This document shows, piece after piece, positions 1 through 64,000 of a stretch of 64,000 bases of DNA. Each line of letters opens with the position of its first letter. Position 1 is the stretch's first letter. This DNA comes from Sialis fuliginosa. Its lineage: Eukaryota > Arthropoda > Insecta > Megaloptera > Sialidae. A program made the position numbers and the translations under genes. Under the pieces are notes generated by a model. The model was given only the letters and a program-made list of their open reading frames with translations, was not told the origin of the DNA and searched no databases. The stretch is from NCBI GenBank assembly GCA_961205875.1, contig OY540812.1:5022001-5086000 (forward strand). The letters run 5' to 3'.

Positions 1-2325
1 TTCAATTTTCACGACATTAACATTGTTAATGTCATTATAAGTTGCATCAAATATGTCGTATCTATACTTCTAATCGAGAAACATATTTGATACATAGTAG
101 TTAGGTACTTAAGAAAAAGTTATATAATAAAATTACAACCTTTTTTTCTTTAAAATTACTTCCTCTCTCACTTTTTCTTACAAAAAGACGATGAAGGACG
201 TATTTTGAGTCATTCATAGTTATTTATTTATGCACATTCTATATACTACGTATATATTATATAATATCTAACTATATTTCAAGATACATGAATATATAAT
301 TTTTATATTTAACCTTAACAATGCAATGATTTAATTGTCACATATCACCTTTTAATATTATACTAGGCATCTACAGTGGTGTAACCAGATTTTTTTAAGC
401 TGGTTCCCGCTGGTTACCCCCACTGCAGGGGGGTCAGTCCCCCTCCGCTGGTTAAGCCTCTGACCTTATAATGACAAAATTCCGCATTAATCTTATTACC
501 AAAGAATGCTCGGAATAAAACCAGATATTTCATTTTTTGTTGAAACAATTTTATACATATTTTAACGTAATTTATTGATTTCTTTCTAACTATGATGACA
601 ATAATAATTTCTATCAAATAATTAAGTAATTAAACAAAATTAACTCTATCAAATAATTCCTTAAAATATATTTTTTTTATTATATCAATAACAAAATATA
701 TATCCGATAGTAAGATACTTTAGCAAATTCTTCCGTTCTGCTTTCGTTACTCGTGTGACGTGTGCCAGTATGCCTAGTTGAACAAATATATCTAATTCCT
801 TTATTTATATTTATTTCAATGAACAAAAAGAATTTTATTAATTATTGAATCAAAATCCTACTTTTTTTCATTAAAAATCATACATTTCCATTTTAATTTT
901 AATTATACCAATAGTAGTATGTCATTGGTAATTTACATATTAACAAGATTTATTTATTTTATTTCTGCAGAGATTAACGAACCCACATATATTTTCCATT
1001 TACAAATACGTACGCAAAAAGGAGAGTTTGAGGGGAGGGGGGGGGGTACCTAGCGTGATGACATGTGACGAGTAAGGGGAAAGAGATCCGAACAAACGTG
1101 ACGTGACGCGGCGTTTGAAATACTTACAATCAATTTTTTTTTTTTTTAAAGGTAGGGGTTGAAAAAAATGTAATGCCACATGACAAAGGAGGAGGGAGGG
1201 GTCAAATATATTATATTATATTAATTATATTGTAATGATGAAAATATTTTTGTTTTTGTATTTTTAAGTAAATTAATTAAAAGGCTCTCTCTCTCTCGAA
1301 CCCACTGCAATTAACCACTGTACATATTTTTAATTATGTATTTATACTAAAATACTTTTTTATCTAAAATAAACACGCAAATGAATACAACAGTTATAAT
1401 TTCATAAATATAACAATAAAACTAAATAAATATTGTTTATCATTCCATTGTGATTAAAAAAAGAACACATTTGCAACAAAAATTTTATAATAAACCTGGA
1501 AACTAGTAATAAGGTACTGGCACCAGTCTTGTTCATACTGCAGTTTGGACTCTTGTTTAATTAAATGTACTAAATTACAAATCTTTGTTGATATTTGATT
1601 ACATACTGACATTACTGAATCATAATCTATAGACACCTAACTGAAAAACAGTGTAATTTGATGACAATCAACCATTTAAACTAATTAATTATTAGTATAA
1701 TCTATTTATTAATTATTATATTATCATGGCATCTGCTTTGCATTGTTAACAATTTTACGATTCTTTATTTTATAACTTTTGTGTCATAGTACTTATCATT
1801 TTTTAATCATTAACAAGTGTCTATCACTGGATGTCCGTTACTGATTTTACTTTATCCATTTCTGGTGAAAAAACATAAACAAAATAAAAGGCAATAATTT
1901 AAAAAATAAACTATACTTTCAGACTTTGGTAACTAAATTGATTTAATAAAGAGTTACTTGTTTTATTAGTAACATGAGTTCATGATAATTACAAAAAAAA
2001 AAACATCAATCCCAAAAAAAATATACCTTGCTCTTAAAACGACCAAGACTGGTGCCAATAACTTATCTATTTTAATAATAAACAGAAAATATGTTTTTGT
2101 TAGCGTGGTTACAAACGAACGCCAATGGATGTGAAAATGATAGTTTATTAAACTTGCAATACAGGTTATATTTTTTCAAAATACGTGTAATTACCTACAT
2201 CTTTTAACAACCATGAAGTTTCTCAATGCATCTGCAGTTTATGTTACCTTGTAATATTAGCAAAAGATGCCAATGTAATGAGTTAGTTGCATCTTTTCCC
2301 ACAGAAATATATATTATCAACCATA

Positions 2326-2665
2326 CAGTGGCGTAGATAGCTTTTTCCGTTAAAATCTCGAGTTCGATTTTTTTCATGATTACTATACTTTATTATACAG
2401 TACATTTCATGTATGTATAATAAAAAATATTTAAAAAAATTAATTTGCCTTTTTAAAACCGACTAAAAAACTGAAAATAAAATTCTATTAAACTCTTTTC
2501 GTACTAACTATTGCATTTTAAAAAAAGTTGATTTTGTTCATACTAGAAGAGTTTAAAAAAAATGTCTGAGTTTATTATTATAAATTCTTTTGATCAACTT
2601 ATAATTTTCGTAGACTCGTGGGAGGGATTGATCCCCTTGATTCCCCCCCCCTATCTACGCCACTG
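2326..2665. mobile_element. hAT-type MITE with 8-bp target duplication
   Basis: A 340-bp non-coding element. Its ends are perfect inverted repeats (cagtggcgtagatag and ctatctacgccactg). It is flanked on both sides by the direct repeat caaccata (2318-2325 and 2666-2673). An 8-bp target duplication with a CAGTGG terminus is the hallmark of the hAT superfamily. There is no transposase inside, so it would have to be mobilised in trans. Confidence 0.88.
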
Positions 2666-3055
2666 CAACCATATTAAAAACTTGAAATGGAAATTAATAA
2701 ATTTATTTTAATCATTAAAAATTTCTCTTACCTATATTCTATAGCATCTTATTTTTAACATTACGTTTAACACATACATATGTTACTATCAGTTACTAAA
2801 TTATTACTATTATAAAGGATCGGAATATATAGACTGTAAAAAAATAACAAAATATTTGTGTTGTAATATATATTTATTATTACTATAATAAATTGTATTA
2901 TCTTCTTAAACTGGTAGGTCTCATTAAGACAGCCTTTTTAATACATATATATGTATATTAGATGCATCCACATCGCTTTTTTAATGGAATTTTTGTTGTT
3001 CGTATAGGGCCGATGTAAACCCATCTTATCTCCATATGTATTTTTTCTTTAATTT

Positions 3056-3178
3056 ATGTCCGGTATTATAAAGAAGCTAACAAGAATTTGTTAGCTAACA
3101 AGCACTTTCAACAGGGTACCTGGCGTATAATTTTAATACCACGTTTTGAAGTGCTTAATTAGCTAACAAATTTAGCAA
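3056..3178. mobile_element. Partial MITE, GTCCGGTATTATAAAG family
   Basis: Begins with gtccggtattataaagaag and contains the sub-terminal motif ttgttagctaacaa, as in the copy at 4204-4532. The far end is not recognisable, so this is probably a truncated copy. Confidence 0.5.
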
Positions 3179-3251
3179 TTTCATTATAATTATAAATAAT
3201 TCTTTATCGTTGTGGGCTTAAAGATTGATTTAAAGCAAAAAAAATATTTAA

Positions 3252-3606
3252 ATGGAGGACGAAAAAATTCATTTTCGGCATATTATGTTATATCAATTCA
3301 AAAAAGGCGTTAAGGCAACGTAGCGTAAAAAAATATTTGAGAAAGGCTGTATGGCATTCTAATGTGTCAGAGATGATTTAAGAGATTTCTGAATAAGAAT
3401 TTAAATCTTCAATTCAGAGAAACCACGCCTAGGATGCACAGTTAACATATAATGAAGTCCTAAGAACAATAATGAAGTTAATCCATCTCTTTTAATTAAG
3501 AGGTTTTCAAATTAATTATGCTGCATCATGGTCCAGTATTCAGAAGCACTTAAAACAAATTGGGAAGGTCTTCAAACTACATAATTGGGTGCAACACAAT
3601 AGTGTT
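3252..3606 (+). pseudogene. Decayed mariner-type transposase, N-terminal part
   Basis: From the ATG at 3252 the frame reads as the start of a mariner transposase, with the HIRHIMLYQFKKGVKA-type helix-turn-helix opening (here F-R-H-I-M-L-Y-Q-F-K-K-G-V-K-A). After frameshifts a second recognisable block appears near 3530-3600 (S-I-Q-K-H-L-K-Q-I-G-K-V followed by a W-V motif), matching the end of the mariner DNA-binding domain. The catalytic DD(D/E) region is not visible. A foldback element at 3696-3989 starts soon after and may have interrupted it. Confidence 0.65.
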
Positions 3607-3695
3607 AGGCCGCACACCGTTTTAAATACCGTGAAATATAAATAAAATAACGGGAATTATACACACTATACTCGTCAGAACAAGTCCCTTCGTCA

Positions 3696-3989
3696 TTTAA
3701 GGCTCCGAAGAAACCCTATTAATATCACGTTGCCGTCCATCTTCCGTCCTTTCCAGTCAAAGCAAAATATCTTTGTATTAGAAACTTGAAATTTTTACTG
3801 AACATGTGAAGTTAAAAATTATACGCCTCCTCTGAAATTTTTTTTATATTTTACTAGAGGGCATCATTTTACATATTCAGTAAAAATTTCACGTTTCTAG
3901 CTTATACAGTTTACGAGATATTTTGCTTTGACTGAAAAGGAAGGACGGACTTCAAAATGAGATTAACAGGGTTTTTTCGGAACCCTAAA
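3696..3989. mobile_element. Foldback MITE ending in TTTAGGGTTCCGAA-type repeats
   Basis: Two long arms pair with each other. The outer ends read tttaaggctccgaagaaacc and, on the other strand, tttagggttccgaaaaaacc. The inner arms around 3750-3800 and 3880-3945 share the complementary blocks agtcaaagcaaaatatct and agatattttgctttgact. No coding capacity. Confidence 0.75.
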
Positions 3990-4203
3990 AATGAATATTC
4001 TATTGAAATAACATTCTTAATTTTCCTAAGCACGGCAGTGTAAGCGTGAAATCAAAAACCTGGAATCGCGATGAAAACCTGTTACAAAAAACAGAAGAGA
4101 CTAACTTTGGATTGAAAATTGTAAAAAAATTATTTTAATTTAAAAAATTTCAAGTACAAGAAAAACGACATTATTTATGGGAATACATCTAATATTTTGT
4201 CTA

Positions 4204-4532
4204 ATGTACGGTATCATAAAGAACCTAACAAATTTGTTAGCTAACAAACACTTTCAACTGAGATATCAAACTTATATGACAGTTCTTTTGGAGTTTGTTG
4301 ATGACTTTGATAAGTTTCGCGCTTGAAGGTAAATACAAACGGTATTAAAACAGTGGTGATGTTATGAAAATTATTTTGTACGGTCAAAGATGCCAACTGT
4401 GTTACAATTAGTTGAAGTGTCACTGCTCTAAATTCCATAACTAATCCATAGATACTAGTACAGTATTAATACCCCATTTGAATGTAATTGCTAGCTAACA
4501 AATTTTGTTAGGTCCTTTATAATACCGGACAT
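4204..4532. mobile_element. MITE, GTCCGGTATTATAAAG family (full-length copy)
   Basis: About 330 bp with inverted ends: gtacggtatcataaagaacc on the left and ggtcctttataataccggac on the right. The interior matches, in inverted orientation, the copy at 34701-34996. The short open frame inside (65 residues, minus strand) is shared by both copies, which explains its conservation as repeat sequence and not as a gene. Confidence 0.8.
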
Positions 4533-5109
4533 AAACAAAATAGATTTGTATAATAAATTAAATAATACCCTCTTATTAAGGGTGGAAGGTGGATGCATCC
4601 AAAAAATATTTGAATGTAAACTATGAATACTATGCATAAAAGGTATTCTATATGACATACCAGAGTCTAATTAATTACACCTAATTAATAATTCTAACTA
4701 CTTTTTTAGTATTTATAAGTTTTTTAAACCACAAGCAATAACCGCAATACCTTCGTTTTTTACATTGTAATATTATATCGTATAGGAAATTAATCCACAC
4801 CTCATACTATTATAATATATATAGAATGACAGAGAAACCAGTCAAAAACATACTCGTATGATCAAATTACATACTTATGTAGCGAACTGCCGCCCGGTTG
4901 GTCGTGTGTTAAAATAAGTTCAAACAGAATTAATATTTTGTTATTTTTAATGTGCTATAATTTACGCACATAGGTGGAATTATCTAGTGTAAAGAAATGT
5001 AGTAATGATTTTACAATGTATAAAGATTTTGTTACCTACTAAATGTTATATTTTAATGATTAATATATTAATATAAACATTGTAAATTATAGCTCAACAA
5101 ACTGATCAG

Positions 5110-5345
5110 ACAGGGCCGTAACTAGAGGCTCTGGGGCCCCGGGGCATCAAGTGACTAAGGGACCCTCACAACATACAAAATATAAATATAAAAATTGAAG
5201 ACCAGTTTTTTCGTTACTATCTCAATCTACGATTTTTGCATATTACTAACTTTAATTACCTTTTTTTTTGTTCTTCAATCTTGCCGACCTCAATTTTTAC
5301 GCTCCTGTGGGCCTTCTATGCTCGGGAGCCCCGGGGCACTGCTCT
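5110..5345. repeat. Dispersed repeat, CAGGGCCGTAACTAG family
   Basis: Starts with cagggccgtaactagaggct, a terminus seen again near 28155 and 36006. The interior (the tttttttgttcttcaatc region and a GC-rich right end near 5310-5340) is also shared. The copy at 36006-36247 retains an inverted right end, so this is probably a DNA-transposon derivative. Confidence 0.65.
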
Positions 5346-5470
5346 ATGATGAGATTCTTTTTTAAAAAAACTTGTCAAAAAGTAAAGTATATAGATTCTA
5401 TTGTTAGGCATAACCATATGTATCAATTTTAAGTTTGTAGATTTTAGAAGAAACTTGATATATTTTACAG

Positions 5471-8400
5471 ATGGCGAGCACATCGACAGAAAGGACTCCT
5501 TTAACTTCAACGCCAAACCCAGCACCAGCCTATGTGTTCGAATCCAGCCGAATTCGGATACAAGAAAGACGCGTCCGGAACTTCCAGTGCTGTGTTTGTG
5601 CAACCATTATGTATGTAAAACATATAACATAGCATAATATGCATACCTACTTACCATTTTACCCAGAGTTGTGCATGTAACATAGAGTCGCATGCAAAAT
5701 TGGTCGTCCAGTTTTCATTCAAATTCGCTTATCACAAACTTAACATTAGTAGACTCCTCTCATTTGATTATTATAATATTTAAATCATTTCTCCATGTAC
5801 CAAACAAAGACACATATTTTTTAATTCATTTGCTAGATAAAGAAGTACTCTTCGTTTATAGTACTCATATATATATTTGTGCGATTAAATTATTATGTAA
5901 TCTATTGAAAATTGTATAATTAAATTTTGTGTCAATAAATATTTGATATTCCGAATTTAAGTATTTAAATATGTTAGACTTGATATAAACTAATTAATTA
6001 ATAAAATTGACGTATATTTGTTTTTATTTAAAATGATGTAACTATATAAACTCCGCCCTAGAAAAAAATAACCAATGATGTCTGGAATCTGTTGTGAACG
6101 ATTCTGACCTTTACGGTGGCAGACGACTTCTGAAGCCCATAGTACTTAATACATGTTCTTCACCATGTTTAAAATAATAAATGTACTAATTATTGCAGAT
6201 TCTTACGTGATTCGCAAGGGGGTAATCACACCCCATAGACAAAATTTCAAAATTAATTTTTATTTTTTACAGAGCATCATTAATACTAGCAATTCTAATC
6301 ACCGTATCGATTAAAATAAATGAAAACCCTGAACCTCCAAATGAACCAAATACCACAACTACTGTAATACCGGAAAATTCAGTTGCTTTATCAACCCAAC
6401 AACTACTCATCCAAACACCATGGCCTAGAACAGGTGAATTACTAAACTAACTAAACACATACTTTTAAACATGCATCAACTTCCGTTTCATATTTACTAA
6501 TATCAAATTATTTTTAAGATGCCATATCAAATGTCACTTTTGGTCAATTAAAAAAGGAAGATATCGAAGGGGCATTAGAAGTTGGAACTGAAGCGTTAGC
6601 TCTTCGCGAACGTTACGAAGCTTTATATATTAAACAGTTGCCAATAGATTCTCCAAGCTATCGCCACCAAAAATCTGTAGCAACAACTGCAACGGCAACA
6701 AATTTGGCTCGATCTGGCTTTGCTGCAGATGCTAGTACCCAAGAATTAGTTAACAAATTAAATATACCACAAACACATGACAAGTTTTGGAGTATCAGAC
6801 ATTACAATTTATCTGATCAAGAAATGAATGTAAATAATTATTTTTATTTTGTATAAAAGATTGCACCGGCCCTGAATACATACTCAATCCCCCCCCCCCC
6901 CCCTTCATTCAATATGTGTGTGTATAAATACTTCGCTTACTTTTTTTTAATTTTTTCAAAAGTTTTTAATTAGAATTACATATCAAAATGTCGCGCTGAC
7001 AAAGCGACCTCGAATATTACACCAACCCAAATATATTATTAATTAAATGTTATTTCTTTATTTAGAAATAATTAAAAGCTTATTTAATTTATTCATTTTT
7101 TTTAAAAACGCTAACTTTTTCAAATCAAATTTATTGATTGTATATTTGGAAATTTACTTCTAACTTTAATGGGTGATTTTTACATATACTCTAGATTATG
7201 CAATTTAAGTACAGCAGGGTCTCTTTTTACGCGGTAAATACGTTCCACAATAAATAGAGTACATAAAATCGCTTAAAAGACATTGTTTACATTGTAAAAT
7301 TATGAATACGTTCTACATTTTTTTAAAACCACGTTAAACCAAACAAATTAATTAAAATAGTCCGAAAATCGCGTTTTTGGAAATTAACGAAAATAAGAAA
7401 GTCAAAAAAATACAAAGAAAATTAATTCAAAAATCTGAAAGAAATTGATGTAAAACCTATATTTATTTTTATTTATTTTTTTTATTAGAATTGTTATGTT
7501 GTCAAAACGGGTAATCCCTAAATTTGCATGAAAATCGCACCGTCGATAAAAAGAGGCCCTACTGTACAAGTGTGAATAAAGTGTAAAAGTAAAATAATAC
7601 AAAATATTTTCTCAGAAAACATTTTGGTGGCCATCTCAAATGTGTAAGAATGAAAAAACAGTATGTTGTAAGAAGATCCCTTACAGAAGTATAAATGGAA
7701 CATGCAACAATCTACACCACCGATCATGGGGAGCCGCTTTTATTAATTTTCGTAGAGCCATCCCACCAGCTTATGCCGACGGAGTATCAAATCCAAGATG
7801 TGCTGTTGATGGTAGCGAATTACCATCTGCTCGCGAGGTATTTTTAAATTCATAGTAAAAATCTGAGTTAGTAATATGTACATATCTCATTCGTTAGTAC
7901 CCAACGTTTCATAACCCTGAAATAGTTCACTATGAGTACGTTTACACAGCGCCGTTATTCCGGTTTTATTATAACCGATGTAGTTTAACCATTTCAAGTG
8001 GTGCTGTTTACACATGCGAGAATAAGTGACGTCAGCTGGAATTATAATTCCGATTTGAAATACGCTATAAGTTCGATGGTGTACCAACAAGAAATCTAAA
8101 AAATATTTCGTCTCTTTTATGTCCCAAGAATCACGTTTCTTTCGTTTTCCATCTCTTCGTCTCAGGTGTTTTAACCATATTTTAACTGACGGCGCTTTTT
8201 CAAATGTTAATTCGAAGTGCATTACGATGAAATCCCTATACTCCGTAGATACTTATATTTGTGGAGATTAGCTAAATAGGTATAACTATGTCCATGCAAT
8301 TTACACGCATTTTTATTCCTGCTCTGTTCCGGTTTACTTATGCTATTCCCGTAGACCAAGAAGAATAGCATAACTAAAGCCGATTAGTTATATCGGATGT

Positions 8401-11400
8401 AAAGTGCCGTTTACACGAACTTTTACATCCGGTTTTATTACATCGGTTATAGTTAAACCGGAATAAAAGCGCTGTGTAAACTTACTCTATAATGTCAATA
8501 ATCCATGTTTTGAAGCAATACACAGGTTGCCTCAGTAGCTTTTGACCAATCAGCTTGGGCACCCCAGATGATGTATTTTCCCCTTCTCGCGCCGAGTTAC
8601 AAAGCTATATTTGCTATGATTAAGCAGATCATTCCCCCTCTCCACATTTGGGCACCCCAGATGACGTATTTCCCTCTCTCGCGCCGAGCTACTGAGGCTA
8701 CCTTGTACTTTACATACCTTGGTTTTGAAGTACATATACTTTTAAATAATTCTTTATAGATAAAAAAAGATAGTAATATGAAAAATAAAGACATATTGTA
8801 CTTCTATACGAAATCTGTTTTTTTTTTTTAACTCTAATATTTTCCCAGAAACAATATGACCATTCTTGTAGTAACCAAAATTGGTCGATTTGAAGAAGTT
8901 TTACTGTACATATAAAACGTAATTTTCTTAACTGTAAAAATAGATCTTATTTATTATATTTAAACAATTTAGGTAAGCGTCGTTATACATCGGCCTGAGT
9001 ATCGAAACGATCCAAAATTTACCGTAATGTTAGCGATTTGGGGACAATTCTTAGACCACGACATTACTGCCACAGCGCTTAGCCAAGGTCAAAATGGAAC
9101 GACAATTTCGTGTTGTGATTCTCTATTAACACCTGGATTAAAAGTACATCCAGAATGTTATCCTGTACGATTAGCAGCTGGAGATCCGTATTACCATAAC
9201 TTCAACTTAACTTGCATGGAATTCGTGAGATCTGCACCAGCAGCCACCTGTACTTTAGGTAAAATGTTCTGAGTTTCTCAACTGTTCTTCTAAATTACAG
9301 TTTGTTTTTTTAATCAGGACCACGTGAACAAATGAATCAAGCTACATCGTACATTGATGGATCGGTGATATACGGTTCAGAAGAAAAACTAGTACAACAA
9401 TTACGAGAGTATAAAAACGGGCGACTCCGTATGTTAATAATTGAAGGCGGACGAGAACTACTTCCTGTTTCAACCGATCCAGCCGATGGTTGTAACCAGG
9501 CTGAAGCTGCCAAGCGCGGACGATACTGTTTCTTATCTGGGGATGCCCGAGCTAATGAAAATCTCCATCTTACTACGATGCATTTGTTATGGGCACGTCA
9601 GCATAACCGTATTGCAGAACAACTCAAAAAACAAAATCCGAAATGGAATGATGAAAAACTATTTCAGGTAAATCTTAAATACTCCAATTGATGAATCAAA
9701 ACAGTACCTAAAACATTTCCTTTTTTACAGGAATCACGTCGAATTATCTCAGCTCAATTGCAGCATATAAACTACAATGAATTCCTCCCAGTTATTCTAG
9801 GTCCACGTATAATGGAGAAAGCACAACTGCTGCCTTCTGAAAACGGTTATTACAGTGGATACAACGAAACAGTTGATGCTTCAATAGCAAATGAATTCGC
9901 TGCAGCAGCTTTTAGATTTGCACACACCTTACTACCGGTTTGTATAGATAAACTTTATTTAACGAATATTCTGATTGTAATACCAAATAAACTTTATTTT
10001 TGCAGGGATTAATGAAAAAACTTGCTAATGAATCTTCTAGTCCTGAATACATAGAATTGCATCAAATGCTTTTTAACCCTTTTGATTTATATTCTACTGG
10101 TGGAATGGACGGTGCATTACGAGGAGCCATGCAAACACATTTAGAAGCTATGGATCCATACTTTACTAAAGAGGTATACATACCTAGGAAAAAATAACAG
10201 ATCTAATTGAATCTGATTAGATCAGAATTCGTATCCAGTCAGATCTGATTGGATCTGATGTTGTACTTGATAAAGTATATGAGGAACTGTCCGATAAAAA
10301 ATAATTAGATCAAAATGGGAGACTTTAAACTTCGTCAATGAGACTAAATCTACTTAGATCAAAAATTTCAATTGGCCATTTATGATTTTTAGATCTATGT
10401 ATATCTACGTAGATTTACGTAGGTATGCGTAGATCTAAGTTGATCTAAGATCTACGTAGATCTGTTCCAATATGCAGATCTGCAGAGATCTCTTCAGATC
10501 TATTTTTTCCCGAATAGATCTAATAAAGTTTAAGTAGATCTCCTTAGACTCCCGTTGATCTATTCCAACATTTAGATCTACGTACATCTAATCTATTTTT
10601 TCCCGGGTGATTAGATCCGATTTTACATCCAATCGGATTTTTTAGACCTAATTAGATCCATATTTGAGATCTAAACTTTACATACAATTGTAATGAATTT
10701 GATATTCTTGCCAATTAACTGTAACCAAAAACCATGAGTGTATTCACAAACTTCATAATTATCTACTGGTACAATAATTATAAATATTTCTTTGTTTATA
10801 GTTAAAACAACACTTATTTGAACGCAGTACGTGGAAAACTGAAGATTACAATAACATTAATACCACCAAAAAACCTGCAGCACCGTGCGGATTGGATTTG
10901 GTTTCATTAAACATTCAACGAGGAAGAGACCACGGTCTCCCTGCCTACCCTTACTGGCGCAAACACTGTGGATTTAAACAACCTCTATCTTTTGATGATC
11001 TACAAGGTGTAGTAGACGATGATTCACTACAACGAATAAAAAGTGTTTATAAAAACGTTAATGACATCGACTTATACACTGGAGCACTGAGTGAAATTCC
11101 TCGTGAAAGTGGAATGCTAGGAGGAACTGTCACATGTATCGTAACGGACCAATTTATTAGATTGAAACGTGGGGATAGATTTTGGTATGAAATTTGGTTC
11201 ATAATTAATATAGTACCAACTGAAAGTTATTAATAATATTAATTTATATTAACGTTTCTTTTTTAATAGGTATGAAACTCAGGAACAACCGCAAGCATTT
11301 ACTTTGAAACAATTGGATGAAGTTCGGAAAACATCACTGGCTTCTATTATTTGTGATAATTCAGATAACATAACAACAATTCAACCATTTGTAATGTTGC

Positions 11401-11480
11401 ACTCCAGTTCAAATAATAATAAACATGTACCTTGCAAAGAGTTGCCAGCTATAGACTTCTCACATTGGAAAGAGTTATAA
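5471..11480 (+). CDS. Membrane-anchored animal haem peroxidase (peroxinectin/chorion-peroxidase type)
   Basis: Ten coding exons: 5471-5610, 6273-6433, 6519-6829, 7616-7837, 8973-9258, 9318-9667, 9731-9937, 10006-10173, 10802-11184, 11270-11480. Phases close to give 812 residues. A hydrophobic segment at about residues 41-60, with no signal peptide before it, looks like a type II signal anchor with the catalytic part outside the cytoplasm. The catalytic domain begins near the NGTCNN motif. Visible family residues are the distal D306-H307-D308 (QFLDHD), R451 and E454 in RxNE, and the proximal H555 (RFAHTLLP), followed by the NIQRGRDHG motif. All residues needed for H2O2-dependent oxidation are present. 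It could cross-link eggshell or cuticle proteins or act in immunity; the sequence does not decide. The acceptor at 7615 was chosen for exon 4 because only it keeps phase. Introns 4 and 8 carry repeats. Confidence 0.93.
7934..8487. mobile_element. Non-autonomous DNA element in peroxidase intron 4
   Basis: About 554 bp with inverted ends: gagtacgtttacacagcgc on the left and gcgctgtgtaaacttactc on the right. The sub-terminal blocks ccggttttattataaccgat and atcggttatagttaaaccgg also pair. No transposase. The overlapping 111-residue minus-strand open frame lies wholly inside the element and I treat it as non-genic. Confidence 0.75.
8524..8703. mobile_element. Small inverted-repeat element with internal direct repeats
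   Basis: A 180-bp unit bounded by aggttgcctcagtagct and agctactgaggctacct. Inside it two copies of a block of about 44 bp beginning tgggcaccccagatga and ending near tcgcgccgag occur in direct orientation (around 8555 and 8649). The block is GC-richer than its surroundings. It sits in peroxidase intron 4, directly after the element at 7934-8487. Confidence 0.65.
10198..10690. repeat. Degenerate AGATCT/GATC-rich tract in peroxidase intron 8
   Basis: About 490 bp filled with variants of agatcta, gatctgatt and tctacgtaga, with GATC recurring every 10-30 bases. Neighbouring intron sequence lacks this. A short related patch (gacctgattagatctgagg) is seen near 61000. It reads as a decayed simple or satellite-like repeat; I cannot assign a family. 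Confidence 0.6.
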
Positions 11481-11631
11481 TAATATTAATACTTTTATTA
11501 TCAGACAACATTTAAATCTGCTAACAGTAATATATAGACATATATATTACTGTCTTACTTTTGTTATGTATATTATATGTATTACAAAGAGACCAGCCAG
11601 CAGTGCAGATATCGCATTCCATGTGCTGTCA

Positions 11632-11938
11632 TTAACCCTTGTGTTAATGGATAAGTACCTGTGTACCTTCTTGATTTCATTCGATGAGTTTTGTAAGTAA
11701 TTATTTTTTTGATTTTATGGGCATCCAGGAATGCCAAAATCCATTTCTTATAATGCTATTATGAATAAGGTACCCATGTACCTTCATTCTCTCATTTATA
11801 TATCTTTAAGAAGAAGTTTGGTATACGGATGTAGATTGATGACCCAAGTTTTATAACATAAATATCATAAGTACAAAACAAATCATATGAAGGTACCTGG
11901 GTACCTTATCTATTAAGCAACGTATAAACAAGGGTTAA
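11632..11938. mobile_element. Inverted-repeat MITE with TTAACCCTTG ends
   Basis: About 307 bp. The left end reads ttaacccttgtgttaatgga and the right end is its imperfect inverse, finishing in aacaagggttaa. Both arms contain ggtacc..gtacctt blocks, and a third such block occurs near 11770. It lies 150 bp after the peroxidase stop codon, so it may be part of the 3' untranslated region. Confidence 0.7.
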
Positions 11939-12005
11939 AAGGTTAAGAATTTTATATAATGTACCTAATTTGTAAATTAATTACATATGCAGGGTGTTAA
12001 AATGA

Positions 12006-12123
12006 AAGCCTTGGTAAATAAAACAGTGCTGTAATGTACAATGTAAATGAATTCATTTAAGATGATTTGGATTCTCAAGATTGAAGTGGTGACATTACAG
12101 CACTGTCTTATTTGCCAAGGCTT
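12006..12123. repeat. Long hairpin (about 32-bp arms)
   Basis: The arm aagccttggtaaataaaaca, continuing to gtgctgtaatgt, faces acattacagcactgtcttat, continuing to ttgccaaggctt. The loop is about 50 bases. It is probably a small MITE. A transcribed copy would form a strong hairpin. Confidence 0.7.
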
Positions 12124-12344
12124 GTGTTCCAGGTTCCTCTATATATGTACATGAATGATCCACAGCATCATCTAGTTAAATAAATTATAGTAGGTATATC
12201 AGTGGCATAACTAAAAATTGAAAACCCCTGACAAATTTTTAAGGTGGGGCCCTCTAATAAAGTCTCTGTAAATGCTAAACATTTTATGAGGTACCATTAT
12301 TATCAATACTTTTTATTCATTCATAGAAACCATATGATTCATTA

Positions 12345-12431
12345 GAACTGTCAGTGGGTTGTCATTCATATTGAATACCCTGCAGATAGTATTAGCTTTT
12401 TCTGGAAAGCATATTCTTTATAATACCGGAC
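12345..12431. mobile_element. MITE end, tctttataataccggaca terminus
   Basis: The right-hand part (ttgtcattcatattgaatac to tctttataataccggaca) matches the right part of the element at 16921-17212 near 17110-17205. The left end is missing or degenerate. Confidence 0.5.
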
Positions 12432-12877
12432 ATTAGTCAATACTACACGCATTTAAAATTTCCTACACATTTTTAACACCCTATATGTATTAAAAATGTG
12501 CCATATTAATACATCTAATCATAAAATGTGCCATAATAATGTTAGTACTTAAATTATATTTTTAACAAATTTAAGAAACTTATGTTAATATAACATAAAC
12601 ATTAGAATTTTAGTTAATTTATGTGCCATATTTTGAAATTAGAGCAAGGTTTATAAGTACTGTAGAATATTAATAATGTAAATTAACTGTTAAGAATATA
12701 TTTTCATATTAAAATAAAAATATAATTACATTCATCTAAATACAGTTGTTTTTTTCACTTACAAGTCCTTTTAAATGATTCATGAATTACAGCTCTTGTC
12801 ACTGCTTAGATTTGAATAGCAACAAATCCTTCTTATAACCTCATTTACTTACTTCAAACAAAATAATAGAATGCTCA

Positions 12878-13926
12878 TCAACGTCCAAGAAAACCAACAT
12901 GAGGTTTATCTTGAATGGCTGCTTCGGCTGCAAGAGCAGAACTAAGTGCAGTATCAAGAGCAGACGCAGCTGCACAGCCTAACTTAAAACTTTCAGTTAA
13001 TGTTGACGGATGTAAACTCGCTGCACCTTGTTTCAACACACACCCAACACGTCCCTTATTGACAGCCAACACTAACGACGCTCCGCTACATGCTTCTTCG
13101 ACGGCACTGGGATCAACAACGCACGCATCTCCTACCCGACAGACTGTCACCATTACCGGTATGTTTGTTACGTTTAATCGGCGACACTCGTGAGGGTCGT
13201 CTGATAAATCTAATTCAACATCTCCACCATCAAGTACGGCAGCTCGTACCGCTGGTACACGAGTTTCATGTAAAGCTGCTTTCACTGCTACAGATACTGC
13301 ATCAAAAAGGTTTCCACCGCATTCTAAAATCTTCAAAAAAGTATTATTACATACTCATAAATAAATATAGTACATTACATACCAAAATATCAACATATAT
13401 TTTCCAACATAACCGCGATGGAATTATACATAAACTAGCGAGATTAAAAGTTGTTGATGATTTATATGCTGCATATAAACTATTTGAAATTTCTGTCGCT
13501 AAATTTTCACCACCTCTACCTTCAAAGGCTGGAGTTGCATTGGCTGAACTAAATCAAATAAAATATTGTCAATAGCATTAACTCAAATCAATATAGTGTT
13601 GTTAAATTATACCAATCAACAAAAAATTCAATTCTTCCAGAATAAGGATCCTCAGGTGTTGGGGTATCTATTTCAGTTTTAACTCCAACCACAACATCAG
13701 TATTAGCTAATCGTAACCGAGCAGAACCCATGGTATGTGGCACAAAACCAGTTTCTAATTCCATTGGTCGATAATCATCTCTTTGTCGACCGTCCGATCT
13801 AAAATTATCCTAAAATCATTTTGAAATGAGAACTGAAACTTGATTTTTTAATTAATTTCTTGATTTTACCTCGACTCCATGCAAAATATAAGTTTTTTCT
13901 GCTTCACATAACAACACACTCGCCAT
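12878..13926 (-). CDS. Rrp42: Exosome complex component RRP42 (EXOSC7 homologue)
   Basis: Four exons on the minus strand: 13870-13926, 13613-13809, 13383-13548 and 12878-13330, giving 290 residues (human EXOSC7 has about 291). RRP42 is a non-catalytic RNase PH-fold subunit of the nine-subunit ring of the RNA exosome, working in nuclear and cytoplasmic RNA decay and rRNA maturation. Recognisable blocks are MASV..EAEK at the start, the R-x-D-GR..DYR motif, SAxxxFEGRGG-type text across the exon 2-3 border (C-S-A-N-A-T-P-A-F-E-G-R-G-G), ILECGGNLFDA, and the C-terminal VGFLGR. Acceptor tttag at 13549-13550 was preferred because it restores the conserved Cys-Ser. The last exon is alanine-rich and clearly less AT-rich than the others. 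No unusual feature breaks the frame. Confidence 0.96.
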
Positions 13927-16301
13927 TATTTCACTATTTGATTTTCGTAAGTACTTTTTTAAACAAACTAGTTATAGAAATTTATTTATTAATGCATAAC
14001 AATCAATAATTTAATAAACACAATTTATCAACATCTTTTTAAAAGCACATGGCGGTCAGATGTTTTTAAAAATTAATGACATAACAGCTACCGCCATCTC
14101 TCGGAACTTTTTTCAAATAAAATTTATAAAAATGGCGGGATTTGTAAATTATACCATTGAATAAAAAATAATAAATAATTATTTTTTACTCAATGATTAT
14201 ACATTTTCATAAAGAAAAAAGTAAAAATAAAGAAGTATATTATAACGTCTTATGTTTTATTAATTTAATAATATAATTAATATATAATATATCAGGAATG
14301 AAAATTTTATCCCGCCTTCAGGCACCACTCCTGATATCAACATTGATGTGTGTATAGGCCGTATAGGCTATTATAGCCGCTATAGCCTATATAAATTCGT
14401 TTTTTGCCGTTCAAGGGCGGAAAAATTTCCTCTTTTTAACAAAATTAACCTTTTTGATTTTTTTGGTCGCCCTTTTTCAAATATTTTCATAAATTAACTC
14501 TTTTTTTCATCATGAAATTTTGCGCCCCATAAAATCTTTCGCTCTAGGACACTATTGCTATAGCCACTGATGATATCTATCTATATATATATAGATATAT
14601 ATCTATATATATTTCACATTTCCTGCCCTGTATTATTATGTTGAACTGGGGTATTCCCCGAAAGAAGAAGAAAATAGATGTATTTTAAAAAACAATAATA
14701 ATATTTACAAATATTATATCTAATATATACTTATTCAATTATACTATATACAATAATTACTACACCTAATTTTTAATTAATCAAGTTTTATATTAAATTA
14801 AAGATATCTTAAATAACGGATATCCTATTCTACATCATTTTTATATCAATGGGACTCGAAATGTCGATGTAGTATGTATGTATAATGTATACAGCGTATA
14901 CAGTCATAACATTGCACTAGCTAGACGATATATTATAAAGCTAATAAACATACATGCTGTGCATTTATTTCTTATTATCTTCGGATAGAATAAACGGAAT
15001 AAACACAAGATATTAATTTTTGTGAATTTATAAAATAAGTACGGGTAAGTTTTGTTTAAAATTATTAAGTATTCTTATAAAAATTGTAGTTATTCATTTG
15101 GTAAAACTAAATATATAGATAATAATAATAAGAAGTGTAAGAACAAAACCAGACAAGTCCACTTTTGGTTCAAATGTTTATTGTTTATTGAAATCATTGG
15201 AATAATTATTTATATGTACGAATTATTTCCTATAATTAAAAACAGTAGGTAGGTACTTTAGACTTCTCGGTGGAGTTTAGTTTGTATAACATTGTTGTCA
15301 TTACCTCTACTCAGGGCCCCCAACTGGAATTGGTGGTGGGCCCTCTAAGAAATTTATACTTATAAATATTATTATATTATATCTTTTTTCTAAAGTGTTT
15401 TAATTAGAAATTTTTATTTTAACCAATGAGTTTGTTTTTTTTGCTTGCCGCGCCGGACCCCCCTTAGCCCCGGGCCCCAAGAGTAGAGTCCTGTTAGCCC
15501 CCCCCCCCCCCCCATGTAGGGGCCCTATCTCTACAAATATTATAATCTGAAAAAGTTTGTTTGTGTATTTGAGGTGATTTCAAAAACTGTTCAACCGATT
15601 TGAATTATTATTTCACCGTTAGAAAGTATGTATATTTTTTCAGAGTGACATAAGCTATATTTTATCGCGTTAACATTGAATAATTATTGGTTATGCAGAG
15701 CATAGATGCATTAAGAAAAATTTAAGTTCTTGCTATTTTTAACAATTTATAATCAATATTTTCGCATAAAAATTATATAAATATATTAACCAATGTCAGT
15801 TAGCATAGCCCCCATATCCTATCCCCCCGGATGTTACCTTCAAAAGGGTGACACCCGTGTAATATGTTTAAAAATAAAGCCTATTTACCTTATTTTTTGG
15901 TTATTTTAAGCTTCCAGGGAGTAAAATGTGTAAAAAAAAATTGTCTTTCTTATTGAAAGTCTATAAGGGGTGTGCTAACCATTCAATTTACTTTTTTGAC
16001 GGGGGGCGGGACACTCGATTTTCGCCCCGGATGTCACCTCCTCTAGCGACACCACTGATTATAAGTATATGTATTTGCAGCTGGAAATGGATCTAAGAGA
16101 CTAGAGACTTTAGTAGTAGATATAATATATAATTTACCGCATTACATAAAATCAAACATTTATCTCAATTTGCCAAAAATATAAAAAAAATAATTGACAA
16201 TTAACCGGTTTTGTTCCTACACTACATATTTCCACTTTATAGAAATATGTATAAGTTTATGGTTACATTTCCTAGCTAATTGCAATCTTTTTAGATATAA
16301 A
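13927..16301. other. Intergenic between RRP42 and the PARP-like pair
   Basis: No coding exon seen. It has palindromic AT tracts near 14580-14610, remnants of GC-rich repeat ends (15310-15510, with a C-run near 15500) and a fragment near 15530-15610 like the ends of other dispersed repeats. A possible 5' non-coding exon of the first PARP-like gene ends at 15044 in a donor-like acgg-gtaagt; the second gene has a comparable aagg-gtaagt at 21388. Confidence 0.5.
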
Positions 16302-18354
16302 ATGGATATATCATCGTGCTTGCACAGTTCAGTTCCAGATAATTGGTCTAAAAGTTATTATAGTTATACAAAATGTATTTTGTACGAGTTACCAACATAC
16401 ACCACAGAATATCGAGAAATAGCTTCACAATCTCAATATACTTCAAAAAAAATTGTACGCTGTGAAAATCCATTTTTATATGCGCAATTTTTACTAAAAC
16501 TTGCAGAATGCGAATCTCGAAATAATAAAAGCTCTGTTAAAACTTTATATCATGCAACAGGTCAAAATAAAATTAACTCCATAGTCGAAACGAACCTAGA
16601 TTGGCGTTTGAGTCATCGATGTAAATTTGGACAGTGAGTATAAAATTCAAAATGCCAAATACCCATTCATATATCATTCAAATATCGACTAAAATACAAA
16701 AAAATAAGACGTAGAGGTATTATAGTTTTATAATTGAGCGTGTAAATTAATATTAAATGTTATTTTTGATTTTTTGTTAAAATTTTTGTGTTGCGCATAA
16801 ATATGAATATTCTAATAATATTTTTAAATTATTTATTAACTGAAAACACAGATTTGTATTAATTTACCCATAAAGTAAGGGAAGCACTGCTTCCCCTGCT
16901 TCCGCGGACACTTCGCCACTGCTAATTAGCTTGGAAACTAACGCTATCTGCTAGGTGTCAAATCGTTATGAATTTGCTTAGGATGCTATAGCAATGGTAA
17001 TAAATGTATAATAATTTAAATGAGATTTAAGTCGCTGATTTCTACTTATCGCGTATGCGTCTAGGTCATCATAATGATCATATGTACGATTTCATTCGCT
17101 ACATCTGCGAGTGTGTTGTCATTTATATTCAATGCCTAGCAGATAGGTAGCGTTAGCTAGAAGCTAATTTGCTTTTGCACTTAAGCAAATTCTTTATAAT
17201 ACCAGACAGACAAAAGTGATTCATTTTTAAGTTTGGAGGAGAGGGGTATTTATATATCAGAAAATGTCCAAAATATCAGTTACGATTTTGTAAAAAAAAT
17301 TGGTTTGCTTCTGCTTGCTAAGTAGCAAATTCTATAAAATAAATTTTTTTAGAATATTGTATGTGCGTCTAAAAAAAGGCGGACAAGTGCAAGTAGAACT
17401 CGCGCCCTGAGGGTTCCGTACCGTTATATAAAATTTAATCATTGACAATAGTTAGTAATTAGTTCGTTTTCCAAGGGATCGTTGTGATTGTAGGCGTCTT
17501 TCTATAAACCACAAAATTAAGTTTGTCACGTATTAATTTTACATAGATTTATAAATTAATTATTTTCGGATTTTTTCCTTTACTTGTGCTATGAGAACTT
17601 CCTTCGCGCCAAATTTCAAGATTCTAGGTCGACGGGAAGTACCTTATAGGTTTTGATGATCAGTGAGTCAGTATCAAAATACGATTTGAAAGGCTGTATC
17701 TTTTTATTGCATTGAGTTAGAAACTTGAATTTTGTATAGGACGATGAAGCAGTAAATCTTAGTATTTGATGTTAATTTTAACTTGATATCTCTAGCCGTT
17801 CCTGAAAAAAGGGTCTTGACGGACAGACAGATAAAGGTTCCGTTTTTTTTCATTTTGAGGTACGGAACTCTAAAAAGAAAAGGAGGAAAATTGGTTCTGA
17901 GGATTCCTCTGAAGCAGTGGCGTGTTATGAAAATCGGCTTTAGGCAAAATAAATTTTCATAATTCCCTTTAAAAAATGTAATCGAATGATAAAAATACAA
18001 AATTAAAAAAATATTTCTTCACAATACGTTTTGATGTGTTGTCTGAAAAGCCAAAAAATAAATTGCTTGAAGAGCAAAAAAAAGAACTTCTCATAAAAAT
18101 ATTTATATTTAATTAATTTCAGTGGCGTTTCGTTTTCTGATTCTCAAAGCTATGCTAACCGAGAATGCAACAGATCCAATGGTAGTAAACGTGCAATGAT
18201 TTTTGCAGATGTAATAGTTGGTTCTTGTGAAAGTGGCAATTATAGTACAGTATTGCCAGTAATATCAGATACAACAACAGGAAATAATGCTGTTTTTGTT
18301 AAATATTACGATAATGAATTCTACCCAAAATATATTGTTTATTATGATTATTAA
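16302..18354 (+). CDS. Small PARP-type ADP-ribosyltransferase domain protein, copy A
   Basis: Two exons, 16302-16633 and 18123-18354, give 187 residues that are almost entirely one ART (PARP catalytic) domain of the PARP10-15/TIPARP branch. Family landmarks are VRCENPFLY (usual form IxRVQNPxLW), the donor-loop start TLYHAT with His84, NLDWR, FGHGVSF, VIVG at 141-144 and the closing FYPKYIVYY. The NAD-binding His is present. The position of the PARP1 Tyr896 equivalent is Ser114, and the third triad position is hydrophobic (about Val183), so poly-ADP-ribose synthesis is not expected and mono-transfer is uncertain. No WWE, zinc-finger or macro domain is attached. A splice acceptor at 16293-16294 implies an upstream non-coding exon. 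The intron (1489 nt) is swollen by MITEs. Tandem paralogue at 21626. I do not recognise a named gene. Confidence 0.85.
16675..16922. mobile_element. MITE in intron of PARP-like copy A (CAGTGGCGAAG family)
   Basis: Ends in cttcgccactg and is an inverted copy of the left arm of the large foldback at 37228-38150. Shared blocks include aaatatcgactaaaatacaa, aataagacgtagaggtatta and ggaagcactgcttccc. It is fragmentary at the left. Confidence 0.75.
16921..17212. mobile_element. MITE with GCTAATTAGC-type inverted ends, PARP-A intron
   Basis: Left block gctaattagcttggaaacta, continuing to acgctatctgctagg, is inverted near 17140-17175 as cctagcagataggtagcgtt. The right margin is tctttataataccagaca, as in the copy at 12345-12431. 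It abuts the preceding element. Confidence 0.65.
17380..17875. mobile_element. Repeat bounded by GGGTTCCGTACC / GGTACGGAAC
   Basis: The left part reads gccctgagggttccgtacc. The right part reads tgacggacagacagataaag, then ggttccg and finally gaggtacggaactctaaaaa. The interior is non-coding. The same type of terminus occurs in many arthropod genomes as a short interspersed element; the assignment is by recollection of the motif only. It occupies a third of the copy A intron. Confidence 0.65.
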
Positions 18355-18465
18355 ATATAATTTTTTTCTGTATTTTTTTATTTATGTATTTAAATTGATA
18401 TCTACTTAAATATATAGTTATTATATATAATTACAATTCTTTTATTTGAAAAATGAAAACATTAA

Positions 18466-19912
18466 AGGCTCTGTCGAACAGAAGGCGGAACAGTGGACAG
18501 GTTGTAAATTTTTACAGAGTTCGCGCGCGGACTGGATGGAAAAATAAGTAAAAGAGAAGATAATGATGAAAAGCTGATTGATCTTGTCAGCGGCGTAACT
18601 ATACCATCTGAGGCCCGTGGCAAATCCATCGGACGGGGCCCCCGCCCCGCTAATGTAAAAAAGCTTGCAGTTCTAGTTTCATTTTTATATATCACTAAGC
18701 AAAATAGATATGTACACTTACTAACTATTAAAACTATTGTGTGCATTTTTGGGTGAAATAGAGTAAAATTTATCCATGCAGTAAATTTTAATTTGAGGAA
18801 CGTAGGAGGTATTAAGGTACATATTATCATATATTAAACATAGTATGTTTATATGTATATAGTATGTTTAATATATGATATTATATAAAAAAAATTAACA
18901 AAATGTTTATTATTAAAAATTTTTTTTTCGAGCTTTCTGTTCAGCAAATGTGTCAATTACAACATCGAAGTTCAAATTACGAGCTATAGAATTTTCGATG
19001 GATAAAATAGCCAAGTTGCTTAGTCTGTCTTGTCCCATAGAATTTCTTAAATGTGTAAGAAAATTAGGCGCTGAATTTCTTCAAAAATTTTTTACTGTCC
19101 CATGCAGGTCTTTAAAGTTAAAAAAAAATTGTTTTACTACAATTTTTTTCCATTCTACCAACCGTAATTATTTTATATTCAGAAAAATCTTAATTAATAA
19201 ATAATTCAGTTTTTTTTTATTAAATTTACCTAAGGTATAGGTACAAACTTTTCATAAAAAAAATTTTTTATATTTTTCTTGAATGTAGTATTTTTTTCGG
19301 CTTGAATCAAGTATATGCTTATTTTAAGATAATTTTTTACTTGTTTCAAGAATAAAATTAGAGTTAATTTATAGCATATCGCAAAAATCCTGAAAATATA
19401 CTAAATTCAAGAATACTTTTCTGACAGTGTACCTAAGTTAAATTTATTAAATTCATAATTAATAAATTTTACAAAATTTCGTAATAAATGTTAGGTTCCT
19501 CCTTTTCTCATGGCCTCTCGGGCCAGGGGCCCCCTCAGGCCGGGGGCCCGTGGCATTTTGCCCGCTCTGCCACCCTATTGTTACGCCACTGGATCTTGTG
19601 CGGTAGTACAGTTGTTTGTATGACTTCGCTTCAGTATTTAGCTCGAAAAACAACCCTCTCGAACGTAGAATGTCTAGTCACTATATAGAATGCCTGCATT
19701 ATGCACATTGACTATGGCATACCCATTTCCTTTTTTGTATTGCTGCTGAACTCACAGCTAAGAAAAGAAGTAATTCTTCGTCAGACGAACTGCTGGACAT
19801 GATGATCACTAGATGAAGAAAGAATTTGCACTGGTTCGCCGTCACTGTTTGACCACCTTAGTCCGCCTGCATACTGTCCTCGCGGACAGTCCGCTTCCTG
19901 TTTGACAGAGCC
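18466..19912. mobile_element. Composite element with GGCTCTGTC inverted ends, TTAA-flanked
   Basis: The left end ggctctgtcgaacagaaggc and the right end ccgcttcctgtttgacagag, finishing cc, are inverted copies. TTAA stands on both sides (18462-18465 and 19913-19916), as in piggyBac-type insertions. A second repeat appears nested inside, from about 18595 (cggcgtaactataccat) to 19593 (ttgttacgccactgg). No intact transposase is visible. Confidence 0.6.
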
Positions 19913-20186
19913 TTAAGTACTTGTTAAAAAAATTTATTACTTCCGAATTCCAACATTCCCCTGTCCCCCACCCACAAATCTATACATGGGCTACGTGCCT
20001 GAGTTACTAATCATATATATGATTAATTATTTTTACGTAACGTTTTGGATCAGTTAATAAATTTCTTTTTATCAGCAAAAATAACGACTTAATCAACTTA
20101 ATAAAATGATATCTATTTTTATTATCAATTTGTTATCGTAAAGATTAACACAAGTATCGTAATCTAAAATACCAATCAATTCTAAT

Positions 20187-20790
20187 CAGTACTGGCTTTA
20201 GGGGGGGACAAACCAGAGCGACCGCCCGGGGCGCCAGACCAGGTGGGACGGCGCACAATGGAGCATAAGTCACTTTTTTGGTTCAAGTCAGTGTACAGGC
20301 TGTACTTTTTGATTTAAACTTTTTTTATCTTTAAATTTTTTGTCGATCAGTTAAACCCGATTAAGCAAAACATAGCTAAGTATGTATAAACAATGTTAAT
20401 TTGTAAAAAAAAAATCGATTATTTGATAGCTGCTAACTAACAAATACTTATTCAGCAACCCAGACAACCTTTAATAAGGTATTAACTGAGATACTAACTA
20501 ATCAACTTATTTGTTGATTTATCAATTTTAATTTGTTCATAATAGGGGAAAGAGGTTTCGACGGTCTTAGGGCATTTGATAGTCTTAAAGTTAATGATGT
20601 AAGCTATATTTTAAAAAAAAGTTTGAGTCTGTAGGATAGCGCCAAGCTGAGATATGAATTATTCAACTTATTTGTTAATTTATCAATTTTAATTGACATT
20701 TTCGGTGATTTTTTTAACATTTTCTTAGGGGGACACAGGGCGGAAAAATAAATCTCGCTCAGGGCGCCAAATTTGCTAAAGCCGGCACTG
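20187..20790. mobile_element. hAT-type MITE with 8-bp target duplication
   Basis: A 604-bp element with ends cagtactggctttagg and gctaaagccggcactg. The direct repeat attctaat flanks it at 20179-20186 and 20791-20798. The interior carries GC-rich sub-terminal blocks (ggggcgccag and cagggcgcc). No transposase open frame. Confidence 0.85.
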
Positions 20791-20948
20791 ATTCTAATCA
20801 TGGCTACGTGCCTAATTCAGTTTATGGAAACTGGAATGATATTTGAGTTACATTACATCATATCAGAACATGGCCCCCACATCCTAACACGCAGTCTCCC
20901 AGACCAAGATCTCTTGCGGGCCCCCCTACACCTGTCACGACTCACGAG

Positions 20949-21176
20949 TAGCGTGACCAGATTTTAGTTTTGATAAACCCTGACATGTAAATGAAGACCC
21001 CTTTTTTATTTTATTTTATCCTTTTTAATTTCATAAAATTTATTAAAAATTTACTTTTTTTTAGTCGTTATCATTTTTTGCAAAACCCCAGAGAAATTGC
21101 ATCAAAACCCTGAGCCCGGAGAATCAGTATGCAAACCCTGAGACTCCGGGTCAAAACCTGAGACCTGGTTATCCTG
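20949..21176. mobile_element. Short hAT-type MITE with 8-bp target duplication
   Basis: A 228-bp element between direct repeats ctcacgag (20941-20948 and 21177-21184). The ends tagcgtgaccagat and acctggttatcctg are imperfect inverted repeats. Non-coding. Confidence 0.78.
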
Positions 21177-21625
21177 CTCACGAGCCACATTATTATTATT
21201 ATCTTCATAATATTTAGTACTTAGCTGATTGACTCGCTCTTTTGACTGACACCACGCCATAGTGTGTGGCGGCCTTTAAGGTATTACCCGATATTATACA
21301 AAAAGCAATGTGTAATGCAACAATGTAGGTATCAAACCTATAGTATTTTATTAAAATTACGCTTTTTTCTGTATTATACTTACTAAGGGTAAGTTTTTAC
21401 TTTAATTTTGTACAATTTACCTACCTTAGAAATTGTAAATTTATTGCGTGCATCTTTATACTTATTTTATAATATAAATATGTTGATTATAAATTATAAT
21501 TATATCTATATATAATCAATTTTTATAATTATTGCATTTTTAACACAGTTTAATCCAATATTTTAGTTCATAATTATATTTTATAGGTAATTTATGCAAT
21601 ATGTAATATTTTTAGATTATTTAAA

Positions 21626-22597
21626 ATGAATTATTCGTGTTGGAAAAGCTTTGCTGTACCAAGTAATTGGTCTAAACGTTACGATGAGTACACAAAATGT
21701 GTTTTATTTAAATTACCAAAAAACAGTGAAGAATATAGAAACATTGCATCAAAATCAAAATTTACAGTCAAAAAAATTGTTCGCTGTGAAAATCCATATT
21801 TATATGGACAGTTTTTGCTGAAACGTATGGAATGTAAGTCACGTAACAGTAAAAGCTCTATTAGAACCTTATACCATGCAACAAGTACAGCAAAAATTAA
21901 CTCCATAGTCAATACAAATTTAGACTGGCGATTAAGCGTTCGATGTAGATTTGGACAGTGAGTATAAAATTTAAAATCAAAATAACTTTTATTACATGCT
22001 CTATAATTAACCCCAGGACACCTCCTCTTCTTATATGTAATCCATGTTTGTGAATGGTGTGTACAGAATTGTGACAAAATTAAAATTGTGCAGGAGAGAT
22101 ATTTTAAATTATTTATTTATATTTAAAATTATTCTGGCCTCCAAAACCGTATCCGAAATATATATTTTAATAGTTTCCTACTCGTTTCCTAAACCCAGAG
22201 ACACAAAATGCAGGCAAAAAGAAACACTAAGTAATAAAAATCTATATCCAAAACCAAAATTAAGAAAAAAAAATCATTCAGATCTGAATTAAAAAAATTC
22301 TTATTTGTATCCGAAATCAAAACTTTTAATTTAATAATCAATTTGTATTTTGTTAATTTCAGAGGAGTTTCATTTTCTCATTCACAAAAATATGCAAATG
22401 CAGAATGTAGTAAAAAGAATGGTCGTCATCGTGCAATGATAATTACAAATGTAATAGTTGGGTCTTGTGTTAACGGTAATTATGATACAAGATTGCCAAA
22501 AAAAGGAGATACTACGGTAGGAAATTGTCATACAGTTTTCGTTAAATATTGTGATAATGAATTTTATCCCAAATATATTGTTTACTATGACATTTAA
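21626..22597 (+). CDS. Small PARP-type ADP-ribosyltransferase domain protein, copy B
   Basis: Two exons, 21626-21957 and 22363-22597, give 188 residues. Tandem paralogue of the gene at 16302: exon 1 has the same length (332 nt), the intron is in the same place and phase (after the second base of codon 111), and the proteins are roughly 60% identical by eye. ART-domain landmarks: VRCENPYLY, TLYHAT with His84, NLDWR, FGQGVSF, VIVG and FYPKYIVYY. Ser114 again stands where active PARPs carry the nicotinamide-side Tyr, and the residue at the Tyr907 position appears to be Glu. A signal aataaa lies at 22655-22660. The acceptor at 21614-21615 suggests a 5' untranslated intron. The 3' end converges on RBM19, with 232 bases between stop codons. 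Its function is inferred from the fold only. Confidence 0.85.
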
Positions 22598-22654
22598 TAA
22601 TTTTTTTTTACAATATTTTCTGAAATTTTGTACTTAACTTACTTTTCAATTAAA

Positions 22655-22660
22655 AATAAA
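22655..22660 (+). terminator. Probable polyadenylation signal of PARP-like copy B
   Basis: aataaa 58 bases after the stop codon, followed by a T-rich stretch. Position and context fit a short 3' untranslated region. It lies within the 232-base gap to the convergent RBM19 gene. Confidence 0.55.
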
Positions 22661-22829
22661 GTATTTTTCTTAATATTACAGTTTCATTTTACCTTTTATT
22701 TACACCTGAAAAATAAATACTAGACTCGAATCACATAAAATCAACTTTCTTATAAATATACTAATAAAAAAAATCAATTTAAAAATCGTAACATTATATT
22801 ATACATAATTACATACAATTTATATAAAT

Positions 22830-25800
22830 TTAGTCGTCACAGTCCTTATCTTTAGGGTTTATTTCCAAAACGCTTTTCTTCAACTGATGAGTTTTTGTAG
22901 TCGAAGCAAAATGTGCTGCAGTTCTCTTTTGTAAAACTGAAACATCCTCCGTTTCATTTGTCGCCCATTCTAAAACCAATCTGCGTCCGTACAAATGAGT
23001 ACTTTGAGAAAGTGCCTTAAATGCTTTCTGAAAATAGAACATATTGTTATTTAATATATATATACTTTATTACGTTAATAAATTCTCACCTTTGCATCAT
23101 TTTTTGTTTGATAATCAACAAAAGCAAATCCTCTATGGTTATTTGATGCACCAATTGTCATTTTTTTTGGTAACCTGAGAGCTTTTATTTCTCCGAATGT
23201 TCTAAAATGAAAAGACGTAAATGTTAAGATTCGCCAAACATAAATAAATAAAATATTCATACTTGAAAAGATCCATAACTTCATTTTTGTTTGCTTGGAA
23301 GGGTATATTACGAACAAGTATTTTTGTTCCCGTTTGTTCAGTAGCTTTCGTTGTTTTCTTTTTAACATTTACTGTATCTGATCTGCAAATAGAAAATTAT
23401 ATTTTTTATATCAACGGTGTATTATAAATCAAACACTTACTGTAAAGTTCGTTCTGAACGTTTCAATTCTAATGATTTTCCATCTAAAGTAGTCATTTGA
23501 AGTATTTTTAAAGCCTGTTCGGCATTATCTTGGTACATATACCGAACAAAACCATAGCCCATTGATAATTTTCGTCCTGGATTTTTAGGATCTTTTTTCA
23601 TCACAATAGATACATAATGTAATTTTCCACAGTATTCAAAATGCTACACATAATTAAATATCAAATAATTAATTAATTGCATATTATGGTCCATTAAACA
23701 AATTTAGACAGAACCAAGTTTTCAGTTACAAAAATACATACCTTCTTCATAGATTCTTCTGTTGTGTTAAAACTCAAATTTTTCACAAATAACGTTGTAT
23801 TCTCTTCTGGTTCTTCATCATTTTCCTCATCATTTTCTTCATTATTTATTTCATTTTTATGTTCTTGTGTATTAACAACTTCTTTTTCCACATTTGTAAC
23901 TTTGTTTTCAATTTTTGGTAAACTTTCAACCGCAACAGCTTTTTTTGTATGTATTTTAACTGCTGGTGTTTTAAAAGAATTTTCAGGTCCCCATTCCAAA
24001 TACAAGGGCACGTTTTTAAATTTTGAATATGCCAGTTTCGTGAATGCATTACGTGCTTCAAATGGTTCCATAAACTCAACCAAAGCTAATAAGAAATTTA
24101 TAATTGTTGTATATTTCATTTAGATTTATAACAAATATTTCTTATTACAATACCTGTAATTCCATTAGGAGGTAAGATCACTCTACAAAGTACTCCAAAA
24201 GGTTCAAATAACTGACTTATTTCATCATAAGTTGTATTTGCTGGCAAATTTTTAATAATAATCACAGTTTTTGATCTACGTACAGGAACCTAGATAACGT
24301 AATTAATTAATTGACTGATAAACAAATTACGAATTAAACAAATATGAAATATACATGCCCCGTTAAATGCTTCCAAACATACACCATTCTCTTCTAAAAA
24401 GTTCTGAATATCTTGTACGATTTGTGTTTCTCCTAAAGCCAAACGTACAGCAGCAGAAAGATTATTATTTTCTCCCGGCTCTGTACCTAAGACTTTAGAT
24501 TTTGTTGTAGCGTATGTGCCTGCCACTACGTCTGCAACTGCATCGTGTCTAACAAACAATGTATTCCAATTATGAGATGAACTCGCTTGTTTCTTTTGCG
24601 TTAACATTTTCTTTTCTTTGTAGCTAAGATTTTCTGAAATGCAATTAGAATTTATTGTTTTTAAAATGTTTTATTTAAAATGTGTTAGGTTAATACACTT
24701 CACCTGTATCAGGAGTATTATCGATAGGAGATTTAGCTGGCAATAGATGAACCATCCTTCCATTCAATATCGAACCATCTAATTCAGAAAATGCTTTAGC
24801 AGCGTGTTCTGGCATTAAATATGCTATTACCCCAAAACCTTTCGGTTGTCGTGTAGTTTTATCAATGGGTAAATTTACTTCAGCCAGTGGACCTATAAAA
24901 ATTCAATTTTTATCTCTCAAGTGGACACTGAATAAATAACATAATATATTACCGTATTTTTCAAAAAGCTTTTGAATATCGTCTTCCGTTGTAGTGTAAG
25001 ATAAATTTCTAATAAATATTCTACCAGATTCTGCAATACTTTCTTCGTTTTTTAATGTTTCTTCTTGATTTGCCCATTTCTTTTTTGTAGTATTAATTTC
25101 AGTGTCAGTATTATCTTCGCTTGTTTTAGTTGTATACTTGATTACTGTTATTCTTTTTCCAGCTAAAAGGTTATGAAGATTTTATTAATTACAGTACACT
25201 TTTACCTACATAGGTCATTAGTAGGAGTTAAACAGTATCTCAACTCTTTACAATGTATGGAGATGAAAAATAATAACATTTCTTGATTTAAAAAAATGTG
25301 TATTCCATTATTTAAAATTAAAAAATGGAGTCTCAAAATACCTTAATCTGCCACTGGTTAGATGGGATAATATATATAAATAATACTTACACAAGAAACT
25401 TCTATCTTTGATTAGAGCTTTGTTAAAATCTTTTTCTTTTTTAAAACCAACGTATGCAAAACATTTAGCATTTCTAGGTAATCTGATTGTATATGGAACA
25501 ATTGGATGAAAAAATTGTTTTAAATCTTTTTTCTTAACGTTGTATGGTAAATTTTTTAGCTACAAATAATTTTACTAAATTATACAACTCATTTTGATTT
25601 ATAATATTAAAAAATACACTTGTACCTTTAATGTAAATAATTGAATTTTTTCTTTTACTTTTTTCTCAGTGTGCTGCCTAGGTTTTGGTGGTGGTAGCTC
25701 AATTTCATCCGTGCTTGTACTTTTAGGCATTAAATTTTTCATATACTACAAATATAAAATCCAATTCATTATATTTCTTCGGTAATATTTTACAATAATA

Positions 25801-26541
25801 TTTATACAACTTACTTCTATGTCAGATATATCTTTGTTAGCAAGTTTATCTTCAGACTGTTCTTCATCATCATCAGAATTTAATTTATCTTCATCAACAT
25901 CATCATTTAATTTTTCTTCAGTTTCTTTTGATAAAAAATTAACATCATTCTTCCAAATTGTTTTATCATTTTTTAAATGCGTTTGCATAAATTCATCAAA
26001 CATCGAGTCATCTTTATACTGAAATAACAAAAATGAATATTTATAATTGTTCATGAAAATAATTTAAATACAAGTACCTTTTCAAGAATTTCGTTGATTT
26101 TTTTTGCTTTATCTTTTTTTGATTTTTGTTTTGGTGTTTCTTCAGAATCTGAATCTGTACCCTTTTCTTTTTCATTCTCTTTCTGATTAATTTTACTATC
26201 TGGAGCATATTTGCTCCATGATTTTGGTTTTTTCTCATCACCTAAACTGGCACAATGCTCAACAGTTATACGACTTGCACTAATACAAGAATTATGAAAA
26301 TATTTTATCGCTGCTTCTGCTTGTTCTTCTGTTCTATAACCAATAAATCCAAAACGTCGAAATGTTCCATCGGGCGTATATTTCAACTGTATATCTGTTA
26401 TATCACCCTTTTCAGAAAATAATGTACGAAGTTTTTGTTCTGTAACCTAAAAATATTTTTCATGCACATTATATTGAATTAAATAAACGCTTTATAAATA
26501 ATTACAGTTTTTGGTAGATTTTTAACAATGAGTCGTGACAT
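22830..26541 (-). CDS. Rbm19: RNA-binding protein 19 / Mrd1 (six RRMs), with frameshift in exon 2
   Basis: Fourteen exons on the minus strand: 26506-26541, 26078-26447, 25815-26018, 25626-25745, 25391-25559, 24953-25162, 24704-24892, 24359-24633, 24154-24289, 23742-24085, 23441-23643, 23263-23382, 23090-23201, 22830-23027. The product is about 894 residues if exon 2 is read through its extra base. It is a nucleolar protein needed for 18S rRNA processing in the small-subunit processome. Landmarks: MSRLIVKNLP, FGFIGYRTEEQA, the Rbm19-specific SHNWNTLF and ALGETQIVQ blocks, ALVEFMEPFEARNAF, KILVRNIPFQA and HLYGRRLVLEWA. RRM1 is in exons 1-2, later RRMs in exons 5, 6-7, 9-10, 10-11 and 12-14; acidic Lys-rich linkers lie in exons 3 and 10. 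Exon 2 is 370 nt between two phase-0 borders, one base too many. Intron 8 needs a GC donor. Confidence 0.93.
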
Positions 26542-28154
26542 TTTGAAATTTCTTAATGTCAAAAATAATTAATGTAGTAATCGTAGTAATGTTTTATCCA
26601 ACATTTATAAAAAATACTTTTAAACACGTGCTTTTTGACGTTTATGTTTTGACATGTATAGTGCTGCCACCTATACATAATTCAATTGAACATAATAATG
26701 CTGAGTTCTGTTTTACCGAACTTCAAATTGTATATTTTTACAATGTCGATTTTACACATGGTCCCAGAATTCATTTAACGTATTATTCGTATTATTATTC
26801 TGTGTTTCAGCGTATTTGTATTATCTTTTTAAATATACATATATACAATACTGGATTTAAAATGTAGGACTCAGAAGTAGTATGTATATGTATTGTGTTT
26901 TGGTAATTGAATATAAATTACTTACATATACTTTACATATGACCACGAGTTAGAACAATTGCATATGTGTGTTTAGTGTTTTTTTTCTTATAATTATGTA
27001 TATGCTTATTAATTGAGTGCAATTAACAATTTGGAATAATTAACAAATTCCTAGAGAAAAGTGGTACCGTGATAGCTAAATTATTTAATTTTCCCGGAAA
27101 TTTTAAGACAGAAATTATTTGATCTATAAAATGTAGTATGTAGAGCAACATTAATATTTGTTTGTGAACTGAAACAAAACAATTAACATAGACATAGGGT
27201 CACATCAATCTTATAATATTTATTACATTTGTATATCAAGCTAAAGGAAATCCAATAAATATAATAGCTCTGTGACCCCTTTAAACAGTACACGTGCTTA
27301 AATTGTTCCCTGGTAATATATTATATTAAAAATCAACCTAAATAATAAACTGATAAAGAAGGCAAAACGTCCACTACCGATTTAACGCCCATTCGACTGT
27401 TGTACAAGTTATACGGTGTGTCTTAAACCATATTATACTTAACTGTAACTTGTTGAGTAAAAAGTACCGTACGAACATGAAGACATCCCCTCCCAGTGCG
27501 TAGGATACGAAAGAAGGAGAGATAGAATTAAAATAATAATATTCAACGATCCGGTTATGTTACATAAGCTAGCGGTTATCTTCACTCGATAAAAACAAAA
27601 ATATGTAAATTTTTTAATAGCATACTTACGTGAAATATGTATGTTTGGATTAAACCATCTTTAGCGGTATTCCTATATTTATATACGATATCTCCAGAAG
27701 CTAAAACAATTAACTTGCCACTACTGTCACCTCACACATTGCAGGACTTTCAGGGATCTTGAAAAAATACCTATCTATATAGGTACATATACATATAAAA
27801 TGTTAGCATGTAAAAAAATGCATTTTTTTCAAGAGCCCTGAAGATGTTCGCTGCAATTTGAGACGAAACGTTAGTTGAGATAACGACCGAAATGACACGG
27901 GTTACACCCAGAAGCCAAAATTCATTTTAAGTTCGTTGTGAAAGTCCCAGTATTTGTAAAAATGTATGATTGTAAATGTATGATTGACTAGAAAAAGTTA
28001 TTCTGAAATATTTTTCTGGGAGTTTTAGGCGATGATCAAAAAAAGGGTGGTAAGTTTTTTGCAGTCAGAGAAATTAATTAAATTAATTAGGGTGCCCGAA
28101 TAAGTTTAAATCAATAAGACTTCCAAGCTCTACTCATTAAGTTCTTAGTATCCA

Positions 28155-28290
28155 GGGCCGTAACTAGAGGCTCTGGGGCACCAAGTGACCGAGAGGCCCT
28201 CAATATACGCAAAAAATTGAAGACCTTTTTTTACTTGTTACTAATTCTAATAACCTTTTTTTTGTCCCTCAATCTTGCCGACCCCAATTT
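28155..28290. repeat. Dispersed repeat, CAGGGCCGTAACTAG family (partial)
   Basis: Begins cagggccgtaactagaggct, the same terminus as at 5113, and shares the ttttttttgtccctcaatct block. The right end is lost. Confidence 0.65.
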
Positions 28291-28828
28291 TTATAAAAAC
28301 ATCTAAGTAATCCGAATTCAGATTCATTTAGGCCAGTGTTTACCAACGTAAGAATAATTATGTACCCCTTTTAAGTGTTACCGGCGTACCCCTTACGGGC
28401 GAATCCGGAAGTTTGGTAAATTTTTGGAAAATTTCATTACATATTTATTGCTATTTTACATCTGTTTTTCATGTAAAAAATCAAAAACGCATAATGAAAT
28501 TTAAAAGAAAGTGTTGCATGTATGAAGAATTTATTGTTCAAAACACAAAATTATTTAATAAAAAAACATTAATATTAAATATTAAACATTAATATGTACT
28601 CATCTTCAAATTAATAATAATCTTCAAAATTGTAATAAGGTAATAACGCTACAGTGGCGGATTAACCCAATCGTGACCAAGTTTTTTTTTTGTTTTCGAT
28701 ATTACTGATTTTTCTGTCATCAATTCATACCTATCTAAGTATACTAAAACTCCAGAACGTTGGTAATTGCATTGTTGATATATTCAGTCCAATACTCGAA
28801 AATAAGTATGATTTCAAACTCATTCGAA

Positions 28829-29153
28829 CAGTGGCGTAGGAACGGGGGGGGTTTTGGGGTCGAAACCCCCCCCGAAATTTTAAAAGATATGAAATTAGTA
28901 TAACAATTTTGAATTAAATTACCTTTTTGTGATAATAACTCCCCCCCCCCCCCCCCCGAAATATTCAATGTTAATGAATTATGCGAAATAAGTATAAAAA
29001 TTTTGCATTGAATGACCTTTTTTTTTTAGCCATAAAATTAAATAAAAATAAAATTTTTAGCTTCTTCGATTAAAAAGTTTAATAATAATTTCACATATTT
29101 TCAAAATACCAAACTTAACCCCCCCTCCGAAAATTTTTCTTACTACGCCACTG
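28829..29153. mobile_element. hAT-type MITE with 8-bp target duplication
   Basis: A 325-bp element starting cagtggcgtagg and ending actacgccactg, between direct repeats cattcgaa (28821-28828 and 29154-29161). It is related to the element at 2326-2665, which has the same cagtggcgta terminus and poly-C blocks near the end. The interior has a 17-base C-run and no open frame. Confidence 0.87.
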
Positions 29154-29599
29154 CATTCGAATTAAAATAATCTTACATCAACGCTAAATCTTAACAAAAG
29201 CGCTTTGTTATATATATGTAACGCTGGGCACGATTGGGTTAACCAAGCTGGGAACCCCAAGTGCAAACTAATTTGGGGTCCTAAATATTGAAAAAACTGT
29301 CTGCATATCTTTTATTTCGATTTAAAAAATGTTATCAGGGCCAGGGGACCCCAACTGAAAATATGGGAGCCTGATCACTATGTGGGCCAAGTTCTAAGTA
29401 AATTTAAATTTTGAAATTATTATAAAAATATTGCTAATAAACAAGATTGACTTGTGATGTCTGAAGTCACGGTAACGCCTTTGGAGTTTACGTTTAGAGA
29501 CCCAAATATGTTAATCACATTGGCAAGTGAGTGATTCATATATTAACAGAGTCATACAATATATCTCCCACTTTTTTGTAGATCAAAAAATCATTCTTC

Positions 29600-29960
29600 G
29601 TCTTCACATACATACACACATACATTACCGTGTCCGAAGCCGTCCATTCTCACTTCCTCGGCAGTCCAACGGTGAAACCTGCACGCGCCACATCTTTTTG
29701 TAGTAATAATACAAACAAACTCGTTTGATTGTTGTAATTAACATGATGATGAAGTTGTCGCTATTCTGAAGAAGATCAGTTACATGCGGAATGCAGCAAT
29801 AAATTAATGTGAATAATTGTATTTGTACAATTTATATAAATCAGTTGTGCTATTTGTGAATTGGTTCTGGTGATGCTTTTTTGAAGAAAATGATATTGGG
29901 AAATTTATGAACTGAAGAACATTAATGAATTTAGGATAATTTCAAATATTTTATCATACA
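29600..29960 (+). promoter_or_regulatory. Possible promoter and 5' non-coding exon (weak)
   Basis: Higher-complexity, CpG-containing sequence (for example cctgcacgcgccacatc near 29690) in an AT-rich desert. A tatataaa lies at 29833-29840, and a donor-like cag-gtatat follows at about 29960. It could be a distant 5' exon of the plus-strand gene at 40883. This is a guess from composition and splice-like context only. Confidence 0.22.
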
Positions 29961-31399
29961 GGTATATTTTTAATTTATTTATTTTTAGATTTTAATTTAC
30001 TTGAAGATTATTGTATTGTTGAATTTGAATAAAAAAATCATTTTGATAACTGGAATCAATTAAAAAATTTAATTAACTATCAATTCTTAATTTTCAAAAA
30101 TATATCTTGTAAAACTATAATAAGTGGTATTTTAGTTGTGATGTCTTAAATTACAATTAAATTCCAGAATATTCCGGGTCCGACTAATATATTTCAATGC
30201 CTCAGGAGTATATTTCTAATTATAAGCCATATGCACTGCTTATTTTAAATGTAAGCAAACAGAATAACCGTAAACTTCTTTCTAAAATTAATTAATGTTT
30301 TCGGTGATTTTATGTACACGTAAATTTTATATTTATCTTTTGCTTGAGATAGAAATATCTTAAATAAGTAATTTTTGTTTAATTAAATAGTAAAATTATG
30401 TAAATATATACGTATATCTTTCTATTTTATAAAAAGTTGTTGTTCTAGTGCCTCAATACTATCCAATTACTAAAAAAAACACATATTTTAAAGATCCATT
30501 CATTCATACCTAACTGTCTTATAACATTTCATTTATTGATAAAAATATTTCACTTCCTATTTCTGATTAATCAATAAAGTAAGTACTAATATAATAAGTC
30601 GTTTTTGATATTTGTTTGTTTCGATTAGACACAAAAATTACTGATCCGATTTTGATGAGACTTTCACTGTTCAATGTTAGAGCTGGGCCGTATTTAGGAA
30701 AATTTGCAATTGATATTTTTTACTAAAATGTTTACATGTTATATATTGAATAATTAGGTCAGGCACGTATTAAAAAAAATTACAATTAATATTTTCTATT
30801 GATTCCGAAATACACGCAGGGAATTTCTCGTCTATCAATAAAAACATTAGTTTTATCGATTGTCTGTCTTTAGATTTTGAACGGCTCCTTACATATGATT
30901 AATTCAATTTTTTAAGGCATGAGTATGAGTAGGTCTTAGGGAGATCATGTATCTAACAGTAAACATCGATTCACGTTGTAGGTTTAAAAAATATGATCAC
31001 AGTACGTTTTGCATCATTGGCTACTATCCACTAACATTAGCAATGAATCTAGGTGACTGTTTAGTGTCGTATTACTGTAAAATTAATGTTTTAACGGTTT
31101 GATTTATATGCACGGACAACAAAGATACCAATTCGGTATATCATATCCACATTTATCAGTAGCGGCTCGGGAAAATAATATAGAAATAGAAAATATTAAC
31201 TGATAAACAATTATTACATTCATGAATCATTGTTTGGCGAGAAAAAAATCAAATCTAATTAATTATTTTGAAGCTGAAATTCTACGTTTTTGAATTGCAT
31301 GAATAAATTTTGTCTACAGTTTTAAACCTAAAAAAGTTTGCATTTTTTAGAACCCCTTAAAAATTGAAAATCTATTTGCAAAAAAGTACAAATTTCAAT

Positions 31400-31530
31400 A
31401 TTTAGTGAATTTTCCTGCAGTGAACTTCAACTCTTCATACAAATATCGACTAAAATACAAGAAAATAAGACGTAGAGGTATTATAGTTTTATAATTGAGA
31501 GTGTAAATTAATATTAAATGCCACTGTAAT
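31400..31530. repeat. Partial copy of the 37228 foldback family
   Basis: Shares tttcctgcagtgaac, aaatatcgactaaaatacaa and ataagacgtagaggtattat with both arms at 37340-37430 and 38035-38130, and with the copy at 16675. Then it ends near a ccactg terminus. Confidence 0.65.
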
Positions 31531-34500
31531 ATGTATTCCAAAGATTTCGCTCACTAATTTAGTAGGCAGTCTCGTATTTTATATCCTCAACTAGAGCAGT
31601 AGTGCATCTGTGGGGGGTAAAGGGTCAGACTTCCCCCTTCCGAATTTGTCAAAATATATTATTTTATTTAACAAATATGACAGATAAAAAATGAAAATTA
31701 TATATTTTTACAAAAAAATTATCCCACAAAATCTGGGTACGTCGCTGGGTGTAATAATGTTTAACATTTAAAATATAGATACGCTTCCTGCCACTGTATT
31801 TCATTGTATATGTGCATGCATGAATGTAATGTCAAACCGTTATTAGACAATTGCGACTTACAAAGAATAATGTTAATAATTACACCTTACTTGTCATTAT
31901 AAAATTCAATATATCTGTTGGCGTGTAAAGTTACAGTATTTTTAAAATATACTGTTAGATTTTTTAGTTCCTCGTATGACATAATTAAAATAATCGTTTT
32001 AATTGACTCACTCATCTTATCAAAATTAATTATTTTTGATAACGAATTTAATTAATAAAAATTGTTAGTATTAAAAAACTGAAATGAAAAATATAGGTAG
32101 TTAAATATATGGTACATAAATTGACAGAACCCTAAGCCCTATAGATTTATCATAGAATAATATTTAACAACACGTTTTTTTAACAATTCGTATTTGAAAA
32201 TGTATAAGTTAAGTAAAAAAAAAACATCGTGTTGCTGTTTTGTCTTTTTGGTGTTAACACGCCATAATATATTTTCATCACGCTTGTGTCCATTTTAATA
32301 CCAATTCAACGTTGACAGCATAATAAATATAAAATATCAAACTACGAACATGTGATAATTGATAGCAATTATTAAAAAAAAAATTAAATAGTAATATTCT
32401 TTATTATTCTGTCAGAATAATCACTATGTTAAAGAATATAACAGCATGCACCGTTATACAAGATTTTTTAACAATTACAACAGAAATGTATTCCAGATTT
32501 ACACTTGCGCGGAGATTTTGTGGGCATGCAGAAAGTGGGTCAAACCCCAGACATATAACATATCTGTCACGCAACTTTAAAACGAGACTTTTTATGGAAA
32601 AATTTGATTCGTAGAATTATCTTTTTCTTTATATACTTGACCTTAATAACCTAACTTAAATCGTGAGAATTTCTGGTTTTGTATATTTTTTGACAATTTT
32701 AAATATACCTGTAGTAATTTTGTGTAATAATTAACAACTTTCTGAAATGTAGCATTAATAATCACAACTTCACAATTTTTTTCTGAGACCATTGTATTTT
32801 TATGCTATTTTGACCTCAAACTCGAATTCATCACCTCAAAATATATAAAAATATAATTGTCTCCGATATTTTTTTATTTTTTTATCCGCCCATATTATGT
32901 AGACTTAGTATAAGTAAGTATTGTTACGAAATTTTTATTTTGAATTCGAGATTTTGATAGAAATATCCATTTTGACTATTTTAATATTTTCGCTATGATA
33001 ACTGTATATTTGTCTTTAGACGCTGTCATTTAAAAATGACAAAACCTAAAAAGGTCAAATTGTATATTTAAGTTCAATTATCTTCTTAAAACGAACTTAC
33101 AACCGGAAATGGATGTTTATTCTCGTCAACTTTATAATTTTTCGAAAAAAAAAGTCAGATAAATGTTGTAAATAATATTATTATCTATATAATTTATGTC
33201 CCATTTATTTTTTTCCTGTATTGTATCAGATAGATTTTTTAAATATAATTAGAAACGCGTACACTTAATACTGTGTATAAGAAAGTTCCATGGCACCCAT
33301 AGTAGCTTTTTTATGTGCAATGAAACATGGATTTGAAAAATTAATTATTATTATTAGGTACATACTATATCTAAACACATGTTTACTACATTTAGATAAG
33401 AGTATTTTAACTGTCAAATATGTATACTATATAATCATTTAAATTATTTCTTAATTGCAATAAATGTACACATTATCTAACAGATTCTTTTATCAGAAAA
33501 TAACATACAAATTTTTGTTTACAATTCAAACATTAGATAAACAAAGTGCATTTTCACGTTAATTAGATTAAAAGCAGAGGTGACCTGAATGCCCGTATAA
33601 GCGAGTAACCCACTGCAACTTAACAACAGCTTCATTGAAATAATTTATAAGTGACAGTAATATGTATATTTTTGTTTTAATAACTTCAAAATGAAAAAAT
33701 AAGAACATGGTTATTTAAAAAATATAATTATGTTTTGATATACAATTAAATGGAAATATAGATGAATATAAGAATATATATTCTGAAATCTTACTGTTAA
33801 CGAGATGCGACCCCCTCCCCATTAAAAATAAAAGACAAAAACATATCTAATTCAATTCAGTTAATTTACATAAATATATATATTTTTAATATTAAAAAAA
33901 AGTGTACAATTTTTTTTCTCTGTTTGTTTTTGCTCTAAAATCTTGTGTGTATTTCTCAGGGGCCCACAACCTTGCATTTTTTATATTTTATTAAGTACAT
34001 CATGAGCTATCATCGAAGTAAATATTAATTCCATTTGTCGCATAAAGAAAATTTCTAATTGATTGGACTAATTGAAAAATATAATTTTTATTGATATACC
34101 TACCACAAAAAGGAGAAAGTAAAAATAGGAAAACACTATAGAAATCATAAATCCCAAATTTTTTACACTAATTTCTAAATATGTGACAACAACCAAATTA
34201 CTCATTCAACCGGATTTGGGCCGGTGTGAAAAATAAAGAATAAAAACAATTCTTTGTAATCAAAAAACACTGACAATGACACATAACTTTCTTTATTTTA
34301 TTTATTTATTATTTTCTTTCCGAAGAAAAAAATTATATACCTCCAGCAAGGTGAACAACCGGAACATGTTAATCACAATTCATGATCATTAACATCCCGG
34401 AGCAAAAGATTTGATCTCGGAAACTGCAAAGGAATTATGCAAACAGAGTCGGCTTTTAAATGAAGTGAAAATTAATTAGTTCTTGAAAACCCTAAATTAA

Positions 34501-34700
34501 CATTTTTTATAAATAAATTAAATTTATATTTTATCTTACGTTTTCAGGTGGATAATTTGGATTTTTTTTTCTGCTCATGTGGTATTCGAAATTCAATAAG
34601 CATTAGACGTTTTATTCAAAAATTAATTATTTGTTTATAACAATGTTAGACATTGCTATATAGATGATTTTTTTGTGCGGTCTATTTTAATAATTATTAT

Positions 34701-34996
34701 GTCCGGTATTATAAAGGAGCTAGCAATTACTTTCAAATGGGGTATTAATTCTGTACTAGTATCTATGGATTAGTTATGGAATTTAGAGCAGTGACACTTC
34801 AACTAATTGTAACACGGTTGGCATCTTTCACCGTACAAAATAATTTTCATAATATCACCACTGTTTTAATACCGTTGGTATTTACCTACAACGCGTGCGC
34901 GAAACTTGTCAAAGTATTCAACAAACTTTAAAACTTTTATATAAGTTTGATATCTCATTTGAAAGTACTTGCTAGCTAGCAAATTTTGTTAATAAT
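34701..34996. mobile_element. MITE, GTCCGGTATTATAAAG family, inverted copy
   Basis: Starts gtccggtattataaaggagc. Its interior matches the element at 4204-4532 in inverted orientation along most of its length (for example atggaatttagagcagtgac). Compared with that copy it lacks about 17 bp just inside the left end, and the far end is eroded. Confidence 0.78.
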
Positions 34997-35720
34997 TTGT
35001 TTTATTCTAAAACGATTTTTTTAAAATTTTTTCCCTAATAACCAAATTACTCATTTTTGGTAACTATGGGAGCTCTGGAAAGTTATGCACCCCCCCCTCC
35101 TTAAATCTTGTTTTTACATTAAAATTTATCAAAAGAAAAAATTATACACCGGCCTTTCTTCCAAATAAATTCCCTGGGGACTGCACTAGTTAGTTATATT
35201 GCATACTATTAATTAATAATGATTGCACTGTTCTGTAATTGAAAAGAATAACTTCGAAATGACATAGCTTACATCCAGAAACCTAGATACACACAATGCA
35301 ATTTAAAACGTGAGATGAAGTCTTCTTCTCACGCCAACCCTGTGATGGGACACAAATGTCGAGTATGATCGAGATGAAAGTTATGCATTATTGTCGACAA
35401 AATGCATCATGGGAAGTTATTTACATAACGTTGTGAGCTATGATTCATCGGAAGAATGTCGTACGTATGTGTGTGTGTGTGTGGCCCAGATTCACGGAAC
35501 AAAACACATTGTTCACGAAGGTGTGAACCACATGGGTTACTTACGATTACGAACATTTGGGTCACCGATAACAACCCAATTTTGTTGACGCGGACGTGTA
35601 TTTTTCCTTACGAACGTGTTGTTTTTGTATGACTTTTACATTTCTACTGTTTTGTTGTTATTTTGTACTTTATATTGGTTTTAGTGAAAGTAACATATAT
35701 AAAACTTAGTTAATGAAGTA

Positions 35721-35961
35721 CACAGGTCGAAAAGTGACTTGGGCCAAGAAAATCTTGTTTTATATATAACGAAAACAATATTTTCTTAATATAAGAATTT
35801 ATTCTTAATCCAAGTATATTATTGTTTTCGTTCAACAATATTTCTTTAAATGGAAACAACAATTTTCTGGATTAAGAGTATATTCTTAAATTAAGAAAAT
35901 ATTTTTTTCGTTATATAGAAAAACAAGGATTTCTTGGCCCAAATTAACCTTTCTACCAGTG
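35721..35961. mobile_element. MITE with CACNGGT ends, TA-flanked
   Basis: About 241 bp. The left end cacaggtcgaaaagtgactt, followed by gggccaagaaa, mirrors the right end (ttcttggccc, then aaattaacctttctaccagtg). Inner arms with cgttatata and attaagaa blocks also pair, so the element can fold on itself. TA precedes and follows it, as in Tc1/mariner-type insertions. Confidence 0.72.
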
Positions 35962-36005
35962 TAGTTCTAAAAATTACTGTCCTCACTCATTCAAACCCCT
36001 GGACC

Positions 36006-36247
36006 CAGGGTCGTAACTAGAGGCTCTGGGACCTCGGGGCAGCGAGTGATATGCAAAATATAAAAATTTTAAATCTTTTTCTCATTTCTACCTCAATCCA
36101 CGGTTTTATGTTTGTTACTAATTTTAATTACCTTTTTTTTGTTCCTCAATCCGATTCCAATTTTTACGCTGCTGCGGGGTCCCCCTATACTCAAGGGCAT
36201 GGGGGCACTGCCCTGCCTGCCCAGGTGGTAGTTACGGCCTTGTCTGG
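36006..36247. mobile_element. CAGGGTCGTAACTAG element, nearly full copy
   Basis: The left end cagggtcgtaactagaggct and the right end tagttacggccttgtctgg are imperfect inverted repeats. It is the most complete of the three copies in this window (others at 5110 and 28155). The interior is non-coding. Confidence 0.65.
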
Positions 36248-37227
36248 ACCTTGCAACATGAAATTTTACGGGTGTCTCCTTTTTATTACGTAAGCACCCA
36301 ACAAAAAGGGATTTTCCGAATGTTATTTTTTCTTATTTGATGTGAATTTGCAGGTAGTACTCTAAAATAAAAATATACAGTGGGGCATCTAGGATTTATA
36401 TCTGCAATACCACTAACTCCTCAAAACAAATATATTTTATAGAAGACTTCAAATCGCTGAAAAAAGTGCCACTGGTGTAATTGTCATATCAATTTTTGGC
36501 CCCCGATCAATCTCACTTTTGCACCCCCCTGCTAATATCGATGACTTTTTTCTTTTCGCCCTTAAAGTTTTTTTGAAGACTTTTTTAGTCTTCATGTCAC
36601 TTTTGAATCCTCATAATCCTCTTCTGACAGATTTTGGCACCCTCTCGACCAATTTCGCTAACCCCAAGCTACGCAGGGGTGAACTGGCCTAGACAGACTA
36701 GAGAACTGCTTAAGGCCCGGATTTCAAAAGTGGAAACGAAAAAAAGGTCTTCTGCATTAATGCGGAAGATTTTAATTAAGTTTGCTTATTTTCGATTGCA
36801 ACCTTATCTAGGGCCCTATTTTCCTTAGTCCACCTCTATAGCTACACCACTGCTTCAAATAAAATAAAAGAATTGTTTGATAAGATCACTAATCAAAATT
36901 ATAAAATCGACAATAAAATAATTAAATACTCAAATGAAGGCAATACGTATCTACTAAACATATTAACTTATGTATGCTAAAGGTATAACGCATAATATAC
37001 ATAGGTATGTTTTCCAATTGAACTAAAATATTCAATCACATGTAACCGTTATAACGCGCACCAACTAGTCGTTCGTTCCTAAGACGTTGTGGTTAGAAGA
37101 TTGGCTGTTATGTAAAACTGTCTGAACTTGATAGGAATGCCGTCTATGGATTACGCGTGTACATTTATCCACATATGATTATGTTTGTTAATTTACATAC
37201 GTTTTCAGTGTTGGTCCGTACGTAAGT

Positions 37228-38150
37228 CAGTGGCGAAGCGTCCATGGAAGCAGTGCTTCCCTTTCTTTATGGGTAAATTAATACATATCTGCGTGTTTTC
37301 AGTTAATAAATAATAATAAAATAACATTTAATATTAATTTACACGTTCAATTATAAAACTATAATACCTCTACGTCTTATTTTTGGTATTTTAGTCGATA
37401 TTTGAAGTTCACTGCAGGAAATTTCACTAAAATTTTTTGAATTTTTGATTTCGTTAAAAGTATGTTTATTGTATAGAAAATGACGTGAAAAGTTGTTTGT
37501 TTCAAACCGCAGGTCTGTATCTCAAACCGTTCTCGAGATATAGCCTCTCAAAGTTTTAGTTTTTTCAAATTTTTGGAGAAAAAAGGCCATAACTTTTGAA
37601 CGTGTGGTCGGAATTGATTTTAGTTGACGGATTTGAAATCAGCGTGTCAGAATCTATAAAATGACATGTATAATACCTTAAAACTCGAGAAAAAAAAATT
37701 CGCGAAAAATCGAAAAAATTCAAAGGGGTATACCTTAAAAAAATGTCGATTTTTGACGAAAAATTTTTTGTCGGATTTTAAAGTATTATACATGTCATTA
37801 TATAGATTTTGACACGCTGATTTCAAATCCGTCAACTAAAATCAATTCCGACCACACGTTCAAAAGTTATGGCCTTTTTTCACCAAAAATTTGAAAAAAC
37901 TAAAATTTTGAGAGGGTATATCTCGAGAACGGTTTGAGATACAGACCTGCGGTTTGAAAATTTCAACTTTTCACATCATTTTCTATACAATTAAGATATT
38001 TTTAACGAAATCAAAAATTCAAAAAAAATTTGTGAAATTTCCTGCAGTGAACATCAACTCGTCATACAAATATCGACTAAAATACAAGAAAATAAGACGT
38101 AGAGGTATTATAGTTTTATAATTGAACGTGCAAATTAATATTAAATGTTA
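37228..38150. mobile_element. Large foldback element (near-palindromic, about 0.9 kb)
   Basis: Starts cagtggcgaagcg. Arms of about 370 bp (roughly 37335-37700 and 37765-38145) are inverted copies: the blocks gaaatttcactaaaattttt, ctcgagatatagcctctcaa, cgtgtggtcggaattgattt and gatttgaaatcagcgtgtca recur in reverse on the far side. The centre (about 37700-37765) is unpaired AT-rich sequence. The open frame at 37647-37835 spans the palindrome centre and is not a gene. Related fragments lie at 16675-16922 and 31400-31530. Confidence 0.85.
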
Positions 38151-39004
38151 TTTTTGACTTTGGTTAAAATGTTGAAGGGGAAAAAAATTATGGAAATATT
38201 TAAATTGAAACAGTAGATTTTTTAAATATATTTTTTCAAAATAGTGGTCCCTAAAACCAGTAGAATTTCTATTACATTCTATAATAGTTACCTATACACA
38301 TTCATAAGCGTTTCATATAAAAAGAATAGCAACACTTGGTGCTATAAAAATGTTTATAATTATAATGATTGGTAAAATACCTAACAATATTCTTAGAATG
38401 AAAGTCGGAATTATTTTTTAGGAAAACATGTGACTAAACGTAGATATAATAGATTTTTTAAGAAACTGTGTAACCACTTACTTATTAATTAAAAAATTTA
38501 AGATAAACTAGAACCGGAAACAGGCTGATTTTAATTCAAAGGAAATGTGTATGAATTACACATACCTACTTTTAATTTTTTTATTATCAGTTATACAGTT
38601 AAATGGCAAGGCAATATAGGTGCCTACATTAAATCATTATACTCAACGTAAAGTGAACTGATTTTATTTTATTAATTAAAGCAGTTACTGTAAATACACA
38701 TTATATTTTTTATATACTTATGCAAATATAATCGAATATTTACAACATAAAAAGTAAATTTATTGAACCTGATTTTTTTAAATCTAATCCGCATAGAACG
38801 ATTCAATCAACATCTTAAAAGGAAGATTATTATTAGTACACTGTGGCTCTGAAACTATGGTCCATAACCACTGATAGTATATTTACTTTAAATTTTTAAA
38901 AATGATACAATAACAAACAAATTTCGTTAACGAAACGTAGACCGGAACACATATACTTCATTATACGAGGTATAATACGGAAATAATATATACGCATTGT
39001 AATT

Positions 39005-39135
39005 ACTACGTGCGTAGACTGGTAGAGTATTGTGGGCGCATATATATGTATACATATGTAGGTGTCGCGGCTTCGGGCCCGTATAACGGTCCTCGCGGTC
39101 CAGGTCAAGTCCAAGGTCGGCCTTCTTAATCACAA
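39005..39135 (+). promoter_or_regulatory. CpG-rich islet upstream of the secreted-protein gene (candidate promoter)
   Basis: A patch such as gtgtcgcggcttcgggcccg and ggtcctcgcggtccaggtc in otherwise AT-rich DNA, about 30 bases after a catatatatgtatac TATA-like run. The coding exon at 40883 begins after a splice acceptor, so its promoter must be upstream, and this is the closest compositional candidate. Unproven. Confidence 0.3.
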
Positions 39136-39315
39136 GGTTACACAGTACTGACCCATTTATGTGAATAACTCTTTCCTTTTGAAATCTGTTTATTTTATAG
39201 TTATTTTTACATTATCAGAATAAATAAGAATATTAAAGTTTCTTTAGGTTATTGAACTTTATTACTGTATTTTTTTTAAGAAATAAATATGTTCATTTAA
39301 AATATTTTTGTATAT

Positions 39316-39850
39316 AGGGGAAAGTCGGGTAACCCCGGACAAATATAAAAATATAATAAAGAAATATTGTGTCTTTATTTTAATCATAAATTAAACTAGG
39401 AACTTTTTCAATCATATTAATTAAAAATTAGTAATCATAACAAAAAATTTTAACGAAACATATTAAAAATACTTTGGTCTTTACTTTTTGGCAACACAGT
39501 GGCCCAATCGTTTCTTGGCCTTCAAAAAATTACAATAATAATGAATATCTGAAGAATCTATATAAACACAATCTTCATGGCCCAGTCTTTGCATTCATAG
39601 CACTGAATCCAGTCTTCTTCAAAATTTTCTCCACGTATGATACATTCGGTCTCCTTTCCTCGATCTTCTTCGGAAAGACTAAATATTTTTCTTTGTCTTC
39701 AACGTCTTTTTAGCGCCTTTACCTTTTTGCAAGTGAGTTGGATTTGTTTTTATTCTAGAGGACGTACATTTAAAATAAAATTTTACGTACGCAACGTGGT
39801 TGGTTTCATAGAAATTTAAATGTCCACCGTTACCCGACCTTCCCTTACTA
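39316..39850 (-). mobile_element. Degenerate pogo/Tigger-like transposon
   Basis: The ends ggggaaagtcgggtaacc and ggttacccgaccttccctta-type sequences (here cgttacccgaccttccctta) are inverted repeats of the style usual for pogo elements. On the minus strand, with one frameshift, the interior reads as the Cys-rich tail of pogo-type transposases: E-x-x-C-I-I, then D-W-I-Q-C-Y-E-C-K-D-W-A-H-E-D-C. The DDE core is deleted. Confidence 0.65.
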
Positions 39851-40882
39851 AAAACTTTTACGAATGATTTTACTTTTGGAATTATTTTTGATGTTATGTA
39901 ATTTCCAGAAGAAAATTACTATTTAAAAATGTTAAGAAGAAATTCGGCCCTGTTTGAAAATTAGTCAATACGAAAAATTAAAGAATATTTATTTCTATTC
40001 GGATAAAAATAATTTCACTATTATATATTTTCTTAAAGCCAAAGTATAAGGTTTTCGCATAATATCTTCTAGGGTTGTAAGAAACCAAGAATTACTGCAA
40101 AAATCGATATATTTTTAAAGACTATAAAATTTTGCTTTGCTGGTTTTATTATAAACTCGCTCGTATAAACCGTCCCCAATTCTTAATCAAATAAATCAGA
40201 GTAATTTATTACTGACAATATTTACATTTGTATAAACTGCTCTATTTGCAAACAATGTTCCAGTTAGACTTGTCCACTTCTTCAAATAACGGGACTATAT
40301 CGATTTTCAATCTCAAGTGAACTTATTGAACATTAGAAATAAATTATGTATTTACTTAATTAACAGACGCAAATTTATCTAGTTTTTATTTCAATAATAT
40401 GCTCTGATATAGTAGAATTACATACCTAGTTAAAAGCCTGGGGGCAGAGCCGTACTTTGACATTTTAAGGCCCAAGACACAAAATGAATGCGAGGTCCCC
40501 TCTTGTTAATTTTTTATTTAAGGTATAGGCAATGACCAAAAAAATGGTAGTGGGACAATTGTAAAAATATGTCAGGGGCCTAAAAATTTTAGTTAAGCCA
40601 CTAGCATCGATAAGAGGGAGAAAGAATTGATTAACTAAATGATTATTTTCGGATTTTAAAACATCTCTTTATGAAATTTTAAAATTTAAATATTGACCCT
40701 CATTTGAAAAAACACTATAAAAATGGATTATGTTTCTTACTTAACAAAATATTGAACTGTTCATTTAGTTTTATTTTTAGGCAGAATGTAATTTATATTA
40801 ATTACCAGCCAGCTGTTATTTATAGAAAAAACTTGTAATACTTTTTTCATTCTATTAACAATATATAATTATTTACAGCAAA

Positions 40883-43800
40883 ATGGATCTCAAATCAAAT
40901 CTACTGATACTACTTTCGGTTCTAATAATATTGTCAGTAACGTCTGTATCATCACAATCAACATTGATGGGCGGCTATTTGGACAATAAAAACCAATCAA
41001 ATAGTGATGATGAAACAGACAGCTCTATATTGGAGGTAAAATATAATATTCAAATAATCTTAATACATGATTCTGAATAAAAATATTTATACATTTTAGG
41101 CACAGTTTCGAGGTGGAGACATAGATTTACCGGACACTGACAATGTCGAGGAGTATGAAGACATGCCCGATCCATCATCTCTAGTTTTACCTGGATACAA
41201 TCTTCCTGACAATTTATTCAACAACGGTAAACCATTTTACGTTGAAAAAGATCCTGTTACAGGAGCAATCGACTTCAGCAGTAAAACAACAAGCAATGAC
41301 GACAATTATGATTATGAAGATAAGCCATATGATATTTATGATAAGAAAAATATTGATAGAAAAGATGGCAGTATTGATGGACATAAACAAAGTGATGCAA
41401 ATCAATTAACACCAAATTTTCATGATTATTTAAATTTGCCTGTTAAATATACGTCATCTAAATATTCATATCCACTGATTTCAAGTTCGTATGCTAATAC
41501 AAAAATACAAGGTGTTAATAAAAACAAACTTTATAATCATAAAGAGTACAAGCCTACAACGTACAAACCTCCAACTTATTTTTCACATACAAAAGCTCAG
41601 AATTCACAATTGTCGTACTATGAAACAAAATCTCCAGTATTAAAAACTACAACTGCGGCTCCAACAACTACCACAACAGTGAAAACAACAATTGCAACAA
41701 GCGCTAAGCCTACAGGCTTTCTGAGCGAACTATTTGAAGTATTCAATATGAATAACTACCCTGATAAAATAAATGATGAATATGAGACAACCACTACTTT
41801 AAAACCATCATTTGTAAATATGCCATCAAATAAAGATCAGAAAAATGAAACATTCACTGACAGTAGTGTATCAACAGTAAGCGAAACAGATAGAATAAAG
41901 ATATCAAATTACTATAACGTACCTGTCTCTCCTAATTCACATGCACCACAGTTTTTACCGCCTAAAACTGAAAACGAAGAAGATATGTACGACTATGATT
42001 ATGAAACAACTGCTACCGAGAGTAATTATGGGTATGGTGATAAATCCACAGTACATCGACCAACTGAAACTTATTTAAATACGTATAATAAACCGATCAT
42101 CAATAATAAATATGCTGTATCGGATAATAATGAGACGAGCATGACTCAAAATGAATTCATTCCTATGCCTTACAATACTCAAAATATATTTAATGAAACT
42201 AAAAAACAAAGTATTGAAAACAGATATGATACAGATGCTGTAACTGATACAAAAAATATTAATGAAGATAATATTAAACCATCGATTGTAGATACTACTG
42301 ATGAAATAAAGTATTCTATCAATAGCACAAATGTTAGAGACGATATTAATAATATTTATAACACGTCAAACACTGAAAATTTCAAGCCCAGTGAAAATAA
42401 AAATACAAAATACAGTGATGTTATTTACAGTCAATCTTATACCGAAACACCAACAACTTCAATGGCAACATCTTTACCATTGGGAATTAATCACCCAAAA
42501 AAACCTAATCCAATCATAGCTTTCACTCAAAATCTAAAAGAAAAATTAAACAATGAGAAAGTAGAACTTGAACATTCAACAAAACAAGCATTGACAAGTA
42601 ATAATTTCAATACTCCGCTACAAAAAATTCCAGAAACACTACAAACATTACAAAACCCATCAAATAATTTCTATTATTCTCGGCCACAGAACTATGATAA
42701 TCCTGGTTCAATTTTAATTCCAAGTAAAACTAATATTCGTATCCCTCCTAATCAAAACACAGCTTCATTTGTAGTTGGTCATCAACAATCAATTGACGGA
42801 GGTCGTGTTGTTGTTACTTCATCGAAAGAAAACCCATACGGAATTGCAAGTCCCTTCCGCCCTGTATATTCACAAGACAATGGTTCTGGTACATCAAGTG
42901 TACAAGGAGCATCAATATCATTCGGACATTCAGCAAGTGTTGGTTCATCACATAACACAATACTTATTCCAAAACATGAAAAAGAATCGGGAAATGTTCA
43001 AAAGGTATATAAATACAATTCACTTGAACAAATTCAATATTACATATAATTTTAATTTCTTTGCTTACTTTCAGGTACATATGAGACCTATACATGGTTC
43101 AGAAGCATCTGTGGGTATAGGATTTCCACCAGGCCAAATTGAATCAGTTCCAGGACAAGTAGTAGATGCTGAACTTGATATACCAAATGATAAAATTGAA
43201 AAACCAGAAGGTCCATTAACAAAGATAGTTTTCCCTAATGAAAAACTTGACAATCCAGTAAACTTCATCAAATCTCAAAAACCTAACAGTTATAATAACT
43301 ATAATCAAGCACAAAAAGAAATATTGACTCTTAACTCCCAGCCCATGTTCCATCAGCTACCATCTGATTTAACACCTCCAGCATCAGATGAAGTAGTGAA
43401 ACCTCCTAGGAATTCTCAGAGACCTCCATGGGATCCACGACCAGGACATTTCTTCAATGGACGTCCTGAATATTCAAGACCTCCCCGTCCAAATGATCAA
43501 TATAAACGCATTTCAGAAGGGTCATTACCGAATATCTTACCACAATTTAGACCAAATGCCAAAGTTTCACACGGTCACCACTCAGATGTAGTAGGCACTG
43601 TTCCATATGGGCCATACATGAGACAACCTCTTTTAGAACGTCCGAGTAACAGGCGTATTAGTTTAGCTGAACAACTTCAACCTCCTCCTCCTCCTAGAAA
43701 CATAATTGCAGAACATTTACATAGCGAACCTGAACAAGAATCAATGCAATCAACTGTTGAACCTAACAGACGCATCATGAATGAAGGATATGCAAGGCCA

Positions 43801-45084
43801 CATTTACCCCCACAAGATCAAATTAGATCAGAACCTTTAAAAGCACCTCAAGATAATTTTGGTTTCTTGAGAACTCCTCCTCACATCCCAAAGAGACAAA
43901 TTGCTAACAGAAGAAATGGAGATAAAGATGCACCTGAAGTAGCTACATTACAAATGTTACAATCCAAACAAGTCATAGAAGAAACAAACATTAATTACTC
44001 TCCTTTGGGAATAACATTAAACACAGAAAACAAATCCGATAATCCACTGTATGTCGTTTATCCAGTGAACAAAAATCCATTAAACTTTAACACTGAACCA
44101 AAAGAAACAGTTATAATAGGTAGCAGAAATGAAAAACCTATTCCTCCTTCAAAAATATCAGAATCAAGTGGACTTGACAGATTATACAAACACAACCCGT
44201 TATTGAAACCAACTGATAGAAATGATGCACCATTGCTGAAACCTCAAACAAGGCCAAATAATTTTCCATTAAAATCAGATTTCCCTTATCCTTTAGAAAA
44301 ACCTGACTCGACTTATTTCAATTCAGAAATGACTTCATCATCTGATAGTTTAGATTTTAAAAATGGAAACGGTATAGAATCTACTTCAGAACTATACGGA
44401 AAACGTGAACCTGTATTTAATCTTAACAACCAGTGGTCATCATATAATAAAAATAACGAGGAGCCAATTGTAAACGTTGGAAAGAACGTATTCCATGATC
44501 CCGAATTGATTTCAGCAACATTAAAAGCTGTGACACAGAAACCTATTGCTATTGCATATACTCCAACAGAACCACCAATAGAAAACACTGAAAAATTCTC
44601 TGTTCCAAATTATGCAAGCCCTGTGATTCCTGAAATTCGACCAGACAATATTGACACACAGTACAAACAGTCAAATAACGATAATGAATTTACCATTGGT
44701 GCAGTAATGCATACACACCCTCAAGTAGGTGGAAACTTTGGTAAAATTATGAATCATAAAACAGATCTTGACACAGATGTTGATACAACTCACGTAGCAA
44801 CTCAATTAGAATTCCAAGCTCCATTTCAAGCAAGTGTCAGTGTCGACTCTCCTGCAGAAGGTTGGTCGGTTATAAGATCAGAAAAACCACAAATCGAATT
44901 ATCAGATAGGAAAGATTCTGATCTAAAAGAAGAATCCGAAGAGAAGGTAAATAAAAATGAACCAACAAGCAGTAAAAAATTTGATATTGAAAATTTCAAA
45001 CCTCAGTTGTTTGGTGGATTCAAACCTATTTATAAGCTTCCAGAAGATGGTGTGAAAACAGAATTAAACGATAGACAAGAATAA
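40883..45084 (+). CDS. Large secreted low-complexity protein, unknown function
   Basis: Three coding exons, 40883-41035, 41100-43004 and 43075-45084, give 1355 residues. Residues 1-24 form a clear signal peptide (MDLK, hydrophobic core LLILLSVLIILSV, then S-V-S-S). The rest looks disordered: acidic Asp/Tyr stretches (DDNYDYEDK, MYDYDYE), a short Thr-rich mucin-like tract near residue 220, many Asn-x-Ser/Thr sites (N-E-T-F, N-E-T-S), and in exon 3 Pro/Arg/Gln-rich text with P-P-P-P. Few cysteines, no transmembrane segment, no domain I recognise. More ordered-looking islands are FVVGHQQSIDGGRVVV, VGIGFPPGQIES and the end of exon 3 (LEFQAPFQASVSVDSPAEGW). An acceptor at 40877-40878 shows a 5' untranslated intron. 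Likely extracellular matrix, cuticle or secretory product; this is inference. Confidence 0.88.
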
Positions 45085-45599
45085 AAAAAAAATTTTTAAA
45101 GTGATAATAGACGCAACTTAACTTTTTTTAAACATTTCAAAAATAAAAAAGTGAAATGTAAAAATCATTTTACCCACCTCTTTTTGCAAATATTGTATTT
45201 AAAATTGAGTGGTTTAATTTAAAAATAATATAATAGAAATTATGATATTATTTCTATTGTACATGAATTACGTTGCTAACAAGCAATTTATTTATAAACA
45301 ATTTTGTATTATAATCAAAGAATCGTATATTATATTTAAATGATATTAGTACATGCAGAAATTTTTTATATTATGAGTAAAATAACTACTAATAGCATTT
45401 AAAATTTAAATATACATTTTAACGCCTATTTCGTAAGTACATTTAAAAAAGAATAATACAAATGAACTATGGCAAAATTAAATTTGTTATGCATATATAT
45501 TTTTATGCAATGTATTTATGGAATATGCTTTTAATGAAAATTATTATACTAATTATTTTAACTAACTGATCAATCTAGTTAAACTGTTAATGTTATACC

Positions 45600-45835
45600 A
45601 GGTGCTTCATTTTAATTTCCTCAGGTCAATATCTCGGAAAGTAAGCAAGATGGTGAAAAATGTTTTGGATCAAAGTGATAACATTTCAAAGGTTTTTTAT
45701 AAGTTATAAAAACCCATAGCAATAATAAATATCCCCCTTGAAATGCTACAATTTTTGTCCAAAACATTTATTACCATTTTGTTTAGTTTTCGATATATTG
45801 GCCTGGGTAAATTAAAATGGACCAACTTGTATAAT
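45600..45835. mobile_element. Foldback MITE
   Basis: The left arm (ggtgcttcattttaatttcc, tcaggtcaatatctcg, aagatggtgaaaaatgtttt) is mirrored on the right (aaaacatttattaccatttt, cgatatattggcctgg, aaattaaaatggaccaac). No coding capacity. It lies in the 3' flank of the secreted-protein gene. Confidence 0.75.
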
Positions 45836-47925
45836 TATATTCAGTAAAGTGCTGCTAAAATCTAGCGCAGATTATCTCTTCTTAGAAATTTTATTGATTA
45901 GAAGTTTAATACAGAAATTTGAGTTCTTCTATTTTAGAAGCCGATTTTACAAATTAAGATAATTTTAGCAACCTACTCAAAAGACCATTTCATAGCAGCA
46001 CATCACTAGTTATATTTATAATAAAAATGTGTAGAATAAGGTTTAATGTACTGACTGATATATTTATTTATTTATTTTTTATTATTATTACTTTTAACAA
46101 CAAGTAACACTTGAAAATTGTAAATTATACTTATAACAAATTAGATTTCTTAGAATATCATAAAGTAAATATATAAATGGTTTATTTTTACAAATAAATA
46201 CAAGCATATTTAACATTAATAGAAATAATTGATCATATATTTTTTATTAAAATAAAGTATCAATGATTAATTAATATTAAGAAACGGCAAGTATTTATAC
46301 AACATTCTTACTACATAAGAAATTAGCAAAAATCTTTAGGAATGCAACAAAAAAAAATACTATAGAAAGAATATTGTTCTGTAATTGCAATTTCTATTTT
46401 ATAACTTAATTAATAAACAGAAAATATTCTAATTAATTCTATTATATGTATAATGTGTTATTTATTATACATAAATAAATAGATTTTTTGGTGTTACTTT
46501 ATAGAATTGATTTGTGTTTAGTAGAAATATATATGTAATAATACAGACTTAAAATATTTTTATAGTATATAAATATGATATTAAGAACATTTATTACCAT
46601 TGTTAATATAAATACTATAAATTGTAACATCCATTACTTAAATATAAGCTTTTAAGAAATATGGCAGTATTTTTTTTATAATTCTTATCACTTATCACAA
46701 TACAAAATACAAATATTATTATTAGTGTATTTTTGATATGAAGAGGAAGAAATTGTGTGTTAATTAAAGTATCTTCTATTTTTAATCATATTAAAATATT
46801 CGTACATTTTTTATGGAATGTTATATTTGATATTTTAATTTTTAAAATATAATTAAAATTCTTTTAAGCGCGATTGTCAATTTATTGAATGCATTATTGG
46901 CTTCACTTTGCTCAATTTAATGATTTCATATAGAGTTATACTTTTATTATCTAAAAAGCATAATACACTGAACAGGTATACAAAATATTTATATTTAGGT
47001 TTTTTTATATATTTATATAAAACACATTTATAAATAACACAGCATTGAAATGTAGCAGTGTCGACTTTAAAAATTTCAACTGTGTAAAACAACAAACCTG
47101 GCATTTTAACCAACCTTGCATTTTGATACTGGCTAAAGTGTCAGGCTCATTCATTGACACGGTTTAAATTGTTATTTGCCAGAACTTAAATGAAGTTTAA
47201 ATTGACATAACTGATTTTGAATAATACTTTATAAAATCACATTTGAGGAAATATGAGATTCTTTATTATATATACTTCAATGGTTTATTTATAGGTAACG
47301 GCACCCTAATATAAAATAGGAAAATTGCAACACCCTAGTAACCTTAGGGTCTAAAATCTATAAGTCTAAATTTAGTGCCCTTAACTAATTTTTCTCTAAG
47401 CAATCATCGAATTAAAATTTTGCAGCACCCTTTTTATGCATCTCTAGTACCCCGTTTTAAAACCACTGATATAACTATTAAAAAGTTACATATTGTTAGT
47501 AATATGAATATCATTGTTTGGAAAATATTGCTGTAGAATGGAAAATTTCATCCTTCTATTTTTCCAATAATTGTATTACTTGCAATAAGATAAAACAACA
47601 TATAGGTACATCATGGCATTGATACGCGACTTACTTGCCAGGCCTTTATTCATTATAACTAAAGATTTATTAAATTTCTTCTTTGGATTTTTATAACTTC
47701 ATCTAAATATTTAAATTTTAAACTATATTAAAACACAATTATTTGTACTTATGAATTGGGAATGAAATAAATGTTAATATATAATAATATATATGTCAGT
47801 AGCATATATTGTAATTCACTCGAGTGTCTATCACAAGAAACACGCACACAAAAGTATTATTAGTGTACATAAGTAATTTTCTATGCTATCATTTTCAAAA
47901 TACTCATTGTGCCAGTATACAGTCT

Positions 47926-48556
47926 GTCTAATAAGAGTATGATCTAAAAAAACTTATTTGGAAACCGGTTATATTGAAAACTTATGAATAAATTAGATGT
48001 TTTTCTTTGTATGCATCGGAAGGAACCAAAAATGTCACCAGAAGCGGTTGAAAAATACATGAAACAATCAAAGACGTTTGTCAACTAGTTGATAAAAAAC
48101 AAACATGGTTAGATCATAGAATTACTTTCTACAAACTCCACTACCACTGCAAATAGTATTCAAACTGATCTACAAGCTTATATAACCTCAATTACCGGAG
48201 CATAATGAAGAAACCGTTTTTTAGAAAAAATGTCACAAAAAAATAGCTTGGGTACACGATTGGGAGAATGTGATATTTATAATGAACCCTCTTTTGGGGC
48301 ACAAAGTACTTGGTCTATTCTCATAAGTAAACTTCTATGGACATGATAAAATCACATGTTTAGGGTTGCTGGGTTTTAGTGGAAAATATGCCTCGAAGAT
48401 GTGAGACAATAATTGACAACGGCGGTGATTGGACTTCTTATTAATATAAAAGCACTGTAGTATCCGTAGAGTAATGTATTTATAATTTTTTTCATTTTAT
48501 TATAATACATAGTTTAAAAGTTATGTCGGTTACGCTCTTATTAACCAAACTGTATA
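47926..48556 (+). mobile_element. Decayed Tc1-like transposon
   Basis: Inverted ends: gtatacagtctgtctaataa on the left and ttattaaccaaactgtatac on the right. Interior fragments look like a Tc1-type transposase, for example a W-E-N-V-I-F block near 48270, the usual site before the second catalytic Asp. There are many stops and frameshifts, so it is inactive. Confidence 0.55.
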
Positions 48557-49025
48557 CCAATGTAAACTTAACATTAAATAACACTCATAAAATATATCTA
48601 AATATAACTAAATAATTATAAGCTGCAATATATTTTGTATTAAAAATGGTGATGTCCAGTTTTATATTTATATTACATATTTATATAATATGTATATATG
48701 ATTTAAATCATAATAATAAACATTATTATTATTATTATGAAAAATAAAATGCACATTGGCTCTGCTTTTTTTAACAAGTCTAACATAATTTCTTTCCATC
48801 TCACTATTTCTTGGCTCTTTATAATATTTAAAAATCAAAAATTAAATATTTAACATCAATCACAGTTACCATATTTAGTCGATAATTAATTAATAGAATG
48901 AGTTTTTAAAAATTGTGAAGGCAGGACTACTTGGTAATAGTTGCCAAACTAAACAATAACATGCATATACATATAAAATAGTCTAAATATTTTGATAAAA
49001 TATCTTACATAATATAAAACTTGGA

Positions 49026-52000
49026 TCATGTTTCAAATAATCTTAAATCAAGTTTTATCAAAACTTCACCTGATTCAACTTGGTGTAAAATCATTTTCTT
49101 TTTTACGGGACCTTGTGAAGATTGCGTTTCATTCAATATATCCCAAACTTTTACATCTGCACGACCAAGGAATTCTAAAACAAGATTTTTAACAATGAAT
49201 CCATTGTTATTTTAAATGAAAGGTGAATAAATAAAACAATAAATATACATACGATTTGGTGAATATAAACACTTTTCTAGAACGATAAGTTCCAATACGT
49301 CAGTTTCAATATTATATACTTGAAACTGCATAGTAGCGTTCCATTCAAATACTGCATTAGCTAATGGACCACTGTTTTGATTTGATTGTTGTGAATGCTG
49401 TTGACGAATTACAGCATTTGTTACACTTGTAGTTTGTACTTGACCTGCCATTTTCAGTTTACAAAAAACGTTTTCGCAAACTGTTCTCCCTAAAATTAAA
49501 TAATGATGTAGATAATACTTAAATTAATTCAAATCTACTTGAAATAAAAATTCTTAAAGTTATATAAAAGAAAAAGTAAATAACAGAAATACAAATATTA
49601 TTATTAACAATTTAATTTGAACAGATCAGATAGGAATATATTTAAAAATGAATAGTGTTTTAATTCCATTCAATTAAGAACCAGAATTATTTTATTAATT
49701 AATTCAGAGATTTGTAGCAGCCCAATTTTTAAATTACTTCTCTATGTAATTTTAATTTTTTTTTAAAGTTTGCATTAAAACAATCATTACTGCTTTACTC
49801 TATTGGTTCTTCAAACCAACGGTTAATTTTATCTATTTGCTAAGTTAATTTTTTTAAATAATTTATTTATTAAGAAAAAAAAGCAATAATGCTTCAGCTC
49901 AGTTACACTTCACTTCAAAGCTCTGAATTAATTGACATGTTTTTAAATTTACCTTCAGTATTAACAATTTCTTCTGCATTAATCACTTTTACAAGAAGTA
50001 TACCTTGAGCACAAATTTTATTGACACTGAAACCTGCATCATGCAATATTAAGTAATATTATAAAGAATCTTACCGGTAATACGTTGAAAGCGAGCTCCC
50101 TGCTTAACGTTCACGAAAAGCCTTCCTTGAGATGCTACACGTGAAACATCTACGAACACAGACCAAAGCAAAGACATCACAGTTACCCGTAAAACATATA
50201 TGTACAATTGAACAATACTATATTTAAAAGATATATTTATAAATGAGGAGCAGCAGAACAAAACCGGATAAATCCATTTTTACAAATTTTACAGGAGAGG
50301 TCAAAATGTAACTACCCTATTTTCGTGTACTTTTTTAAACTTTTGAGTATGGTTATAGGTAAGCACAGTGGAGATTTTTGAATACCCAAATTTTGAACTA
50401 ACGTCTTTGCACAAGTTAAAAGATAGATAACTTTTAAAAAGTTAGATATCTGGTTTTGTTCCACTACAAGTTGGATTTATCTACATTTGAACCACAGAGA
50501 CATCATAATCTATAGTGACACAAAATTGTAAATGAAAGAAAACAATAATAATTAAACATTTTAATCAATAAGGCACATTTTGGCAAAGAAATTTTAATGT
50601 AATAATCGCACACAAACTTTTTCTGTCTTTTTATACTGGATTTATTCTGAGACACGTTTTTAAACGGGTTTTAGCAATATTTGATCCGTGATCTTTGGTG
50701 ATAGTTGAAAATACCGAATCAAAAAAATAAGTCACCTCGATTCAAAATGGATTTATCAAGTTTTCTTCTGCTGCTCCTCAAATATGATTACATTATTAGG
50801 ATAGCAATTTTCAAAACAAGTATATTTTATTTATATCAATAAACTACTAATGAAAGCCAAAAAATTATCAAAAATATTTATTAAAAAAAAGAGGATTAAA
50901 AACATGGAGAATAAATACAAAATGTTGTTAACATGTTAACAAAATAATACGCATTAACAGAAGAATAAAGTATAAAAATAATTTAAATGCAACATATACC
51001 AAGCATTTATAAAACAATCGACCAAGCGCCAAGTATTTTAGAGTATTAGTCAAATGTTATTTATTATACAAGCTAAGTATGGAAACAAGTGTTATTGTTT
51101 TAAATAATAAAAGGATTTATAAAAAAAAAGTTAAATAAATCACGGACGAACTAGCTGATTTGATTGACATAAAAAAGCATTTTGACATTACAAAATGGCA
51201 TCAGCATATCCCTGATTTCATAAAATAGTTAATAATATAAAAAAAGAAGCAAGTCTACTCAAATAATTCAATATAAAATAATACCACCTATTAACTTTAC
51301 TATTGAATTATTAATTAAACAGATTAAATTTAAAAATCAAGAAAAGTTTTATTTCTGAAAAAATTAAATGCATGAATATGATAAAATAAATGTTTTATGT
51401 TTTCCTTATAAATAAGCCAGAACCGATGTAAATGACTTACTTGATCTTTGCCGATATAAATTTTTATTGTTAAAATGATCAAAATTTATTATTGCGTCTG
51501 TAATTCTCTTTAACCAAAGAGTACATTCGTTGGCTGTTGGTGTAAGTAAATAATAAATTTTATTTAATGATTTCAACTTGAGCGTACGATTTGAATCTAC
51601 TTCATTATCAAATGAATCTTTAAGTAAAGCGATTTCATTCAAAAATATTGGCTGTAAGAAATAGATAATAATCTGTATTATTGTTGCTAATATTATATCA
51701 CAAACGTACCTGTTTGTAAATTTTAAAACTTATATTACGAGACTTTTCAAAGGAAAATTTGTAACCATTTGAAAATGGACGTGACGGTTGAGCCAATAAC
51801 AAAAAATCACTCATTAGAAATCCAACCAACTCCTTACCACTCTTTACCTTAAAAATATGTGTATTTTTATATAATGGTTTTTAATATATTAACTATAAAA
51901 AATAACTCACTTTTGTTAGATGACCATAATGCAAAAACTTCCGTGTACACCCGCCATTAGTTTCAGAATTAAATATTATCTGTAGACCTTCTAAATTTAC

Positions 52001-55000
52001 ATTCTTCTGAATCCAATTTAATCTTTCGGTATTTTCTGTAAACCGAACACCTTCATTTATTTGTTTACAAAATCTATCTGATTTTTGTAACGCTTGCGTC
52101 AAATACGGGTGATCTGTAAGTATTTAATTATATAATATTTATTATATAAAAAGTTGATATTTAGGTTCTTACCTTGATGATTGGTATTTGTATTTTCTAA
52201 AATTTTACTTATAATTAGTGGATATTTAGTAATCCGTTGCATTGGTTTTATTAAGAATGATGATAAAGGCATTCCTTTGGTTTTTGGATTAGTCTGACAT
52301 TTTCTAACCGTGTTTTGGAAAGCAGTTGAGTTTTCAGTTAAAGATTGAAGGAATGAAGCAGCACTTAATTGACTACTACAAAACTGTATATACGGAGTCA
52401 TTTGAGGTATCTAAAATAATAATTATATCATTTCAATACAGAGAGGGGAACAATATTTATAAAAAAATATAGGTTAGTTTTGTATTCAAGTGACAACGTA
52501 TAAAAATAGGTTAAACAACTTACATGACGACAAATGATATCTCCTATTAACTCAACGTTACCGTAACTATCATCATATCTATTCTTTAAATCTTCATGAA
52601 AATTATAATTGCATTGTAGAATTTCTTGCCAATTGAGAAATATTTTAGATACTTGTTCTGAAGAAAGCACTCTGCTTTCAATTAAAGGTTGTTCGAAAAC
52701 TTCATGAACAATTGACATATCCTCAATATAAGCTTTTTCAGATGAAATCAATTCCCATATATATTCCTGTCGCTTTTTTTCTTGTGGACTTAACTGTGCT
52801 ATTATTTAAAAAAAATTGTAATTGTATTATCAAGGAATAATTAAATAAATAATTCAAAGTTATGAGATTCATTCATATATTTATACATTAAATTAAAATG
52901 TTTCTAATATCAGGCAATTTTATAATAGCTTCATTTTATTGATCAGTATTGATTGAAAAGAACAGGTCCAAAGATATATTTAATTATCGTAAAATAAATG
53001 GACTTCATTTTAACATCCATCAAAAAAACAGCTTAATTAAGAATGTATGTATGTATTATAAATATGTAACGAATAATAAACTAATTACCAACTTAAGATA
53101 TTAGTAAATGCATTTTTAGTTCATTAAACTAAATATATATATAAAGTATGGGACCCATTCTTTCCAAACCAGCTTTTTGAAACTGCATATAATTAAACAA
53201 TAATAATCTAATAATAGTAACATAAATATAACAACATAAAATACACAATTTAATAAATAATAATAAATCCGTTATTTCACAATTTGCTGTGCTGTATATA
53301 TTATAAATTATAAATTATAAATGTGTATAAATATAATATAACAAGTAAATCAATTACAGTTAAATGTATTTAAAAAAAAATCAATTTTACGTATATTATA
53401 ACATAAGTAGTAGATAGTAAAGTAAAAATGAAAATAAACATTTTATTTAAATATATTGGAGAAAATCAATCAAAATCACAATATATTATTTTATAACAAA
53501 CAATTTATCTTTGATTTGTTAATATATGAAACATATATTAATTTTAATATAATATCTAGTTCGTAATGCATATAACGAGTCGGTAAAAAAAATCTTGCGT
53601 TTGTTGACATAGAACTATGGAACTATTTATCACAAAAATTTCAGATTAATCTTAAAATGTTTGCTGTATGTTCTAGTATTACATATTCAAATTTTAAATC
53701 TTTCCAACAAATCGTTTTTGGTAGTTATAGTTTTTTAAGTAACGAATAACAAAAACACCGAGTTTTCTAGGCCGATGTTAATTTTTCAATTAGAGTCCAT
53801 AAAGTAGCTTCTCGATCATTTAAACTTAAATGTACTTAATTTCTGCTTTTGGAATAAATTTAAGACATTGGTGTATTAAAAAAGCAAATTAACAATGAAA
53901 TAAAAGATTAATTACTCACGTATTTAAATAAACATTAGTAAATTATAACTGCAATAATTACTGTCAAAATCTTAAATGATTTTCAATTTTAATGTTAAAC
54001 CTGACTGTATAGCAACACTTTGATACTAATCTGAAGTTTTTTAGATTTGAAGATCCAAAGTATTGTCGTTGAACAGAACATTTTTTTTCCATCTAGTTTT
54101 ATATACTTTTTCTTAAGATAATTATTACTGTAGTTTAAATAAGTGATATGAGGTTTGTCTGATATTTCCTAAATCTATAGTACCTTTTAATTAATAACAT
54201 AAAATGTGTTACTATCTCCATTTCCATATAGGAAAAAATCACATACAAGAACAGAGAATAATAATAGGGATTGCAACCATAGGATTATCTTAATTAAGCT
54301 GAATATTCTATATTATATAGCAGTAGTATTTATAAATATAACTTCACTAATTATCAAATCAATGGAAACATTATTTAAAAATACAATAACGAAATTGAGA
54401 TATTTTTAATTTAAATGAAAGATTGGAAAAATTATTTGGGATTTCAATCCCTAAAACATATGTTCTAGTTTAAACGAATATACATTTTAATTAATACTAT
54501 TTAACCAGACAAAACCCTTATAACAATACTTAATCTTAAAGAGATTTAACATCTTATATAATTTTACATTAATAAATATTAGTTTGTTTTCAAGCATAAC
54601 AATTGTTTTTTTCGTCTAAGACAAAAACAAAACACACAATACTATGTAATTTGACCTACTTACATAGATAGTACATTATACAACTATAATATTATAGAGA
54701 GATAAAGAGAGTATGTATCAAACAAAATATTAGATGCAGTGTGCAGTTTGGAGAGAAGGGTCCCGTCGCATTCCTGGAGATAAATTAAATCATTATTACT
54801 TACTGTCAGAGAAAATATCTTACAATATCATAAATGACCCAGTATGTGCAACGTAATTCATTTGTGTTTTAGTTAGGTTATAATTGTTTAGAAAGTGGGG
54901 TTATGTATGCTTATTATAAATCAAGTAACCAGATTTAAACAAAAAATAAATCTAAATGTAAAACAAACAGTTAATTAATTAAATTAATTATTTGTTCTTA

Positions 55001-58000
55001 ATACCAAAAATTGAATTTTGAACTAATGGTAAGTAACATCCTACTAATTTAGATAATATTGAATAAAACCATCTTCAAAAAATCTGGTCACTTTATATAA
55101 ATAATATTTTATTCACTTACATTGCAGAGGACCGACATAATTGCTTGGAAATAATCCGGACACTCCGTTGAGTTCACCACGCCACCACGACGGTTCATCA
55201 CGAGCTGTTACACTAATAATATCATCTTTTATAAATGTTAATTCGTCTGCATTTTGTGCAGTATATGGGAATATTGCTATCACTTTATCTGGAAAATAAT
55301 GCATAGTTAAAACAATAATTAATTTTCACCAAAAACAAAAACTTACCAAGTACAACTTCTTGCTGATCTACTCGACTGGCCGATACAGGTGTGTTTCGTC
55401 CACTACTACGGCCGCTACTTTCAAGTATTTTGACGTACGTTGCCGGGAACCAACCGACCTGTCTTTTTCTACCTTTTGCTTGTAGTTCTCCTTCCCACCA
55501 ACCGGAATCAGATTTCTTACGGATCATTATTAACTGACCTCGGGATAAAGTCAATTGTTCAGGACTTGTTGCTTGATATGGAGCAATCACAGTTGCAATT
55601 TCAGGTTTTTTAGATGATTTTATTGTCTGTTAATAAAAAAGTTATAAAAACATTTGCTTTCCATAAAATATTTTAAGTAAGTTTTTTCAATTTACACAAT
55701 AAACAAGATCCGCTTGTTGTATAAAACTATATTTTTTAAATAAGAAAACTGGATTGATAAAAAATTGTTATAAAGTTGTCATAGTTAGTAATTTTTTTCT
55801 TTTTCACTTCAGTAATCAAATACTTTTTAACATCATAACTACTACGAGCACTAGTTTAAGGTTACATATCAACATGATTCATACTGTACAATGAACAATA
55901 GAACTTTATAATCCTAGAGACAAAACTTACATTAGTTAGAAAGCACAAACACATAGCAGCAAATAACAAACCTGTGTGTTAGAAGCCATAGCGGCAAAGT
56001 CAGGCGATTTATCAGGGGTTTTCTGTTTTTCATTAATAGCTGTAATTTCTGCATCATTAGCAGACTGAGTGAAATCTGATTGCATTTCATTTTGGGCATT
56101 TTTCTCCATGGTCGCAGTGATCGCTTGACCGTTTGGTGTCTTTATTTCTGTGTTAGTATTATTTGTACTTTCATTTGTCACTGCATTGTTCTATAAATAA
56201 TTTTTAAAACATGGATATGTTCAATATTTTCTTATTTTTACCAATTTTTTTTACGTATTGAAGTAAGTAAATTTTTAAATAAAATTATAAAAATGCAAAT
56301 AAATTTTATTTAAAGAAAAACTGATTTTAAATGACAAATATAAAATAAAATAATTTATTTGGTTAGAAATGGACAATCACAAAAATATAACAAAACAAAA
56401 TAATTATATACAACTAAAAAACAACACAGAAGCAAGAATAGTTGCAAAAAATATTTAAAAACTTACGTTTTCAGTAGCTACCTCTGCTTTTTGAACATAA
56501 TTCGACGGGAATATACCAACATTTTCACCAATTTTACCTGTCCACCAATCACCTTCTTTCTTTACTACAATTATTACATCACCTAAAATTAAAATAAATC
56601 AATCAAATTTTCACTTAAAACTATATTTTTATTTAAACAAAAATTAAGTGCGAGAATCTACCTGCATTGAAACTCAAATCTCCTTGTTCAATAGATTGGT
56701 ACGGATAACAAGCTACATAATAATCGGATATGTCTTCTGCAGGCGGCACATCGTACCTTTGCTCATTTAATTCTACATTTCCGTTTTGTTCAGCTGGTTG
56801 TGAATTGTCTGAAGCTATTTCTGGTACCTCAGCAATACCTCTGAAAGTTTTTATTTTTCATATGTAACAAACATTATACGCAACTATAAAGTGTAGATTA
56901 TGTTCAACAAAGGATATGCTAACTAATTTATTATTTATTGTCAACAATGTCAAGACTATTCAAAAATCAACTGTCTTTTTAAGGTTGTCTGTTTAAAAAA
57001 AAAGTGCTTGAAATGGGTAAAATAAGTAACGTTTAAATTGTTTTCTTTAATATACATACTCTAAAGGTCTTGAAGCTGTAAATCCATCATCAATCACGTT
57101 TGTTGGAACTTCAGAGACAGGTTCAGCTGCAGCAATAGGTGATGTTCCTGTTGTATCAACAGGTTCAGCATATGATTGTGGAAACCAACCCATATGACCT
57201 CTTATTTCACCTGCTAACCAACCAGGTTCTCCATTTTGTTCTGCTGGTACCTGTTAAAAGTATACAAAAAAAAAATCATGAATGTGCCATTTATTGAGAA
57301 ATATATTACCATTATAGCGTCTCCAGGTTGGAATGATATCTCGTCTTGATTTCTTGCGACAAATTCATAAAGAGCCCTATATTTGACCATGCCGGCCGCA
57401 GGAGGCTCTTGTGCAGCTGGTGCGCCATTATCTACAGGCCAATCTGTAGATGGCCATTCAGCAGTATCCTTCCATGTGGATGAATAGTCGAGAGAAGATG
57501 TTTTATTCATTCCTTTCATTTGAAGTACCTAACAAAACATTGCTCATTCAAGATAAGTTAATTATTATTATTTTTAATTAACTTACTTTAGTTTTCTTTT
57601 CTTCATATTCAACATACAGTGTTTCACAATCACTAACTAATACAGTAAGATGAGTTGTTAATTCATTGATTTGAATATTATTGTTTTCAATATCGCTCAT
57701 TTTACCATTTATCTGTTCTTCCATGTTAGATAATTTCTCCTAAAATTCCAATCGACATATTATATACAAAATTAAATATTAAAATGTATGTATATACCTA
57801 CCTTCAAATTTTTGATAGCGATTTCTTTATTATCGAATGCTGCTTGAGTTTCTGCATTGTCATTTTGTTTATTCTTAGCATCGAGTTTAATTTTCTCTTG
57901 GCTTAATGCAATGAGACGTGCATTTTGATCTTTCAATTTGTTTTTAAGCTGTGACAGTTCTTGCATGTGAGTATCTCTAGTCACACGCATACCATCAATC

Positions 58001-60285
58001 GTTGTTTTAACATTGGAAACACCAACTCTTGTATCACAAATTTTTTGAGATAATTCTTTAACCTAAATAAAAAATGTTATTACATAAAATATATTATTAT
58101 CAACTGATTTTAATAAATTAGATTATTACCTGATCGGTCAATGTGTTAAGTTCTATTGTAAGACTTTGGTTTCTTGCTTTTAATCTTAAAACATTCTCTT
58201 GGGCACGTTGACGTTGCTGCTGTAATTCTTGTGAACGTTGTTTCTCCCATTCTAACTGTCGTTGTCTTTCCATTTCCCTATAAAAATGTTTACTCAATTT
58301 AGATTCTAAAAACAAATTATAATGTACTCATTATACTTGACAAAATAATTTTTACCTGCGAGCAGCATCACGTTGTTCTTGCTGTCTCTTTCGCTCTTCT
58401 TCCAGTTGGCGCTCCTTCTCCATCTGTTCTTGCAATTGTTGTTGTAATTCTTGTTGGCGACGTCGCTCTTGTTCTGCACGAGCACGCTCTCTTCGTTCTT
58501 GTTCTTCACGCTCTTTTCTTTCTCGAGCTTCAGCTTCTGCTCTTTGTGCTTCTAACAAAGCACGACGGCGTCTTTCTAATTCAGCTTGACCTTTTTCAAA
58601 GTTTTCTTTTCGTTTATCTTCAAATGTCGCTGAAAAAAGATTGATAGTTACTGTGCAAGATACAAACACTTCAATATTAAATTGTGTTTGCAATTGTAAA
58701 AGTTTTATGGTTAAGTGGTTTATTTTTAAATGGCTATCAAAACACATGTAATTAAATAAATATAATCACTTTGAAGTAGACTAGAAGCAGGATCAGCATC
58801 AGCCGGTTGGGAACCCTGGCTAGAAATAGAACCATGGCGGGAACCAACTGTAGTAGCCCCTGTTGCACTACTAATTGAAGATCTTCTAAAAGCAGGCGGA
58901 ATCATTTCTAGAGATAACTTAGCGGGTGGCATTTTGCCAATTGTTGCTTGTTCACACAAATACATTGCTAAAACAAATTCATCACAACCCAAACGGCCAT
59001 CTGAATCCATATCAGATAAAGCCCTGAAAAAGTAATTATTAGTTTTTCATTCATTCTATTTTTACTTTATTATTAAAACACATACCAAATTTGAGCTAAA
59101 ATGGCTTGGGGTAATTTTGATTGAAGCATTAAATTTCTGGCTTGTACACCGCTTAAATACCCAGTTCTCATCCGATCTGTTGTATTGAACAACTGTGTAT
59201 ATTTTAATTTGGCTTGGTGAGGAATAGCCCAATCTTGTTGGCTAAAAAAAATAACAATAGTATTTAAAAATATATTACAATTACACTACTCAAAATGATT
59301 TATAAATAAAAATTCCCTTACGCAGGAGAATCTAATGAAGAAATACTCTTTGCTTGTGGAGTTCCAGCTGCACTACTGCCACCTGAAGCTGTAGCAATTG
59401 CCGCTATAGGAGCTGAGTAATTTAATGAACCCGGTATTACAGGAGCTGTTTGCGGCAACGACTGAGATAGTGATACATTCTGTATCAAACTAGGCCCTCC
59501 AACAGGTTGTATTAATCCAGCTCCAGATATTATATTTCCGGCAGATGGAGCAGCTGCTTGTATTAGAGGTTGTGATATAGGAATGGGTGCAGTCTGTACT
59601 AAATTTGAATGCATTGGTTGAATCAAGTTTGGTGCGTTTGGTTTCATCAATGGAGCTAATGGCTGTTGTTGTATAGGTTGGACTAAGGAGCCAATGCCAG
59701 GAATCAGGGGCTGTGCTACTGGTGCTGCTTGAGATGCAATTAGAGGAGAACTTGTCACTAAAGGTGGCGCTGCTTTAGGAGGTTGTGGTCGCATAGGTGC
59801 ACTTGTATTTTGTGCAGCAGAGTTTAACATTTGTGCTGGTAAGGGAGGAATGGCAGGAGGTACTTGAGAATTTTTTAATGAATTTAGAAGGGAAGGTGGT
59901 AGTGTTTTGGGTATTTCAAAACCTCTTAACTTCAAATTTATTAATTTACATGCAATCGAAAACTCATTAATATCCATTTTACCATCAGCATCTGTGTCTG
60001 ATAAAGACCTAAAAGATACCAAAATAACACTAATTTCAACAGTTCTTAATATGGTGTATAAATAAAAACTTACCAAATTTGACCAAGTATTAATGGTGGA
60101 AGCTGACTTTGTAACATAAAGCCTTTTGCTTGCTCTCCTGTTACAATACCATTAATTGGTCGGAGAGATTTAAACTGATCTTCATATCGGGCTCTTTCTC
60201 TAGGCTGTACAACCCAAGGGTCATTTTGTCCCATTCCAGGTGCTCCTTGCACAGGACTTGAACCCAAGCTTGTTGCTGCCGACAT
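49026..60285 (-). CDS. Dap160: Intersectin / Dap160, long form (EH-EH-CC-4xSH3-DH-PH-C2)
   Basis: Coding exons on the minus strand: 60074-60285, 59322-60008, 59086-59241, 58770-59023, 58356-58629, 58130-58277, 57802-58062, 57587-57739, 57310-57528, 57060-57250, 56662-56840, 56467-56582, 55972-56190, 55347-55626, 55121-55288, 52524-52798, 52173-52410, 51911-52113, 51710-51847, 51441-51651, then 50075-50149 or 49953-50033, 49253-49489, 49026-49174. About 1680 residues. It is an endocytic scaffold that binds NPF proteins and dynamin and, in the long form, activates Cdc42. EH1 about 20-112 (EF loop [12 protein letters not shown]), EH2 about 300-400, coiled coil 437-715, SH3 domains near 757-815, 893-950, 1031-1090 and 1117-1172 (no SH3B, as in fly), DH 1173-1400 ([21 protein letters not shown]), PH, then C2 ending LDLRLFET. 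The acceptor at 60294-60295 indicates a 5' untranslated intron. Confidence 0.96.
49953..50033 (-). CDS. Dap160: Intersectin alternative exon 21b (first C2 strand)
   Basis: An 81-nt exon, phase 1 at both ends, encoding [14 protein letters not shown]. It aligns with the same segment of the C2 domain as the upstream 75-nt exon. Acceptor atgcag, donor gtaaat. See the entry for 50075-50149; the two are probably alternatives. Confidence 0.75.
50075..50149 (-). CDS. Dap160: Intersectin alternative exon 21a (first C2 strand)
   Basis: A 75-nt exon, phase 1 at both ends, encoding [13 protein letters not shown]. It is closest to the vertebrate GRLMVNVVEG block. Acceptor ttcgtag, donor gtaaga. Only 41 bases separate it from exon 21b, far less than any other intron measured in this window (minimum 58). 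Confidence 0.8.
50243..50779. mobile_element. MITE with GAGGAGCAGCAGAA ends in intersectin intron 20
   Basis: About 537 bp. The left end gaggagcagcagaacaaaac, continuing to cggataaatccat, is mirrored at the right by atggatttatcaag followed by ttttcttctgctgctcctc. Non-coding. It lies in the 1.3-kb intron between the PH and C2 exons. Confidence 0.78.
52799..55120. other. Intersectin intron 15 (SH3 to DH), 2.3 kb
   Basis: Very AT-rich and without exon-like sequence. It is the longest intron of the gene and separates the EH/SH3 half from the DH-PH-C2 half. Its first bases contain an in-frame stop and a polyadenylation signal (see 55108-55115). Confidence 0.6.
55108..55115 (-). terminator. Intronic stop and AATAAA, possible short intersectin isoform
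   Basis: Past the donor of exon 15 the frame reads two codons (TGT AAG) and then TGA, which overlaps aataaa directly. An unspliced transcript would end after the fourth SH3 domain, like the short intersectin of other animals. A signal this close to the donor would also leave little room before cleavage, and AT-rich DNA gives AATAAA often. Confidence 0.35.
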
Positions 60286-61448
60286 TTTCTTATCTAAAAT
60301 AATATTACATTCTTTATTAAATAAATATACTATGTTTGCAATCATTTTTATTTAAATGCTACTTGTTTAATATTCCGTAAAATAGGTTAATAAGATATTT
60401 ATAAAACAAAGCATTTACCTTTAACCAAAGTAAACACCTATGATCACTTTGTTTTTTTAAATATCGTGAAATTCAAATTAAAATCATTTTTGTAATACAA
60501 AACACCAAACAAGCAACCCTCCCCTTTGATATTCTGACAAATCTTCTGTGAATTTTCCGTACGTCATCGGATCAATAAAGCTCACGCAATAGAATAGCAG
60601 CACTGAAAATTCAACTTTATGTATCTGGAGCAAAGGGTTTTATTTGCGCAACAAAAGAAATTATTCTGAAATAAATTGACACCTATTAGAAAATTTTCAA
60701 ACTAGAGCACCAGTAACTGACAAACTGGAAAATTACTGGAAATTTTTTTTTTTAAATAATTTTCTATTTGCATTTTCATATAAAGACCAAATAATTACCT
60801 TCTTATCAGATAATTATTTGTGTATTTTTAAATGTTTATATGTAGACCTCTTATCTTGTTATCTTTATGATTTAATTGTATATGCAATAAAAGAAATAAT
60901 TGGTTGATTATACATACAAATTTTTATATTACAACAGATTGATCCAAATAGATATAATTTTATACCCATACATATAATAATTCTGTAAGGGATCAGCTAG
61001 ACCTGATTAGATCTGAGGTAATAGCAATAGAAATTTGGACTGAATCTAATTAGGGTTTATATATAAAAATTAAGAAACATTTTTTTTTATAATATTATAT
61101 TTATTTTTACATGTATATTAATATTATATTTTAAAATTAAATTTAACAAACATATTCATCCATTTTTACAAGTATTAGTTATAAAAAATACAAAATCATA
61201 TTATATATTAATATTTAAAATTATGTACATATATTTGATATATAACATATATATATATATATACGAGGAGGTAAGTTCCCAAACTCGTTTGTTCCATTTT
61301 AAAAAATAATCGAGATGCAATAGATTTTGAAAGATTTTAAAATGGAACAAACGAGTTTTGGAACTCACCTCCTCATTTATAGGAATATAGGTACATACAA
61401 AGTTAAAGTTGGGATAGATACTACTACTAAATCAGAATTTGAATATTA
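60286..61448. other. Intergenic between intersectin and ARH3
   Basis: Both flanking genes run on the minus strand. The intersectin promoter and 5' untranslated exon must lie here, perhaps near 60430-60600, the less AT-rich part (cgtacgtcatcggatcaata). A GATC-containing patch near 60990-61010 resembles the tract at 10198. A hairpin element occupies 61264-61376. Confidence 0.5.
61264..61376. mobile_element. Short hairpin MITE (about 40-bp arms)
   Basis: The arm gaggaggtaagttcccaaac, continuing to tcgtttgttccattttaaaa, faces ttttaaaatggaacaaacga, continuing to gttttggaactcacctcctc. The loop is about 30 bases. It ends 73 bases past the ARH3 stop codon, so it is probably inside the ARH3 3' untranslated region. 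Confidence 0.8.
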
Positions 61449-62749
61449 TTATTTTGTATTTACAATTTGGACAGGCAATTTAATCAAATCAAAGAGTTGT
61501 TCTGCTAATGAAACCATCACTTCCGAATCTTCACAATGTCTGATCAAGTTTTCATTGATTAAGTCTGTACCATAGTAAGCACCCGCAATGCTACCAGCCA
61601 TACTTGCTATAGTATCTGTATCTCCACCAAGAGATATAGCGTACTGTAAAGTACGTCTAAATGGATTGTCAGTCTGAAAAATGTAAATTAAAAAATATTT
61701 TAACACGAATTTAATTTATTAAACAGGATTTAGGTACCGTAATATGGCCGACTTCAGTTTGTGCCCGCAAAAAACTGAAAATTGCACTTGGTACAGAATG
61801 AAGAGCATCAATTTCATTTCCAAGATGTTCTACCACTTTGTCATATTGGCTACCACTTTTGTCTTGTAATAACTGTTTCATTTTTTCTAATTGTTTTTGA
61901 TATGGCTTGTCTTTATCGGTGTCTATTCTGTAAGTGAAATATATTATATCAGCAGTGGCAGAGTATTTTTACATCAGAATGGGGGCAAGTTAATAAATTA
62001 AATAAACGTAGTCTCAACATACCCATCACTTTTTTCAATTTTAGACATTTTATCTGAAAGATCTGAAATGAATTTGTTAACATCTAATTGTTCTTTTGGA
62101 TCAAGAGTTAAACTTTGATAAACTGCTATACATTGTAAAAGGGCTCCGTTGACTGCTAATTCATGAGTATGTGTTATTTCTGTTGATAACCTTGCAGCTT
62201 CTAGCATTTTTTCATAATCGTTATGATAAAATAAGGCAATTGGAGAAATTCTCATAGCACCACCATTTCCAAAAGAACCAGCACCCCCAAATTGTAATTT
62301 TGCAGGTTGAAAAACATCTGAAAATTTTTGACTACGCAATTTATGAAAAACTTCAGGTACACTTTTTCCATAGCCCCTTCGTGTATCTTTGAAATATTCT
62401 TTGACAAACTTGATTGCAAGATCTTTAGGATCAAGACCATTTTTATCAATTAACGATTGGGCCAAGGCTTTTGTCATAGCCGTATCATCAGTATACGATT
62501 TCTGCGGATCTAAAAAATGATTTAATTGAGAAACAGTCATCATAATTATTTTATATATACCTATGTACCTTCAAAATAGGGTCCTTCAAGTTTATTAAAA
62601 TAATTCTGAAGAACAATATTCCAGCCACCACTAAATCCTTCAAATTCAAAAGGAGCTCCTAGACAATCACCTAAAAGTGATCCTAAAAGACATCCTTTGA
62701 ATTTCTTCAAAAAAATAATATTATTCATAACTGTAATAAATGATTTCAT
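61449..62749 (-). CDS. Adprs: ADP-ribosylhydrolase ARH3 (ADPRS/ADPRHL2 homologue)
   Basis: Four exons on the minus strand: 62569-62749, 62023-62509, 61738-61927 and 61449-61673, giving 360 residues (human 363). ARH3 is a metal-dependent hydrolase that removes ADP-ribose from serine and degrades poly-ADP-ribose and O-acetyl-ADP-ribose in nucleus, cytosol and mitochondria. The metal ligands are visible: Glu35 in GDCLGAPFE, Asp68-Asp69 in YTDDT, and Asp304/Asp306/Thr307 in SLGGDTDT. Other family text is KFKGCLLGSLLGD, GNGGAMRISPIALFY and IAGAYYG. All key residues are intact. The start at 62749 is the first ATG in frame; a second ATG at 62728 is equally possible, and a cag just before it could be an acceptor. 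The gene is upstream of intersectin on the same strand, but 1.2 kb apart and not obviously linked. Confidence 0.96.
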
Positions 62750-64000
62750 TTTTTTTAAACTATGTAACTTAAATGAAAGTGAAAAATTATTATAGCTATT
62801 ATAACCTTAATAACATAAATTGTTTACTTATATAATCTATTAATAAAACAGAGGATATGCAATGTATACATGTGTAGTCGATTTATATTACATACACTGT
62901 TTGTATTTTAAAAATAATTTTTGAACATTTATAAATATAATGCAATTAAAAAAAATTATTATTCAATTTACCCGCCTTTCCTATATAAAATGGACGTTAA
63001 TTAAAATATGTACATATGTACTTATGTATAATTTGAAATTTTCAAAAATTTTACAATTCACGTCAGAGTCACGTGAAACCACATAAAATGTGAATCTTAT
63101 TTTGCTTACTTTCATGTTTTGCGAATGAATGAATTAAAACGACCAAAGGTTTTAATCATGTACCAGCTTATTTAAACTTAATTGATATGTACTAGGTTAC
63201 TTATTTATTTTGTAAATTATATATTTCGAACTTCAGTTTGTTTTTATTGTTCATTACTCTGATTATCCCCATTTCCGTTTTTTTTCTTAAGTTCTACACA
63301 TAGAAAATTTTACAAATTCATTTCATTTTTGTTTATTTTTTATTTTCATATTTTTTGAATCAAAGGTTTCAATATACCAAAAATATATGGTACAAATATA
63401 TCTTTCCATCATACCAAAGATATTTATTAATTACTGTATTACTGATTCTATTAATATTTTTAAACAAAACAATTATACTTTAATTATAAATTTTATTGTT
63501 ATTTTTGATATAGGTAGGTCATCCGTGTTACCGCAGAACATATAAAGAAGTGTTATGCACAGAATAATAAATAATGGTGTTATGTACTTATTTTGTAAAT
63601 GAGAAATTCAAACTTGTTTTGTTGTTCAACAGGGTTGTTCATTATCCCGATTATCTCCATTTCCGTTTTTTTTTCTTAAGTTTTTCAAGTACAAAATTTT
63701 ACAAATTTATGTTTCATTTCTGTATTTTGTTTCACATGAAGTCGTGAAGATACTAATTTCCGGTTTGCGGCATTTCGAGTGATTTCTTGTAAAAGTATTT
63801 GAAACGGGTTCGCATATTCTCATCGTTCTTAGCAAAATTTAAATTTAATTGAGACGTGAGATATTGGTGCATTATCATAATACTTTGTTGATGAATGCGA
63901 TTAAATATTTATATCTACTGAATAACGTGTCCATTATTACATACTCAAATAATTGTTTGTTGAAAAAAATGTTGTGAAGTCGTTTAATTACATCAAATTA
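62750..64000. other. Gene-free flank with a direct repeat
   Basis: No exon recognised. A block of about 110 bp at 63235-63345 recurs at 63615-63725 in direct orientation (shared text tctccatttccgtttttttt-like and cttaagttnt, aaattttacaaatt). The upstream region of ARH3 should hold its promoter, but no motif stands out. Confidence 0.5.

Follow-up and report, generated by a model that had tools for sequence, protein, structure and literature searches.

The dysferlin variant C2Av1 arises from an alternative first exon, and the C2A and C2Av1 domains were reportedly studied by Fuson in 2014. In C2Av1, positively charged residues form salt bridges with the calcium-binding residues and prevent calcium binding (PMC9333456). 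Human OGDH exons 4a and 4b have mapped distant branch points that lie 25-41 nt from the donor (PMC7969005), and 57 human clusters of mutually exclusive exons (9%) have a donor-to-branch distance below 50 nt (PMC5740500). More than 45% of the introns in the exon 6 cluster of beetle Dscam1 are shorter than 50 bp (PMC8042237). Efficient human splicing wants about 50 nt from the donor to the branch site (PMC6692369). Human introns of 43 and 49 nt that carry a G-rich enhancer are spliced, and for a 41-nt human candidate (ENSA) the listing gives expression but not splicing (PMC4463651). In C. elegans, exon 5B of egl-15 is repressed by RBFOX proteins at a UGCAUG in the intron that precedes it (PMC3585155).

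We rebuilt an intersectin coding region on the minus strand of the window (the whole 64,000-nt stretch of DNA that was analysed), from the ATG at 60285 to the stop at 49026. Intersectin connects endocytosis with actin. The predicted protein has 1680 aa with exon A and 1682 aa with exon B, each with a single terminal stop. Pfam profiles identified two EH, four SH3, RhoGEF, PH, and C2 domains in the 1682-aa form, and the coiled coil was judged by sequence. The resulting order, EH-EH-coiled coil-SH3s-DH-PH-C2, is that of long-form intersectin. The DH-PH-C2 part has intersectin 2 (3jzy) as its top match (E = 6.5e-103, residues 21-510 of 510), and the E-value is about 6e-103 whichever of the two exons is included. 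The four SH3 domains fit the count stated for several insect intersectins (PMC3645719). The same review lists one intersectin with a GEF extension in the pea aphid, and its table gives the GEF-bearing long form for pea aphid and honeybee and none for D. melanogaster and C. elegans (PMC3645719); the role of the C2 region therefore cannot be studied in either of the two main invertebrate models. Intersectin-1/Dap160 was among the up-regulated genes in a study of Aphis gossypii (PMC9408958).

If the donor that follows the last SH3 domain is read through (55133-55107, minus strand), the frame continues with GPLQCK to a TGA overlapping an AATAAA. A short form of intersectin through intronic polyadenylation is thus possible, resembling the vertebrate split into short and long forms. 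An ADP-ribosylglycohydrolase exon (PF03747, 62570-62001, minus) lies upstream on the same strand as intersectin. A stretch of RNase PH domain (PF01138) is found at 13809-13591 (minus) and presumably belongs to an exosome subunit.

Table 1. Features of the intersectin locus, in window coordinates.
Feature	Coordinates	Strand	Description
Whole long-form intersectin coding region	49026..60285	-	24 coding exons, counting A and B
Upstream exon	51441..51651	-	PH domain end; exits in phase 1
Exon A	50075..50149	-	75 nt, phase 1-1, 25 residues + split G; PH-C2 linker, C2 strand 1, diverged basic half of loop 1
Spacer	50034..50074	-	41 nt; donor of A GTAAGA, acceptor of B TGCAG
TGCATG (UGCAUG, RBFOX motif)	50040..50045	-	nt 30-35 of the spacer, 6 nt upstream of exon B
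Exon B	49953..50033	-	81 nt, phase 1-1, 27 residues + split G; nearer ITSN2 strand 1 and loop 1
Downstream exon C	49253..49489	-	remainder of loop 1 and most of C2; without ITSN2 loop-3 acidic residues
Last coding exon D	49026..49174	-	C2 end and stop

Exons A and B sit between the PH exon and the main C2 exon (exon C, Table 1). They are adjacent, enter and leave in matching phase, are similar in length, and have GT/AG borders. The coordinates, the lengths of 75 and 81 nt, the 1-1 phases, the GT/AG borders, and the 41-nt spacer given in the first-pass annotation all proved exact. A alone, B alone, A with B, and neither exon are all open and in frame, so the reading frame does not enforce the choice. 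We rejected policing by frameshift or nonsense-mediated decay, as exons of 75 and 81 nt leave the combination of A and B open. A U2/U12-incompatible pair was also rejected upon comparison with the U12 consensus, the donors being GTAAGA and GTAAAT and the introns GT-AG.

Alignments to ITSN2 and to the Pfam C2 profile indicate that each exon encodes the linker and, of the C2 domain, strand 1 with the first half of loop 1. The earlier proposal that both encode the same part of the domain is borne out by strand 1 in each, but it missed that B, rather than A, is closer to ITSN2, and likewise the UGCAUG of the spacer, the weakness of the acceptors, and the difference in charge between the exons. Its further statement that vertebrates have the segment once agrees with the one chain checked (intersectin 2, 3jzy). 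The two exons thus appear homologous for one part of the protein, with modest similarity between them. Their local BLOSUM62 score of 32 was matched by 12 of 20,000 shuffles of A and tops the scores of 1302 phase-1 pseudo-exons in the window once B itself is set aside, the next reaching 27. Against the ITSN2 fragment alone, B scores 30, a value reached by 146 of 20,000 shuffles, and A scores 24, reached by 912 of 20,000. Unrelated pseudo-exons of the window reach 31-32 there, so A and B do not stand out and this score proves nothing by itself. B looks nearer to the ancestral exon, with A keeping the strand and having a diverged loop. A search of the genome for exon A returned itself as the single match, with no donor paralogue at that sensitivity. 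Viral and prokaryote contigs, scanned once each, yielded no relative, as expected.

Apart from the spacer, the 22 coding introns of the gene measure 58, 58, 58, 59, 59, 62, 62, 63, 65, 67, 78, 78, 79, 80, 113, 140, 219, 276, 345, 463, 1291, and 2322 nt, and the first-pass figure of at least 58 nt for the other introns holds for 22 of 22. Outside intersectin, the shortest homology-anchored intron read from sequence has 55 nt (locus L038). Exon-gap estimates from hand-picked neighbouring C2 and kinase profile matches (n = 17; 3 C2, 14 kinase) span 52-291 nt; the 52 reads 55 by sequence, and the other 16 are 57-291 nt. A mechanical survey of GT-AG introns between open flanks in 209 kb yielded 22 candidates; among those whose flanks are clearly coding, the shortest have 57-58 nt. 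This survey is not noise-free, as reversed-sequence decoys gave six candidates, and its unanchored candidates of 44 and 55 nt were judged spurious. The length of the spacer (41 nt against at least 58 in the gene and 55 elsewhere) falls below the working minimum of this organism, as in a sterically restricted pair.

The spacer contains a single YTRAY-type branch-site candidate, with its A at spacer nucleotide 26. Branch-motif scores from the short introns of the gene itself carried too much noise to set a minimum donor-to-branch distance, and a geometric limit was used instead. A branch site 12 nt from the B acceptor would sit 29 nt from the A donor, and for any branch site that keeps this distance or more from the acceptor, the room after the donor would be at most about 29 nt. 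Splicing of the human introns of 43 and 49 nt speaks against a strict block, though they carry a G-rich enhancer (PMC4463651) and the spacer has no GG. The room in the spacer is less than in any other intron of the gene, which would disfavour joining of A to B. We consider such joining likely, not certain, to be blocked, and the block by the short spacer is the best candidate for enforcing exclusivity.

The spacer also carries the sole TGCATG or GCATG among 6136 intronic nt of intersectin. Window-wide, TGCATG occurs at chance frequency (28 sites, both strands counted, where 25 are expected), a rate that predicts about 0.008 for the spacer. Seven motifs were counted and this one was noticed after the fact; as a regulatory element it is suggestive only. 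The genome contains an RBFOX-like RRM stretch, found with a 78-residue human RRM query. Over 34 of these residues the identity is 88%, and the other seven matches reach 32-36%. The first half of the RRM is unmatched, and one TAG in the row was taken for an intron border. By the worm precedent, an RBFOX protein is predicted to repress B.

Exclusivity could instead be enforced mainly by a repressor or by competing RNA structure and not by the length of the spacer. The position of the UGCAUG just before B would suit a repressor, and beetle Dscam1 exon 6 pairs introns of less than 50 bp with selector structures (PMC8042237). Neither of two local folds, however, exceeded shuffled sequences in stability (z = 0.74 and 0.46; local pairing only), and two exons alone need no selector array. 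We regard this alternative, which is compatible with a short-spacer block, as rather doubtful though the strongest of the rivals.

Exon A could also be a decaying or chance pseudo-exon beside a constitutive B. Its acceptor scores lowest in the gene (-4.8) on a profile trained on intersectin's own 22 introns, and the tract before it is UG-rich rather than U-rich (TGTGT at 50160). CELF binding to this tract is a guess. The B acceptor is second lowest at 2.0, a small gap below the other 21 (2.5-11.3). Both exons had been described as having usable splice sites, which stands for their GT/AG borders but has to be qualified for their acceptors. Exon A also adds little to the domain signal. The Pfam C2 profile gives 32.4 bits with B, 28.5 with A, 31.8 with both, and 27.5 with neither, where the match begins at profile position 48; the gain from A over the no-exon form is only 1.0 bit.

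Nor is similarity of this size rare between neighbouring pseudo-exons. Among 1362 same-phase pairs, 26 (A-B included) reach the score of 31 that A-B has in this control, as do 8 of 176 pairs with a spacer below 55 nt. The 1362 exclude, out of 1451, 89 pairs from locus L035, which contains a zinc-finger-like array. Locus L038 holds two open pseudo-exons (7325-7023, minus), 45 nt apart, with a similarity of 35 that is possibly chance.

A further point for a pseudo-exon is a MITE-like element (50245-50779, minus) about 95 nt upstream of exon A, whose nearness could influence recognition of the exon. Its inverted ends have 50-nt arms that are 84% complementary, and at least 39 other sites in the genome match it with 74-86% identity, among the 40 of 285 candidates scored.

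Several properties of exon A are nevertheless those of a coding exon. It has an open frame in the right phase and the right place, and its GRLFVNV resembles GRLMVHV of ITSN2. Its donor (CCG/GTAAGA) scores an ordinary 7.0 in a gene range of 1.9-10.4. The codon score of A is coding-like at 0.52, with 13 of 292 control pseudo-exons as high. B scores 0.27, with 45 of 292 as high, and the median is 0.63 over 54 windows of the training exons themselves. The 292 controls were drawn from mostly non-coding parts of the window. On balance a pseudo-exon seems unlikely, and exon A is probably a used exon. It is place, phase, open frame, and similarity taken together that make the case for the pair. Joint or independent cassette use (A with B, or neither) fits the four open combinations and the human introns of 43 nt that splice (PMC4463651), but we consider it highly improbable, as the spacer is 14 nt shorter than the shortest anchored intron and the two forms would respectively duplicate and delete strand 1.

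The probable explanation as a whole is a tandem-duplicated, mutually exclusive exon pair of long-form intersectin. Each exon would be spliced singly, from the PH exon to A or B and on to the shared C2 exon. As proposed earlier, a single exon completes a full C2 domain and both together would duplicate strand 1. The choice would likely be set by the weak acceptors together with the UGCAUG close upstream of B. On the model of egl-15, binding of an RBFOX protein to this motif would repress B, and A would be included. Mutual exclusion is what we infer from this arrangement.

The outcome would be a swap of strand 1 and half of loop 1 that takes the net charge of the exon peptide from -1 (B) to +5 (A). 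It may trade a positively charged edge of the domain for a near-neutral one. A switch in calcium binding, raised in the first-pass annotation, was rejected. Calcium-binding C2 domains have acidic ligands in loops 1 and 3, the ligand columns of the loops being our assumption. Exon C, shared by both forms, has a different 10-residue stretch in place of the ITSN2 loop-3 stretch FDRDQFSPDD, and the acidic residues are absent; neither isoform should thus coordinate calcium there. We prefer an electrostatic change that does not depend on calcium, and the effect would most likely concern a calcium-independent membrane or protein contact adjoining the DH-PH exchange-factor unit. Exon C (49489-49253, minus) also carries about 18 residues beyond ITSN2, placed between C2 strands.

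A more elaborate scheme makes the spacer both barrier and switch, being unspliceable and having an RBFOX site over the B acceptor. RBFOX-expressing cells (nerve, muscle) would then make the +5 C2 edge and others the -1 edge, giving electrostatic, calcium-independent control over docking of the Cdc42 exchange unit. We offer this scheme as speculation that is unlikely to hold.

Open-access literature searches with partial coverage found no paper on the intersectin A/B pair. The accessible portions of a paper on insect nAChR alpha6 (PMC1919356) and of one on mutually exclusive exons in 15 insects (PMC3303723) contain nothing on intersectin. Both exons may already be present in annotated insect transcripts. 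We conclude that A and B form a candidate mutually exclusive pair that is well placed and has a strikingly short spacer, of a known kind at a location we did not find described. If true, the switchable C2 edge would open a new way to approach tissue-specific functions of intersectin, and the minimum-intron rule in insects could be tested on a compact spacer of 41 nt.

Within the intersectin family, vertebrates have short and long forms and minor EH, SH3, and DH variants, whereas the text consulted lists no exon swap in C2 (PMC3645719). The pair resembles OGDH 4a/4b and the human mutually exclusive clusters in having adjacent alternatives, of which here, too, one would be used, with a donor-to-branch distance below about 50 nt (PMC7969005, PMC5740500). 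OGDH differs in that its exclusivity is held by mapped branch points (PMC7969005); here the whole spacer has 41 nt. The exon 6 cluster of beetle Dscam1 likewise has very short spacers and consists of insect mutually exclusive exons, as A and B are predicted to be, but it has many exons with docking and selector RNA structures (PMC8042237), compared with two exons and no local structure signal here. C. elegans egl-15 5A/5B and unc-32 7a/7b share with this candidate pair a nearby UGCAUG, and in egl-15 the motif is upstream of the repressed exon; regulator binding is demonstrated in the worm (PMC3585155), whereas this locus offers the motif and an RBFOX-like gene fragment. In function, dysferlin differs in that the intersectin C2 domain described here lacks the loop-3 acidic residues in either form. 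Its C2A and C2Av1 are the nearest analogue; there alternate splicing alters one C2 domain (PMC9333456), as it would here.
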